From: Aurantiochytrium sp. KH105
Lineage: Eukaryota; Sar; Bigyra; Thraustochytrida; Thraustochytriidae
Length of the DNA stretch: 64,000 nucleotides
Direction of reading: 5' to 3'
Assembly (NCBI GenBank): GCA_003116975.1
Contig: BGKB01000174.1
Coordinates: forward strand, 83,502-147,501
The notes under the pieces were generated by a model. It saw only the letters and a program-made list of their open reading frames with translations, was not told the origin of the DNA and ran no database searches. Position 1 is the first letter of the stretch; each line of letters begins with the position of its first letter. Shown here piece after piece: positions 1-64,000 of this stretch. The position numbers were made by a program, and so were the translations under genes.

Positions 1-1
1 C

Positions 2-3000
2 TCGCCCGGATCCGTGCAGCTCATCGAATGGATCTCGCGGTGTCTGAACAATCTTCTTAACTATGCGAGTCCAGTCGGTAGCAGTGACGCTGCGCAGACC
101 CGAGTCTTCACACTCGGTGTCATGCGGTCGCTTCTTGCTGGTCTGCTCATGCTCTTTGAGGTGGCGGGCGACGACGAGGCAGACGTCGGACCATGCGCCA
201 AACTCGCGAATGCGCGCATGCTTGCGCTCGACCCGCTGGCAAAGGTTCTCTCCAGGTATGCCGACCAGACGGAGATCCTTGATTTGTGCTTGCCGCTGCT
301 CTGCCTCATTCTCTCGGGGCTTTCTCCGGAGCAGACGCTGGCCGTCAAGGCTTTGATGGATCAGAATGTCTTTGGTTTGCTGCAAAAATCATATGTGCTC
401 CATGCCGAGACTCTCGGGCGCCGCTACGCCGACCGCCAAGGCCTTCACATTTGGCTCGAGCGCAATGGTCTCAGCGACCTCAGTGTCAAGGTGCTGAGCG
501 CCACGGCGCCTTCTGCGACAAACAAGGATGTTGCGCCGTCGGGAGCGTCAACACGGGGCGACGCAGAACCCGACAACTCATCTGTCATTTCACTTGCGCT
601 CTCGTCGAGTTCGCAAGATGCACTTACGATCCATGAAGAAGAGGACGCTTCCGTCTCTGCAGCCGCTGCGGCAGAGGCCGAAGCGGATCGCGCCAAAGGC
701 GCCAAGGAAAAGGAAGCCGAGAGCCGCATGCGAGAGATTGCGCGACAGCTGGGATACAAGACTTTCGAATTTCGTTCAAGACATCGGTCTTCTCGCAACT
801 ATCGCGATCTCGTTGGCTCCAAGATTTCTTCAGGATACTCTGACGAGGCCGGCCTCGTTGATATGAGTGTGATCCACCTTTTTCTGGACTTTGGCATCAC
901 CAGCGTCAGCGAGCTTCGCACCTTGGACCACGCAGCGCTTCAGGAGATGGGCATCTACAAGCCCTCCGACCGGCGCCGGCTCTTGGACATTATTGACGAG
1001 CGTAGTGGTAACACCCATATCGGTGAGTCCTATGCGCATTCGTCACAGGCCTCGTCTGCATCGGGCCCGCCGTCCAGGCCGCCGATGGGCATGGAATCTG
1101 ATATTCCCATGTCCTCGGCAGCAACCCCTTCCTCCTGGACAGGCGCCGGGACCAAGGGCGGCAGCTCACGTGGTGCGAGCGGAGGCGTTTCCGGAGCGCG
1201 CAGACCCATTTCGCGCAAGGTGGGCTTTGAGGCGGCGCAGGAGCTGAAGCGTGGCCTTTTGCGCTTGCAGCTAATCTTGCACATTTTTGGTGCTGCCGCT
1301 CGTGTCGATGGCACAGGGGTTGGACCTCACCTCGCACGTCTGAACATCCTACGCGCGCTCGCTACGGATCCGCTTCTGCGCGGCGTTGCTGGCGACAAGC
1401 CATTTCCTGCGAGCATGGACAACCGCGACAATGCCGCCTCCATTACCTTTCGTGGATACACGGTTCAGGGCGAGCGAGATCCAGCCCATTTGGTATGGTG
1501 TCAGGCACTCGAACTGGCTGCCATTCTTCTCGACAGTAACAAGACAAGCAAGGAGAATCGCAATGTGGAGCCAGCTTTTACATTTGTTGCGGCACATCGC
1601 GGCGCCATTCTTGCAGCGCTCCAGGCATACAAGAGCGCGGATAGCGTGCTCACCCTTGGCGCTCTCGAGGAGTCCCTTCGTGTCGTGGACTTGCTTCGCG
1701 CAATGTCGAGCCATACGCAGCGATGGCGCCTGCATGGAGAACTGTACGCTCCTTTGCTTACGACCGCGTGGACAATGCTCCATGAGCTGGTGGTTGGCAG
1801 TGAGGGCGCGCGCCGGTCGTACTTTTTGGAGGAGTTCGTCCGCACGTTCTTCACTGTAAGCAAGGCAGTGCCGCGGCTGTGCATTTGCACGCGACCCGTC
1901 ACTCCACTCGAAGTGGACCAGGATCGGCAGCCGGTGATGGAGTCGTTGCAGCGCAAGCCTCTGGCGGGCACCCCTCGCGAGAAAACATCTATTCTCCGCA
2001 CTTCTAGCATCATCGAGGAGCTGCGAGAGTCCGAAGCCGAGACTGCTCCTTCGTCTCGCGGCGCAGTTATATCGCAGCTCGACGATGGAGATATCTCCGT
2101 CTTGCACGTGACCATCGAATATAGGGTGTGCAGTGTTGTGCAACAGCTGCTCGCTCTACTTCGCTCGCGTCAAATTGTCAAGCACCCGCGTCAACTGCAG
2201 ACCGATGAACACACGCTGCAAGTTTTGCCGCGTCGGGATTGGGGCAAGGCCATGATTCCCTTTCCTCTTGCTCGCGGTGTAGGAAGACAACAGCATTACT
2301 CGTTGCATCACTCGAACCATTACGAGTCAAGACCGCGATCCTTTTCGCATGGAAATCTCGGTGAGCACGCAATGCATGGTGGCACGCTCGGCACAGATGC
2401 TGCAACTCCGAGTGTAGCAACCTTGCTTTCTCTTCTTGGTTATGCCAAGTACCGATTGCATCTTGCGGCGAAGATGGGCATGTCTTACGAGGAAGACCGA
2501 GGGCAAGATTTGCGGCATCCCGGTTCGGAGCGCTGGCGTCGAATGCTCGCGTACATCTCGTCCAACACACTTTACGTACTCTGCATGTCTCTCGAGCTTT
2601 CACTACATGAGCGCGATCGTTTGACTGCGCAGGGTGCGCAAGGAGGGCATGAGGATAGTTTACAATATACGCTGAGCGAACAAATGCTTGAGGATTTGCA
2701 GAACCGGGCCGTTGGAGGCTGCGACAAGATTCAAAAGCATTTGAATGAGTTTAGCGATGACGGGGCGCAGTCAGACGCGAAGCTCATGGCGCTTCTCAAG
2801 TCGCGTATCGAGACGACTTTGAGTTTCTTCGAGGTTCGATCGGATGAGCCCTCGTCAAGCGACCAAAGTTCGCAGTCTCGGCAATATCATCATCAACAGC
2901 AGCAGCAGCAACAACAACAACTTGTGTTGTCAACGCCAAGCCACAGCATCGTTGAGTCATCGACAATGATTGTCGAGAAGAGACTCGCGGAAGATCCCAA

Positions 3001-3958
3001 GCAGCTAATGAATGCGCGCTCAGGTAAGCGCTTTCGAATGTCTCTCTCTCGTGACATTGTGCCACAGGGCCACGGAACACCAGAGGGCGTCGTGATATGG
3101 CTACCTGGGCCCGAGGACCACCCCGCATCATGGGAAGCCGTCTTTCGCGACTTTGGGATGCCTCGCGTCCGCTTCATCATCCCAGACTTGGGTTTGGAGC
3201 GTGTACCGGAACCGTTTGCGCCTGGGCTCCATGAGACTCTGCAACTACCCGGTGGGCCGAAGCTCGTTGCAAGCATGCTCGCGGATGCCGCAGAAGAAAT
3301 GAGACGAATCAAGCTGCGATCGAAACAATCGGCGCAGGGCAAGGGAGGAGGAAGTCAATACAAGGATGGTGGTAAAGCGCCTCGGTTTCCTTCGCAGAGC
3401 GCCTTCCCCGCGATTCGAGAGCTCTTTGCCCTGATCACTCCGCGCAACGAGGACCGTGACGTGGCTGTAGAAGCCGCTCGACTTGTTCGCGAGGCAGTGA
3501 TCGCACAGTTGCATCAGGGCGTTCTCCCTCAAAACATTATGCTTGGCGGATTCCAGAGCGGCGGTGGCTTCGCGTTGCTTTCGGCGCTCCTGCTCGCAAT
3601 GGAGTCCGACCCCATTGTCATTGGCTTTGTCGCTGGTATCAATGCGCACCTCTCGTTGGCAAGTGAGGTTCTCGATTCTTTGCTACATTTGCTCTTGGTC
3701 AAGCCCTCGACGCAGGAAATGCAACTGCCCAAGATTTTGATGCGCAATGGTGCGCTCGATGTCAATGTGACGCCCGCGCTTGCCGAAGTTACTGCGCGGG
3801 TGCTTCATCTCGCTGGCGCTGAGGTGAATTTCGACACAGTACAAGGCTTGGATCATTCGCAGTGGACTCTTGATCAGATGAGACTTGTCTGGGAAATGGT
3901 GTCGCACCAGATGTCGGCGCGCAGCGACTCGCCTGCTCCCGACAGCAATGCTCGCTGA
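2..3958 (+). CDS. SAM-domain protein with C-terminal acyl-protein-thioesterase-like domain (5' partial)
   Basis: The reading frame is open to the left edge of the window, and the first start-like codon (position 14) is GTG, so the true start probably lies upstream. About 1,318 codons are visible, ending in TGA. Residues 1-150 are helical and HEAT/ARM-like. Near residues 286-330 is a SAM-like segment (SVIHLFLDFGI, then ALQEMGI). The middle is low in complexity, with a poly-Q run near 2898-2920. Residues about 1020-1310 resemble phospholipase/carboxylesterase (APT/LYPLA) alpha/beta hydrolases: IMLGGFQSGGG at the nucleophile elbow, an Asp in GALDVNV and a His in GLDHSQW. Family members read GGFSQGG, so Ser and Gln are exchanged here and catalysis is doubtful. 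A plausible role is a scaffold with a thioesterase-like or pseudo-enzymatic tail. I do not recognise an orthologue. Confidence 0.75.
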   Translation, partial: SPGSVQLIEWISRCLNNLLNYASPVGSSDAAQTRVFTLGVMRSLLAGLLMLFEVAGDDEADVGPCAKLANARMLALDPLAKVLSRYADQTEILDLCLPLLCLILSGLSPEQTLAVKALMDQNVFGLLQKSYVLHAETLGRRYADRQGLHIWLERNGLSDLSVKVLSATAPSATNKDVAPSGASTRGDAEPDNSSVISLALSSSSQDALTIHEEEDASVSAAAAAEAEADRAKGAKEKEAESRMREIARQLGYKTFEFRSRHRSSRNYRDLVGSKISSGYSDEAGLVDMSVIHLFLDFGITSVSELRTLDHAALQEMGIYKPSDRRRLLDIIDERSGNTHIGESYAHSSQASSASGPPSRPPMGMESDIPMSSAATPSSWTGAGTKGGSSRGASGGVSGARRPISRKVGFEAAQELKRGLLRLQLILHIFGAAARVDGTGVGPHLARLNILRALATDPLLRGVAGDKPFPASMDNRDNAASITFRGYTVQGERDPAHLVWCQALELAAILLDSNKTSKENRNVEPAFTFVAAHRGAILAALQAYKSADSVLTLGALEESLRVVDLLRAMSSHTQRWRLHGELYAPLLTTAWTMLHELVVGSEGARRSYFLEEFVRTFFTVSKAVPRLCICTRPVTPLEVDQDRQPVMESLQRKPLAGTPREKTSILRTSSIIEELRESEAETAPSSRGAVISQLDDGDISVLHVTIEYRVCSVVQQLLALLRSRQIVKHPRQLQTDEHTLQVLPRRDWGKAMIPFPLARGVGRQQHYSLHHSNHYESRPRSFSHGNLGEHAMHGGTLGTDAATPSVATLLSLLGYAKYRLHLAAKMGMSYEEDRGQDLRHPGSERWRRMLAYISSNTLYVLCMSLELSLHERDRLTAQGAQGGHEDSLQYTLSEQMLEDLQNRAVGGCDKIQKHLNEFSDDGAQSDAKLMALLKSRIETTLSFFEVRSDEPSSSDQSSQSRQYHHQQQQQQQQQLVLSTPSHSIVESSTMIVEKRLAEDPKQLMNARSGKRFRMSLSRDIVPQGHGTPEGVVIWLPGPEDHPASWEAVFRDFGMPRVRFIIPDLGLERVPEPFAPGLHETLQLPGGPKLVASMLADAAEEMRRIKLRSKQSAQGKGGGSQYKDGGKAPRFPSQSAFPAIRELFALITPRNEDRDVAVEAARLVREAVIAQLHQGVLPQNIMLGGFQSGGGFALLSALLLAMESDPIVIGFVAGINAHLSLASEVLDSLLHLLLVKPSTQEMQLPKILMRNGALDVNVTPALAEVTARVLHLAGAEVNFDTVQGLDHSQWTLDQMRLVWEMVSHQMSARSDSPAPDSNAR

Positions 3959-4197
3959 CCAAGCACGCTCACTGCGCATGCAAGCAAAACGTATCGTGAG
4001 CTGATTGGCTGTCTATAGCTGTGTTAGAAATTCGCAATAACCTTTCATCATAATTGAGGGTTCCTCCTCTTTTATTATTTTTCCCCCGCTTCTTCTTCCT
4101 CTTTCCTTCCGTTCCCTCTCCCTACAAGCCTGTTTGTGCCTTTTGCGATTTCCCCCCAAAAGCACTCGCTTGCACGGTCTCATAGATAGCTTGTGCC

Positions 4198-5610
4198 TCA
4201 CTCTGCATCCAAAGCAGAGGCAGCCGTACGATGAAATGTGCACATGCCTTTTGTTCGAGCGAACTTATCGCATTCTGGCTCAATACAGCGCCTGCCGCCT
4301 CCGTGGCGAAAACAGACATCTGGCTGACCAAGGCGATCCGCGCATTGCGGTTCGCGACAGCCGTTCTCACCGGTGTGCTGCAGACACTTGCGTCTGGGCT
4401 GAGCAGACCTTGGGCAGTTTTCAACGCTGCAGCGGCGCCCTCCACCATGACGAGCACACTTTCCGTTTGACTGTGCTGCCCTGGTACACCCAAGCCTCTT
4501 GCAGCGAGCTCCGCCTCCGTGCGCGATGCATCTGCCCTGCCCGCGAGCCATCTTTTCGCATCCGTGCTCTTTGCAGTAAAGCAAACTTCGGTGGTCTGTG
4601 CATGTGCCGCCAACCCCGCCAAGAGCATTGCAGCCGGCCACTTTGCATCGTGCAACGCCACCATGGGCTTTACATCTCTTTTGCGACACGGGTTGTTTCG
4701 TGCAACCAGCGATTTCGCATTGCTGACCGCCGCCGTGAGCCCGGCAAAAATTGCCCGTCAGAGCATTTGCCCTGCATCCCTCCCCTGCACACGTTTTGCT
4801 ACCACCATGAGCTATGCAACGACCCCGGGACCTCACACGGTTGCCACATCCCGCATGCCCGCATTGAGTCGTTTCAGCTCGCGGATGCCTTCGTGGGCGC
4901 GCAGTGCTGTCGCGATTGGCGATATCGTGGTCTCTCTCAACGCCAACTTGCTCAGCGTCAGCGTCAGCGTCAACGGCAACGGCGGCCTCATTTGTGGCTT
5001 GCATAGGCAAAGAACTGCATGGAAGTTTGCTCCGCTCGGGCAAGCTGTGCATTGCGCATGAATCTCCTTCCTTTTGAACCGTACGCTGGCATCTAGAGGC
5101 TGCGCATCGAGGCTTACAGTGAGACTTGCACATGTTTCGGGCTCGCGCAAGCGCTGTGCAGCCAGGCACCTTGCACCGTTTTCCTCCGCCGTGTAACACG
5201 CAGCGTTTGCGAGATCGTGCTTGGTTCTGGCACAACCTCACCTCGCACGCACGTCTCTTCCGACCCTTTGTAGCTTTTGAGACATGAACTTTTTCTTCTA
5301 TTTCGGAGGCTGAATTCTTTTGCTGTCGCGCGTGGATTTGAGGTCCATTGGTGTCCTCCTTTTCCTCGTCTTGCGCAGCAGCATTGGTTCCGACGGCTTT
5401 GCGTGCGTCGTCTCCGCTGCTGCTGCTCGCAAAGCTCTCTTCATCGTCCTCATCTTCGTCCGCCATCATCTCGCCGCTCAGCAGGCTCTCAAGCACGACA
5501 TCCCCAAAGTCAGTTTCGAGATTCGCGCTACCGGCGTCGCTGTGCGCCTTTTCTCTGTCGTTCTCCACCTCCTCATCCTCTTCGCCGTCATCGTGGTCGT
5601 CGTGGTCGTG

Positions 5611-5642
<32 letters not shown>

Positions 5643-5871
5643 CGTTGTTCTCCTCGTCCTCGTTGACAAAGTCGTCGTTATCGTCGCTGAGGCGCCTCGT
5701 GACGTTGCCGCACTCGCCCTGCGCTCCCCGACTTCGCGCGCGCGCGGCGGCGGCTGCGGCGGCAGCGACGCCAGCGGCGGCGGCGGCCGCGGCTTCCCAC
5801 GCGTCGCCCCCGCGCAGCGGCGGCAGCAGCGGCACCAGGGCCAGCGGCAGCAGCGGCGGCTCCACCTCCAT
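4198..5871 (-). CDS. Cys/His 'HGG' tandem zinc-repeat protein (WRKY19-like family of stramenopiles)
   Basis: Predicted 557 aa from an ATG at 5871. The N-terminus is poly-Ala/Pro and is followed by a very acidic His-Asp tract encoded by a GTCGTG-type microsatellite (about 5588-5647). The C-terminal 60% carries 12 tandem units of C-x4-C-x9-C-x2-H, usually ending HGG (for example CIAHGG, CRAHGG). Proteins with this repeat are common in oomycetes and other heterokonts, where pipelines call them 'WRKY transcription factor 19'; no WRKYGQK motif is visible here. Each unit could bind one zinc through CCCH. Nucleic-acid binding is the usual guess but is not shown by the sequence. An N base at 5961 lies just upstream, so the 5' end may be incomplete. 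Confidence 0.75.
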
Positions 5872-7589
5872 CGTCCATATCCCCGCTGTGCATCCCGCGC
5901 CTGCAGCTGCCGCCGCTTCCGCTGCTGCCGCCGCCGCCGCCGCCGCTGCCGCCGCCGCCGNCGCGTCCGACCGGCGCGGGGGCGGGGCGGGGTGAGGATT
6001 TCACGCGGGTGGTGAACGTCGAGGAGTGAATGAATGCTCCGCGACGCAGCGCGCGCCGGCGGCCTCGATTGATGCTCGTGCTCGCCTTCTTCGCGGACTT
6101 GCTCGCTCGCTCGCTCGCTCTCAGGAGACCTGCGAGAGCGGGCGAGCGTCTGTGCGGGTCTCGCGCGGGAGGCCGAGCGGGCGCGGCGCGTGAAAGGCGC
6201 GAGACGGGCGGTCTGGCGTGGACAGACGGCGAGGGCGGATGTTGACCAAGAGCATGCGTGACTGCCGGTGGTGCATTTTTGCGCATTTTTGCGCATGTTG
6301 TCTCGCTGGACGCCATGCTCGAGCTTTGTGACGATGGCGACGAGGAGAAGGAGGGGAGGCCTCGAGCGCGCGCGCCGCGTGCCTCGCGTTCTACTGCGGG
6401 GGGGAGCAGCAGGTCCAGCTGCTGCGATCGACGAGGCGCGCGGCGACGAGAGATGCGAGGCATGGAAACTCGAGGCTAGTGCAAACAGGCGAGATGCTTT
6501 TATCTTGCGCGAAACTGAAAATGAGCAAACCCTGACGCTCGATTCGTTTGATTTCCCTCTTCTTTTCGTTACTTTCCTTTTCTTTCTTTCTTCCCCCCCC
6601 CCCTTTTTTTTTTTTAATTTCTACATTCCACTTCCCTTCCCTCTTGGTAGGCTGGCTTCGTTGTGGCAGGCACTGTCGCCGAGGCCAAGGCGCTTCGCTA
6701 ACACCCCTTGAAGCAGGAGCAGTAAACAGGGCTCCGACAAACTTCTCTTCGATCTTGCGCTCTTCTCGTGGAGTCTCTCTTATTCATGAAAAAGGTTTTT
6801 AATTTCGAAACAAGGTTGGGAGGGTTTCGTAACAGAGTTACGTACTTGAAGAATTGACACGCCGCGCCAATGAGCGAGTGTGAGCGGAGCAGGTGGACTT
6901 GCTGTAGTGATAACCCAAGACTGCTGAGCTGTCTGTTCTTTTTAGATTTTGAAATCTCTAACACTTGGAGTGTCGTAACTTCTCTTGCACCTGAAGAATA
7001 GGAGTTTACCGCAGCATAAGCGCAGGTTCCTTTTCACAACGCGCAAAATTCAGACCGATAGGTCTTCAGGTATTTCGGCGAGACAAAACAAGCATTTACG
7101 ACTCGTGTCGCGACGGGAATTTTTCAGAGTTCCTAGTGCATTGTATGATCTCTAGGCTAATTCCATCTGCGGAAGTCAGCTACTGAGTGGCTTGGCTTCG
7201 TTCCACACTTGCTCCCTAAATTTGATTGAGCAGCCATGATCACATCGCCAAATTCTTTGCACTGGTATTATAAATTACACGGGCAGCCTCTACGCAGCTC
7301 AGGATCTCTGCAGCGTTGCTAAAGATCCGCACCGAGTTCTGGAATGATTTCCGGGCTACGTTTCCTGACTTTGCCGTCATTTCCTGTGGTGACGACATCT
7401 TCTCCAAATAGTTCTATCGGGGTTTAAAACAAGCATGCGTTTGCTGGTTGCGGTGCGATCAGAGTCTTCAGGTGTCCACGGCAGAGAACAAGCATACGTC
7501 GGCAAAACGTGATGCGATCGGCGTCTTCAGGAGTTCCTTGCGGAGCTCAAGTCCACATTCGCAATTTGTAATGCGATCAGTTCTGTTTT
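5872..7589. other. Gene-free interval, 1.7 kb
   Basis: No protein or RNA gene is recognised. The first 600 bases are GCC/CGC-rich, include one undetermined base (5961), and give long but composition-driven frames on several strands. Homopolymer runs of C and T occur at about 6592-6615. The part beyond about 6700 is less GC-rich and holds degenerate 59-bp repeats, annotated separately. Confidence 0.5.
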
Positions 7590-7610
7590 TTAGGAATTCG
7601 CGGTGGAACA
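7391..7610. repeat. Degenerate 59-bp tandem repeat
   Basis: Units begin with GATC at 7457, 7516 and 7575, an exact 59-base spacing. A more diverged copy starts near 7391, and a solitary related copy lies at about 7059-7118. Shared words are GATCnnnGTCTTCAGG and AACAAGCAT. The last copy runs into the 3' end of the UBA5-like gene. The period is not a multiple of three, so this is unlikely to be coding. Confidence 0.6.
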
Positions 7611-8594
7611 CGAACACGCGTTGACAGCCCGTGCTGCAGCAGAGGAAACAGTAACCTTGTCCATCCGACGTGAATAGGAAGTATATAATCGCCCAGGGTC
7701 GTTGACTGTCGAAGGAAGCAAAAGTCTACTTATTTTGGCAAGAACAAGACCTGCGAGAAGCGCTGCAAAGCCCGGGTCAGGACTTTCTTCGCAACGATTT
7801 GATCGCGTTTGTGTCTGGACAAAAGAATCGCAGTTTGCGCAATTCTGGAGAGCCACAACCTTGTCTGAAGAAGCGAGCGACGTATACGCATGAACCGCAC
7901 CACTCAGACCGTGCGCGGGGTCAATGTGAATCGAAGTATCGATGAAGGGCGCGTCATTCTCTACACACCATGCACTCACAGCAGAGCGCTCTTCACGTTC
8001 GCGGAGGCAGCAGACAACCAAGTCAACGGGGTACCTATCCAAGTCTCCGCAGAGTTTATTCAAAGCTTGTGCCGAGACGGGAGATGACATGGAACATACG
8101 CTGCTTGAATAGGAGAGATCGTGCGCAAGCGAGCGTGCAGCCGCAGCTTGCGTCAGGCCGATGTGCTCGCGTCGAAAACATGATTTCGCGAGACAAGCCT
8201 CGGTGACGACCTTGTCGTCGAGAATACCAAGCTTGCCGATTCCGGCGCGAGCAAGGCCTTCCGCAATAAACGACCCAACGTCTCCGGCTCCCACTAGAAT
8301 GACAGTTTTTGGCTGCAAGGGCCGCACATGGGAGTGGCTATTATTTTCGGGCTCGCTCATTCTGGTCTTGGATTTGTTCGCAAAACGCTCCAATTTTTCG
8401 AGATCGAGTTCCTGGACTCTACGAATGACGTCGGGGTTCTTGTGCATGCGGGCTGCGAACTCGAGCTCTTTGATTTTGCATTCGAGTCGTTTCACCCAGG
8501 CCAAAACATCTTCTTCCTTTGCCACCTCGAACCTCGCTCGCTCCAATGTTGCATGCTGCGCAGTGTCCTCGCTCGACTCTTCGGCGTCGACCAT
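7590..8594 (-). CDS. UBA5-like E1 (ThiF-fold) activating enzyme, divergent
   Basis: Predicted 334 aa from the ATG at 8594. The frame stays open to about 8846, but that extension is low-complexity and starts less convincingly. After a short helical N-terminus there is a Rossmann nucleotide-binding segment (VILVGAGDVGSF, then GIGKLGILDDKVV), as in UBA5, the E1 for UFM1. Further on come a Cys-x2-Cys (NCANCDSF) where UBA5 has CFAC, and a Cys (RSNRCEES) aligning with the UBA5 catalytic-cysteine region, followed by the hydrophobic AALLAGLVLAKI helix. The Asn/Arg residues that normally follow the ATP-site Asp are not obvious (DDKVVTEACLAKSC). A degenerate UBA5 or another ThiF-family adenylyltransferase are both possible. 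It is transcribed divergently from NOP10. Confidence 0.6.
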   Translation of the reverse strand: MVDAEESSEDTAQHATLERARFEVAKEEDVLAWVKRLECKIKELEFAARMHKNPDVIRRVQELDLEKLERFANKSKTRMSEPENNSHSHVRPLQPKTVILVGAGDVGSFIAEGLARAGIGKLGILDDKVVTEACLAKSCFRREHIGLTQAAAARSLAHDLSYSSSVCSMSSPVSAQALNKLCGDLDRYPVDLVVCCLREREERSAVSAWCVENDAPFIDTSIHIDPAHGLSGAVHAYTSLASSDKVVALQNCANCDSFVQTQTRSNRCEESPDPGFAALLAGLVLAKISRLLLPSTVNDPGRLYTSYSRRMDKVTVSSAAARAVNACSCSTANS

Positions 8595-9232
8595 ATTATT
8601 AGATCTTTTCGTATCTGAAAAGAAAAGGCCGACTTGGGCGTTCTCGTGGCGTCCGCTCCGTTTGTTTCCCGTGCACAGTACACAGAAACAGTCGGTGTCG
8701 TCGCTGTGCTCCAGACCCGCGCTCACAGTCAGTCTACCAGGTGCAGCGACCAGCAGCGACCAGCAGCGCCACTCCCTCCCTCCCTCGCTCCCTCTTTCGC
8801 CGCCTTCGGCACAGCCGGCGACGCAGATATGCCTCTGCAGCGGCAAGGTCGCTTCTCTGGCGCCTGCCTGCTAACTTGCTCGCTCGCTCGCTTGCTTGCT
8901 TGCTTGCCTGCTCACTTGCTTGCTAACTTGCTTGCTCTTCCTTGCTTGCACGTGTTGTGAGCGAGAATCGAAGTGGCCCAAAAAGAGTCCCAACGCCACA
9001 ATTAAGGTGGGCGCGCACAGGGGTTTAAGGAGGCCCGCCGAGACCACCAGAATTGGTCGCTCTCGCCCCGCGCCGCCCAGACTAGCAACAGCGTCGGGAC
9101 CGAGCCTTGGCTGCCGCGCGCTCTCGCTCGATCGCCTGCCTGCCTCCCGGAGTGCGTTGACGCGAAGTTGCGGAGCGCCGACCCGGATCAGCAGACAGAC
9201 GGACGCGCGTCGCGTGCAACTTGACGGCAAAG
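8595..9232. other. Divergent promoter interval between the UBA5-like gene and NOP10
   Basis: This holds the presumed 5' ends of both neighbours. A CTTG/CTCG tetranucleotide tract occupies about 8873-8944. No further gene is seen. Open frames across it on both strands consist of simple-repeat translation. Confidence 0.5.
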
Positions 9233-9554
9233 ATGCATCTCATGTACTACTTGAACGAGGAGGGCAAGCGCGTGTACACGCTCAAGGTACGTGGTGAGGA
9301 GAGGGAGGGAGGGAGGGAGCAAGGGAGGGAGACGAGGTTGCAGACTCTTGAGAAGATAAGGTGAAAGTAAACGAAACTAACTGGACTCGCTGCGCTGACG
9401 TACAACTGAGCAGAAGGAGACCCCCGAGGGTGAACCTACCGAGTCCGCACATCCTGCCCGCTTCAGCCCGGACGACAAGATGTCGCGCCAGCGGATCACT
9501 CTTAAGCAGCGTTATGGCCTCTTGCCTTCGCAGTTGCCCGCGCCCAAAGTGTAA
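9233..9554 (+). CDS. NOP10: H/ACA snoRNP subunit NOP10 (spliced)
   Basis: Two exons, 9233-9286 and 9414-9554, join in phase 0 to give 64 aa, the usual eukaryotic NOP10 length. The donor is GTACGT and the acceptor CAG. The protein starts [18 protein letters not shown] and contains [12 protein letters not shown] and YGLLPSQLP, all hallmarks of the family. NOP10 binds dyskerin (Cbf5) and GAR1/NHP2 in H/ACA RNPs that pseudouridylate rRNA and snRNA, acting in the nucleolus and Cajal-type bodies. The 127-base intron contains a GGGA-rich tract (about 9299-9327) with G-quadruplex potential. It lies tail to tail with the RHL1-like gene, 84 bases away. Confidence 0.97.
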
Positions 9555-9638
9555 TATGTGCTAAGCGATTTGGTATTGACGTTATTTTTTTCAATCCTCC
9601 GAAAAGCCAATGTGTAAAACTCATGCATTGCATTTTCT

Positions 9639-11279
9639 CTACTCAACAACATAGTCGTCGTCGTCATCGTCGTCGTCAGCTCTTCTGCCGTCTTCGTTGT
9701 CGTCTTCGTCTTCATCAAGATCGAGATCAATGACTTTCTTCGCGGCACTCCTGCGTCGCTTTGGTTTGGAAGCCGCTTTGTTGCTGCTGCCATCATCATT
9801 CATCTCGTCGTCCTCCTCTTGATCATCGTCTTCGTCATCATCATCATTGTCGTCATCGTCGCTGACTTGAAAAGCTTTGCGCGCAGACTGAGCCGCAGAT
9901 CTCCTGGAAACAGCCCGCCTTGGCGTCGTGATGGTGACCGAGCCTTCTTGAAATTCTGGCTCATCGCTTTCGCTCTCATCGCTCATCCACTTTGCAGCAT
10001 TTGATGAAGACCTTTTGCTCGTTTGCGACGTGTCCTGGGAGCTGCCAACCATGGAGACGTCGCCCTGAGAAGCGAGATCTTCTGTTTCCGTGAGTGGGAC
10101 GGAGGCAAGCGCTCGCGCCTTGTAAGACTCGCCCAGCATAAGCGGATCGGCCCAGTTAATTTCCTCTGCTGGTCCTTGACGCAGGACTTCCATTGTACCA
10201 TTTCCGTCACGCGTGACCCATTCATACGAAGTAAATACCACGACCTCTTCGTATTTGGCATCGAGTGTGACGCCTTGCTTCTCGCGCTCGTCAAAGTTAA
10301 CATGCAGATAGTTGGTGTCCGGGTGAATCAGTGCGCCGAGCAATCGAAGTGTCTTTCCTTCCTCGGCAAACTCAATGTTAAGCACAGGCTTTGTTGATGC
10401 AAAGCCTTCGATCGTTCCGCATGTTCCAATCGATTGCAGCGACATTTGGCCGGGCAGCACGAAGAGGCGATGATGCTTGCGATTCATGCTCTGGCTCACC
10501 TTGAATTCGCGATTATCGCATGCCGCTACAGCTCGCGGCAATGACAAGCCCTGAGTTGGACTCAGGATATCACGTTCCTGGCTCATCATGGAGAGTTTGG
10601 CTGCTTCCTTTACAGCGGCATCCTGTACATTGGCGGCCTCCACATCTTCTCGTGTTTGAAAGGTTTTGACTCCGCCGCTGCCGCCGCCGCGTTTTGCAGT
10701 TGTCTTCTTCGTCTGACTGGAAGTCGCTTTTACTTGCGAGCCACCTGTTAATAAGGTCTTTTGCTTTTTTGCTTTTGCAGAAGAGGCACTCTCGGATCCT
10801 GCCTTCAATTTGCGTTTTTGCGGGGTACCCGTGCCTACAGTTTTCGTCTTCGTCACACCTTTCTTAGCACTCGCTTTCGGAGTTGTAGGCTTCTTTTTTG
10901 CGCTGGGCTTCTTCATTACAATGTCCGAGAGAACATCGTTGTCGGATTCGTCCGCGTCCAGCACAATGGTATTCCTTCGCCGGGGCGTGCCGCCAAAACT
11001 GGAACTGTCGTCGTCGTCATCACTGTCGGACTTTCCGCGTGCGCTGTAGAAATCATCGTCACCCTCCCCGAAATCGTCGTCACTGTCACCGGCACCCCGC
11101 CGGCGGCTCGCGCTAGCCTTTCTGGTCTTCTTGCCCGTGGACTTTGGCTTGGCCCCCTTGGCAACTTGCACCTCGTCGCTGTCCTCGTCCGCCGCATCGC
11201 TGTTCTTGGAGTCCTCGTCGCTCGACAGCTGGTCCTTGTAGCTCACCGGCGCCCCGCGCGCCCGCGCGCTGCGCGGCAT
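9639..11279 (-). CDS. RHL1-like DNA topoisomerase VI accessory protein
   Basis: Predicted 546 aa from the ATG at 11279; three further codons upstream lack an ATG. The N-terminal third is acidic and Lys/Ser-rich with basic patches (KKPSAKKKP). Residues about 268-372 form the recognisable part: LFVLPGQMSLQSIGTCG, then KPVLNIEF, GALIHPDTNYLHVNF and EEVVVFTSYEWV. This matches the core of plant RHL1/HYP7, which binds the Top6A/Top6B complex needed for endoreduplication. The C-terminus is again acidic (Asp/Glu runs encoded by GTC/ATC repeats). The protein is probably nuclear and DNA-associated. Topoisomerase VI subunits elsewhere in the genome would support the role. The assignment is from memory of the family core, not alignment. 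Confidence 0.7.
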   Translation of the reverse strand: MPRSARARGAPVSYKDQLSSDEDSKNSDAADEDSDEVQVAKGAKPKSTGKKTRKASASRRRGAGDSDDDFGEGDDDFYSARGKSDSDDDDDSSSFGGTPRRRNTIVLDADESDNDVLSDIVMKKPSAKKKPTTPKASAKKGVTKTKTVGTGTPQKRKLKAGSESASSAKAKKQKTLLTGGSQVKATSSQTKKTTAKRGGGSGGVKTFQTREDVEAANVQDAAVKEAAKLSMMSQERDILSPTQGLSLPRAVAACDNREFKVSQSMNRKHHRLFVLPGQMSLQSIGTCGTIEGFASTKPVLNIEFAEEGKTLRLLGALIHPDTNYLHVNFDEREKQGVTLDAKYEEVVVFTSYEWVTRDGNGTMEVLRQGPAEEINWADPLMLGESYKARALASVPLTETEDLASQGDVSMVGSSQDTSQTSKRSSSNAAKWMSDESESDEPEFQEGSVTITTPRRAVSRRSAAQSARKAFQVSDDDDNDDDDEDDDQEEDDEMNDDGSSNKAASKPKRRRSAAKKVIDLDLDEDEDDNEDGRRADDDDDDDDYVVE

Positions 11280-11685
11280 CCTCGCCAAGATCGCCCGGCT
11301 GCTCGCGCGAGAGCGGCGAACAGGCGCGGTCGTTAGTCAGGCAAAAAGGGTTTTGCTTTGACGAGTCCTGTCGAGTGGCACCTTTGTTTGTGCTAGTAGC
11401 AAAAGCGAGAGCGCCGACGAGAGCGCGATCTCGCCAGAGCGCCTGGTCGCGAGAGCTCGAGCGAAAGCCCGCGCGAGCACTCCCAGGCGGCCTTCTCTCC
11501 TCTTTGCACAAGGCCGACGAGGAGAACCACACCGTCGGCAAGAACAAGGATCGTGCATTGTTCGTCTTGAGCGCGACAACAGAGACCACCGCGGACAGCG
11601 CTGCCTGACAGTGAGTTCGTTCGCTGCTGGAGGGGAAGAAGGGATACGGCGGACGAAGCCAGGACCGGCGAGCGAAGCATACGAT
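11280..11685. other. Divergent promoter interval (RHL1-like / hydroxylase-GlcNAc-transferase)
   Basis: A 406-base spacer between two divergent starts. The frame of the downstream gene is open to 11611 but only with a GTG, so the first ATG (11686) is preferred. No other gene is seen. Confidence 0.5.
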
Positions 11686-13737
11686 ATGCAAAGCGGGAAC
11701 GTATTGCAAAACGATGCCGTGAGAGCGCGGCTTGCGGCTTTTCTCGGTGCTCCGGTAGGGCAACAAGCTGCAAAGAATGCGGACGTCGCGCCGCCCGCCA
11801 ACAAAGCTGAAGCATCTCTCTCTCCAAAAGCGAAAACGGCGAGCGTGAAGTCCGAGGGAGTCGTAAAAGAATCCATTCTTGACGCACAGGCACTGTTTGC
11901 GCTGTGCAGCAATGATTTTGCCTGGTGCTCAAAGATCCCAGCAATGGATGCGCAAGAGTGCGAGACCTTGTGCACTGCGATTCGAGATCGTGGCCCTGAT
12001 GACTTGCGCGCAGCACAAATGGGGGCCAATGCGGCCTGGCAGGACGCCCTGTATCGAGGCGATCGAATTGCTTGGATCACAGCAGCCTGGGACCGCCGGA
12101 CAATGTTTGATGCCGCAATGCGTGTCTTCAAGCGTTTGCAGAGCCAGCTACGCGAGCGCTTTGCGCTGTCCGACCGCGTCAGTCTTCAGCTTGCCTGTTA
12201 TCCCGCAAATTCCGCGGGCTATGTCAAGCATCGCGATACAGAAAACAAAGAGGAGGGTCATCGCGTCGTGACTGCACTTCTCTATTTGAATCCAGCTTGG
12301 GTTACAACCAAGCATGAGGGCGCGCTACGGATTTATTCCCCATCTGGGGACCAACATTACGATGTGGCACCCGAAGCCAACTGCCTAGTAGTCTTTCAGT
12401 CTCACTTGGAGCATGAAGTGCTCAAGACGCAAAGTCGGCCTCGCTGGGCCATCACCTGCTGGTTTTACAGCAAGACTTTGGATGCTGTTTCTGCATCTGA
12501 GCCCGCCTCCATGACAAGAATGGAAACTCCATCGTCTGCGGAGACGATCTTTGTAGCGATCCCAAGCTTTCGAGATCCTCTGTGTGCCTCGACGGTTCTC
12601 GACCTTTACGAGAAAGCTTTGCGCCCCGAACATGTTCGAGTGGGAATTTGCTGGCAAAACGAGAGCGACGAAACAGAATACTTTGGGAGGACTCCGGAGG
12701 AGCGTGACCTTTTTACACAGCGCATCAAATTGGGCCACGTACGCTCCGTGGCGATTCCAGCGAGCAGTGCAACTGGGCCCTGCACTGCGCGCGCCCTTAT
12801 CCACAAGTCGTTGTACGGCGGGGAGACCTATCTCCTGAATATCGACGCGCACACACGCTTCGTCAAGGGCTGGGACGAGAAGATGATCCGTTTGCTCGAA
12901 GTCGCGGCATCTCGCGCATTGCATCCCTCGCGAGCCATGCTTTCCACGTATCCAGCGGGCTTTGAGCTAGACCGTTCTTCCGGAGAGGAGCGTCTTCCGC
13001 ACAAAGAGCTCACGCTCGTGTCTCTGGGCATCCTCTCGGCCCCCATTCTGCGGCCCAGCCACTTCGACCACGACGACTGGACCCTGCGCATAAAAAGTGA
13101 GCGAGTCTCGCCCTCCTCTTTGACCTCACCTCCAGCATCGTCCCCGTCATCCCCCTCATCCTCACCCTCGCCTCCTTCCCCGCCGTCGCAATCTGGCGGC
13201 GCGGATTCCGAGGTGGTCGCGACGCACCTCTTCGCGGGAGGCTTCAACTTTTCGCGGGCCGAGGTCCTGGTGGACCTGGTCGCGTACGCGGACGCGGAGC
13301 ACCTCTTCTTCGGCGAGGAGAGCGCCATGGCCGCGCGGCTCTTCGCGCGCGGCTGCGACGTCTTCTGCCCAGCCCGCGAGGACCTCGTCTTCCACCTGTG
13401 GGCCGCGGCAGACCGCCAAGAGCGCCTCTTCCGCAGCCCCGCCGCGCCGCGCCTCGAGGCCTCGCGCGCCGTCGCTCGCGCGCTGGCCGCCGGCGCAGCG
13501 CCCGGGGCCGCGGCCGGCGCGGCGCCCGGAGCCGCGCGCGGGCGCGGCCCCGCGGACCTGGGCCGCGCCATCGGCGTCGACTTCGCCGCCAGAACCGTCG
13601 CCGCGGCCGCCGGCGACCGCGACCGCGACCGCGACCGCGACCGCGACCGCGACCGCGACCGCGACCGCGACCGCGACCGCGAGAGCGACCGCGAGAGCGC
13701 GGGCGGCGGCGACGCGGGCGGGGAGGGCGGACGTTGA
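11686..13737 (+). CDS. Fused PHD/PhyA-type prolyl 4-hydroxylase and Skp1-type GlcNAc-transferase (GT60)
   Basis: One uninterrupted frame of 683 aa from the ATG at 11686. The N-terminal half is a PHD2/PhyA-type 2-oxoglutarate/Fe(II) prolyl hydroxylase: ACYPANSAGYVKHRDTENK supplies the HxD iron ligands, HLEHEVL the distal His, and RPRWAITCWFY the 2OG-binding Arg. A short linker leads to a GlcNAc-transferase domain (Pfam GlcNAc/GT60): ETIFVAIPSFRDP, a YLLNIDAHTRF DxH-type metal site, and a C-terminal GRAIGVDFAARTV that matches the closing motif of Dictyostelium Gnt1. In Dictyostelium and Toxoplasma separate enzymes hydroxylate a Skp1 proline and then cap it with GlcNAc. Here both steps appear to sit on one cytoplasmic chain, so Skp1 is the inferred substrate. 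The last 30 residues are an Asp-Arg repeat from a 6-bp microsatellite (about 13612-13683). No signal peptide is visible. Confidence 0.9.
   Translation: MQSGNVLQNDAVRARLAAFLGAPVGQQAAKNADVAPPANKAEASLSPKAKTASVKSEGVVKESILDAQALFALCSNDFAWCSKIPAMDAQECETLCTAIRDRGPDDLRAAQMGANAAWQDALYRGDRIAWITAAWDRRTMFDAAMRVFKRLQSQLRERFALSDRVSLQLACYPANSAGYVKHRDTENKEEGHRVVTALLYLNPAWVTTKHEGALRIYSPSGDQHYDVAPEANCLVVFQSHLEHEVLKTQSRPRWAITCWFYSKTLDAVSASEPASMTRMETPSSAETIFVAIPSFRDPLCASTVLDLYEKALRPEHVRVGICWQNESDETEYFGRTPEERDLFTQRIKLGHVRSVAIPASSATGPCTARALIHKSLYGGETYLLNIDAHTRFVKGWDEKMIRLLEVAASRALHPSRAMLSTYPAGFELDRSSGEERLPHKELTLVSLGILSAPILRPSHFDHDDWTLRIKSERVSPSSLTSPPASSPSSPSSSPSPPSPPSQSGGADSEVVATHLFAGGFNFSRAEVLVDLVAYADAEHLFFGEESAMAARLFARGCDVFCPAREDLVFHLWAAADRQERLFRSPAAPRLEASRAVARALAAGAAPGAAAGAAPGAARGRGPADLGRAIGVDFAARTVAAAAGDRDRDRDRDRDRDRDRDRDRDRESDRESAGGGDAGGEGGR
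13612..13683. repeat. CGCGAC hexanucleotide microsatellite inside coding sequence
   Basis: About 12 units encode the Asp-Arg dipeptide repeat at the C-terminus of the hydroxylase/GlcNAc-transferase. Length polymorphism would change only this tail. Confidence 0.9.
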
Positions 13738-13744
13738 CGTCGAG

Positions 13745-13862
13745 GCGGAGCTGCAGAGCAGCAGCGGCAGCAGCAGCGGCAGCAGCAGCGGCAGCAGCAG
13801 CGGCAGCAGCAGCGGCAGCAGCAGCGGCAGCAGCAGCAGCGGCAAGAGCAAGAGCAAGAGCA
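13745..13862. repeat. CAG/CGG-rich 9-bp microsatellite
   Basis: Iterations of AGCAGCAGCGGC-type units fill most of the gap between the hydroxylase/GlcNAc-transferase stop and the NUS1 start. The repeat keeps the NUS1 frame open upstream, but the resulting poly-Ala is probably untranslated leader. Confidence 0.7.
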
Positions 13863-13907
13863 ACGACGCGCGGGATTTGGCCGAAGGCGCGCGTCCTTTT
13901 CGCGGCC

Positions 13908-14907
13908 ATGGCCTCCTCCGTCTTGGGCGCGACGCTGCGAGCGCTGCTCGGCATGCTCGTGGCCGCCGCCGCCTGGGCGTACAGGACGAGCCGAGGATGT
14001 GCGGCAGCCATGTCGATCGCGTACTGGCGAATGCTTCTCTTCGTGAAGCAAGCCGAGGCCGCCATGATCACAGACGAGGACGTCGCAGATACTGCAAGCG
14101 GGAAAAAGGCCGACGGCAAGCGGGGATCCAAGCTTGTCAAGCTCAAGCTAGCAAAGACCCCTGCACGTGTAGGCCTGTGCTTGGAGCGCAGCACACTCGG
14201 CGAGGGTGATGCAGATACCAGAGCACTCGAAAAACTCGCGCAAAAGTGCGCAAGCGTGATGATGTGGTTCGCGGATGCGGGTGTCCGTGAGCTGGTCGTG
14301 TTCGAGGGGTCGGGTGACATGCAGAAAGCCCTACCACGCATAACTGCACATCTGAGGCACATGCTACACGATCCAAGGGGAATGGGTTATCTCGCGTTCG
14401 GTCAGCTTGCCGCGGTGCGCTCCATGCAAATCTTTGTGGGTGGTAGCGCTTCACCCGTTGAGATCGTCCACAATAGCAGCCACCAAGGTAAAGTCGATGT
14501 AAGCGTACGCTTCTTTTCGGATGACGATGGTGCTCGCGACATGGCACGAGTCGCACAAGACCTCGTCGACGATGCAGAAACTCCTGTGCAAAGCATCGAC
14601 GCTGGACTTTTGGACAAGCGTCTATCCTGTACCAAACACGCCACAGGTCGTCTTGACGTCGTTTTCATCTTTTCGGAACATGCATGTCTTGGCGGCTTCC
14701 CGGCATGGATTGCTCGCACACCCGAAATTCTGTAAGTTTTTTCTCCAAGCCCTTGTCGCATTGTGTGTCTGAATCTGACGTTCTTGAATGTCACTCACAT
14801 TTTTTTTTCTCAGAACGCTCGGCCAGTCGATGCAAAGTGTACTCTACGCGTCAATTGTGCGGAGTCTGTCTCTTTACAGTCGCTCAGAGCAGCGCTGGGG
14901 GCAATAA
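13908..14907 (+). CDS. NUS1: NUS1/NgBR, dehydrodolichyl diphosphate synthase subunit (spliced)
   Basis: Exon 13908-14731 and exon 14814-14907 join in phase 2 across an 82-base intron (GTAAGT...CAG) to give 305 aa. A hydrophobic N-terminal segment (LRALLGMLVAAAAWAY) is a probable ER membrane anchor. The body resembles the catalytically inactive cis-prenyltransferase partner: GLCLERST, VRELVVFEGSGDMQK, GARDMARVAQDLVDD and GGFPAWIARTPEI. The spliced last exon supplies the terminal SEQRWGQ, that is, the RxG motif typical of Nus1/NgBR C-termini, which confirms the splice. With a DHDDS-type partner it would make dolichyl diphosphate for N-glycosylation. The frame is open upstream through the microsatellite, but the ATG in GGCCATGGCC is favoured. 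Confidence 0.9.
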
Positions 14908-15295
14908 GGCTGCACCGCCGTGTCGACCGGAGTCAAAGAAGGAGGTTGCATTGTCTCATCGTTGTGGTTCCGCATTATCGCGTCGCTTGGAGCCCGTACA
15001 GACTGCAAAGTCGACGACCCGTTTCTTTGTTGAGACTCATACTTGGCCATCACTTGGCAGGGTCCTCACAAAGCGAGAGTCTGTCTTCCTGACGAAAAAA
15101 ACGAATCGACAAGCGACCTGATCGATGCCAAGCCCAGAACCAAAACAATCTCAAGTTCAATTTTTATTATTATTGAGCAAGCACATAATGACGGTTCACA
15201 TCACCGCGTGTGTGCTTGCCTTCGTTGCATTGCATAGAATTGCATAGCATAGCATAGCCCGTTGCAGAAACAATCCACTTCAACATATCATTCAC
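14908..15295. other. Convergent 3' interval, NUS1 / KNL1-like
   Basis: The tail-to-tail spacer of 388 bases is AT-richer, with a CATAG repeat at about 15238-15257. No gene is recognised. Confidence 0.5.
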
Positions 15296-18200
15296 CTAAA
15301 AATTTTCGAGAATACCAGCCCAGAGGCTTGAGAGTGGAGCAAACTGCTTAGCTTCGTCGTTGCGTTGCACCACAGCTTGTTCCAAGTGCTGCAAGAGCTG
15401 ATCATGATTACGCTCGCTGACAAGCTCAAAGCTCACCTTGCAAGCGTCCGCGTCAAGTGGATAGCTTGGGAGAATCTCAAAGGCAACCTTTACAACAGCC
15501 CCGAGTCCACCGTAGTAGATCTCGACGGAAAACACCATGCTGCCATCGCCCCGCGCGGTGAGCTTGCACGGATAGGTCTCGCTCTGACAGATTTGCGAGA
15601 TCTCCTCCCATAAGTCATGAAGACGACCAAACTCGACATCAAGCTCGAGCAAAGCATCCGGTACACAGGATGGCTCTGCGCCACGCAGCCGCGAGCGCAA
15701 TGCGGCCACCGTGTGCGCGACGCGGGCCTTGGTGATTGTCGCCATTTTTGCCTCGACGTCCAACGAACTGAAGGCCTCTTCGACGCCAACCTGAGGTCGA
15801 TCCTCAGTCTCCAGCGCATCGGGCCCGACGTGCTGCGAATGAATCTCGACGACACTTGGCTGAAGATCAAAAATGAATGTAATGAGCTCGTACGAGCCAT
15901 CGACATTGTCAAGCGCCAGTTCAACTGAAGTGCCGCTTGCATTATGAAGTCTCCAGATATGAAGACCTTGCGCGACATCAAGAACAGCATTTTGGCTCTC
16001 AAAGTCGACTTCAGCTTGTCGCTGTGCTTCGAGCGCCTCTAAATTGTCTTGTGCCTCCTTCAGACGAGCAGCTTGGACGTCATGGGCGCTTTGTACACGT
16101 GTGAAATCCTTGTCGGCAATGCGGACGCGTTCTTCCAACTCAGCAATCTCTTGCCTGTACCCTCCAATCACTTCCCGCTGCTCCAAGAGGGCCTCGAGGA
16201 GCGAGTGCAGGCGCTCTGCGCTACTCACGGCTTCGCTTGCCTGCGCTCCAGCGGCTTCGAGGCGTTGCACACCCTCTTGAACAATACCAATGTCTTCACG
16301 CAAGATAGACCCATGTTCTTCGAGGGCTTGCAATGAGAGGCTCAGCCCCTTGGCCTCAATATCACTCCATGACGCGCGCGCCTCGCAAAGAGCTTGCTCG
16401 CGCAGAGTGCGAATTGCTTTTTTGAGTCCAAGATTCACACGGCCACTCTCTGCATCGACTTGAAGCAATGAGGGTGAAGACTGCTCGAGTGTTGTCACGA
16501 GCTCAGTGATGGTCTGCTGCGCCAAGAGGGCACGGTTTCGCGACTCGTTCACGGTCCATTTCTGGCCGAACATATCCGCTTGCAAAACGCATGCGCGAGT
16601 CAACTCTTCATCGACAACTTCTTGCGCTTCGACCTCGGGGTCATCTACGAGATCCTGCGAAGGATCCTCGGCATCTCCAAGATCTTGGTGCAGAGATTCG
16701 TTTGAGAGCGGCGCCTCGCACTGCGCGAGAAAGGCCTCGAGTGACAGACTCGTCGTGGAGGGTTTTGGCGTTGGCGGGGGGGAAAGGTCCTCTTCTTGAA
16801 CATCTGGTGACGTGCCTGCGGCATCTCGGGTCCCTTGTTCAGCAGAGAGAGGCGTCCGCGCCAGTGCGCGTCGAGGTCGAAAGGCGCTTTCAGAGGCGTT
16901 AGTGTTGTTTGCGGGCTCGGGCGTTTCAGGGGTCATGTCTATTCCTTTGGCAGGTTCAGGTCCTGCAGATTGTTTGGCCTCGTTTGCTGGCGATGACGAG
17001 GGCGAAGGCGAGAATGGCGCCGCCGCGGCAGCAATAGAAGCCGAGTCTGTCGCTTCAGCAGGCGACAGGCTCGTTTTTCTCGCACTCACGAGGGCAGGAG
17101 ACTTGTTCGATGTCACTTCACGACCACGAGGAGAAGATGACGTCGATCCTGGCGAGTTCATGAAGCCATCGAGGACAGCCGCTGAATCGAATTGAAGACC
17201 TTGTTTGCCATCCCGTTCGCTCTTCTTATCGGAACCCTGAGATGAAGATCCGAGCGAAGAAAAGCTAAGGCGCATGTGAGGCGATGATGCGGTGGGAGAC
17301 GCCTGGGACTCTTCGGCCATTTCCTTAGTCTCTGCGGGCGTTCCGGGTGTTGCTGGTGTTGCGGGCGAGAGCTCGGCAAGCTCCGTGAGGCTTCCGAGCT
17401 CCTTTGTTTTTTCTTCTGAAGCAGTTGGCCCTGAAACACGACGCTGGTTTGGCCGCGGCTCCGACTCGGGCGTCATCGCAGCCAGCTCTGAGAGATTGCC
17501 AAGATCAACGGTGCGGTCCTGTGGCGTTGCAGCACTTCCTTTTCGTGCCGATTCATGTTTTGTACCCGAGGATGCTACTGCTAAGCGTGCCGAGATGCGT
17601 CGTGTTCGCCGGATCGCGACGCTTTCGTTCTCGGGAGTCATTGCAGCCAGATCCGAGAGATTGCCAAGTTCAACAGTACGCTCTTCGGCTCCTTCGGCTG
17701 CCGGTGGTGGTGGCAAGGAAGATTGTTTCAGCGCCGACGGAGGGCCGGCACTTTCCGGTGACATGCTCGCAAGCTGGGAAAGAGTGCCAAGCTCCACGGT
17801 ATGTTCTTCCTTTGACGGTGAGCTCGAAGGCGATTTAGGCCGGTGTTCATCAGCATCTTCCATCTCCACATCGCTATCAACACGGCTGTCATTGGTGCTC
17901 TGATCCAATGCGGCAAGTTCTGACAGCTGGCCCAGCTCAACCGTCCTCGCAGCTTCCTCGTCGTGATCGTTATCGTTGTGGTCCTCGTCATCACTATCCG
18001 CTTGGTGATGGGATTTTAGAGCCTGCCTTTGCTGCCGGGCTTCACTTGCGCGGCGACGCTGTTGAGAGCGAGTGTTTCGCGCAGGTGACGCTGCAGCAAC
18101 GACGGGAGACAGTGCTGCAAGCGCAGTGAGGTCGTCGAGATCAATCGTGCGGTTGCCAGAGGATGTACCTGTCGACGTGGCCGAGGCTGCGCTTGCGTTG

Positions 18201-20401
18201 CTCGTTCGCCGCGCGGCCCTGGATGATCTCCGGCTACCCCCACTGCTGTGAGCGTCGAGAACACTGTCAAAGTCGTCGAGGTCCACGGTGCGATTAGCTG
18301 CATTTCCCTCTGACCCAGGCGTCGAAGCTGCGAGCGCGTAGAGCTCTTGAAAGTCGATTGTATCCCCATTCGAGTTTGCTAGCGATGAATCCGGCGAGGA
18401 ACTTGCGGGCGCCACTGCTCCTGAACTCTGTGCAGGCGTGCGTGGTCGCATCGCCACGGCGTCTCCCTTGCGCAAAACATCCTCGGCCGTTTCAGGCGAT
18501 GGAGGCGGTGAACGATGGTTTTCGGCCGCCACAGCGTCGAATTTCTGCTCAAGCTCTGACTTGTCATCCTCGCTCCGCACCGAGGGGGACGGCACCTCCT
18601 CGCTGGTCTTACGCGAACCCGCACGAAAAACGCCCATGCTCGAGCGTCTGCTTCCCCTGCTTGAGCGGCTGCGTCGGCTCCCCGCGCTCTGGATGCCTTG
18701 CTCGGCGCTGTTTCGCGATCCCTCAATCTCGTCGTTGTCATCATCCATGGCTTCATCATCTTCTTCTTCCTCCTCCTCCCAGGTGGCGAGAATCGAAGAA
18801 TTCAGAGCAGTCTCACGATCTTCCTCAATAAGATCCTCGTCATCCGAGTCCACACGGTCCTCCATCTTATAGCGCGTCCTTGCATAATTCTTGTTGAGAG
18901 GTGTGACGCCGCCACGTACAGGGTCTTGATAGTCGAATTCTGCAGCATCCGGAGAACCAAAGACGACGGACTTCTTCTTTTGTCTGGCCGATGTACCGCG
19001 CTTTTTCCGCGCGCTGATGCAACTCTTAAGAGGCGTCGGCCCTGGGCCAAGCTCGGCAATGTTTCCGGGGGTCCGAGCTTGGGACTCGGGCCGGGGCGGC
19101 TTCTTGGCCGACGAACGTGTGCGAAGCGCGACGGGCGTGACGTCATCATTTTCCTGTGCACGAGCACTCGATTTCGAGTCTTCTGGTGTGCTTACCTGGA
19201 AAAGTTTGTCATCGTCCTTGGCCAAGAGCTCTGCTTCGCGTCTGCCGCGTGCAGTGGCGGCATTGAGCTGCTCCTCTTCGTCATCATCCTCGTCTTCGCT
19301 GTCGGCCATTTCAAGCAGACGCTGGAGTGCGGAAGGTGAGGCTGTATTTCGCCTGTTTCCATTACGTGCAGGCGTGTCGTCATTGTCAGAGTCGTCGAAT
19401 GGCGTTGATTTCACCTTTTTGGGCTTGGCGGGTGTTCCATTCCTCGTTCGGACATCCTTTTGTCCCTTGCCGGCGTGTTCATTTCCTCTGCCTCCGGCGT
19501 CTTCATCTTCATCTTCGTCATCGTCGTCTGCGCCGGCGAGAATGTTTTGAAATGCGGCGAGAGTGACCGTCCGGTTTGCTTCATCGTCGTCAAGGTGGCC
19601 ATTCTCGCTGTCATCATCTTCGTCACTATTAAGAAGATCTTCCAGGTCTGCGGTGCCAGCAGAAGCGGCGCTCTTCCTTTCGCTGTGCACTGGGCGCAGA
19701 GCGTTTCGCCGCGTGTTCAGCTCGACTTCCGGGAGGGATGGCGTCGAAGCGGCAGAAATGCTGACAAAGTGATCCTCGGTGCTCGTGTCCATATCGTCAC
19801 TGTCACCATCATCATCATCATCGTTCTCGTTGTCGTCTTCCTCGACTCTTTGGGTTTCGCGGTCTGCGTTATCATTCATGCCGTGCTGCTGAATCTCTGC
19901 CTCCTCTTCATCATCGCCAGATTCGTCTGAAGAGTCTGAGAACCGGAGTGCAGGACCCGAGCCCTGCGAGTCAGGGGAGAACTCAATGAGCTCGCCTTTG
20001 GCCCTTTTCTTTTGGTCATTGGCCTTCTTTTCAAGAGGAGTTTTCGCAATGTTCAGATCCGAGCGTTGGTCGTCTTGGTTGCCAAGGTTCGCCTTGCCAA
20101 GATCGTTCTCGAGTGAGGTGCGTGCCTTCTTCCGCGCGGGACTTTTGCGACGCGGGCTGGGTGTTGGCGCGCCTCGCATAGTCCCGACCCCTGGCTGCTG
20201 CTGCTGCTGCTGCTGCGGCGGCGGCGGCGGCTTTTGCATGTGCTGGTTCTCCTGCTGCTGCTTTTGCGGATCGCCGCCAAGATCGAGCTCCTGAAAGGGC
20301 TTGCGTCTCTGCTGCTGCTGCTGCTGCTGCGTCGTCACCGGGTCCTTCTCCTCTGCTTGCTGCTGCTGCGGCGCCGGCGGTTGCTCCCTGGCAACCTCCA
20401 T
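15296..20401 (-). CDS. Putative KNL1/Spc7-type kinetochore scaffold with MELT-like repeats
   Basis: Single frame of 1,701 aa from the ATG at 20401. The N-terminus is poly-Q/Pro and then long, acidic and disordered. A KKSVVF segment near residue 475 fits the RVxF consensus for PP1 docking. At least nine diverged repeats follow the pattern T-[VIK]-[DE]-[LF]-x2-L-x2-LA-x-[ML]-[TS]-P, concentrated in residues about 680-1005. After residue about 1300 comes a long coiled coil (with a GSILRE motif), then a beta-rich C-terminal domain (IWRLHNASGTSVEL, MVFSVEIYYGG, ILPSYPLD) resembling the RWD fold of KNL1/Spc7. This order (PP1 motif, repeat array, coiled coil, RWD) is that of KNL1, which recruits Bub proteins and the Mis12 complex. 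Sequence identity is low, so this is an architecture-based call. Confidence 0.65.
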   Translation of the reverse strand: MEVAREQPPAPQQQQAEEKDPVTTQQQQQQQRRKPFQELDLGGDPQKQQQENQHMQKPPPPPQQQQQQQPGVGTMRGAPTPSPRRKSPARKKARTSLENDLGKANLGNQDDQRSDLNIAKTPLEKKANDQKKRAKGELIEFSPDSQGSGPALRFSDSSDESGDDEEEAEIQQHGMNDNADRETQRVEEDDNENDDDDDGDSDDMDTSTEDHFVSISAASTPSLPEVELNTRRNALRPVHSERKSAASAGTADLEDLLNSDEDDDSENGHLDDDEANRTVTLAAFQNILAGADDDDEDEDEDAGGRGNEHAGKGQKDVRTRNGTPAKPKKVKSTPFDDSDNDDTPARNGNRRNTASPSALQRLLEMADSEDEDDDEEEQLNAATARGRREAELLAKDDDKLFQVSTPEDSKSSARAQENDDVTPVALRTRSSAKKPPRPESQARTPGNIAELGPGPTPLKSCISARKKRGTSARQKKKSVVFGSPDAAEFDYQDPVRGGVTPLNKNYARTRYKMEDRVDSDDEDLIEEDRETALNSSILATWEEEEEEDDEAMDDDNDEIEGSRNSAEQGIQSAGSRRSRSSRGSRRSSMGVFRAGSRKTSEEVPSPSVRSEDDKSELEQKFDAVAAENHRSPPPSPETAEDVLRKGDAVAMRPRTPAQSSGAVAPASSSPDSSLANSNGDTIDFQELYALAASTPGSEGNAANRTVDLDDFDSVLDAHSSGGSRRSSRAARRTSNASAASATSTGTSSGNRTIDLDDLTALAALSPVVAAASPARNTRSQQRRRASEARQQRQALKSHHQADSDDEDHNDNDHDEEAARTVELGQLSELAALDQSTNDSRVDSDVEMEDADEHRPKSPSSSPSKEEHTVELGTLSQLASMSPESAGPPSALKQSSLPPPPAAEGAEERTVELGNLSDLAAMTPENESVAIRRTRRISARLAVASSGTKHESARKGSAATPQDRTVDLGNLSELAAMTPESEPRPNQRRVSGPTASEEKTKELGSLTELAELSPATPATPGTPAETKEMAEESQASPTASSPHMRLSFSSLGSSSQGSDKKSERDGKQGLQFDSAAVLDGFMNSPGSTSSSPRGREVTSNKSPALVSARKTSLSPAEATDSASIAAAAAPFSPSPSSSPANEAKQSAGPEPAKGIDMTPETPEPANNTNASESAFRPRRALARTPLSAEQGTRDAAGTSPDVQEEDLSPPPTPKPSTTSLSLEAFLAQCEAPLSNESLHQDLGDAEDPSQDLVDDPEVEAQEVVDEELTRACVLQADMFGQKWTVNESRNRALLAQQTITELVTTLEQSSPSLLQVDAESGRVNLGLKKAIRTLREQALCEARASWSDIEAKGLSLSLQALEEHGSILREDIGIVQEGVQRLEAAGAQASEAVSSAERLHSLLEALLEQREVIGGYRQEIAELEERVRIADKDFTRVQSAHDVQAARLKEAQDNLEALEAQRQAEVDFESQNAVLDVAQGLHIWRLHNASGTSVELALDNVDGSYELITFIFDLQPSVVEIHSQHVGPDALETEDRPQVGVEEAFSSLDVEAKMATITKARVAHTVAALRSRLRGAEPSCVPDALLELDVEFGRLHDLWEEISQICQSETYPCKLTARGDGSMVFSVEIYYGGLGAVVKVAFEILPSYPLDADACKVSFELVSERNHDQLLQHLEQAVVQRNDEAKQFAPLSSLWAGILENF
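17380..18362 (-). repeat. Protein-level repeat array, MELT-like
   Basis: Eight repeats are encoded at about 17386, 17480, 17640, 17757, 17910, 18100, 18250 and 18325 (read on the minus strand). A further copy (TVTLAAFQNILAGA) lies at about 19530-19575. The best-conserved ones read TVDLGNLSELAAMTPE and TVELGNLSDLAAMTPE. The conserved Thr and the Thr/Ser-Pro are candidate phosphosites. Confidence 0.8.
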
Positions 20402-21095
20402 GTCGTTCGCGCAATAAGCAGGAACCCTCGCCGCCCAGACCAGAGATCAGTCCCGGACCAGACCACACACTCGAGCCGCGCGGCGGTCCCGCGCGAGCCT
20501 CAAGGCGATCCTCCGCTGCGCGCAGCTGGCTGGCGTCGCCCGCGGGCGGGCGGGGAGCGTCCGCCGGAGGGCCTCGCGCGCGCAGACCGGCCGCGGAATG
20601 CGAGTTTGGGTCCCTGCCCCCGCCGCCCGAAAACCGCAGAGCGAGCTCGCCGAGACGGAGCCGCGCCAAGCAGGGGAAAAATGTAAAACGGCCGCCTTTG
20701 GGGTTGCGCAGATTATCCTCGCTTACCGCGCGGAAAGCCGTTTTATTCGAGGGTGCCTTGTCCAGGATATGCTGCGATAACGACCGACCGCCGCGGGGTG
20801 GGGATCGAGGTGCGGCCCTGTGCGCCAGAGTCCCTGGATAGATAGATAGACAGACAGACGGACGGACGGTGCGCGCCGTGTCATCGTTCGTCGTCGTCGT
20901 CGTCAACGTCGCCGTGGGGAACGTGGTGCGGCAGAACCCGAAGGCCCGTGTTGTGCGGGCGGAGCGCGGCCTGCGCCCGGTCCGTGGACCCGGATCTGGT
21001 CTGGAGCGACCGCGGCGTCAGAGGAGCAGTAGGTGCGTCCTACATCGCGCGGGACTGTCTCCCGTCCCAGGCGGGCCACGCACTGCTGCAGGAGG
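20402..21095. other. Divergent promoter interval, KNL1-like / QSOX
   Basis: 694 GC-rich bases between two divergent starts, with a GATA/GACA/GACG tetranucleotide tract at about 20836-20868. No gene is recognised. Confidence 0.5.
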
Positions 21096-22955
21096 ATGCG
21101 AGCGGCGCGGACGCTCCTGGCCGGCCTTGCAATCGTCGCCGCGGCAGAGGCTATTGTGGAAAAGGAACAAGCACTTGCGGCCAAATTGAGTGATCAAGAG
21201 GGCGGCGACCAGGAGCGGCGTCTTCTGCAGGGCAGCTCTGATGGTGAACGTTTTGGACTTTTCATCGATGACGGATCCCCCGTGCAAGAGGTTGACGCAG
21301 CGTGGTTTGCAGATCCAAAGCGTGCAAACTTTTTGCGTGAAGAAGACGGTGTGATTGTCATCAACTTTTACAGCGCATCGTGCGGACACTGCCAAACCTT
21401 TGCGCCCACTTGGCGCAAGGTCGCCCAGCACGCACAGCAGGCAAAATGCAAGACACGTCTTCTCGCCATTAATTGCGACGAGTTCCGCGATACATGCTCC
21501 TTGTACAACGTGCGATCAGTCCCGTATCTGCTTGGATTTGCAAAGGGGAGCGTCATTCGTCGACCCGAGACGGCGCATGAAATTGAAGAGAGCATGCACG
21601 AGATACTCCGATGGATGTCCGAAGCAGACAAGGATTTTGATCGAGCAGTCTTGCATCACAGCGACTCTTCCGAGCCATCTGAAGATCCAGAAAATGATGC
21701 TGACCTAGAACTGAGTGAGGAAAGTGCTGCCGCCGCCGCAGCAGCCGAGGCTGTCGACCACCTCGGAAACAGGCTCTCTGCGAAGGAAATGTTGCGACGC
21801 GACATCGCCGCAGCAGTTCGTTTTGGTCTCGAAACGGGCGTCTTCTTGGGTCGCTTCGAGCTCGGAGGCGAAGAGCTGGCGGCTCTCTACGCGTGGCTGA
21901 ACGTGCTTCGCGAATCCTTTCCAGGAGTGCGCGAACGCGCGCAAATGGAAAAGCTCTTTCGCAGCCTGAAAGAGCGGGAAGACAAAACGAGACATGTGCT
22001 TTCCGTCTCGGCCTTTGACGCTGCGCTCGAATCGTGGGATTTTGCCGTCTACACGCCTGACCAGCGCACAAAATGGCGCGCTATTTGGTACACATGTCGT
22101 CCTGCCACTCTCCAGCACGTCGGGGTGCATGGTGGCTATCCTTGCGCGCTATGGAAGCTATTTCACGTGCTTACCGTGGCAAGCGGCGCAGGTGGCGCAT
22201 CTGCTGATCGTACGCTTAACGGGATTGTGGGCTTTATTCGGTACAGCTTCTCGTGTAACGACTGCCGCAAACACTTTCTTGAGAGTAACCCAAACCCTCA
22301 GCGTGAAATTCTACAAAGCGCTAGGCAACTGGGCATATCTCCGGCGCGCGCGCTCACGCTCTTCATCTGGTCCGAGCACAATGCTGTCTCCAAGCGTCTC
22401 AACGCAGAGGATGCCGCACTTGGCGACTATGGTAAGAGCAACAATGAATTTTCGCTGACGCGACGGGCTCAATTCGATCGCCCGACATTTCCCGAGGTCT
22501 ACCATTGCCGTTCGTGCCGCCTCGCAGCGTCGCAGCCCAAGCTCCGAAGGGATGCTGGCGATGCTGCCTATCTTTCTTCCGCGGAGCGGTCTGTAGGGCC
22601 CAATGCTGGTTTTCGTGACCAAATCTTGTACGGTCGTAGTAGCAGCAGCAGTAGTAGTAGCAGCAGCAGTAGCAGCAGTATGGGTAGCATTGAGAATCAT
22701 GCATCAGGGGATGCACCCGGGGCACGGGATGCAAGTCGCGAGGAGCCTGTGGCGTGGGACTATGATGCAGTTTACATTTTTTTGCAGCACACATATTGTT
22801 TCCCTGACGACCCCAAATTGCACTGCCAGGTCCAAGAGGGGCAAGGTCAACTTAGTACTTCTGCCATTGTATTCCTCGTCGTTACACTCGCTTGCGGCGT
22901 TTTTGCTTACATGCGCCAGCGGCCAGGCAAATCTCCGCTCATTAAAAAGGTGTAG
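21096..22955 (+). CDS. Quiescin sulfhydryl oxidase (QSOX)
   Basis: 619 aa from the ATG at 21096; an upstream in-frame GTG is not needed. A signal peptide (MRAARTLLAGLAIVAAAEA) is followed by a thioredoxin domain with CGHC near residue 96 (NFYSASCGHCQTF). A helical spacer leads to an Erv/ALR FAD domain: GGYPCALWKLFHVLTV, YSFSCNDCRKHF (the redox CxxC) and YHCRSCRL. A poly-Ser stretch comes from AGC/AGT repeats (about 22638-22680). Residues about 588-606 form a transmembrane helix with a short basic tail, giving a type I membrane protein. QSOX oxidises cysteines directly to disulfides in the secretory pathway, passing electrons Trx to Erv to FAD to O2. All catalytic cysteine pairs are present. 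There is one thioredoxin domain, as in plant and protist forms. Confidence 0.93.
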   Translation: MRAARTLLAGLAIVAAAEAIVEKEQALAAKLSDQEGGDQERRLLQGSSDGERFGLFIDDGSPVQEVDAAWFADPKRANFLREEDGVIVINFYSASCGHCQTFAPTWRKVAQHAQQAKCKTRLLAINCDEFRDTCSLYNVRSVPYLLGFAKGSVIRRPETAHEIEESMHEILRWMSEADKDFDRAVLHHSDSSEPSEDPENDADLELSEESAAAAAAAEAVDHLGNRLSAKEMLRRDIAAAVRFGLETGVFLGRFELGGEELAALYAWLNVLRESFPGVRERAQMEKLFRSLKEREDKTRHVLSVSAFDAALESWDFAVYTPDQRTKWRAIWYTCRPATLQHVGVHGGYPCALWKLFHVLTVASGAGGASADRTLNGIVGFIRYSFSCNDCRKHFLESNPNPQREILQSARQLGISPARALTLFIWSEHNAVSKRLNAEDAALGDYGKSNNEFSLTRRAQFDRPTFPEVYHCRSCRLAASQPKLRRDAGDAAYLSSAERSVGPNAGFRDQILYGRSSSSSSSSSSSSSSMGSIENHASGDAPGARDASREEPVAWDYDAVYIFLQHTYCFPDDPKLHCQVQEGQGQLSTSAIVFLVVTLACGVFAYMRQRPGKSPLIKKV

Positions 22956-23476
22956 ACCGCCTAACTTCAATAATCTGATCCTACTTCGAGAGGCAAACCT
23001 TGAGAATGTCTCTTTCTTTCTGTGTCGAGTTTTCTTACGGTCCTCTGCCAGACCTCTTTTTCATCTCTCATACCAGTAAGCCTGATGCCCATGAACCAGA
23101 ACTAGGCACTCGCCGCAATCACCTCGCTCGCTAACAATCCGCACCCATCTGCTTGCGGGCTCTCAGAAAGGAGAGCTCGAGCTCACATCAGGCTGTTGAT
23201 TTATACCAACATGAATACTTGGGCCTACTACCTTGCCATACCTTGGCATCCTTGCATGTAGGCCTAGTAGCAGAGTCGTTCAATTCGTGTAGACGAGGGT
23301 CAGTCAGACCCCGACAGCGCAGCGGGCTCGGATCGACGCCCACGAAGGAAGACGCGCGCAGATTCACAGACACGCTCGCCGGAAGCAGCGCCTGCCGCGC
23401 GGCCGGGCCCGCCTGCTCGCTGCGAGTCCACTTCGGCAGGCAGCGAGTGCGAAGCGTCGGATCGTGAGCGTCAACC
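22956..23476. other. Spacer between QSOX and the Sec14 gene
   Basis: 521 bases holding the QSOX 3' end and the Sec14 5' leader, both on the plus strand. No gene is recognised. Confidence 0.45.
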
Positions 23477-25258
23477 ATGGCGGACGTAGCTCGGCTCGAG
23501 GCGTTGACGGCGGAGGTGCTTTCGCGGAGCGAGAAAGAGCAGGCGCGACTTGGCAGCGCTCTGAGCCGCTTCAAGTACAATACTGCTCTCTTTTCGGTCT
23601 TGGTCGTGGTCTGGTTGCTGCGCTCCGTGGAGACCCTGGGTTCCACGGCCTTGATTTGCGCTTTCCTTGCCATTGGGGGCCTGCTCACCGGCCTCCACAT
23701 GCACGAGTCCAGGAGCCTGCACGAAGCGCGGCAAACAGCAAATGAAATGCATGAGCGTGTTGGTAATGTGACGCAGCAAGTTTCCGAACTCCTGAAGCGG
23801 CGGGAGCAGGAACGCATCAAGCTAAGAGATCGACAGCTCCAGCCACTCCAGCCGCAGGAACTGCAGCAGCAACAACAAGAGCAACAGCGACAACAACAGC
23901 GACAGGAAGATGGCGACAGCGTCCATGGAGAGAACGATGCAAGTTCTGTACGGACCCTCTCATCCATAGGGTCCGCGCATAGCCTTGTGCGTGGTTCACC
24001 ACGAAGGCTCCAACCACAATCTCCTGCGAGCTTCGCCGAGGCGCCTCGAAGCGTACGCTCGTTTGGCGGCTGGTCACTGCGATCAGATCGTAGCGACGCG
24101 AGCAATGTATCCGAACTTCCACACGCCGAGTCTTCGCGTAGCACCTCTCGTAATGGGCCAAAGAAGCGCAGCTTTGTCCGCCGCGTTCTCATGCGGCGTC
24201 GACGAAAGTCCAGCAACTCGAGTGCCGACAGTCGCGCAGTCTTAGAAACAGGCAGCGCTAGTGCTGGCGGCCCCAATCTCGTTCGTGGAAATCAACCGGA
24301 AGCTGATCGTTCGAGCGATGAGGCGATCCAACAGACCAATGTTGATAGCGAGGCGTCAGAGGACATTGCCGAGGAAGGAGAGGACGGTGAGACGGACATT
24401 CCGAGCACATTTTGTGTGACGGACAGTATCCACATCCCTGCTCAGGATATCCTGCAGCCACCTGTGAGCGAAGGGATCGAAGAACTGAGAAGTCGCGTTG
24501 CCGACGTGGTTTCAGAAGCGCTGGAGAGACGATATGGGGGACCCATCCGCTTCTACGAGCGATACCTGTTTGCTCGTAACGAGAAGGTTTCCGCCGCGGA
24601 AAAAATGATACGCGAAACGATCAAATTTCGTACAGAGCGCGGCATGGACGACCCCGAATCTGAAAAATCAAGACAACGACAAGAATCATTTTCCAAGCTG
24701 CGAAGTCATTGGCCCGGAGAATTCCTAGAGAAAACTAGCCAAGATGGATCCCCGATTCAGGTGTTTCGATACCGAGAATTGCGACCGAAAGAGCTAATGA
24801 AGCACGTCACCGAAGAAGAGTTTTCTGATTTCTACATTTCGTGGATGGAGATGACTCTTGAGCTGCAAAATCGCGCCAACTCGCGGCAATATCAGGCGCT
24901 GTGCAATGAAGCGCTGGACCAAGAGGGGCCTGGGGTACGGGACCCGGATGCACCGCACGAGTGGAAGTCGTTCATTGAGCTGCACGATCTCTCGGGACTC
25001 AGTTTTTCCCAACTGCACCCGCCCGGTATCGCAATGCTCACACGTGTGCTCAAGGTAGGACAAGGACATTATCCTGAAAATCTACGCGTGGCCTACATTG
25101 TTAACGCACCATTTCTCTTTTCGGGCGCATGGAAGATTATTTCCAAAGTGCTGGACCCTTCAACTGTGGAAAAAATCAATGTGCATAGCGGTGTGCCTCG
25201 CGAAAAGATGGTCAAGCACATGAATGCTGCACTCGTCGACGAGCTCTTTCCTCGCTAA
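23477..25258 (+). CDS. Membrane-anchored CRAL-TRIO (Sec14-like) protein
   Basis: 593 aa from an ATG in the context AACCATGGCG. Residues about 35-77 form two closely spaced hydrophobic helices (FSVLVVVWLL, ALICAFLAIGGLLTG), a hairpin-like anchor resembling reticulon-type membrane wedges. A Gln-rich tract and a disordered, Ser/Arg-rich region follow. The C-terminal 270 residues carry a CRAL-TRIO N-helical region (FLFARNEKVSAAEKMI-type) and lipid-binding fold: WKSFIELHDLSGLSFSQL, HYPENLRVAYIVNAPFLFSGAWKII and KINVHSG. Sec14 proteins exchange phosphatidylinositol or other lipids at membranes. An N-terminal ER anchor suggests work at a fixed membrane or contact site. Ligand and orthologue are not determinable here. 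Confidence 0.85.
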   Translation: MADVARLEALTAEVLSRSEKEQARLGSALSRFKYNTALFSVLVVVWLLRSVETLGSTALICAFLAIGGLLTGLHMHESRSLHEARQTANEMHERVGNVTQQVSELLKRREQERIKLRDRQLQPLQPQELQQQQQEQQRQQQRQEDGDSVHGENDASSVRTLSSIGSAHSLVRGSPRRLQPQSPASFAEAPRSVRSFGGWSLRSDRSDASNVSELPHAESSRSTSRNGPKKRSFVRRVLMRRRRKSSNSSADSRAVLETGSASAGGPNLVRGNQPEADRSSDEAIQQTNVDSEASEDIAEEGEDGETDIPSTFCVTDSIHIPAQDILQPPVSEGIEELRSRVADVVSEALERRYGGPIRFYERYLFARNEKVSAAEKMIRETIKFRTERGMDDPESEKSRQRQESFSKLRSHWPGEFLEKTSQDGSPIQVFRYRELRPKELMKHVTEEEFSDFYISWMEMTLELQNRANSRQYQALCNEALDQEGPGVRDPDAPHEWKSFIELHDLSGLSFSQLHPPGIAMLTRVLKVGQGHYPENLRVAYIVNAPFLFSGAWKIISKVLDPSTVEKINVHSGVPREKMVKHMNAALVDELFPR

Positions 25259-25519
25259 CACCGACGTCGACGACGATAATTATAAAGGAAGTAATGGAAG
25301 CAAGCATTCATTGACTCACTTTCGATCAATCAATCAATCAATCAATCATGTGAAATTATAAAAGCAATGAATTTGACCGTGAATCAGGGTTGTGTTTTTG
25401 TGTGTTGTTGATAAAGTTTCGATTGGCGCACCGTCTTGCTCGTTGAAGAGACGCATAATTCCTTTTCTTGTTTTGCGTGCTTGCTTGCTTGCAACAAGAG
25501 AAACCGGTTTGTTGTTTGC

Positions 25520-26926
25520 TCAGCTCTCTAATTCGCCGCGGAGCATCGTGTACAAATCTCGTAATTCCTTTCCGCCCTTGTTATAGTCGCAATGAAGCGC
25601 GGCCCAAGTCCACATAGCATCTTGGTCCAGCGAGGCTTCCGCTTCTCCCTTTTCCGAGATATATTCTCCGATGTTCATGAGGTAGCTCACCATCTTTTTG
25701 ATGATTGAAGTCTTGGGGTTCTTCTTTTTCATGCCCCATGATTTGACCTTGGGAATCTTCTCAACAGAGGTGCGAATACCCTCCATCAAAGTGTCCAAAT
25801 CTACTTCCTTGGCCGGCGGAGAGGGCGTAGGCGCCGCCGGGGACGACGGTTTCGTGGACGTCTCTGCTTTCTCTGCCGCCGGTGGGGGTGGCGGGGGCGC
25901 AGGGGTCTCTTTCGCACTTGGCTTCGCCTCCTGCGAAGTCGTTTCCTTGAGCGTCGCGCTCGCCTCGCTAGCCTCACTGGCCTTGCGACCTCTTTTGCTT
26001 GGAGGCTTGGCAGGTTTAGCAGCGTCCTTGCCGTTTGCTGAAGAAACAGCCTGCGATGGTGCGTCGGAATCGTCCTTGATTTCGTCAGCCTCTTGGTTAA
26101 AGATTTTGCGCTTCTTGCCGGGCTTTTTCTTTGTTGAGCTCGTCGTTTTGTCCGCCAATGTCTTTTTCCTCGCCTCTTCGGCCTCTTGACGCTGAAGTTG
26201 ACTGAGACGTTTTACCTTTTCTGCCATTTCAGCCTTTTGTTTCGTCTCGTTGACACGTCTTCGCGTTGCGTCCTCGCGCTCGCGTTTTTGCTTTTCAGCC
26301 TTGGCAGCAGCAGCAGCAGCGCGCTGCTTTTCGCGTTCAGCCTCTTCTTCTCGCGCCTTTTGTTCAGCTTCGGCGTGGCGCTTGCGACGCACTTCTTCTT
26401 CTTCTCGTGCGGCTTTGGCCCTGGCCTCGCGCTCCGCCTTGGCCTTGGCTTCGGCCTCTGCTTTGGCTTTAGCCTCTGCTTCTGCTTTAGCCTTGGCGAC
26501 CACCTCTGCTCTCACCCTGGCTTCTGCCTCAGCTCTTGCTTTAGCAGCTTCCGCCGCCTCCTGAGCTTCTCTCTCTTTATTGTCATTGTTCTCGACGACC
26601 TGGACCTCCCCGTCGTCGTCATCGTCGTCGTCATCATCATCATCATCTTCCTCGCTTTCGTCCGACGAATGCAAAGCGGCTCGAAGGGCTGCACCCTTGC
26701 CGCCGTACATGGCGGCCCCTTTTCCCCTATACATCATGGCGCCCTTGCCGCGAAACATGGCGCCTTTGCCACCGCCGTTCATCACGGGCGTGCCGCGCTG
26801 GTCGTCCGAGTCCTCACCCTCCTCAGAGCTGCTCAGAGACCCTGCAGACGCGGAGTCTTCGTCATCCGACTGCGACTCCCGGATGCGGTTCATGATGGCC
26901 GCGCCTTTACCGCGAAACTGACTCAT
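25520..26926 (-). CDS. Charged coiled-coil protein with CHD1 helical C-terminal (CHCT) domain
   Basis: 468 aa from the ATG at 26926; the longer frame begins only with TTG. The N-terminus has short iterations of [FY]RGKGAxM/GGKGA (residues about 3-10 and 45-75), then an Asp run. A long Ala/Glu/Lys helical section (residues about 130-280) is typical of single alpha-helix or coiled-coil proteins. A Lys/Pro-rich segment precedes the last 90 residues (KIPKVKSWGMKKKNPK, LMNIGEYISEKGE, MWTWAALHCDYNKGGKELRDLYTML). These resemble the CHCT/DUF4208 domain found after the helicase of CHD1 and in small CHCT1 proteins. No chromodomain or helicase is present. Probably nuclear; the CHCT call is by eye. Confidence 0.6.
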   Translation of the reverse strand: MSQFRGKGAAIMNRIRESQSDDEDSASAGSLSSSEEGEDSDDQRGTPVMNGGGKGAMFRGKGAMMYRGKGAAMYGGKGAALRAALHSSDESEEDDDDDDDDDDDDGEVQVVENNDNKEREAQEAAEAAKARAEAEARVRAEVVAKAKAEAEAKAKAEAEAKAKAEREARAKAAREEEEVRRKRHAEAEQKAREEEAEREKQRAAAAAAKAEKQKREREDATRRRVNETKQKAEMAEKVKRLSQLQRQEAEEARKKTLADKTTSSTKKKPGKKRKIFNQEADEIKDDSDAPSQAVSSANGKDAAKPAKPPSKRGRKASEASEASATLKETTSQEAKPSAKETPAPPPPPPAAEKAETSTKPSSPAAPTPSPPAKEVDLDTLMEGIRTSVEKIPKVKSWGMKKKNPKTSIIKKMVSYLMNIGEYISEKGEAEASLDQDAMWTWAALHCDYNKGGKELRDLYTMLRGELES

Positions 26927-27681
26927 CTTGGCGAGCTTTTGTGCGGGCTTTGCACGCAAATGTCGCGCAACCTTTTTCCCCCGCGCCCTTCAGTCTCTCA
27001 AAAACTTCCCCCGGGCTTTTCACGCTTCACGAAACGTCGAGGCAGCGATGCGCACGCCTTCTTTCCCGCGCGCTCTCCCCGCCTCCCCCAGGTCGCTCGC
27101 TCGCGCGCGCCGTCGGCAGCGTCGGCCGCGCTTCCTTCGTTCGCGCGGCCCACGGCCTCGCGCCGCCACTACCCCGCCCGGCGCGATCCGATCCGATCCG
27201 ATCCGATCCGATCCGATCTCGCGCCCGGCCGGCCCCGCGCGCGCGGAAGTCGGCGGGCCCGCCGCGCCGCCGCGCCGCCGCGGCCCCCGCGCCCGCCCGC
27301 CCGCGCCGCCTCCGCGCGCCGCCCTCGCCGCCGCGAGCCCGCGCGCCGCCCTCGCCCTCGCCGAGTCTGTTCTGCTCTGCTCTGCTCTGCTCTGCTCTGC
27401 TCTGCTCCGCCGCTCGATCTTCGCCCGGAGGGCCTCGGGTCCGGTGCGCCGGCCCTAGATACCGGACGCGCGGCACCCCGCGACGTCGGGTTAGCAGGCG
27501 AGAACGGATAAATCGATCGATCGTGGGCGAGGACGGGGACCAGGACGAGGACGAGGAGGACGAGGACGAGGACGAGGACGAGAGCGCGGAGAGGCGGGGC
27601 GCGGGGTCCTGGAGCTGGTCAGAGCAGAAAGGAAGGGCGACGCGCGCTGTTCGCCGGGAGCGGAGGCGGACGACGGGGGAA
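26927..27681. other. Divergent promoter interval with GATCC and CTGCT microsatellites
   Basis: 755 very GC-rich bases between the CHCT gene and the IQ/WW gene. A GATCC pentamer array sits at about 27185-27219 and a CTGCT pentamer array at about 27370-27407. The frame of the downstream gene is open across this interval, but without an ATG before 27682. Confidence 0.55.
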
Positions 27682-30600
27682 ATGGAGGACGAGGACGAGG
27701 ACGAGGCGGAGCGCCTGGCGGTGCTGGCGCCGAGGAGACACTTGGCGGACAAGGTCCTCGAGGTGGACCTGCGAGCGCCTGCGGAGCTCGTGGGCGTGAA
27801 GAGGAGGAAACGGGGGAGGAAGGAGAACCTGTACGAGGTACTTGCGAGGCAAGCAAGAGCAAGACGAAAACGCCTACGCTTTCCGGAGATCAAAGATGCT
27901 CTTCCTCGGGGTCAGGTCGAGGAGGTAGAGGATGAGAAAGCGGATGAGAGGTTACTATCTGCTCGCCGCGCTCGTGATCATGCTATCTCGCGGAGTAGCG
28001 GCATCGCAAACCAAATATCGACAGATGACCTCGCGCAAGAGAAGGAAACGGGTAGATTGGCCGAAAACGAGCAAGTACAGCCGCCGCGCAAGCTCCATCC
28101 GCTCTTTGAAGAGCTTCTTGCGCGACGAGCTCCTGTTCGTAAGATAGATCAAGCTCTTCGAAGAGTCACATATAAATTGAAGGAGACGACCTCAGACTCG
28201 ATCAAAACAGCGCTGTCACAGGTCAAATTATCAGCTCGAGTCCAGCTTGAAAATCAGACAAGGCTGGAGGAGACACATATCTTGGGCGTGAAGCAAAACA
28301 AGATGCAAAGGAGAGCCAATCTTGCCGCCATTCGCATGCAGAGTGCACTCGAGAGAGGCATGGAGACGCTCCCGATGCAGTTTCTTCTAAAGTACAAGCT
28401 CGAGACGTACTGCCAGCAGCGAGGCGGGCGTCGCATTGTAGAGATTCTTCAAGCGATGCTTACGAGAGCCCAGCGTAATGCAATGCGCAGATGGGTTGAC
28501 TTTGTCAAGCAGCAGCGGATTCAAGATCGTTTTGCTGCCGCAGCGCATATCCAGCGTGTTGCAAGAGGCTACATGTGTCGCACAGGACGAGATCTGAAGC
28601 GTCAGCGCGCACGCGAAAGCTCGCGAATTTCGCAAGCAGAAGATGAGCTTTTCTCACGGTGCCACGAGAGAACTCGGGCAGCAATTCTCATTGAGTCCAT
28701 CGCGCGAATGCACAGATCAAAGCAGTTGCGGCGGTCGCTCGTTCGCGATCTCGAGGCGGTCGTCCGCGTGCAAACGCATTGGCGGGGCAAGCGAAGTCGC
28801 GTTGCATTTGTTGTGTTGCAGGAACTTCGAGCTCGCCAGATAAAGGCTGCGACTCGAATACAAAGCGCCTTTCGCGGCATGCGCGGTCGGCGCCGAGCAA
28901 GATTTCGTGCCGTGCAGGCTCGGCACGAGGCAAGAGAGGAACAACTGAGCAATGTCCAATACTTGCGAGCGCAGCGCTTTGCGCAAAATGGAGCCGCCCT
29001 TGTCATACAAAAGGTATGGCGTAGAATGCGGTTCCGGTGTGGCGTAGCCTTTGCTGGGCATGGTCTCGCCGTGCAGATGCAACGTATCGTCCGAGGATTT
29101 CTAGCTCGACGCAAGGTGGCGCGTCTGCGTGAACTGTGCAATTACGAGCAATGGGTGAACCGATACAGAGACAAGGTGGAAGAAGCCGCACTTCAGGTCC
29201 AAGTCATGTATCGCGCGCGACTTGCCAATCGAGAGCTTGAACGCTTGAAGCACGTCAAAGGCGAGGCGCAAAAGGCGCGCCTTGCGGCCAAGGCAGGCAA
29301 ATTGCGCACGAGGAATCATCGTCGCCGCGTGGCGAAACTTTTCGTCTCCAAAGCAGCGCGAAGTGAGGCTGCCACCACGATCCAGCGTTTTTGGCGAGGA
29401 AAGCTGGCGCGCCGCCTGATCATCCATCATCGTCGGCGTGTAATGCGCGAGCGAAAGCATCGCGCAGCAACAATGCTGCAAAGTCTCTGGCGTATGCTCC
29501 CGCACCGTATTTTCTTTGTAGCTTGGCGCAGATCACGAGCTGCGACGCGCATACAGGCTGCATATCGTGGCCACGCCGTACGTGCATTAGGACAGCAGCG
29601 CCAGCGGCGATACAATTCGGCAACGAGAATTGAATCGTGGTGGCGAATGCACTTGGCTCGTGTCGAACTTTCGCAGCGTAAACACCATTACATGGCTCAA
29701 CTCAAGATTGCCGGCGTTGTGCGCTGTTATGCTGCACGTTCGTCCGTGCGAGTGCGTCTTGATGAGGCCCGGGCGAAGCAGGAGTCAGCTTTGCGTGGAG
29801 CGCTCGAAGCGGCGAAGGGACTTCGCAACGAGCAGAGTCGGCTTGCTCTGACCGCATTGCATTGTAATCCAGCGCGAACGCTGCCGCAGGATTCAGAGCC
29901 GCTTGCTATATTCTCTGATCTCGTTGACCCCGGCGCAGGCCGCGCAGCAAATGCAGCAGCATCTGGATCGACTTCAACGGCGTCGCGGTCGTCAGGCTCC
30001 AATTCGCTGTCGCAAGGACGGTCTTCACAATCTACGGTGAGCCAAAAGCAAGCCGGTGAGATCGCTTCGCTTGGATCCGCTGCATTTGCAAAGTACTGTC
30101 AGTCTATTGGAGTCCAGAGCGAAGGCCGCCTGAAGGCGACCGAAATTGATATTTTGTTCTCCAAATGTTGCATGGGAAAGCGCAAGATGGACTTTTTGGC
30201 ATTCGTTGACGCGCTCGAACTTTTGGCAGAACAGTTCTTCCCGGAGGTGACGCACTTTCGCGCGCATCGCGACAACGATGCGCAAATTGCTCGCTTCCTT
30301 GATGAATTCGTCCTTTGTGGTAGATGGCGCAAGGCCATTCGTGCGCGAACAGAGATTCGTGCCGCGAAAATGGCAATTCGAATGCAAAACATGTATCGCG
30401 CGTGGAAAAGTCGCCAGCGAGCACGCCTTGCGCGCGTTGCTCGTGATTATCAGAAACTGCTCGCGGCGCAGACCCAAGCAGCCTACCGGATCCAGTCAGC
30501 CTGGCGGCAGCATGCAGCGAGACAGCGTGTCATGGTAATTATGCGATCTCTTTACCGAAGCTTTATCGACACCGAGACGGGAGCGCGCTTTTGGCAAAAT

Positions 30601-32889
30601 CCGACGTCGGGATTGACAACGTGGACAAAGCCGGCGCTTCTGGGAGACGGTGATGTAGACGCGGTCATTCATATTCCTCCGGCGAGACACCAACTCATTG
30701 AGCTTTGTGATCGATGCGAAGAAAGAGCGGTCGCAGCACACTGCGAAGATTGCGAGATCGCATACTGCCAAAGCTGTTCGGATATGGTGCACAAAAAGGG
30801 TAAACGCGCGCAGCATGATGTGACGGCAATCGCGCGCTGCAGTATGTGCAAATTCCAGATGGCCACCAAGGTATGTGTCGAATGTGGGGACCTTGCACTA
30901 TGCGATTGCTGCGCAGACTATTCACATCGCAAAGGAAACAAATTGCGACATGAGCTCGACTGGCTTGTGCCAGAGGACACAGGTGTGTGCCAAACGTGCG
31001 GGCTACGCGCAGCTCGTTTCGATCAGCCGTATCCGACTTGCAGTGTCTGCGTCGAGCGCGAGTATGGACTTGATCCTACCACGCTTGTGCCACGAAAGTT
31101 TACGACGCGCGCAGTTGAAGAGCACCGTCAGGAACTTCACGAGGCTCGTGTGCGTGCGTATGTTCTTGACCAGGCGCAACAAATGGAAGAAGTCCGTCTT
31201 GAGAAGGAGCGCCATCGCGCTGCGGCCAAGATTCAAGCGTGCGTTCGGGGAAAGCTGACGCGTCAGTCGGAAAAAGGCAAATATATTATCGACGCTCTTG
31301 CAGCACGACGCGAACGCATTGCCCGCGCGAAAGAGGAGGCAGAGCGGAAAAAGCTTGTCAATCGCTTCAAGGCCAATCTCGCGCACGTGCAAAAGGCGAC
31401 GGGCCTTCTCAAGAAGGACGTGCAGTCGTTGAATGATGAGCCTGCGAAAGCGCAGGATAAATCTCAGGCGTCGGTGTCCCGCGAGGGCGATGCTTCCGCC
31501 GATATTTCCATGGCCGCAGGAACAGAATTCAATGCCGAAGCGACCAAGGATGATGTCGAAATCGATGGCAAACCTACAGACGAGCTTCCTGGCAACGAAA
31601 ACGAGGCGAAAGACGCGCTGCGTCATCCCACAGCCATCTCAAAGTTTGGCGGTCTCAAAGAGAGAATGAAGAGAAACAAGAAGAAGTCTGAAGGCAATGC
31701 AGACGAAGAGCCACCAATTCAAGAAAATGCCATGGAAGACCGCTCTCGTAAGAGTACGCTTCGGATCTCATTGCGAGGAAGACGGAAAACGAGAACCAAG
31801 AAGCAATCTGCTGAAACGAGCGAAAGCAAACTTGCATCCGAAGGATCGCACGCTAGCGATGGCGTCGCTCCGTCTTCGCAAACGAATGGCATTTCACGAG
31901 CAACTGACGAGAAAGAAGCGAAAAACAGCGACAACGCCCTGGCGGTGAATGCTGCTGATGACGGTGGCGACAACCAAGCTGTGGCGACAGCAGATGATGA
32001 TGTTGCACCTTCTGAAAAGGAGAAAGCGTCTGCGTTGGACAGCGAGTGCGACGCACCAAAGACAAAGATGAAGAGTTCAACGACCGCATCCAAAGACATT
32101 ATTGGTCCCGAAGTCTCAGCACAGAGTGATATTCAGCAGGCTGCAGAGCAGGTGTCCAAAAGCGATAGCCAAGCCAATGACACGCTCGCAGCTACCATGA
32201 GTCGAGGTTCCGCGTCTTCGAAAAAGCACCAAACAGCCACAAGCGCAAGCGATCGAGACGAAGCAATTTCAACGTCGTACCGGGTCGGAGGCGGCGCATC
32301 GGATACTGCTTGGAACGAAGTCGCGGAGCCTTTCGATCAAACCGTCGTGGTGGGATCTATTGGCACAGCCGAAATAGAGAATGTTGACAACGCATGGGAG
32401 GAATACTTTGATGAGAATCAGCAAGCTACGTACTACTATAACGCAGGCACAGGAGAGACACTTTGGAAAGAAGAATACGATGCACAATTTCTTGATCAAG
32501 CACAGGACGCAGGCGCCGAAGAGGAGGCGGACGCATGGGACGAGTACTTTGACGAGACACAGCAAGCTGTATACTATTGTAATCGACGAACGGGCGAGAC
32601 GGTTTGGAAAGATGACTTTGCGCAGCAATCTCAGGTAAATGAGTATGCTGCAAAAGAGGAAAGATATGCCGAACAAACGTACGCCCCCGAAGGTGTTGAC
32701 GCTCAAGAGTATGGCGGCTACTTTGCACAGGGTGAGGAAGCATATGCACAAGAGTATGCTTATGCATACGAACAGGATCCTTCACAATACGCCGAGGGAG
32801 AGGCACAAGAAGGAGGGTACTGGGACGAGTACGGCGTATGGCATGGCTCGAATGAATTTGACGAGTACGGCCGAGGACATCACTATTAG
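27682..32889 (+). CDS. Giant multi-IQ protein with p25-alpha, WW and double B-box domains
   Basis: 1,735 aa from the ATG at 27682. About 12 IQ-type calmodulin/light-chain motifs occupy residues about 280-690 (for example AATRIQSAFRGMRGRRR and AATTIQRFWRGKLARR), with more near 893-950 and 1180. Residues about 797-853 resemble a TPPP/p25-alpha core (ATEIDILFSKC, FLAFVDALELLAEQFFP). Then come a WW-like segment (FWQNPTSGLTTWTKP), two B-box-type zinc modules (CDRCEERAVAAHCEDC; CSMCKFQMATKVCVEC) and a third CxxC pair. A disordered acidic stretch leads to two clear WW domains (residues about 1568-1646) and a Tyr/Glu/Gly-rich tail. p25-alpha proteins bundle microtubules and IQ arrays bind calmodulin, so a microtubule or flagellar scaffold is the natural inference. 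The gene ends 83 bases from convergent NAA10. Confidence 0.85.
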   Translation: MEDEDEDEAERLAVLAPRRHLADKVLEVDLRAPAELVGVKRRKRGRKENLYEVLARQARARRKRLRFPEIKDALPRGQVEEVEDEKADERLLSARRARDHAISRSSGIANQISTDDLAQEKETGRLAENEQVQPPRKLHPLFEELLARRAPVRKIDQALRRVTYKLKETTSDSIKTALSQVKLSARVQLENQTRLEETHILGVKQNKMQRRANLAAIRMQSALERGMETLPMQFLLKYKLETYCQQRGGRRIVEILQAMLTRAQRNAMRRWVDFVKQQRIQDRFAAAAHIQRVARGYMCRTGRDLKRQRARESSRISQAEDELFSRCHERTRAAILIESIARMHRSKQLRRSLVRDLEAVVRVQTHWRGKRSRVAFVVLQELRARQIKAATRIQSAFRGMRGRRRARFRAVQARHEAREEQLSNVQYLRAQRFAQNGAALVIQKVWRRMRFRCGVAFAGHGLAVQMQRIVRGFLARRKVARLRELCNYEQWVNRYRDKVEEAALQVQVMYRARLANRELERLKHVKGEAQKARLAAKAGKLRTRNHRRRVAKLFVSKAARSEAATTIQRFWRGKLARRLIIHHRRRVMRERKHRAATMLQSLWRMLPHRIFFVAWRRSRAATRIQAAYRGHAVRALGQQRQRRYNSATRIESWWRMHLARVELSQRKHHYMAQLKIAGVVRCYAARSSVRVRLDEARAKQESALRGALEAAKGLRNEQSRLALTALHCNPARTLPQDSEPLAIFSDLVDPGAGRAANAAASGSTSTASRSSGSNSLSQGRSSQSTVSQKQAGEIASLGSAAFAKYCQSIGVQSEGRLKATEIDILFSKCCMGKRKMDFLAFVDALELLAEQFFPEVTHFRAHRDNDAQIARFLDEFVLCGRWRKAIRARTEIRAAKMAIRMQNMYRAWKSRQRARLARVARDYQKLLAAQTQAAYRIQSAWRQHAARQRVMVIMRSLYRSFIDTETGARFWQNPTSGLTTWTKPALLGDGDVDAVIHIPPARHQLIELCDRCEERAVAAHCEDCEIAYCQSCSDMVHKKGKRAQHDVTAIARCSMCKFQMATKVCVECGDLALCDCCADYSHRKGNKLRHELDWLVPEDTGVCQTCGLRAARFDQPYPTCSVCVEREYGLDPTTLVPRKFTTRAVEEHRQELHEARVRAYVLDQAQQMEEVRLEKERHRAAAKIQACVRGKLTRQSEKGKYIIDALAARRERIARAKEEAERKKLVNRFKANLAHVQKATGLLKKDVQSLNDEPAKAQDKSQASVSREGDASADISMAAGTEFNAEATKDDVEIDGKPTDELPGNENEAKDALRHPTAISKFGGLKERMKRNKKKSEGNADEEPPIQENAMEDRSRKSTLRISLRGRRKTRTKKQSAETSESKLASEGSHASDGVAPSSQTNGISRATDEKEAKNSDNALAVNAADDGGDNQAVATADDDVAPSEKEKASALDSECDAPKTKMKSSTTASKDIIGPEVSAQSDIQQAAEQVSKSDSQANDTLAATMSRGSASSKKHQTATSASDRDEAISTSYRVGGGASDTAWNEVAEPFDQTVVVGSIGTAEIENVDNAWEEYFDENQQATYYYNAGTGETLWKEEYDAQFLDQAQDAGAEEEADAWDEYFDETQQAVYYCNRRTGETVWKDDFAQQSQVNEYAAKEERYAEQTYAPEGVDAQEYGGYFAQGEEAYAQEYAYAYEQDPSQYAEGEAQEGGYWDEYGVWHGSNEFDEYGRGHHY

Positions 32890-32972
32890 AGCAATAAGTG
32901 CCTTGGAGCAAGGACGAAAGGATTTACTACTACCAGAGCCAATTCATGACTTGAGAATCAAATTTGAAACAT

Positions 32973-33773
32973 CTACTGTTGGGGCTTATCCTTGTCGTCG
33001 AGATCGTGAACAATGTCCCCTTCGGCTGGGATAGCGCCATCGGTGGGCTCCGGAGCCTTGCGTTCCTCACCCTCGTCTTCTTCGAGGAGGAAGGCAAGAT
33101 CGGCAATATCCGGTGGCGAAGTTTTGTCCTTGCGTGAGGGGGGCGAAGAATCCTTAAAGGTCATTCTCATGTCATAAGCGTCCTCACCGTCGGCATAGTA
33201 ACCTGCCTCGATATCGTTAATCTTGTAGCCAAGGGTGTCATGGTAGAGATGGAAGGCCGCGTAGTTGGTCCGACGGACATGAAGGGACACATATTTTGCC
33301 TGAAAAGTCTCGCGCATATCGCGCTGCGAGGCACGCATGAGCTTGGTCGCGAGGCCAAGCTTACGGTGCGAACGCAGAACAGAGAGTGAGGTGATGTGAC
33401 CATGGAGTCCATTCGACATGTCTTCATCACTGTGTGATTACGCGCAAAAAAGGAGGAGCCATTAAAAGCAAATAATCCAAGAGCAAAGCATGTCAGTCAG
33501 TGTCAGTGTCTGTGCCCTTCTTGGACGTACTTGCGTGCGTTTTGACAAAACACGTGTCTCCTTTATTGGCTGACTCGGAGCGATTGTTACTTACATTTTG
33601 GCAAGGACGTAGCCGACGATCTTCTCGTTGACTTCGGCCACGTAGAGCAGTTGCGGCCAGGAGAGCTCGTGGTATACGTAATACTTCATCTGATAGTTCT
33701 CCGGCAGACAGTGCAGGTTGCAGTTCTGCATGGCGAGGAGGTCCTCCACGGTCGCTCGGCGGATGTTCACCAT
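32973..33773 (-). CDS. NAA10: N-alpha-acetyltransferase 10, NatA catalytic subunit (spliced)
   Basis: Exons 33595-33773 and 32973-33429 join in phase 2 over a 165-base intron (GTAAGT...CAG) to give 211 aa. The protein begins [20 protein letters not shown] and contains [17 protein letters not shown], the acetyl-CoA loop [20 protein letters not shown] and [11 protein letters not shown]. All of these are characteristic of Ard1/NAA10. The tail is acidic and variable, as in other eukaryotes. With NAA15 it acetylates N-termini of nascent chains at the ribosome. The splice creates Ile after GYVLAK where human has Met, which is conservative. The enzyme should be active. Confidence 0.96.
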
Positions 33774-34381
33774 CTTTGGATGTTTTCTCGCCTCGTCCTC
33801 CCCTTGGGCCGCGGCCTTTCCTGCGTGACAGCGCGCGCCGCGCGCGCGCGCGCGCAAGAGGTTGAGAGGGAGCGGGCGAGCGGGCGAGCGAGAGCGGGCC
33901 AGCGAGCAGGCGGTCGCCGAGGTCGGCGAAGAGGCGCCAGCACGTCTTTGGGGTCTGTCTGTTGCTTGCCCTGTCTTCCTGGCGTGTCCTTACTAGATGC
34001 TGGAGACCTTTTCCCAGAGCCGCACGATTTCACTGCCAGGGCCGACAGCGACAGGGATAGCGAGAGCGGCAGCAACAAACAAGAAGAGGCGGCGGGGCTA
34101 CAGCAGTCGCGTGGAAACGCACGACTGCGACACAAGGGCCTCGTTCTTGCTTGGATGGGACGACGACCCCTGATCGACTTGACCGCTCTCGCGCGCGCAG
34201 CTTGCGACTGACTTGTAGCGAGATGGACGGACTATAGAGGGAGGGACATCGAAAAGGTGACCGACCACGCAGAAACGACGAAGGCGATGAAGGCGACGGC
34301 GAAGTAAAAGAGAGTCTTTTTCTAGTTTTTGTGGAATACCTTTTGTTCGAAAAGAGTGGAAGGATCAGTTTCGTGCGCGGT
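33774..34381. other. Spacer between NAA10 5' end and the coiled-coil gene 3' end
   Basis: 608 bases with a CGCG-rich stretch at about 33836-33860 (upstream of NAA10) and a CGAGCGGG-type repeat to about 33910. No gene is recognised. Confidence 0.45.
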
Positions 34382-35732
34382 TCACGCATCCTTGGCAGCA
34401 AGCTTGGCCTCGAGGGTTTGGTACGCTGCAAGAGCGTGCTTGAGCCGCAGTTTCATTTCGTCGTAGGCGTCCCGAGTGGCTTGGTCCATTCCAGCGACCT
34501 GAAGGTCATCAATTTTGTGCTGAAGCTCGGCAACTTCGGTATCGTGTTTACGTTGGCGCTGATCGGCTTCGGCCTCGAGAGTGCGTACTTTTTCTAACAG
34601 ACCGGCCTGGTCAGCTTGAGCTTGAGCAAGTTCGTCTCGAAGGCGCGCACTCATAGCACGCGCAGCTTCAAGGTCGGCGTTTTGCAGAGAGTTGGCGTCG
34701 CGCACGTTGTCGAGCTGAGTATCGCTTCGCGCAACCTTGGCTTGCGCCTCCTTGACTTGCTTTTGCATTTCGTGTCGTGCTCCCATGAGCGCAACAATAA
34801 CGCGATCTTTGCGCTTGTTCTCGAGCTTCTCCTCTTGCACACGCTTGAGCAAGTTGCGGAACTTTTCTGAGATGGTTTGTAGTTCGGCTTGAAGGGATCC
34901 TGAGCTCGACGCGCGGTCTTCGAGCTGCGCGCAGGCAGTGGCATACATGTTGGAGAGCAGCTCAACGTCGAGCGAGAGATGCTCAAAGGACGATGCTGTG
35001 GTACGAACAATGGTCTCAACTTGCTCAAGGCGAGGGAGGAACCAAGCGCGCTCCTCTTGGTGAGCCTTTGTTTCGGCACAGAGTGCGTCGCGCGCTTGTG
35101 ATAGCTCGTCGGCAAGCTGGCCATTTGCGAGCAAAAGGTTTGCGTTGCGTTCGTGCGTGACTTTGAGAGAGTCTTCGAGTTTCAGTAACCGCTGACGCGC
35201 CTCCTCGATGCGTAAGAGCTCGCTACCAGCAAGATGTTTTTTATGTGCAGGGGCACGTTCCTCCTTGAAGGAGCGTAGTGCAGTCTCGAGAAGCTTCACT
35301 TGTGCCTGTGATTGTGCGTGTGCCTTGCGAAAGGCTTGTACCTCTTTGCGTTGGCGCTCGAGCTCGTCAACCATACTCACGCCTTCACGTGCGTAGCCAA
35401 GCGTCTCCACGACACCGACAAGGTGCTGAACTTCCTTGGCGAGAATGACAACGAGACGTGTGAGGGGCGAGCTGGTTGCAAAGTACTTGCTCACAAGCGC
35501 ATTCGTCTCGTCGGACTTGTCTGGGTCGCTGAGGCCAAGTTTGTATTCCATGGCTGCTTGGTCGGCCATGACGCCTTTTAATACGGCGCAGAGCATGTCC
35601 TGATGCTTTGCGACAAGTTGCAAAAGGTTTTCTCGCGATGGCAGGGCTCTCGCCTGGCCATTTTCTTCCAGAGTCCGTCCAGGTCGGATCTGAGGTCCGC
35701 CGCTTCGAGGTCGCCCAGAGGGCGGCGGCGAC

Positions 35733-35775
<43 letters not shown>

Positions 35776-36493
35776 TAATGGCAGCAGGTCCTCCAGGTCC
35801 TACGTCTGCACAGCGCTGTTGCGACTGCCTGGAGTCGTCTGTGGCGAGAGCTAGATCACGCTCGATATTTTGCGCGCGCATTTCGGTTGCGGCTGAGGCG
35901 CGGGCAGTTTTTGCTCGGAAAAAATCGCCATCCGTGGTGCCGTCTGTGCCAAGAAGTTCGCTGTCTCCTTGCGCGTCGCCAGATGCATCTTTTGCATCAC
36001 TTATTCTGTTGTCGTCGCCGACGCGGTAAGAGGGCTCGAGAATGATGGCCCCGTTTCCGTTGCGGCGCATGTCTTCGAGCATGAGGTGAAGCGCTCGAAT
36101 ATCAGTTTTGAGATGACCAAGAAAGCGGAGTTCGGCTTGCTCAGTTTCGTCTTGTGGCGTCTTTTGCATAAGAGAAGCCAAGAGGTGTCCTTGTCGGAGG
36201 TCCTTGCAAAATTGAAGCTGGGCATCGATGTGCTGTCCGAAAGCCTTGACGCTTTGTCTCCACATGGCAACTTGAACTTTTGCCGCCTCGGAGCGCGAGT
36301 CTGCATCAAGCTGTTGTTGGAGACTTATGGCTACATCTTTAAAGTTCTTTTGCAGCCTTTTGCCTGTACCGAGAAGCTCTGCGCCGGCGTAGAGGGTGCC
36401 TCGTCGTCTGCCATGGCTGCTCTCACCCGAGGCAGGTTCCCAATTCTCTGGCCGAGACCTTGTGCGCCCTTGCGCGCGTGGTGTTGTTGTCAT
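34382..36493 (-). CDS. Long coiled-coil protein, function unknown
   Basis: 703 aa from an ATG at 36493. The first 40 residues are basic and disordered. Residues about 40-155 are helical (NFKDVAISLQQQLDADSRS, LKTDIRALHLMLEDMRR). A disordered segment with a 14-residue Ala run (GCA/GCT repeat at about 35735-35776) follows. From about residue 290 to the end the protein is nearly continuous heptad coiled coil (for example LEDSLKVTHERNANLLLAN, VRTLEAEADQRQRKHD). No enzymatic motif is visible. The shape recalls centrosomal, flagellar or Golgi tethering coiled-coil proteins, but I do not recognise the family. Confidence 0.8.
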
Positions 36494-36566
36494 CTTTGCG
36501 CGCCAGAGCTTTGCAGAGTATAAGGTATATCAAGCACGTCTGCGCCCTGCTGCAAACAAGCAGAAA

Positions 36567-36599
<33 letters not shown>

Positions 36600-37323
36600 A
36601 GAGCGGCAAATCAAGACGAGCATGTAAAAGCAAAGGAAAAAAAGGCTTGAAAAAGAAACGAGCATCGCGCTACGAAAAGGGGGACAGTTACGTCCTGTCC
36701 TTTGCAACGGATTCATTTGTAATCAATGGATGACGACTTTGACGACAAACGTGAACTCGGTTCTGTTGGTGTCAATGTATGGATGTGTGGATCTATGGAT
36801 GAGGGGATACTATTTGAGATCAAGGTGACGAGGCCTAGCAATGGAGATTTGCAGGAATGCGAAAGACACATTTGAAGTAAGAGAATATCGAATCGACCCG
36901 ATGCCAGATGCTCTCCAATGAATCTTCTTCATTTGGGCAAGCACTGACAAGCAACATCACCAACAAAGATGCGCCTCTTTCTTCATGATTTTTAACGTCT
37001 TTAACGCTACTGCTGCTGCTGCTGCTGCTGGCCAGGCACAAAGACGGCAAGTCGACATTCATCGATTCAGTTATCGACACTGTAAACTCTTGTATGTGGG
37101 GTTGATGGCGAAGAAAAGCAAAAAAGCGAAGGATTAGCATTCCCAGCGCCCCCCACTCTCTCCCCCGTGTGGAGCAGATAAAGAAGAGGCAGATAAAGAA
37201 GAGTAATTTGCTTTTTTCTTGTAGGTGCGTGATAGGAGCAGGGTTAACGGGAAAAGGTGGTCGCAGGGTTTTCGCTAGAGCTTTTGCGGAACTCGTGTCG
37301 TGTGCGCGCTAGGTCTTGCGTAC
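36494..37323. other. Spacer upstream of the coiled-coil gene and downstream of Ran
   Basis: 830 bases holding a GA dinucleotide array (about 36577-36603) close to the coiled-coil start and a short CTG run at about 37011-37031. Short frames here lack any recognisable domain. Confidence 0.5.
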
Positions 37324-38302
37324 TTACAGCTCGTCGTCGTCGTCAGGGATGGGAACTGCGGCGGCGGCCTGGAGCTCGAGCTCGGCCTGCCGCTGCTGCT
37401 CCTCGTCGACAGTGGCCGTTGGCGGTCGCAGGGCAGGGGCAGCCACGATGTTGAGGTCGGATTGCCCGACGAGTTTTCTGGCGAGCCAGAGGAAGGGCTT
37501 CTCAAAGTGGTAGTTACTCTTGGCCGAAATGTCGTAGTAGGGGAGGTTCTTCTTGCGATGGAAGAGCACCTGTTTGGCCTTGACCTTGCGCTCCTTGATG
37601 TCGACCTTGTTTCCGACGAGGACAATGGGAATGACGTCGCAGACGCGGACGAGGTCACGGTGCCAGTTGGGCACGTGCTTGTAGGTGATGCGGGATGTGA
37701 CATCGAACATGATGATGGCGCACTCACCTTGAATGTAGTATCCGTCCCGGAGGCCGCCGTACTTTTCCTGACCGGCGGTATCCCACACGTTAAACTTAAT
37801 TTTGCCGTGGTTGGTGTGAAAGTCGAGCGGGTGCACCTCGACACCGAGGGTGGCTACATACTTCTTCTCGAACTCGCCCGTCAGGTGGCGCTTCACAAAG
37901 GTCGTCTTGCCGACGCCGCCATCACCCACAAGGATGAGCTTGAACTCGGGGACCACCTCCTGCGTCTGTGATGGAAAACAAAGGAAAGAGCACCAATCAA
38001 AGTTGGGTTTTTCTTGATGTCAGTTTCTTCCTGTCCGATCTAAACACAAATAATGGTTTCTGCGAACAAGATCGGCACACATTTGATCTTTGGCTTTCCT
38101 CGGCCCGATCTCACTTCGCATATGACGCTTGTGCGCATCCATGATCCAGCCGTGACCTGAATCATGAATGCACGTGACGAGAAAGCCATAAGAGCCTTCA
38201 TGCATAGCCCGCCCAAACCTCTCTCTCTCTCTCTCTCTCTCTCTCATTCTCTTCGTCTCTTTCTTCTGTGTCAACATTCACTGGCTGATGCCCACGTACC
38301 AT
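37324..38302 (-). CDS. RAN: Ran GTPase (spliced; first coding exon is only the ATG)
   Basis: The main exon 37324-37965 encodes almost the whole protein but begins without an ATG, reading [17 protein letters not shown]. Upstream, an ATG at 38302 is followed at once by GTACGT, and CAG precedes 37965. Splicing the 334-base intron therefore gives MTQEVVPEF and 215 aa in total. Ran signatures are clear: [14 protein letters not shown] (P-loop), [18 protein letters not shown] (switch II), [35 protein letters not shown] and the acidic tail DDDDEL. Ran drives nucleocytoplasmic transport and spindle assembly. Val replaces the usual Thr in GDGGTGKTT. The intron holds a CT dinucleotide array (about 38219-38245). 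Confidence 0.93.
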
Positions 38303-39796
38303 TCTTGCGTCCAGAAAAAGGCTAGCGTGCTGAGTCGTCGCTGGTGCCTCGCTTGTATGCTGCGCGTGGTCGTCCAAAAGTAAAAAGCTCGTCAGTCAGC
38401 GGTGCGTTCTCGTCGAAAGCGTGCGGCGGCGCGTCCTTCGTTGCCGCGTTCGTTCGCCGGTTGGCTCTCGCCGGCCCACTCTCTCGCCTTCGGCGACAGC
38501 TCCGCGCCCTCGCGCACGCGGGTGCGACGAGAGAGTGAGGAGAGGGGGGGGAGGGACCGCGGCCAGGGAGCCAGGAGGCGACCATCGGCGCGGCGCGCGA
38601 GGCCGTCGGTCGGCGAGCGAGCGGTCTCCGCCATGCCGCGCCCGGCTGGATGGATGCGGAAAAGAAGGAAAGAAGCATGGCGCCGGCGAAGCCATGCCTG
38701 CGCGCTCCCGTCCCGCTCCTCGCGGCGGGGCGGGCGCTCTGCGAAGCGGCGGCGTCGAGAACGGCGCGCGCGGCGAGCGGCGAGCGCCAGCGAGCGGCCG
38801 CGGCCGACGCCCCCCCGCCCCTCGCAAACGGTGGCGGCGGCGGGCGCGGCGGGCGGCGGCGACGTACCTGTCGGTGGTTGGTCGTTTGCTTCTCTATCTT
38901 TCGCGCCCTTTGCGGCCCTTTCGTGACCCTTTGCCACCGCCGCCACCACTGGGTTATCGGGCGCAGCAAGTGGCCTATGCACACGCCCAAGTCGGCCTTT
39001 CGCGCCCCTTCTTTGCTGCGCCTCGTCTCTCCGCCAGCGGTTGGCGCCCCGCCGCAAGTGCGCGAATCGCGCGCCACAAGTCGGAAATACGCAGCGACAA
39101 GTCGCCTATCGCCCGTGCGCTAGTGCGCGCTGGTTTTCGAGAAGAACGGCCGCTGGCCGGCCCCCAGCCAACCTCCGGGAAGAGAACGGGATCGGGGGAA
39201 CGAACATAGAAAGAACGCGGAACGCGATGGGACGGAGACGTGGGAGAGGATATCCTAGGCTGACGGCCGCGGCGGTTTTTTTTTGGCGCTTTTTTGCAGT
39301 TCCTCTGTTTGGGTTCGAGCTGACCGTGACTGATGACTCGAACAGGCGGCCTCCCTGGCCTGCGAGGCCGAGACCTCGGTCGACACGACTAGCTTGCAAG
39401 GGCACGACATTCTCGCCAGTAATGACAAGGCAAGCAAGCGGCAGCGAGTCTCATTCTGTAAAATGGAGTCCGGGCTCTGAGTCGATCGACAGGGGTTTTA
39501 AGAACTTCGGTGCAAACTTGCGCCGAAGAATCATCATAGCGAGATAGGGAACAAAGGGAACGGGGAGAGGAGAGTTTGAAAAAAGAAAAAAAAAAGAAAA
39601 AAAAAAGAAAAAGAAGAATCGAGCAGAACAACAAGCAAGAAGAAAGAAGCGGCGCGGTGGAGCTGGAGGGATTGTTGAGCTGTCGGCGCAGCGCTGCGCG
39701 TATCGCTTGCGCTCGTGGACGTAGTGCGCGCGTCTGATTTCTCATTTTCTAGTGAGAAGGTCCTTCCGAGGAGCAAAGGACTGGAGGGAAACCGAG
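38303..39796. other. GC-rich divergent interval, Ran / PHF5A
   Basis: 1.5 kb between divergent housekeeping genes. Long overlapping frames on both strands are Arg/Ala-rich and composition-driven, so I call none. It contains an iterated CAAGTCGG motif cluster (separate entry) and an A-rich tract at about 39580-39620 just upstream of PHF5A. Confidence 0.5.
38954..39120. repeat. Iterated CAAGTSGSSTATNGCCC-type motif, cluster 1
   Basis: About five copies of a roughly 20-base motif: CAAGTGGCCTATGCAC, CAAGTCGGCCTTTCGCG, CAAGTGCGCGAATCGCG, CAAGTCGGAAATACGC and CAAGTCGCCTATCGCCC. The same motif recurs at 59650-59831 upstream of CEP44. Confidence 0.6.
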
Positions 39797-40132
39797 ATGT
39801 CGGCCAAGCACCACACAGACTTGGTGCTATGCAGGAAGCTTGCGGGCGTCGCCGTGGCCAAAGTCTGCGATAAGCACGATGGTCAATGCCCGATTTGTGA
39901 CTCCTTTGTGAGGCCAGACACGCTGGTGCACGTCTGTGATGAGCACAACTACGGCTCCATGCAAGGAAAGTGTATTATCTGCAACGCCCCTGGGACCTCC
40001 GAGGCGTACTATTGTAAAGAATGCGTCTTGCAGGAGAAAGATCGCGATGGTTGCCCAAAAGTGATCAATCTAGGCTCGTCGCGCGCCGACAACTTTTACG
40101 AGCAGCAAAAGTATGGCTTTTCGAGGCGATGA
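39797..40132 (+). CDS. PHF5A: PHF5A/Rds3, SF3b spliceosome subunit
   Basis: 111 aa, matching the 110-residue human protein nearly throughout: [52 protein letters not shown] and [18 protein letters not shown]. The CxxC pairs form the zinc knot. PHF5A sits in SF3b next to SF3B1 and contacts the branch-point adenosine pocket targeted by pladienolide-type compounds. It is intronless here. The ATG at 39797 is the only sensible start. Confidence 0.98.
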
Positions 40133-40213
40133 TTGCACATCCTTTCTCTCATTACACAATGACCAGGATTTTGCGCTCGCAGAATTGTCACTCGCGCAAT
40201 CTGCATTGAAAAT

Positions 40214-40307
40214 AGCGTAACATCGAGTGAAGTTGCATCAGCGTAACGCCGAGTGAAGTTGCATCAGCGTAACGCCGAGTGAAGTTGCATCAGCGTAACG
40301 CCGAGTG
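40214..40307. repeat. 26-bp tandem repeat, 3.6 copies
   Basis: Units AGCGTAACGCCGAGTGAAGT + TGCATC start at 40214, 40240, 40266 and 40292 (the last partial, 16 bases). They are identical apart from two bases in copy 1. The array begins 82 bases after the PHF5A stop. There are no spacers, so it is not a CRISPR array. Confidence 0.95.
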
Positions 40308-41161
40308 GAGCTAGGCTAGTTGCGCGACTTGCAATACCTTGCAGAGGGCAATGACAACCCAGGAATTGCTGGGTGTTATTTCTCGTTGCGAAGATTCTCT
40401 TTGCTGAGCATTGGCGCTGCTCGTGCTGGATTGTATTTGGACGACATAGCTCCACTCGTCTCTGCTTTGCAAGTTCTGAAAAATCTGTCCACATCAATGT
40501 CTTTGTTTGAAGCTAAACTGCAGGCACGTCTCCTGAACGTGCAATTGCGCATCTCATCTCGTTTCTCCAAGATGGACCGGCATTGTATCGGACAGCAAAC
40601 AAATTCTGTTCTCACGTGCTCATCTTTCTGACTAAAAAGGTCACGCGTGAGCAATCGCATGGCCTATTGCAGGCGATTCTCGATACGACGAAAGGAAACA
40701 TCTCGGCTTCTTTGGCATACGTCGTCGGAAGAAGGCAGGCATTGGATTCTGTGCACAGTGCAGACTTTTTTCCGTGCAGAAAGTTTGAGCACGCGCGCTA
40801 CATATCGAAGGCCACCCGTTCAAGAGATGATGTACAACTTCTTGCGCGGTCGCATGGTCTTGCTCGTCCTGGCAATATGTATAAAATACACACGATTTTC
40901 TTTGTAGTACTACTACTTTCGCGCCAATCAGCGTGGGACTTTGGGTTTGTGCAATTTGCCCGTCCTTACTGCAATCCGATCCTTTTGAACAACGTTGAAG
41001 GTTCCGATTGACAGTGATGGAGTGAGATAAATTTGTGCAGCAGCGAAGCAAAGAGCCCGTCGCGCCGAGAACTGGCTGGGCTAAGCTCAACTACCGGAAA
41101 CTATAATGTAGCGAGAACCTGCGGTGCACACACCCGGAAAACAAAAATAGGCTATAGCTAG
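40308..41161. other. Interval between PHF5A and the transposase remnant
   Basis: About 850 bases of lower GC than the neighbourhood. Frames of 90-150 codons exist on both strands, but none shows a known domain. This may be transposon-flanking or decayed insert sequence. Confidence 0.4.
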
Positions 41162-43231
41162 CTAGCTCGTAATTGGCAGATGACAAACGTTTAAGATTGT
41201 GGCGACAACCTGAAAGGCTGGTGATATGAGGTCGACCTGATGAATAGGCACCTTGCTTGAGAGCCAGTGAAAATCCTTGACGCGACTGATTGCTCGCTCC
41301 ACATGGATGCGAAAGTTTGCACTTCTCCTCGTTTTGTTCGCTTCCTCAGGAGTCAGCATGTGCTGCCCTCTGAATCGTTTGGGTGGCATGAACAAGTACG
41401 CACCTCGACGCGCAAGAGCATCACTCACGAGAAAGCCTTTATCAGCCACAATAGTTTGACCAGGAAAGACGCATTCATCGTAGAAGCCCGAGCACTCTGT
41501 AATCAAAGGGTCCGAGATCTCACCTGGATATGCCTTGGAAACCCAGCCAATGAATCCGCAGGCTGACACCGCGATCAACAGCTTGACCGTGTTTCGTGAC
41601 TTATACTCGCTCCACGTTGCGCTCTGCGCTTCTGGGTTGTCAGGAACCTGAATTTCGAGCTCAGTAGCGTCGAGAATATAACTAATTGTGTGGTTTCCAA
41701 ATCTCTTTGAAACCTCACTTGGGCAAGTGTCCTCGAGCATCTCCGCGCTCATCGATGGAAAGGCAATCTTGAAGCAGAAGTACATTGTCATGATCCCAAA
41801 CTCAAAATTGCGCGATACCGTGCTTTGGCTCAAGCTAAAGAGCGAACCAACAACGACCTGAGAGAGATTAAGTCGTCAAATCATCAACGTGAGAAGAATA
41901 CGGTCCTCAAGTGAGAGACATGGAGGGCCTGAAGAATGCGTGGTGCGGATCGAGGGGGTAGAAATTGTCTTCTTTGGCGCCCGTCGGCGCTTTGCGGACG
42001 TCGTGTCTGCCCTATGTTCGGCCCATAATGAGTTACTGGCAACTCGCTGCAAGGCGTCGTCCGCTTGAAAAGCACGAAGGACATCAATGATGCTTTCGAA
42101 AACTTCTACACTCGTCACGCCAGTGAAGAAACGAATGTTTTCGGCGTATCGCTTCGTATTTTTGAAGCGAGACCACCGAAGAGGCTGCTCAGCGGATGTT
42201 GGAACCATAAGAAACTTGAGCCCATGATCTTTGTCCGTAATGGTCGCTTTCACATCGAGTAACTTCTTCTCTACTTTGTTCTTGGCATCTTTCTCTGATT
42301 TGAGATCGGCCCTGAGGCGTCCAATTTCATCCGTGAGGCGACCATTTTTAACCGTGAGGCGACCGACTTCGTGCTCGAGGCGATCAGTCTCAGGATTCTT
42401 TTTCAAGCGCTCGTGCCGTTCGGTAGCGACATGAGACTCTACCTCTCCCTTCGTCTGTGTCAGCTGAGACCTTACCTCGGCTAGCTCACTACCCGCCCGC
42501 TTCAGCTTGCCGCTCTCCTCGGCAAGCCTGATAGACAGCTCATTCGACTGAGTCTTCGCCTCAGCTAGCTCAGAGGTGCACTGCTTCATCTGTGAAGCCG
42601 CTCTTTTCAGCTTGTCGTTCTCCTCAACAAGCTTCTTCGAGAGCTTGCAAAGCTCTGCATCAATTTTTCCCTTCTCGGCTCTTTGCCTCTCATTCTCGGC
42701 TTTTAGCCTCTCATTCTCGGCTTTTAGCCTCTCATTCTCGGCTCTCAGCCCAGCAACGCTATCATAAACCAACTTGGTCTTTGCATTTGTATCACCCAGC
42801 TCCTTCTCGAGGTTCTGGACTTGATTGTACGCACAAGACAGCGCCATTTTATTGCTGTTTTGCAAGTCAATTCGGCGCGATCTGTCTTTGCTGATCTTAC
42901 GCGACTTGAGTCGAGGCTCTTCTTCTGCCACAATAGCATCTTGTCGTGCAAGAGCCTCCTTGGCACCCCTTTTGCGCTCATTCTGTGTCTGAGTGTGCTC
43001 GCGATCGCTCTCAAGAGCACGCGCAGCTGAATGTGTGCGATTTCCGCTACCGTTTTCTCTACGCTTTGGCGGGGCGACTTGGCTCACGTGTCTCCGCGCT
43101 GCCATCTTCATAGGCGCGACTTTTTCTGTTCGAAGAACCCACCTAGTCGAGTTCCACTCGGCTTGCTCGCCGCAAGGAGGGGGCGTCATCATGCTTGTCG
43201 TTGCCTTCACATCAATGATAGGTTTCAGCAT
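41162..43231 (-). pseudogene. DDE_Tnp_4 (PIF/Harbinger/ISL2EU-like) transposase, interrupted by one in-frame TGA
   Basis: From the ATG at 43231 the frame reads about 450 codons of mainly coiled coil, including a Lys/Glu heptad repeat and three near-identical LKAENER units. It then enters the transposase helix-turn-helix (LSLEDRILLTLMI, TGA at 41876-41878, RLNLSQ, SLSQSTVSRNF). The same frame continues to 41162 through the DDE core: SYILDATELEI (first Asp), TIVADKGFLV (second Asp) and RIHVERAISRVK (Glu). The stop falls where relatives have Leu, consistent with a single TTA/TTG to TGA change. All three catalytic residues are intact. Recent inactivation is the simplest reading; readthrough is possible but unsupported. 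Confidence 0.85.
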
Positions 43232-43641
43232 CCATTTATTCGTCTTTGCGTTGAAGCGAAAGGACTCTGGACGGAAATGATGCCACCTAAATTGCGAATT
43301 TGATGTTGGCGAAGGATTCTCGGAGCTTGGCCGCAGTTGGGCGAAGATCTTGTCGCGCGCTTGCTGCTCTTTCTGAGCTCTTTGCTTATCATCTTCGCTA
43401 GTTCCTTCCTACGACGACGATTTTTTTTGTAAATCGCGCTCGTGCGAAAGATCCCATGCTTTGCTTGGCACCAAGATAAATCACATGCGCATCGTGAGTT
43501 TTTCGGCGACTTCGTCATCTTGGCAGTCTCTGGGGCCTTTTCCGGTCCGGAGGAGGTATTGAATGTTATCACGGAGATACACGCCTTGCCGGACATCGCT
43601 TGTGAGACCGCTTTAGGCAAATGTATTGAGCTTTTCTGCAA
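41162..43641 (-). mobile_element. Remnant of a THAP-DDE_Tnp_4 DNA transposon
   Basis: Upstream of the transposase ATG the same frame is open to 43408 without an ATG. It encodes a THAP-domain-like end (FRWHHFRPESF, then NKWMLKP), with Trp where a zinc-ligand Cys is expected. A Cys-bearing segment (RCACDLSWCQAKHG) lies in another frame up to 43641, implying a frameshift within the THAP domain. I could not find convincing terminal inverted repeats or target-site duplications by eye, so the outer limits are approximate. Confidence 0.55.
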
Positions 43642-44313
43642 CCTAACGACCGCGTTTCTTGCGTTCGCAGACTCTTTATCTTGAGTGTACGCGAGCGCGT
43701 ACGAGTCTAGACAGCTACAGCGCCAGCCTGAAAGGCGTTCCTAGGCCCCTTTCGCGCTCCTTCTCGCTCTCAACCTCGCAGCGCGGGGTGGTTGCGCGCA
43801 TTCAAGAACGAAGTTTATGGTCGCCGACGCCAGTTTCCACCAACGATGTCCAAAATCAGCCAAAGATCAGCCATGAAAGTGGAACAAAAGAACGTTCTAA
43901 AATTGTTCCAAAGCGTACATGTTCGCCTGAAGAGTGCAACGGGAGGGTTTGGTCCGTGGCTGGGATGGTTTTCGTCAAGTGAGCAAACCTCGAATCGACG
44001 CAAGCCAGGCAAGGCCCCGAATCGTGCCACGAGTAGTAGCTCGAAGAAGGAGGACACGCTGCGAAAAGGTAGACGCCGCGAGCGCCGAGGTATCTCGCTC
44101 GCACGCACGCTGCAACGTCCTCAGACGGCGGCCCAACTTGGAATTGGGACGACAAGAGTGCGGAGTACGCGCGCGCGTGCAGCAGCCGAGAGACAAATTG
44201 CAATGAGACTGGTACTACCCAAGAGGCCGGGGGGCTGTCAAGGACGCTGGGACTGTCAAGGAGGCTGCTAGCAAAGGTCTTACGGAGAAAAGCCACATTT
44301 TTTGGCCAAAATG
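43642..44313. other. Interval between the transposon remnant and the TGA-broken frame
   Basis: A plus-strand frame of about 160 codons (to 44271) and a minus-strand frame of about 146 codons overlap here; neither has a recognisable domain. A short stretch near 44234-44290 reads AVKDAGTVKEAASKG in another frame, LEA-like but too short to call. Confidence 0.35.
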
Positions 44314-45508
44314 TTAAACGCCCCAGAGCCAGGCGCAGAGCGCAAGCTTAGGTGACTTTTTGGCCTTGACACGCGACCCGATCCCGCGGCGCTGCATGAA
44401 ACTCTTAAAGATGGAACGCTTCTTTGTTGAATTTTTGTAGCGCAGCAGGCCTTGAACAAAAGTGGGACCCGTGTCGGCGCCTTCAGAAATATTTATGCCT
44501 TTCTTCGAGTCGCGACCGCGAATGGGCTCGACAACGAAAAGGCATTTGAGCCTTCGGACCTTTATGAAGGCCGCGGTTGTCGAGTGTATTCTTTCTTTCG
44601 CAGACTTTCTTGTCGCCAAGGCCAGGAAAAAGTCGCCCGGAAAGACCATCGCGTCAAGAGAAGCGGCTGTCGCTTTCGCCGGCGGTGGACCTGGTGGAGG
44701 GCCTGACAACAATAACGACTGCTGCCACAATTGTTGCTCAGACAATTGCGATGACTGGTGCTGCTGCTGTAAAGGCTTTGTTGCTGTGCTATGCGCGGGG
44801 GCGATTTCCTTTTGTCACAATCTTGGCAACGACGGCAACTGGTTTGATACCTGTACCGAAGAATGGGCAACTTGCTGCTCTGGCACGGAAGTATGTTGTC
44901 TGGATAACATGGGAGGCTGCGAACTAGCCACCGTTAATTTCTGCGATGTGCTTCCCGGGTTTTGTTTCGTGTGCACTTCAACTTGCTGCATTCTGTCAGG
45001 CACTATGACCAAATGCTGCTTTACCGGATGCTGCCAAGTTGCATGTGATGTTGACGAGCATGCTGACTGCGGCGAAGCTTGATGCACTGGCACCGAACAT
45101 TGCTGCAGCGAGACCGGTCAATGCTGTCAGGCGACTTGCGTTTGCTGCTTTACGTGTGCCACCTGTGAATGTGGTGGAGATGGTGATGGTGGTGGTGGTG
45201 GTGGTGGTGGTGGTGGTGGTGGTGGTACTATCGATGCCGCCGTGCGAGGTGGGCAGGCGCAGGTTGGCGTTGGATCCAGCGGGAACGATGGCGACTGCTG
45301 CAGGGACTGCTGCGCAGGTTGTGTTGACTGTTGCGAAGGTTGTGGAGACTGCTGCACAGGTTGTGGAAACTGCTGCGCAAATTGTGGAAATTGTTGCGTT
45401 GGAGGAAATTGCTGTCAATCGAAAGTAATTTCTCTGTGTGTTGATGATCGAGTCTTCGTTCTATTTGGCTGGTGCTGCTCGCTGCAGCTCGCTACCGCTG
45501 GCTGTGGC
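44314..45508 (-). pseudogene. Q/P/S-rich frame with four in-frame TGA codons and a terminal TAA
   Basis: One minus-strand frame runs about 1.2 kb from just after a TAG (at about 45508-45510) to a TAA at 44314-44316. It is interrupted only by TGA at 45415-45417, 45127-45129, 45118-45120 and 44815-44817, each followed by C. The upstream part is Gln/Pro/Ser-rich (QQFPPTQQFPQFAQQFPQP) with a Pro run from a GGT array. The last 120 residues look protein-like (DAMVFPGDFFLALATRKS, VRRLKCLFVVEPI, RSIFKSFMQRRGIGSRVKA). No family is recognised. A decayed gene is most likely. Competing readings on the plus strand (Cys-rich or Ala/Val repeats) arise from the same repeats. Confidence 0.35.
45183..45226. 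repeat. GGT trinucleotide microsatellite
   Basis: About 14 GGT/GAT units. It gives poly-Val on the plus strand and poly-Pro or poly-Thr on the minus strand. Confidence 0.9.
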
Positions 45509-48119
45509 TAGATTTGCTTGCTTGCTTGCGTGCTTGCTTACTTGCTTCCTTGCTTGCTTGCTTGCTTGCTTGCTTATTTGCTTGCTTGCTGTGACTCTAG
45601 CTGGCTCACTGGCTAGTTACAGGGAGGACCCTGTCTCTTCTAGGCCTACGTAGAGTAATAATCGACCAGCAAGCTAGCCAGAAGCAAAGTAGTAGGCCTA
45701 CTCTAGGCTATTGAAAGTTTCATCAATCATGGAGTGACAGAAGTGCACGCGTATGAGGTCGCCGCATGTGTGCTCCGCGCTCCTTCGCGCGACGTGTCCA
45801 TTTGCTTTGCACCCCGCGTTTGCTCCCTTCTTCCCTCTATTCTGTGTGTATGCTTGGTATCGACCGCCGATCGACCTTACACCCCATTCCTTCCGTAAAG
45901 TGCGAGTTGTGTCCACAATCCAATCCGATCCGTCCGTGCACATTTCCTCCTACACCTGGCGGGCTCCCTAGCAAGTTGCAGCTGGAGCCAGTGCAGCTGG
46001 CTGTCCGAGCCCATTCTCCTTGCCCCGCGATCCAATTTTTCTCGCCTCCGCCGGATTCGTTGGCGCTGTCACAGCCTTACTACCGGTGCCTCTACTAAGC
46101 CCCTGACCGTGATAAAGTCCATTGGTTGCGAATGACGATGCAGCGATGACCTGCCACTGCCACTGCCACTGCCACTGCCACTGCCACTGCCACTGCTGCC
46201 GTTATCGTGCCAGCATAGCTGCCGATGCCTGCAGCTGCAGCTGCAGCTTCGTCACCGCGAGCCAAAAAGGACGCTCCGGCAAGGTTCGCTTCGTCGGCCG
46301 CGGCAGCGGGCTCGGCCCTACACAGCCAACAAACAAACTGTGGCAGACCGCGACCGCGATCGCGACCGCCTCGCGCTGGCTGGCCGGCTGGCAGGCTGGC
46401 AGGGGCTGTCTTCCTCCGCGCCGTGCGCACCAGGCGCAGCTCGAGCGGCAGGCTGATCGATCGATCGCCGAGCCGGGGCCGTCGCGGGCGTCGCCTCCTC
46501 CGCGCCGTGCGTGCGCACGCGCCGGCGCGTGCAGTGCGCAGAGCGCGGGCAAAAGCGGCGGGCCGGGCCCCGGCTCGCGCGGACGCGGGGCAAAAGTCTG
46601 TCCAGGGCCGCCCTGTGTCTCCGCATTCACGCTTCTCTTTGCGCAGCGGCGGAGACCCAGGCGGAGTCCTCGCCGGCGACCTCGCGGCGGCGGCGGCGGC
46701 GCGGCGCACGCGGCGCGCACGCGGCAGCAGCGGGAACGCGCACGCGGACGCGGCCCTCGAGCGCGAGCGGCGCGCGCGCGCAAGAGCGAGCGAGCGAGCG
46801 AGCGACCGGGGAGGGAGGTCAGGGAGACAGACCCCCGCGGAGGCCCAGAACCTCGAAAGAAAGCGAGCGAGCGAGGGAGCCCGGGCCGGCGCGCGCGAAG
46901 GCAGACCGCGGGAGAGCGCAACGGCGCGCGGACCCGGAGCGTGCGCGGCATCAACCTCGCCCGCGCGCGGAGCTCGGGCGGCCGGCGAGAGATCCCGCGG
47001 CTCGCGAATCGGGTTTTGAAAAATCGACGCGAGCTCGAGCTCAACTCGTCCGCCCGCCGCAGAAGCGCGCGACCCCGCTCGAGGCGGACCGCGACGGGCT
47101 CGCCGCCGCGGCAGCGGCAGCGGCAGCAGCAGCAGCAGCAGCAGCAGCACGGCCGAGGCTCCCGGCGCGCCGCGACAGGTTCCGTCCTCGTCGGTGCGCG
47201 GAGGGAGAGATCGGGCACGGCGGCGTCATCTGCGAGTGAAGACAGACTCAGAGCCCGGCTCTTGGGCGCGGACTCCGCTTCGCTCCTCGTGCCGGCGCCT
47301 CTCTCGCGCGCGCGACCGCCTCGCTCCGCTTCGCTCGCCCGCCCCAGGACGCCAGCCAGGCCCGCGCACGCTCCTCCTTGCTTCGCGTAGCCGAGCGCGG
47401 CGCGGCGGGAAGCTTTGCGAGCGCGCCCAAGGCAAGCAAGCAAAGCAAGCAAGCGCGAACGGCCTCGCTCCTCTGTGCGGCAGCAGCGACCGTCGCGCCC
47501 CGGCCCCTTGCCACTTGCGAGGCGAGAGCGGCGCCGTCGCGCGCGAGATCGCGCGCACCGCGCAGGAAGGCAGACAGCTGGGCAGAGGCAGCTAGCTCCG
47601 CAGAACTTGTTGCTGGCTTGCTTGGTTGTTTGCGTGCAACGCAAAGCGACTAAGCAAAGCGAATAGCTCGCGCGAGCTCGCGAGTATACGTACACTCGCG
47701 CTCGCGGCCGGAGGACGTGCGGGCTAGACCGCACGCTTGCTGACGTCGAAGGCAAGGCGAAGGGAGTCGAGAGGCGACGGCCAAGAGAAAAGCCGTCGCG
47801 CCCGCTTTTGAGGTGGACGTCGACCACATCTACGACGACGCCCTAGGCCGTGGCGCCACGCCCCGTCGCGCACGAGTGAGATAGCGAGAGGCGGACTAGC
47901 ACCACCATACGCAGACAGAAAGACAGGCAGACTCGTACGCAGCCAGGCAGCCAGGTAGCAAGACAAGCACGCAGGCAGCCAGGCAGGGAGCCAGGCGGGA
48001 GAGTAGTGGCAACCGAGAAGGAAAAAAGAAAAGAAGAGGAAAGAAAAGAAAAGAAAAAAAAGGGCGGTTCACAAGGAAGCAAAGCAAAGCAAAGCAAGAA
48101 AGCGAAACGAGCGCCGAGA
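45509..48119. other. GC-rich interval without recognised gene, 2.6 kb
   Basis: It contains a CTTG array (about 45513-45592), a CTGCCA hexamer array (about 46151-46198), a CAG run (about 47128-47149) and many CGAG/GAGC stretches. Frames of 350-540 codons on both strands are Arg/Ala/Ser-rich shadows of this composition. The last several hundred bases probably hold the leader and promoter of the DCD-nucleotidyltransferase gene. Confidence 0.5.
46151..46198. repeat. CTGCCA hexanucleotide microsatellite
   Basis: Near-perfect tandem CTGCCA units in the gene-free interval. They generate a spurious Cys-His run on one frame and Val-Ala runs on the other strand. Confidence 0.9.
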
Positions 48120-49842
48120 ATGGCGAGCTCCTCGTCCCACGATTCAATGGCGCACACTGATGCCAACACGCCCGTTGGCATCCTATTCAAATGCAACGCA
48201 GCGACACTTGAGTCCGCCGAGGACCGAATGCTTCTCGGCGCAACGAAAGAGAATCTCAAGATCGTAAAGTCAGTACGACCCGGAACAGCCGTTTTCATTC
48301 TGGACACCGAACTAGAGGAGCTGCATACGGGATTCGAGGCTGCCTCAGAAGGTCGCCGCGAGATCGAGCACCTCGTCAAGATGCCAAGCGCCGTGGCTGC
48401 GACAGAGTGCACCACTTCTGCTCCCGAAGAGACCCCATTGATAGCGCAGATTCGCATTCGTCGCGTGCGCAGGTGCGCCCCCATCGCACGAGATGTATTT
48501 CAGTCCCTTTTGTTCTCGAGTGTCTCGCAAGACGAGCTCTGGGACGAAAATCGTTGCGTCCCTCTTTCGCAAGAATCAGTCGAGGCGCTCCGTGCATGTC
48601 GAACACCAGTCATGAAAAGTCGTGCAGGACCTCGTGGACGCACCCAGAAAAAGAGAGTCCCACGCACTTCTACCAAGCATTCACCATCTTCTGTGTCGTC
48701 GCACGTCTCACAGCAGAATGCAGGCGATGCCACGAACAAAGTTGTCATGACCGCTCTTTATCCCGATGACTGCGCGCAGTCGGAAATTGGACGCCATAGC
48801 GAGGCGAGTAGCGTCTCGTCCATGCATACTAATGAGGAGTCTGGCTACGCTTCCGGCTTCTCAACGGGGACGGCCCCATCGGACACAGGAAGCGCGGCGC
48901 TGCGCAGACTTGAAAACGCTGTGCAACAACTTAGTGTTGCCGACTCAAGCACGACACCCAACGAGATGCCCGGACCCAGCAAGAGCAACAACAACAATAG
49001 CGAGCACGATAATGTGAATGCGATGGCCCACGATGAGGGCGCTGACGCGGCTTCGAACCAGCGACCCCGCAAATCGCTATCTATTGTTGTCGAGGAAAAC
49101 GATTCGTCCGCTTCCAGCCCATGCCTGAACGTCATTAATATTTGCATTGATGGCTTTCTGGATAACGTCATCAAGGCGCTCAATGTCCGCCAACGAGCCA
49201 TGCCCAATGACCCCGAGAACCACGAGTACGATATGTCCGCTTATTCCGGCGACGATGCCACCATGATTTGGCGTCGTGTCGGCGAAGTCGTCCGCAACAT
49301 ATATGCAAGCGCGGTGGTGCAAATCTATGGCTCCTTTGCCACTGGGCTTTGGCTCCCGGGGCAGAGTGATCTGGATCTGCTCATCACTCTTCATCATGGC
49401 CACGCTCTCATGAACGAGTATGCGCGCATGCGGGCGGCCTCTTTTGTCTCTCGTGGATCTTTTGATGCCTCCTCTGTTGCTAGTGTATCTTCCGTTGCCC
49501 CCGCGGCCTCTCTTAAGGCTGAAAGTGGTGCAGACGCTACCGTGTCATCTGCCAAGGAGACCAATGCCTCGGGAGAGAAAGAGGCTGCGCCCCAGGCTGA
49601 GACGCCAGATGTTGCGTCCGTCCCGAGTGCATCTGCGCCGCGAAAGAGCAAGAGCACGACCAATTTCGAGGCTGCTTCGTGGGCTGATCGCGCCAAGGGT
49701 GCTGCTGGCAAGGTATCACCCGCGTCAACTTCGCCACAGCTCGAGCCCAGTACGCCTGCTCGACCAGCCTCTACGCCCGCCAAGACGTCTGCTGACCAGA
49801 CCGTTGGTCAGCTTACGGCGCAACGTTCGCTGGGTCAGGCCG

Positions 49843-49876
<34 letters not shown>

Positions 49877-52694
49877 CAAGGCAACCATGGCCAGTGGACA
49901 TCCTCCGCGACACCCTCGGACGTCCTCACTCAAAGCCTCGGAGACGCAAACAGTCCCGCAGGCGACTGCTCATGCTCAGGTGCAGACCCAGTCGCAACCG
50001 CCAAAACAGCAACAGCAGCAACAGCAGCAACAGCAAAATGGTGGATTTCCTTCCATGCCGCAGAATATGTATCCCATGCCTCAAGAGCGCATGTATGGTT
50101 TTCCGCCGCCCTTTCTGCCTTTTGCAGATCCCACCGTAGATATGAGTTTAGACCGTGGCCAGCTCCTCACCTATATGTGCGCCGTCCACTCGGCGCTCAA
50201 GGCGCAGCCATGGTGCAAATCGATCAAGCTCATTAAGAGCTCGTCAATGCCGGTCATCAAAATGAAGGCCGTCAATATGCTTTCAAATGGCGCGGCTACG
50301 GGACCCGAGATTCCCGTTGATATTTCCTTTCGCACGAGTGACCATTATGGTCTGCAAGCCCGTGATTTCGTCTTGCAGCTTACCGACGAACTCTCCGGCG
50401 TACTGCGGCCCCTCGTGCTTATTCTTAAGCGCCTTTTGCGCGAGTACGACCTCCACGATGTCTACAAGGGAGGCCTCGGCTCGTACTCTTTGACAACGCT
50501 CGTTGTCTTCTTTCTCTTGCGTGTAGGCTTTGTCATCTCTGGCGAGATGCCTCGAATGAATCCCATGCTCCCGCCGCCACGCATGGCGACACCCCACCCT
50601 TCGACGGCCGCCCCGGCCTCTGGTGTCACCCCTATCGGCGGATCCGCGCCCTCCACGCCTGCGGCAACAGCCACCTCGCATCAACAACAGCAGCAACAAC
50701 CATCGTCCTTTTCGCAAATGCCCACAAGTGAGCGGCTAGCAGGGTCGCCGGCGTCGGCAGGGGCACCCCCTACGATTCCGTCGCCCAGCCTGATGGGATC
50801 GCCATTGCAGCAACCCATGTCGGCACCCGCAACACCGCGGTCGCGCTTCCCCATGGTTGAGCTCGACAATCTGCCTCCTTTGTACAAACCTGAGGATCTC
50901 GAACAGAGACAGCAGCGACGGCAGCGTCGTCACCGCAACAACCGCAAATATAGCGTCGGCAGCGCTGCCAGCCGTGCGAGTACAATCAGCAGCAACACGA
51001 GCAGCACTGGCCTGAACCACCTCACAGCCAGCAACAGCAACAACAATAACAACCACGATGAGGTCTCTCTCCATGACTTTCATGACGAGGACTCTCAAGG
51101 CGACCTCGATAGCAACGCTGCCAGCGATGATGACCGTACTACGGTAGGGGACGAAGCCACAGCTGCTTCCTCAGACGCTGAGATTCTACTAAAGGCGGCC
51201 CAAGTCGTAGAATGCGCGACGCGCGAGAGCCGCAAGTGGTTGCGCGAATATATTCAAAACGACTGCCGTGGGACAGTCAATGTGGGTGTGCTTCTCATGG
51301 GCTTTTTGCAAATGTTCTCGCGACCATCGCGTGGCGGTCTCGACCTCGAACAGCTCGAGCTCTCAATTTTGCGTCGTGGTTCGATTCGTGTGCAGCGCCG
51401 ACGACGTGATTCCGATGGTTTACTCCAGCAACTCTCGCCCCTTTGCGTGCGCGACCCTGTGCGCCGGAGCCACTGCCTTGGCTCGGGGTCATTTAACATG
51501 TATATGGTGCAACAACGCTTCGGGCAGCTGCACGAGCTTCTCATGCATCGTCCAAACCAGCTCTCCGACTTGCTTGCCATCGAAGTGCACCCAAGTGCAT
51601 CGCAAGCACCATCGCCGGACGCTGGCCCCATGCCGGGAATGCCTTCCGGTGGAGCACACGGTTTTGGCCCCATGGCTGTACCGCCGTACGGAGGCATTTC
51701 TGGCTTCGTGCCCTTTATTCCGGTGGGATTCAACAACTCGCAGATGATGTCACTGCCTATGCATCTCGTGAGTCCGCTCGGATACATGCAGCCTGGCACA
51801 CCAACATTTGCGACGGGTACAGACCAGAGCAAGTCTGCGTCTGCGGGTGCAACCTCGAGTGATGAACAGGGCAAAGAGGATTCCGCGAAGAGTGCTGCCA
51901 CGAGTGAGTCTTCGAACCAAGAGTCCCAAGCAAGGACGTCTGCAACATCGTCTCCGGAACTCAGTCCGTCGGCTGCGCAACAGCAGTTCATGCAAGGTCT
52001 TAGCCCGAGACCCATGGGCTTCCCGATGCCCATGCCCTTTGGCGGCTATCCTGGCATGTCTGCCCCCGCTGGCTACGGATATCCTGGATATCCGCAGGTC
52101 TCTCCAGCCGGTTCAAGTCAAGGGGAAGGCCATACTTTTTCGGAGGCGCAAAGCCAAGGGCAACAGAAGCAGCAGCAGCAAAAGGGTGCAGCCGGTAAGA
52201 AGGAGCGTGGCACGCAAGCATCCCAAGCCCAGCATCACGCGACGCAGACGATGGCACCGCAAGTCAAGGGAACACAAACGTACCCACCCATGGCACCTTC
52301 GTGGATGGATCAGCGAAACATGGTCATGTGGCCAGCGCACCCTGGATTCTCAGGCGACATTCCCCAGAGCCCAGCCATGAACCGCGTTCCCGAAGAAGGT
52401 TGCACGATTGTAGCTCGCAACATTCCCTACGAGGCCTCCGCCGAAGACTTTGCCGAGCTCGAAGAAAAGTTCCGGTCCCATGGTGAAGTTTTGTACGCAA
52501 CCCAATCTGCTGCGCGAGGATCTCTCTACATTACATATGTTACTGAACGCGAAGCGCGCCGGGCCATGTCCAAGCTTCAGGGCCACCAAATTTTGGACCG
52601 CGAGATCCGCATCAAGTTTTATCGCGATCTAGTCAATGAGCAAAGCTTTTTCCCTCGCTCCTTTTACCAGCATCGTCAGCCCTTTTCTACATGA
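48120..52694 (+). CDS. DCD domain + Trf4/PAPD5-like nucleotidyltransferase + RRM fusion
   Basis: 1,524 aa from the ATG at 48120 (the upstream extension starts only with GTG). Residues about 18-140 resemble a DCD (Development and Cell Death) domain: GILFKCNAATLES, GTAVFILDTELEELHTGFEA and AQIRIRRVRRCAPI. Residues about 335-440 and 680-800 form a split non-canonical poly(A) polymerase core: GSFATGLWLPGQSDLDLLI (Gly-Ser and two Asp), VDISF (third Asp) and GGLGSYSL. The PAP-associated half resumes at about 1055-1140 (VGVLLMGFLQMF) after another insertion. The two insertions are long, Gln/Ser/Pro-rich and disordered. An RRM sits at about 1428-1502 (TIVARNI, GSLYITYV). All three metal-binding Asp are present, so it should add nucleotides to RNA 3' ends, with the RRM helping target choice. 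Confidence 0.87.
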
Positions 52695-53161
52695 ACGGGT
52701 CGCTCGCTTTCCTGTGGTGGCTTCCATCTCTTTCAATTTTATAATCCTCTCACGCACACCTATACACGCACCTTTTGCATACATTTGATTCATGATTTGA
52801 TCAAGATTTGATATGATGATAAAACGTAGAAGTTTGTTTTGCTTATTCTTCTTCTTCTCCCCCCCTCCCACAAGGCCGACCGACAATCACTCCGAGGCCC
52901 GCGAATTTCGACTTCATAGACTTGTGCGCAAACAAACAACTGCAAGCTGAAGGAAAATCCCGGCACGGCTGTCACTCCTGGCACAGAAAGAGGCCACCCG
53001 ACGGTCGCGGCCCGTCACGATCAAAAAAACTGTAACGGGTTTGGACGAGGAAAGACAACGACGGAAAGAGCACAGACCCTGATCAAGGCGAGGCGAGGCG
53101 AGGCGAGGCGAGACACCCGCTTGGGCACGCGGCCTGGGCTCGCCGGGGCGCACCAGCGACC
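52695..53161. other. Spacer between the nucleotidyltransferase and kinesin genes
   Basis: 467 bases with an AGGCG pentamer array at about 53088-53112. No gene is recognised. Confidence 0.45.
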
Positions 53162-55840
53162 ATGGAGACCGCGGCCGGGCACGCGAGAGACTTTGGGTTC
53201 GCGGCGCTGCCGGAGGGCCTCCTGGGCCTCGCGGCGCGACTCGAGGAACTCGGCGGGTCCCAGGACAGCGCTGCTCGCGTGGCGCCCTTGGAAATCTATG
53301 TCCGCGTGCGCGGGACGCATGCCACAACAGCGGCGCAAATAAAGGCGGGCGGCGGCCAAGGCGCGGCGAGGGCGAGCACGCGGGGCATGGAGCAATTGCG
53401 GAAATCGGAAAGGCTCCTCGACGATCTTGCGCGGAGGGGCGATGTCGATGTCGACGTGCTCCGTCTCGCTGCAGCCCGTGGCGCCCAAGATGGCGAGCAT
53501 GAGAGAGCGCATGTTTGGGTCGAAGGCGGTCGCGACGTGGTTCTTCGGCAACCTGACTCGCGCAAGCTGCAGAAATTCCGATGCAGTGCCGGTTTTTCAC
53601 GACTTGCGAGCGACACGGATGTCAGTCAACCGCTTGCCGAGAACATTGTCAACGCATGGCTGCTCAAGGGCTTCAACACGACCGTCTTTAGCTGGGGCAA
53701 GTCCGGCGCAGGCAAGACACACACCTTGCTGGGGTCCAGATCGCTTCGTGAGCCCTTGATGATGCCAGACGCCCCCCTGCCCGACTCAAGTGCACGGGAC
53801 TCGGTGCTATGGCAGTCACTCAAGCTCATTTTTGCAAATGTCGGGCTTGATCGCGACAACGCAACTTCAGTTAGTCTTTCGTGCTGGGAAATATCAGCTC
53901 AAGGCAAGATCGTTGATCTCTTGGCGTCGCATGCTCAGGATCCTTTGCGTTCGCGCAAGGACGATTTTGTGGGCGTCTCATGTCGGAACCTAGGCGAAGC
54001 GTCTCAAGTTTTGGAGGCCGCACGGTGTTCGAGCCAAAATTGGACAGAGAGATCGCACGATCGCCATGACACGCTGAAAGCTTTGCGGAATAGGTCTCAT
54101 GCTTTTGTTCGCGTGGCCATCGCACAGCACGATTCGAAAACACTTTCGGTGGGCCATTTTGTAGATTTGGCAGGCCATTCACGACCCAAACCCAAAAGTC
54201 AGGAAGGTCAGCGCCGTCATGCTCAGCTCAATCGACATTTGCTTGGGTGCGAACGTCTACTCAGCGAGCTTTCCCACCTCGAGATATTACGTGCAAGCTC
54301 AGGAAATCTCAGCGCGGCGCGGGACTCGCCGCTCACTCGTACGCTTGCCCGTCTCCTCGCCACAAACAGCAAATGCTTTTGTCTGGCAACACTGACAGAT
54401 TCCTTGGATGACTACAAGGCCAATGTGGCCACAATGCGTGTGGCCACGTGTGCCAGCCTTGTCAACTCTGCGTGCATGCGGGAAAGCGGAGACTCGAATG
54501 CGCTGTTTCCGATACGATTTGTTCCATTCGCCGAGGTCGCGACCCGTGTCGGAGCAGAAGCTACCGGCCCCGGCGATGATCCCTTGTCACGCGCGCGGGA
54601 GCAAGTAGCGACAAAAAATTCTGCCGCAAGACATGAAGATGGTGACATCGGGAGAGAAAAAGACAGCGATCATGCAAACGTACACGACGAAACAGATGAA
54701 GACACTGCCACCTCCGGGCCCGGGGATCTGGAGTTTGAAGACCATGATCCTCGAGACGATAGGGGGACGGGCCGCGTTGGGGAGGCACTTCGGGAGCTGG
54801 CACTGGAGAAGAAATCCTCAACTCCAACTCGAATGCGCCAGGCTGTCCTTGAAAACCTGCACCACGCCGCGAACGTAGCAAAAGCATACCATGAGGACCA
54901 TCTTGAAGTCACGCTTGTCGACTTGATGACAAACGAGGAGCAAGCCGAGGCAAGGCAACTGCAAGAGGAAATTGAGGCCATCGAAGCGGAACAGGCCCGC
55001 ATGACAAGGAAAAAGCTTGCGGAAAAGCAGCAGATCGAGCGCGAAAATGCGCAGCTACGTGCATGGGCGCGCGACATGCGCGAGAAGTCGCGTGTTGGCT
55101 CAATCATGGGGCTCTTCGAAGATGACCTCGAATGGGCACGACAAAGCTTGTCACGTGTCGAGGCCGCACGAGAACGCACCGACCCCGTTTTGCTCGAGTC
55201 CGAGCGTGGGGCTGTTGTCGTCAATGTAGCCCGAGATTTTGCGCGTTCGCTAAAGTCCGAAATCCGAGGCTTGGACCAAGCTCTCGAGCCATTGCGCAGG
55301 CGCGTGCCGCAATTCGACTCGAGACAACGCTTCATGGACAGTTTGCGTAAGCAGGAGAAACAGCTCGATGAGCGCATGCGCGAGATTGAGAACGAACTGA
55401 ACACACGTCGCGAACGTAAGAATGATCTCGAGTCTGGAGTCAGAGATGCGGAGGCGGAGCGAGCTGCTCTTTCTGCGATGCGAGATGAGCTCGAGGCCTC
55501 GCGCGTCAGGCAGTCAGATGAAACCATTGCCATACGGAAATTTCTTTCGCGCATTGCGAATGAAGACGAGAGGCGCGCTGTGCTGCAAAGGCTTGATACG
55601 CGCCAGCAAGATCCGCAGGCGTATCCGTATGGAACGGGAATCTCTCGCGGGGTACAGGTTCTCTTGCGCCGGCTCGATGGGCTGGTAAGCCGGCAAGCAG
55701 CCTTTATGGCACCGCATCAAGCTTCGTTGCGCACAGCATTGGAGAAGATGGGCACGCAATTGCTCTTGGTTGAGAATCGTGAGTCGAAGCTCCTGGAGGC
55801 AATGGAAGATATGATTGATGAGGAAAATCAGCCGCACTAG
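53162..55840 (+). CDS. Divergent kinesin-like protein
   Basis: 892 aa from the ATG at 53162. The motor region (about 45-440) is recognisable but altered. The P-loop is GKSGAGKTHT (near residue 180) instead of GQTGxGKT. Switch I is NRSHAFVRV instead of NxxSSRSH. Switch II is VDLAGHS instead of DLAGSE. A TRTLARLLATNSKCFCLATL segment matches the alpha4-alpha5 region, and LATLTDSLDDYKANVATMRVA the end of the motor. After an acidic linker, residues about 580-890 are coiled coil. The Walker Lys/Thr remain, so nucleotide binding is plausible, but the lost switch residues make normal ATPase cycling doubtful. The subfamily cannot be assigned by eye. Confidence 0.82.
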   Translation: METAAGHARDFGFAALPEGLLGLAARLEELGGSQDSAARVAPLEIYVRVRGTHATTAAQIKAGGGQGAARASTRGMEQLRKSERLLDDLARRGDVDVDVLRLAAARGAQDGEHERAHVWVEGGRDVVLRQPDSRKLQKFRCSAGFSRLASDTDVSQPLAENIVNAWLLKGFNTTVFSWGKSGAGKTHTLLGSRSLREPLMMPDAPLPDSSARDSVLWQSLKLIFANVGLDRDNATSVSLSCWEISAQGKIVDLLASHAQDPLRSRKDDFVGVSCRNLGEASQVLEAARCSSQNWTERSHDRHDTLKALRNRSHAFVRVAIAQHDSKTLSVGHFVDLAGHSRPKPKSQEGQRRHAQLNRHLLGCERLLSELSHLEILRASSGNLSAARDSPLTRTLARLLATNSKCFCLATLTDSLDDYKANVATMRVATCASLVNSACMRESGDSNALFPIRFVPFAEVATRVGAEATGPGDDPLSRAREQVATKNSAARHEDGDIGREKDSDHANVHDETDEDTATSGPGDLEFEDHDPRDDRGTGRVGEALRELALEKKSSTPTRMRQAVLENLHHAANVAKAYHEDHLEVTLVDLMTNEEQAEARQLQEEIEAIEAEQARMTRKKLAEKQQIERENAQLRAWARDMREKSRVGSIMGLFEDDLEWARQSLSRVEAARERTDPVLLESERGAVVVNVARDFARSLKSEIRGLDQALEPLRRRVPQFDSRQRFMDSLRKQEKQLDERMREIENELNTRRERKNDLESGVRDAEAERAALSAMRDELEASRVRQSDETIAIRKFLSRIANEDERRAVLQRLDTRQQDPQAYPYGTGISRGVQVLLRRLDGLVSRQAAFMAPHQASLRTALEKMGTQLLLVENRESKLLEAMEDMIDEENQPH

Positions 55841-56264
55841 GCGAGCACGGAGGGAGGAAGGAAGAGAATGTCATGCAATGAGATGATGTGAGATGAAATG
55901 AAATCGTTGATTTGAAAACAAAAGAAATTCCTTTTGGCTCGCCCCGGGCCCCCTTTTCTTCGCTTCTGTCTTCATTGATCTACTATGCAAGAAAGGAAAA
56001 GAAGAACGAGAGACGAGAAAAAAGTGTCAGGGCTTTTGCGCCAACCCCCCACCCCCCCTATTTTGCTGCTGAAGTGATTGAGTTTCGCAATGCTTCGAGA
56101 CGCGGCTTGCGTTGCCGAGAGTGCTTGACACGTAGGTGATACCCCTTTCACCCACGTTTGACACATACTTGCGTGCAACATCTGGTACTTTTCCCTTCTT
56201 TTTTTGGGGGGGGGGGAGGGTGTGTGTGGTAAAATTGATGATCGTGCTGGTGTGAGACGCGACG
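55841..56264. other. Convergent 3' interval, kinesin / CEP44
   Basis: 424 bases with a C-run (about 56045-56058) and a T/G homopolymer stretch (about 56199-56216). No gene is recognised. Confidence 0.45.
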
Positions 56265-59093
56265 TCAATTTTCGGACTCCGCCAAGACTGTTTCTGTTTC
56301 ACGGAAACGCTCCTCGATGACCTTGATAAAGTCGTCGATACCTTCGGTGGCGCGCGACACAGCGTCCGCCGAGGACGATGTCGCGGGACTGCGGCTTTGC
56401 GAGGCACTGGATCGCGCATGCGAAGCAGTCCCACGTGCTCCAGACCTGCCAGAACCCGACGCTGAAGAAAGTACCCTCGGTGCAGAGATCGGCCCATTCG
56501 AGGTCGATCCGCGTGCAGCTGAGGCAGTGTGATTCAAGGTTGCATGACGCGTACCTCTCGCTTCTCGCGAGGTGACAGAATGACCCAATTCTGACTCGAG
56601 GGACTCCACCGTGGTGGCAGCAGAAGGCTCGGACATGAGTCTGTGATGCTGAGGCACGGCCGAAAGAGACTGCGACGACGCGCTCGCAATAGAGGAAGCA
56701 CCATTTGACGATGAGTCTTCAACTTGCTGCCGCACGCGTGAGTCGATCTCGGAGATGCGCCGGTCCATGGTCTGCAGGGCCGTGTTGATGCGCTTTTCCA
56801 TGGCGTCGAAACGCTCTGGAATGTGCGCCACGCTTTCAAAGGCCATTGCAATCTTATTCATTTGCGTCACGAGCATGCTCAGGTCAGGTTGTCCTGCTTG
56901 CGTCGACATGGCGGCAGCCATTTGGTCTTGCTTGGGCTCACTTTGCTGTGGAGCGTGCGCTTGGCTGTGCTGGTGCAGCTGGTCTTGCTCGTGATTCGGC
57001 TCGGGTATCGGCGTGCGTGCTGATTGCACAGCGACGGATGCGGGCGCGGCGTCCACGGCGCGAGGAAAACCAGCAGGTCGACCACTTTGCTGGGAGCTGG
57101 GCGTTGAAATTTGTGACGAGGCCGCCCCGTTAGCACTCGTCCCGGAAGGGAGTTTTAATTTGCGCGCAATGTTGCCGCCCCCAGAGCGATCCTTGGCCGG
57201 AGAGAAAGAGCGACCGGAGCGCGAACCGGCGGCCAGAGTGGCGCCAAGCTGATGAGGGCTTGCGGAGCCTTGGCTCGAGGCAGCGCGGCCGCGAGTTCCG
57301 AAGGCAGCCGACATCGGTGCTACCTTGGTGGCAGATACAGGACTGCTTTGTCCGGACTTGGGGCGCGCCATCATCGCCGCAGCCGCCGCGACACTGCCGC
57401 CGCGCTTTGATCCCGCTGAAAGGCTGCCTACGCTGTTGGTGCGGTGCATGCTTGAAGGCGAGGATCCCCGACTGCCGTGGTGGATGCGCGGCGAGGTATG
57501 CGGCTTGTTGAGTTGGGCCGCGAGGGCTTCCTTGCGTTTTGGGCGGTCCAAAAGCTGGGGCGGTGAGCTCACCCAACACTCCAGACCACGCGCAGCGTTG
57601 TTCACGTTCAAATAAGGTGGGTTCCCAGCATGAGGATGATCCCCCAACGCATCGCCGTCTCCGGTCGCGGACGACGAGCCCTGGCTACTTGCATGTGTTT
57701 GCAAATGATGCTGGAACTGATGCGTGTGTGGGTGCAGATGGCCCCGCATGTCAGCTTTGACCCGTATGGGTGCCTGGCGAAAGACGGCAGGCGCAGAAGC
57801 AGCCGATGTGATGGACACTGGGGACACTGGACCAGAGCTGGAGGTAGGACTCTTGAGTTCTTCTGGGCCGTTTCCATTTGCGGGCGTGGTGCCGTTGCTA
57901 CTACCGTCCCCTCCGGTTTGCAGCGTGAGCGTCCGTTTCGAGCGCCACGAGCCCCCGCTCGTGGCCTCTTTGGCGCCATTGCTTGAAGATATTTGTCCTG
58001 GTGTGAGCGCAGCATGCGCTTGCGCCGTATGGGATGAAAAAAATGGCGCGTGCGATGAGGCCGCCGCGCCGGGGTGCGGATGGGGTTGCGAATGAACATG
58101 ATGGTGATGGTTGGCAACTTGATGTTGCTGTTGTTGTTGTTGTTGTTGTTGATGATGATGATGATGATGATGATGCTGTAAAGCAGTAGTATGGGGCGTC
58201 CGCCCTACGCCGTTGCTGCTCCCGTTCTTGGAAGGTTCATGCGCTGCATCAGATCGATGATACGCGCCAGTGTGATTGGCTTCAGCCATGCCGTTTTGTT
58301 GTTGCCTGCGTGTTGCTCGCGCTTCGCCCGAGGACCGCACTGCTGTTTTGCGCGTTGGCTTTGCAATGATGGGCACGGCACGGCGTTGACGAAGGGATCG
58401 CCCCACGGCATCTGCTGGTACAGAACCTAAGGAGGAAGCAAAATCGGCGTCTTCCTCGATCTCAACCTCTCCCTCATCGTCATCATCCCTGCTTCGAATG
58501 GCCTTGACGAGAGGCCTATGATCAGCCTCGTCAAGCCGATCGTTACGAAGGCCGCCTCGGTCCACGCCATTGGCCGTGGCGGAGGAGGAAGAGGACTTGG
58601 CACTGCCATTGACGTTGGCATTGATACTTGCTGCAGCAGGCGAGGAGGTCTCACTCGAAGCACTGGGAGGGGTTCGTGAATTACCCGCTGCCTTTTGCAA
58701 ACGTACGAGCTCATCGGCTTTGCGACGACAGAGCTTGACCACGTCGCAAACAAAAATGATTTTCCGCTCCGCAAAACCCGAGGAGAGGAACTGCTCCAGC
58801 GTGAGTGAAGGCCGGTAACTGAATTCATTGCGCACGACGCGAAAGACTCCCTCCAAAAAGGGTCGATCCTGGATAGGATACAGCTGGTAACCCCTCTCGG
58901 AAAGGTACCTTGCTAAGTGGAGCGAGTCGTCGAGAAGAACCTTGTGCAGCAGAGGGAGAAAGCCCGTGGGCTCGCCTCGGGCAACAGCCTCGAGGTCAAC
59001 GTCTTCGTCCTTGACACAAGTACCACGCAGCTCCGAGCGTAGCTTTTCCAGGTTGTTCCGAAGGTCGCCCGTCATGGCCGCAGCGTGTGCCAT
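56265..59093 (-). CDS. CEP44: CEP44-domain centriolar protein
   Basis: 942 aa from the ATG at 59093 (MAHAAAMTGDL); a second ATG six codons on is equally plausible. Residues about 8-135 match the CEP44 N-terminal domain: TGDLRNNLEKLRSEL, GEPTGFLPLLHKVL, RPFLEGVFRVVRNEFSYRPSLTLEQFL and GFAERKIIFVCDVVKL. Human CEP44 binds centriolar microtubules and helps convert centrioles to centrosomes, so a centriole or basal-body role fits a zoosporic protist. The rest is low in complexity, with His and Gln runs (a GAT/GTT microsatellite at about 58124-58178), Ser-rich segments and a short coiled coil (AFESVAHIPERFDAMEKRI) near residue 750. It is far longer than animal CEP44 (about 390 aa). Confidence 0.88.
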   Translation of the reverse strand: MAHAAAMTGDLRNNLEKLRSELRGTCVKDEDVDLEAVARGEPTGFLPLLHKVLLDDSLHLARYLSERGYQLYPIQDRPFLEGVFRVVRNEFSYRPSLTLEQFLSSGFAERKIIFVCDVVKLCRRKADELVRLQKAAGNSRTPPSASSETSSPAAASINANVNGSAKSSSSSATANGVDRGGLRNDRLDEADHRPLVKAIRSRDDDDEGEVEIEEDADFASSLGSVPADAVGRSLRQRRAVPIIAKPTRKTAVRSSGEARATRRQQQNGMAEANHTGAYHRSDAAHEPSKNGSSNGVGRTPHTTALQHHHHHHHHQQQQQQQQQHQVANHHHHVHSQPHPHPGAAASSHAPFFSSHTAQAHAALTPGQISSSNGAKEATSGGSWRSKRTLTLQTGGDGSSNGTTPANGNGPEELKSPTSSSGPVSPVSITSAASAPAVFRQAPIRVKADMRGHLHPHTHQFQHHLQTHASSQGSSSATGDGDALGDHPHAGNPPYLNVNNAARGLECWVSSPPQLLDRPKRKEALAAQLNKPHTSPRIHHGSRGSSPSSMHRTNSVGSLSAGSKRGGSVAAAAAMMARPKSGQSSPVSATKVAPMSAAFGTRGRAASSQGSASPHQLGATLAAGSRSGRSFSPAKDRSGGGNIARKLKLPSGTSANGAASSQISTPSSQQSGRPAGFPRAVDAAPASVAVQSARTPIPEPNHEQDQLHQHSQAHAPQQSEPKQDQMAAAMSTQAGQPDLSMLVTQMNKIAMAFESVAHIPERFDAMEKRINTALQTMDRRISEIDSRVRQQVEDSSSNGASSIASASSQSLSAVPQHHRLMSEPSAATTVESLESELGHSVTSREARGTRHATLNHTASAARGSTSNGPISAPRVLSSASGSGRSGARGTASHARSSASQSRSPATSSSADAVSRATEGIDDFIKVIEERFRETETVLAESEN

Positions 59094-59173
59094 CTTCCTT
59101 CGTTGGCGCTCTCGGCCGAGATCTCGGGGTCCGCAACGGCGCCGACGTTGCGACGGGGTGCTTGCGTGCTTGC

Positions 59174-59219
<46 letters not shown>

Positions 59220-60483
59220 TGCTGTAACGAACGAACGCGGCCTCTTTTCCTTCTCGCCGCAGCCTTCTCCCTCGCGCGCGACCGCGAGCCACGCGGAGCG
59301 CGGAGCAGCGGAGCAGCGCAGCGCAGCGCGACGGGGCGCCACGCGGAGCAGCGCGACGCGGGCGGGAGGCGGGCGAGCCGGGGTCGCGCGGTTGGGCGCG
59401 AGCCCTGCCCGCCGGCGTCGGCGCCGCGCGAGCCCGGCGCGGCCCGGGCCGGCGCCGCGCGTCCGCAGGGCGCCGCGGCGCTCTCGCGGGGGTGCCGCCT
59501 GACGCCGCCGGCGCGCCGCCCAGCAGGCGGCGCAGGCGCTCCGCGCGCCGCTCGCACGCGGGCGTCGCGTCGCCTCGCGCGGGCTCTCGGGTCGGGTCTG
59601 CGCGGCGCGGCGCGGGCGCCGGGCCTCCGCGGCGGCGCGCACTTGCGGGGCGCCGCGCGCAAGTGGGCTATCGCCCGCCGCAAGTCGGGTATAGCCCCGC
59701 CGCAAGTCGGGCTCTGCGCGGNCGGGCGCCGGGCCTCCGCGGCGGCGCGCACTTGCGGGGCGCCGCGCGCAAGTGGGCTATCGCCCGCCGCAAGTCGGGT
59801 ATAGCCCCGCCGCAAGTCGGGCTCTGCGCGGGGCGCGCCCCTGGCCCGTCCGTCCCGCAACGACGCGGGGATCGCTCGCGAGGCGCGCCGCGGGATGCAC
59901 TGAGAATGGCCGTCGGGGAAGATCGAGGTCTGAGCCTGGGCCTGGCAGCGGGCAGGCTTGTGGAGAGCGGCGATGAGCAAGTCGAGATGCACGGCCGTCG
60001 GATCCGTGTTGACTTTTTGGGGGGGTGGGTTGTGTCGCTTTGGAAATCGGAGGACGTTTGACTTGGCGCATGACGACTGAAGCTTGTAGGACTGTAGAAT
60101 CCCAAAGACCTGACGTCATTGGTGTGAAAAAAAGCTCAATCAAGACCAGGCTCAAGACCAAGAGTCATGGAAAGAGATGGAAACACGGTCGCAGACGCAA
60201 CAACTTGTGTTTTGTCATGAGAGAACCCGACTGCGGCTGCTTTTTACAGGTTTGCACCTGCTGATGATTAGCTTTCGCGTGAGGAAAGTAATTTTTTATG
60301 AAAAATAGGACAAAATTCCAAGCCAAGCAGGCAGGCCAGTTCTTTGCAGAGATACAGAAAGAAGAAGTGGCAATCAGGAAAAGGAGAAGACTTGAAAAGT
60401 TGTTTTCTGAGATAGGTTTCCGTGACGTCGTAGGAACGGTGGAGTAAAAAAAATGCGTGAAATGCAATGGCCGGCTCATTTGA
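59094..60483. other. Interval upstream of CEP44 and downstream of the aminotransferase
   Basis: 1.4 kb containing a GCGT tetranucleotide array (about 59161-59218), extreme GC content to about 59850, the 109-bp duplication with an N, and a more balanced 600 bases near the aminotransferase 3' end. No gene is supported. Confidence 0.5.
59613..59831. repeat. Exact 109-bp direct duplication flanking a single N
   Basis: 59613-59721 and 59723-59831 are identical, separated only by the undetermined base 59722. Each copy carries three CAAGTSGGSTAT-type motifs at about 22-base spacing, the same motif as the cluster at 38954-39120. The layout suggests two contig ends with the same overlap joined by a one-base gap. 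Confidence 0.9.
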
Positions 60484-61919
60484 TCACTTGGAGGCATCCA
60501 GCAGCTTGGAGGCAGCAGCGGAAATTTCGGGATCCGACTTGCAGTAGGCGAAGCGAAGGACATTGTCCGAAAGCTCGCGATTGCCCGGCGAATAAAACCC
60601 AGAGATCGGGATGCCCGTAATACCAAGCTTCTTGGTGAGCCACTCGTTGACGCGAACGTCACGCGCAACGCCAACCGCTGACTCCACAGGGACCTCGTCA
60701 AGCAAGCTCGAGGTGTCGGCGAGCACAAAGTAGCCACCCTGGGGAATAATAGGCTTCATACCCGCCGCGGATAGAGCAGAGCAAAGCGCGTCACGCTTTG
60801 CTTGCAGCGTGGCAGCCAGGGACTCGTAGTACCCGACCTCTTCGGCAGTTTCAAAGGCGCGAGCGACACCGACCTGAAGTGGCGTTGGTGCGCAAAAGGC
60901 AATAATACTTTGAGTTTCGTGCAGCGGGGCAACGAGATGCGCAGGGCCGATGCAGTAACCAACGCGCCAGCCCGTGCAGGAAAAGGTTTTCCCGGCTGAA
61001 AAGAGTGAGATGGTCCGGTCCCACATGCCGTCAATCAAGGCAAATCTTTCGTGCGGAAGGCCGTCAAAGGTCATGAACTCGTAGACTTCGTCCGAGAGCA
61101 CGACGAGTTGCGGGTGTTTCCGAACGATCGTAGCAATCTCCTCGAGCTCTTGGCGAGTAAAGACCTTGCCCGTCGGGTTGTGAGGCGTGTTCAGCACGAG
61201 CACCTTGGTCTTGCTCGTGATGGCCTTGTCGAGCTCATCCACGTCGAGCTTAAAGTCGCCCGCGGATGTGGCGCCCGGCGTCTGACGCAGAGGCACGCCC
61301 TGGGTTTGGACGCCGAGAAGGTCGGCCGCCTTCTTGTAGGCGTCAAAGTAGGGCTCTACGCAGAGCACCGTGTCGCCCTCGTCACAAAAGCTGACGAGAA
61401 TATTGTAGATTCCCTCTTGCGCGCCGCTGCACACCGCAATCTCGGACATGGCGTCGAGGTTTCTGTTAAACAAGGGATCGTAAATGGACTTTAAGGTTTC
61501 AACCAGGACCGGGTTGCCAGCGGGCCGCGTATACTGGTTGTGGTTGTCCGTGATGGCGTCTGCCGCGCACTTTTTCACAAAGTCTGGCGTCGGGAAGCTT
61601 GGGAACTGTGCGTGCGAATGTACGTGCGCGTGTCCGTGCGCGCGGACGTGCGTGCGTTACGAAGTCGTCAGTCTCTCCTGCCGCGGCTACGGCGCACGTC
61701 CTCGCCAGCTCGACATCGAGGTCCATGACGTCGTCAAAGAAGGGTTCGGTCAAGTCAACTCACGCCCTGGCCCAGATTCACGCTGCCGTACTCGGCCGCC
61801 ATGGCCGTCGCCGCCGCGAAGATGTTGCCGGTGCCGCCATTCAGGCGCGACTCGAGCCGTCGCGCGAGGGTCGCCATGCCGCGCATCCTGGGTGTCTCGC
61901 TGCCCGTTGCCCGGCTCAT
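60484..61919 (-). CDS. Class I aminotransferase, kynurenine/glutamine transaminase type (spliced)
   Basis: Exons 61764-61919 and 60484-61605 join in phase 0 across a 158-base intron (GTGAGT...CAG) to give 425 aa. The splice restores the family motif NLGQGFPSFPTPDFV, which strongly supports it. Fold-type I PLP features: NTPHNPTGKVF, LSDEVYEF, the Schiff-base Lys in SAGKTFSCTGWRVGY, and the substrate Arg in NVLRFAYCKSD. These are typical of KYAT1/KYAT3 (kynurenine-oxoglutarate and cysteine-S-conjugate lyase) enzymes. The first 35 residues are Arg/Ala/Ser-rich (MSRATGSETPRMRG, TLARRLESRL) and could target mitochondria. Exact amino-donor preference cannot be read from the sequence. Confidence 0.92.
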
Positions 61920-63131
61920 ACGCGTGTGGCAATCCTTTCGTGTTTGGATCTCTCACCACTGCTCTGATGATGACTCCCCCTCCTTTCTCATCAGCCTGGG
62001 CTTGTGCATGCAATCCACAAAAATGGCCGAGAAAAGACCCATCGTTCCTCGATTCGGCGCTCGATGTCGCGCGTCTTGGAGTAAAGGAGTCTCACGGTGC
62101 GTGGGTGAGCAACAAAAGCCACCAAAAGCTAGCCTTGCCTTGCCTTGCCTTGCCTTGCCTGCTGCAGCTGCAGACAGACGCCAAAGAGTTGTATCGTTAT
62201 AACCTGGGAGTACACGGACGTCCAGACGAATCTGCTCAGCGCCGCTTGAGATCAATCTTGATCGGTGCCTATGATCAACCAACTCGCTGTGCACCTTTGA
62301 TGTGTTGAATTTGAAAAGATCGTTTTCATCCGCCGGAGAATCCGCTTTCGAGGGGGTGCGCATCGACTCTACTACTATTACGACCTCCGCTCCCTACACA
62401 TTCGCTTCTTCGACTGGAGTCGGCATCAGGTGGTTAGTTGCTCGAACAAAAACCAAGTAAGGCTGCCGTACAACACCGTCATGGATTTGGCGGACATGGA
62501 GCGCGCGGCTGGCTTTCGCGCAGAGCCTCCACTGCTCACTTCCGTACAGAGCCTCCAATGCTCCAAAGCTGCCATTGTCGTTTCATAAAGTAAGTGGCGC
62601 ACACAAAGACGATGACTACCCTGTCGAGATGGTGTTGTCATTATAGAAGCCAGGCTGTTCCGTTGCCCCGACCTACGTTGCTCCGCCCCACTATCGCTGA
62701 CGTCGCCGCCGCTGTTCAATCGCGGCTAGAGCTAGCCCGCTTCAGGCTTGTTGATCCGTTGAGCGAATGTCTGCACTGAAAACGCTTCGGCTGGTTCAAT
62801 TGGCCCACCATCATGTCGTGAATGGAAGAAAAAGAGGAAACGTTGCTGTCATTATTTGGGCAGTGTTTGTCAGTCAGTCAGGCGCGACCGGAACGTTTCA
62901 TATCATCTTGCTGGTCGCGCCTTTTTTGTTGTCCCGCCGGCATTTGATTGCGAACAACGTCTTTCTTGCCCAACGTCCTCACGCAAACGCGCAACGAAGC
63001 TCACTAGGTTGAAAGCTTGGTTGCATTCGGCTTAGAGAGCGGCATCACCGAGACCGTCTGCACTTGCGTGAGCGGAAGGGACAATTGCTCTGCGACGCAT
63101 CTTTTCGTGCTGCGCCGTATTGTCAGCTGCC
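61920..63131. other. Divergent interval, aminotransferase / LRR gene
   Basis: 1.2 kb with a CCTTG pentamer array (about 62130-62159). Short frames on both strands show no domain. It presumably includes both promoters. Confidence 0.45.
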
Positions 63132-64000
63132 ATGGCTTCGACGAGATGGAGAGCGAGACTTGCCGTTGCTGCTTTGAGCTTACACTGCGCAAATGCCGCG
63201 TCTTTCTCGTGCAATGGTGACTCCTCATGCGATCCCAGCGCCATCCCCTCATCGACAACTCGAATCGTTGGCAATGGCTTGAGCGAGTTTCCAGATCTCT
63301 CGGGCTTGACGGACTTGCGTCATGTGTAAGTGTGACCCTGACGATTCTGACCACACATATAATTCCGGTCAAGTCGAGCGTTCAGGCCGCTGACAGGTGC
63401 TATTCTCTGACAGTAATTTGTACTCTGGTGGCATCCCGTCAGTTCCCGACGTGCTCACCACGCTCACGGCCCTGACTTTCCTGTAAGTACCCCTCGTATA
63501 AGGAATGCTCTGTTGGGCAAAGGACTTTGGTTTATCGACTTACATGATTGTTGTGCGTGCAGGAACTTAAATGACAATCAGCTCACCGCTCTTCCTGAGG
63601 GATTCTCTGCGCTGACAAACGTAGGCTGGTTGTAAGTCCACCAAGGCCCGAGGTGACGACGGTGACGAGAAGGACGAGAAGGACGAGAATGACGCTGATC
63701 CGATGGAGAATGCTGTAGGGGACTTGCTTCAAATCAGCTCACAGGCTTTTCAGAGAATTTGTCTGAGCTCTCACATCTAAGTTATCTGTATGTTGCCGCA
63801 TTTCCATCAGATTTCTGTCCTTTACTGACGCAAACATGAGATAATTGATTAGAAATCTCAATGGAAACAAGCTCACGGAGTATCCCAATATGACGCACCC
63901 GGAATTGTCCAAATTGTGAGTTTTCAGGCCGGGGGCAGTCACATTTATATTTCTGCAACTAATTTCTGAAGTGCGTTTTTAGCACTGATTTATTACTCGT
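63132..64000 (+). CDS. Secreted or receptor-like LRR protein, one exon per repeat (3' partial)
   Basis: Exon 1 (63132-63325) encodes a signal peptide (MASTRWRARLAVAALSLHCANA) and a Cys-bearing cap. Then come exons 63414-63482, 63563-63631, 63719-63787 (each 69 bases, 23 aa) and 63853-63915 (63 bases). Every intron is in phase 2, with donors GTAAGT, GTAAGT, GTAAGT, GTATGT and GTGAGT, and is 65-88 bases long. Each exon encodes one leucine-rich repeat, for example NLNDNQLTALPEGFSALTNV and GLASNQLTGFSENLSELSHL. The gene continues past the window edge; a further acceptor may lie near 63982. It is probably an extracellular recognition protein. What follows the LRRs (TM, kinase, ROCO) is unknown. 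Confidence 0.85.

Follow-up and report, generated by a model that had tools for sequence, protein, structure and literature searches.

Overall structure of the fused gene

The window, a stretch of 64,000 nucleotides from the genome of Aurantiochytrium sp. KH105 (contig BGKB01000174.1), carries on its plus strand a single open frame of 683 residues that ends with TGA and has no internal stop in its translation (Table 1). Pfam assigns 2OG-FeII_Oxy_3 to residues 167–261 (E 2.6e-20) and the GlcNAc family PF11397, which is GT60 according to the literature, to two stretches, the best of which comprises residues 349–577 (E 1.8e-41 for the whole protein). These matches and the translation confirm the preliminary description of this DNA, which had seen one frame with a 2-oxoglutarate (2OG) dioxygenase followed by a GT60 domain. 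The Ser/Pro-rich stretch within the GT60 domain has partly no counterpart in five paralogues of the same genome. In a second copy of the fused gene (described below), this stretch is 12 codons longer; the frame stays open across it without an intron in both copies.

Table 1. Positions in the window of the fused gene, its predicted domains and its sequence motifs
Feature	Position	Strand	Evidence or remark
Fusion frame, predicted prolyl hydroxylase–GT60 GlcNAc-transferase	11686..13737	+	683 aa; second copy intact
N-terminal stretch, ~76 residues, no recognised domain or evident membrane segment	11686..11913	+	
PHD-type 2OG/Fe(II) dioxygenase domain, residues ~77–264	11914..12477	+	Pfam, structure matches
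HxD iron ligands H182 and D184 (YVKHRD)	12229..12237	+	Alignment to PHD2
Distal iron ligand H243 (HLEHEV)	12412..12414	+	Alignment to PHD2
2-Oxoglutarate-binding R253 (RPRWAIT)	12442..12444	+	Alignment to PHD2
Short interdomain linker, residues ~265–284	12478..12537	+	In frame in both copies
GT60 (PF11397) GlcNAc-transferase domain, residues ~285–640	12538..13605	+	Pfam, paralogue alignment
D387-A-H389, DxH motif	12844..12852	+	D-[AS]-H in 5/5 paralogue groups aligned
Ser/Pro-rich low-complexity stretch within GT domain, residues ~471–509	13096..13212	+	
GEE motif, residues 543–545	13312..13320	+	Invariant in seven aligned GT60 sequences
Closing GVDFAART motif, residues 630–637	13573..13596	+	Paralogue alignment
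Asp-Arg repeat, C-terminal tail	13615..13680	+	Other copy shorter

The features that define both families are present, namely an HxD...H triad with the 2OG arginine in a PHD-related domain, and a PF11397 domain with D-x-H and GEE motifs. The HxD...H...R set proposed earlier aligns with PHD2 as H182, D184, H243, and R253. The DxH motif of the GT60 domain is, by analogy with GT27, presumably metal-binding. The closing GVDFAART motif, also proposed earlier, has counterparts in the five paralogue groups, which read GVDF in one group and GVDV in another and are weaker in the remaining three, so that it is a real, if loose, feature of the GT60 family.

The fused protein has no evident transmembrane segment. 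The best 19-residue hydropathy is 0.91 in the first 130 residues and 1.18 anywhere in the protein, and the second copy reaches 0.78 in its first 130 residues. On the basis of these values, the protein is predicted to be cytoplasmic and to lack a signal anchor.

Second copy of the fusion and sequence constraint

A search of the whole genome (76 Mb in 367 contigs) with the fused protein gave 16 matches at E ≤ 0.001, of which only the gene in the window and a second one on contig C74 are full length. The C74 copy has the same two-domain frame and is intact to its stop. The two copies are 92% identical over 663 aligned codons, with a dS of 0.103, a dN of 0.039, and a dN/dS of 0.37. Merging of two adjoining genes by an assembly error or by read-through could in principle produce such a frame as an artefact. 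However, the two copies have diverged and lie on different contigs, yet both domains and the linker are read in the same frame in each, and the combination of the two activities has a published precedent (discussed below). The fusion is therefore not an accident of assembly, and an artefact or a pair of separate genes, which we rejected as the main reading, is extremely improbable. Since the frame is open and conserved, we infer that a single mRNA encodes both domains.

Other genes of the putative pathway, which are described below, also occur in pairs, with dS values of 0.093 (Skp1a), 0.096 (Skp1b), 0.092 (PgtA candidate), and 0.089 (Gat1 candidate). The value for the fusion matches these, so its two copies are one case of a pairing seen across the genome, and the paired copies may represent either two diverged haplotypes or homeologues.

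The first 80 residues are 85% identical between the copies and have a dN/dS of 0.62. The hydroxylase half (residues 81–268) has a dN/dS of 0.40, a figure based on 19 differences (8 synonymous and 11 non-synonymous). In the GT half, dN/dS is 0.27 for residues 285–645, with 0.13 for residues 285–490 and 0.51 for residues 521–645. The weaker constraint on the hydroxylase half and on residues 521–645, together with the low-complexity insert in the GT domain, would fit a protein in which only one half is active and the other serves as a scaffold or is decaying. We consider this distinctly unlikely, given that the two copies agree in the iron and 2OG ligands and in the GT60 motifs.

Relationship of the hydroxylase half to other prolyl hydroxylases

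Among solved structures, human PHD2/EGLN1 is the closest to the first half of the protein (E 1e-14, or 1.8e-15 for the isolated domain). The whole protein matches Pseudomonas PPHD (4IW3) with an E value of 3.1e-14 and Dictyostelium PhyA (6T8M, hereafter DdPhyA) with 3.3e-8; the identities of these two structures are given in PMC7864055. In bit scores, the fused hydroxylase reaches 57 with PHD2, 56 with PPHD, 53 with Trichoplax PHD, and 36 with DdPhyA. With the isolated domain, the order is unchanged (60, 58, and 42 for PHD2, PPHD, and DdPhyA, respectively). These pairwise scores, in which DdPhyA was the sole Skp1-type PhyA compared and which do not amount to a tree, do not set Skp1-type PhyA apart as the nearest of the PHDs.

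The genome contains 33 matches to PF13640, and other hydroxylases could therefore act on Skp1. A standalone PHD-like protein (L006, paired with L007; contigs C146 and C42) scores up to 106 bits with PHD2, 114 with Trichoplax PHD, 53 with DdPhyA, and 48 with PPHD. Because this protein outscores the fused domain against both PHD2 and PhyA, the assignment of Skp1 hydroxylation to the fused domain is provisional. The earlier designation of the fused domain as PhyA-type accordingly stands as far as a PHD-type dioxygenase is concerned, whereas the sequence does not single out PhyA (36 bits against 57 for PHD2, and 53 for the standalone protein). The label draws its support less from the sequence than from the fusion and its context.

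The ends of the catalytic cores also differ. In the fused protein, the core stops about 11 residues past the 2OG arginine and is followed by the short linker, whereas the standalone protein continues beyond its core into a long charged stretch. According to PMC7864055, DdPhyA ends at strand VIII, where animal PHDs have a C-terminal helix, and Toxoplasma PhyA is 10–11 residues longer than DdPhyA. The short end of the fused core resembles that of DdPhyA, but the resemblance is suggestive only and the point is weak, as the Toxoplasma enzyme also continues. As a separate observation, the standalone pair is closer to animal PHDs than the fused domain is, and its substrate would be worth knowing.

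The GT60 half and its paralogues

A comparison of the GT half with solved structures gave no convincing match (best E 0.7). PF11397 has 22 matches in the genome. Besides the fused pair, they comprise another five pairs and some fragments, which lie on contigs C14 and C241. In four of the five paralogue pairs, the N terminus has a strongly hydrophobic segment (1.72–2.62). The frame of the remaining pair (L038/L039), as read, shows no clear membrane segment (1.24). The absence of an evident anchor is therefore not unique to the fused protein among the GT60 frames.

The fragments are degraded GT60 copies (L047, G000:C241:59255-62416; L003, G000:C14:1-2328). An open frame that adjoins the one on C241 presumably resembles a packaging ATPase of large DNA viruses, a hint that the neighbourhood may be viral or mobile.

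Skp1 isoforms

Five matches to the Skp1 family were found in the genome, on two contigs. Skp1a (L009 and L010) carries both Skp1 domains in Pfam, and its two copies encode an identical protein with 9 synonymous differences. In the alignment to human Skp1, it reads NDFTPEEEARVREENKWCEE across the acceptor region and has the acceptor proline in NDFTPEEEARVR, where the human protein has Glu. According to PMC7864055, human Glu-147 corresponds to Pro-143 of Dictyostelium Skp1 and Pro-154 of Toxoplasma Skp1. Skp1b (L012 and L013) has Ala at the acceptor site (VNLTAEQEALV). The acceptor proline, on which the earlier proposal of a Skp1 pathway depended, is thus present in Skp1a and missing from Skp1b.

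A third Skp1 gene (L011, G000:C8:487734-490877) occurs on contig C8 only and reads NELTPEGEARV in this region, with NELTPEGE where Skp1a has NDFTPEEE. Its N-terminal half is Skp1b-like and its C-terminal approximately 100 residues are nearly identical to those of Skp1a; to judge from these similarities, it resembles a chimera of the two isoforms.

Having both a modifiable and a non-modifiable Skp1 in one genome would provide a natural internal control for the function of the Skp1 glycan. The SCF ligases could fall into two pools, in one of which Skp1a would be hydroxylated and capped by the fused enzyme in one binding event given enough O2, while Skp1b would be exempt and the corresponding ligases blind to O2. 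We regard this division as conceivable but doubtful. If it were true, the fusion would make hydroxylated but uncapped Skp1 rare.

Candidates for the later enzymes of the pathway

Later-acting transferases of the Skp1 pathway were also sought. A GT8 protein (L014) is a candidate for Gat1, with 178 bits to 6MW5, the UDP-galactose:glucoside-Skp1 alpha-galactosyltransferase of Pythium, compared with 96 bits to the best glycogenin. The candidate for PgtA (L078/L079) has 728 residues, with a GT2 domain at residues 375–565 behind a stretch of about 370 residues, and its dN/dS is 0.25. In Toxoplasma PgtA, the domain order is GT74-GT2, as stated in PMC6939170. Pfam detects no GT74 domain in L078/L079, and the assignment to PgtA is therefore one by layout, that is, by the position of GT2 and the length. 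Hence, of the later-acting transferases that the preliminary description suggested looking for, a Gat1-type enzyme was found and a PgtA-like protein was recognised by its layout. GT32, the family of Glt1, has 26 matches in the genome; both of the two that were read carry a hydrophobic segment (2.02 and 2.73).

An N-terminal docking motif common to the fused protein (RLAAFLGAP) and the PgtA candidate (LIASFVGPA) was considered and rejected, as its local score of 31 was equalled or exceeded in 745 of 5000 shuffles.

With a Skp1a that has the acceptor proline, a candidate Gat1, a PgtA-like protein, and a fusion that lacks an evident membrane anchor, the genome agrees with the earlier link to a cytoplasmic Skp1 pathway, and this context supports the Skp1 reading of the fused gene well. 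Alternatively, the fusion might act on a different cytoplasmic protein and modify a hydroxyproline there, with the standalone PHD-like pair and some other GT60 enzyme serving Skp1. The higher scores of the standalone protein against both PHD2 and DdPhyA would be compatible with such a division of labour, as would the existence of one GT60 paralogue pair without an obvious membrane segment. However, the title of the paper on the published dual enzyme, which has these two activities, names Skp1 as the substrate, Skp1a has the acceptor, and candidates for the later pathway enzymes are present; moreover, the standalone protein runs past its core while the fused core stops early like DdPhyA, although this last point is suggestive only. 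We therefore consider another substrate unlikely.

Proposed reaction scheme

The fused protein is very probably a cytoplasmic dual-function enzyme for the modification of Skp1, as judged from its sequence and genome context; its activities, its substrate, and a dependence on O2 in the cell are part of this prediction. With O2, 2-oxoglutarate, and Fe(II), the N-terminal PHD-type dioxygenase would hydroxylate Skp1 at its acceptor proline, and the C-terminal GT60 domain would transfer GlcNAc from UDP-GlcNAc to the resulting hydroxyproline. The glycan would then be extended by the PgtA-like protein (GT74-GT2 layout) and by Gat1, with a putative Glt1 step by a GT32 enzyme between them. The glycan may tune how Skp1 binds F-box proteins, an effect reported for Dictyostelium and Toxoplasma.

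Most simply, the benefit of the fusion would be that Skp1 is bound once and is then hydroxylated and capped. Hand-over between the two domains is likewise a prediction, as the channelling put forward in the preliminary description is beyond what a sequence shows; a review treats processive action as a possibility only. DdPhyA has a high Km for O2 and Toxoplasma PhyA a low one, according to PMC7864055. Because O2 sensing depends on this constant, it is not readable from sequence.

Comparison with known Skp1-modifying systems

The preliminary description presented PhyA and Gnt1 as separate enzymes, which is correct for Dictyostelium and Toxoplasma but leaves out a dual enzyme published for Pythium ultimum. 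A 2019 study by van der Wel, Gas-Pascual and West (Glycobiology 29:705) is reportedly, going by its title, about a dual-function Skp1 prolyl 4-hydroxylase/GlcNAc-transferase of Pythium ultimum, and the same title is said to state that Skp1 isoforms are differentially modified. PMC9485057 cites this study for the crop parasite Pythium ultimum, and PMC7864055 lists the species among those in which a PHD-type oxygenase hydroxylates Skp1. A review describes fusions of successive Skp1 enzymes as frequent. The combination is therefore known, and the fusion described here is a further member and opens no new class of system.

As compared by title alone, the Pythium enzyme resembles the present one in having the same two activities in one polypeptide. 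Its title refers to differential modification of Skp1 isoforms, and in the present genome one isoform has the acceptor proline and another lacks it. Possible local features, relative to the Pythium enzyme, are the second gene copy, the Ser/Pro-rich insert, and the Asp-Arg tail. The present genome thus extends the dual-function Skp1 enzyme to another organism, in which further pathway members and a Skp1 that lacks the acceptor accompany it.

In Dictyostelium and Toxoplasma, as here, a PHD-type hydroxylase is followed by a GT60 enzyme and the acceptor place in Skp1 matches (PMC7864055, PMC11570480, and PMC6939170). The difference is that PhyA and Gnt1 are encoded by separate genes in those organisms, in contrast to the one gene found here. 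PgtA, described in PMC6939170 as a GT74-GT2 Skp1 galactosyl/fucosyltransferase, likewise joins two successive Skp1 enzymes, but it catalyses later steps of the pathway with unrelated domains.

A single-protein query with patterns from the whole fused protein, which reaches close relatives only, gave no match in a collection of viral contigs. Patterns from the GT half matched four stretches of viral contigs, none of which encodes a relative, and the same was true of all 15 stretches matched in contigs of prokaryote genomes; these viral and prokaryote searches are silent on the distribution among eukaryotes. Skp1 was absent among the matches listed for the literature on three thraustochytrid genera, a result from which we do not conclude that relatives of this organism have no reported fusion.

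Neighbouring genes in the window

Directly downstream of the fused gene, the frame at 13908–14735 (+) matches the dehydrodolichyl diphosphate synthase subunit NUS1 (6JCN, E 2.1e-6). Its product would also be related to glycosylation, and the adjacency is probably due to chance. Further downstream, an acidic protein of 1701 residues (15296–20401, −) with no Pfam match contains several repeats of the type RTVELGNLSELA, which we take to be reminiscent of the MELT repeats in the kinetochore scaffold KNL1/Spc105. On the other side, an acidic frame of 549 residues (9639–11288, −) is divergent to the fused gene and also has no Pfam match; its central stretch presumably resembles plant RHL1. A gene for a CEP44-domain protein (56268–59705, −; E 7.9e-35) adjoins a kinesin gene (53162–55837, +; E 1.4e-29), an arrangement that suggests an organism with centrioles.
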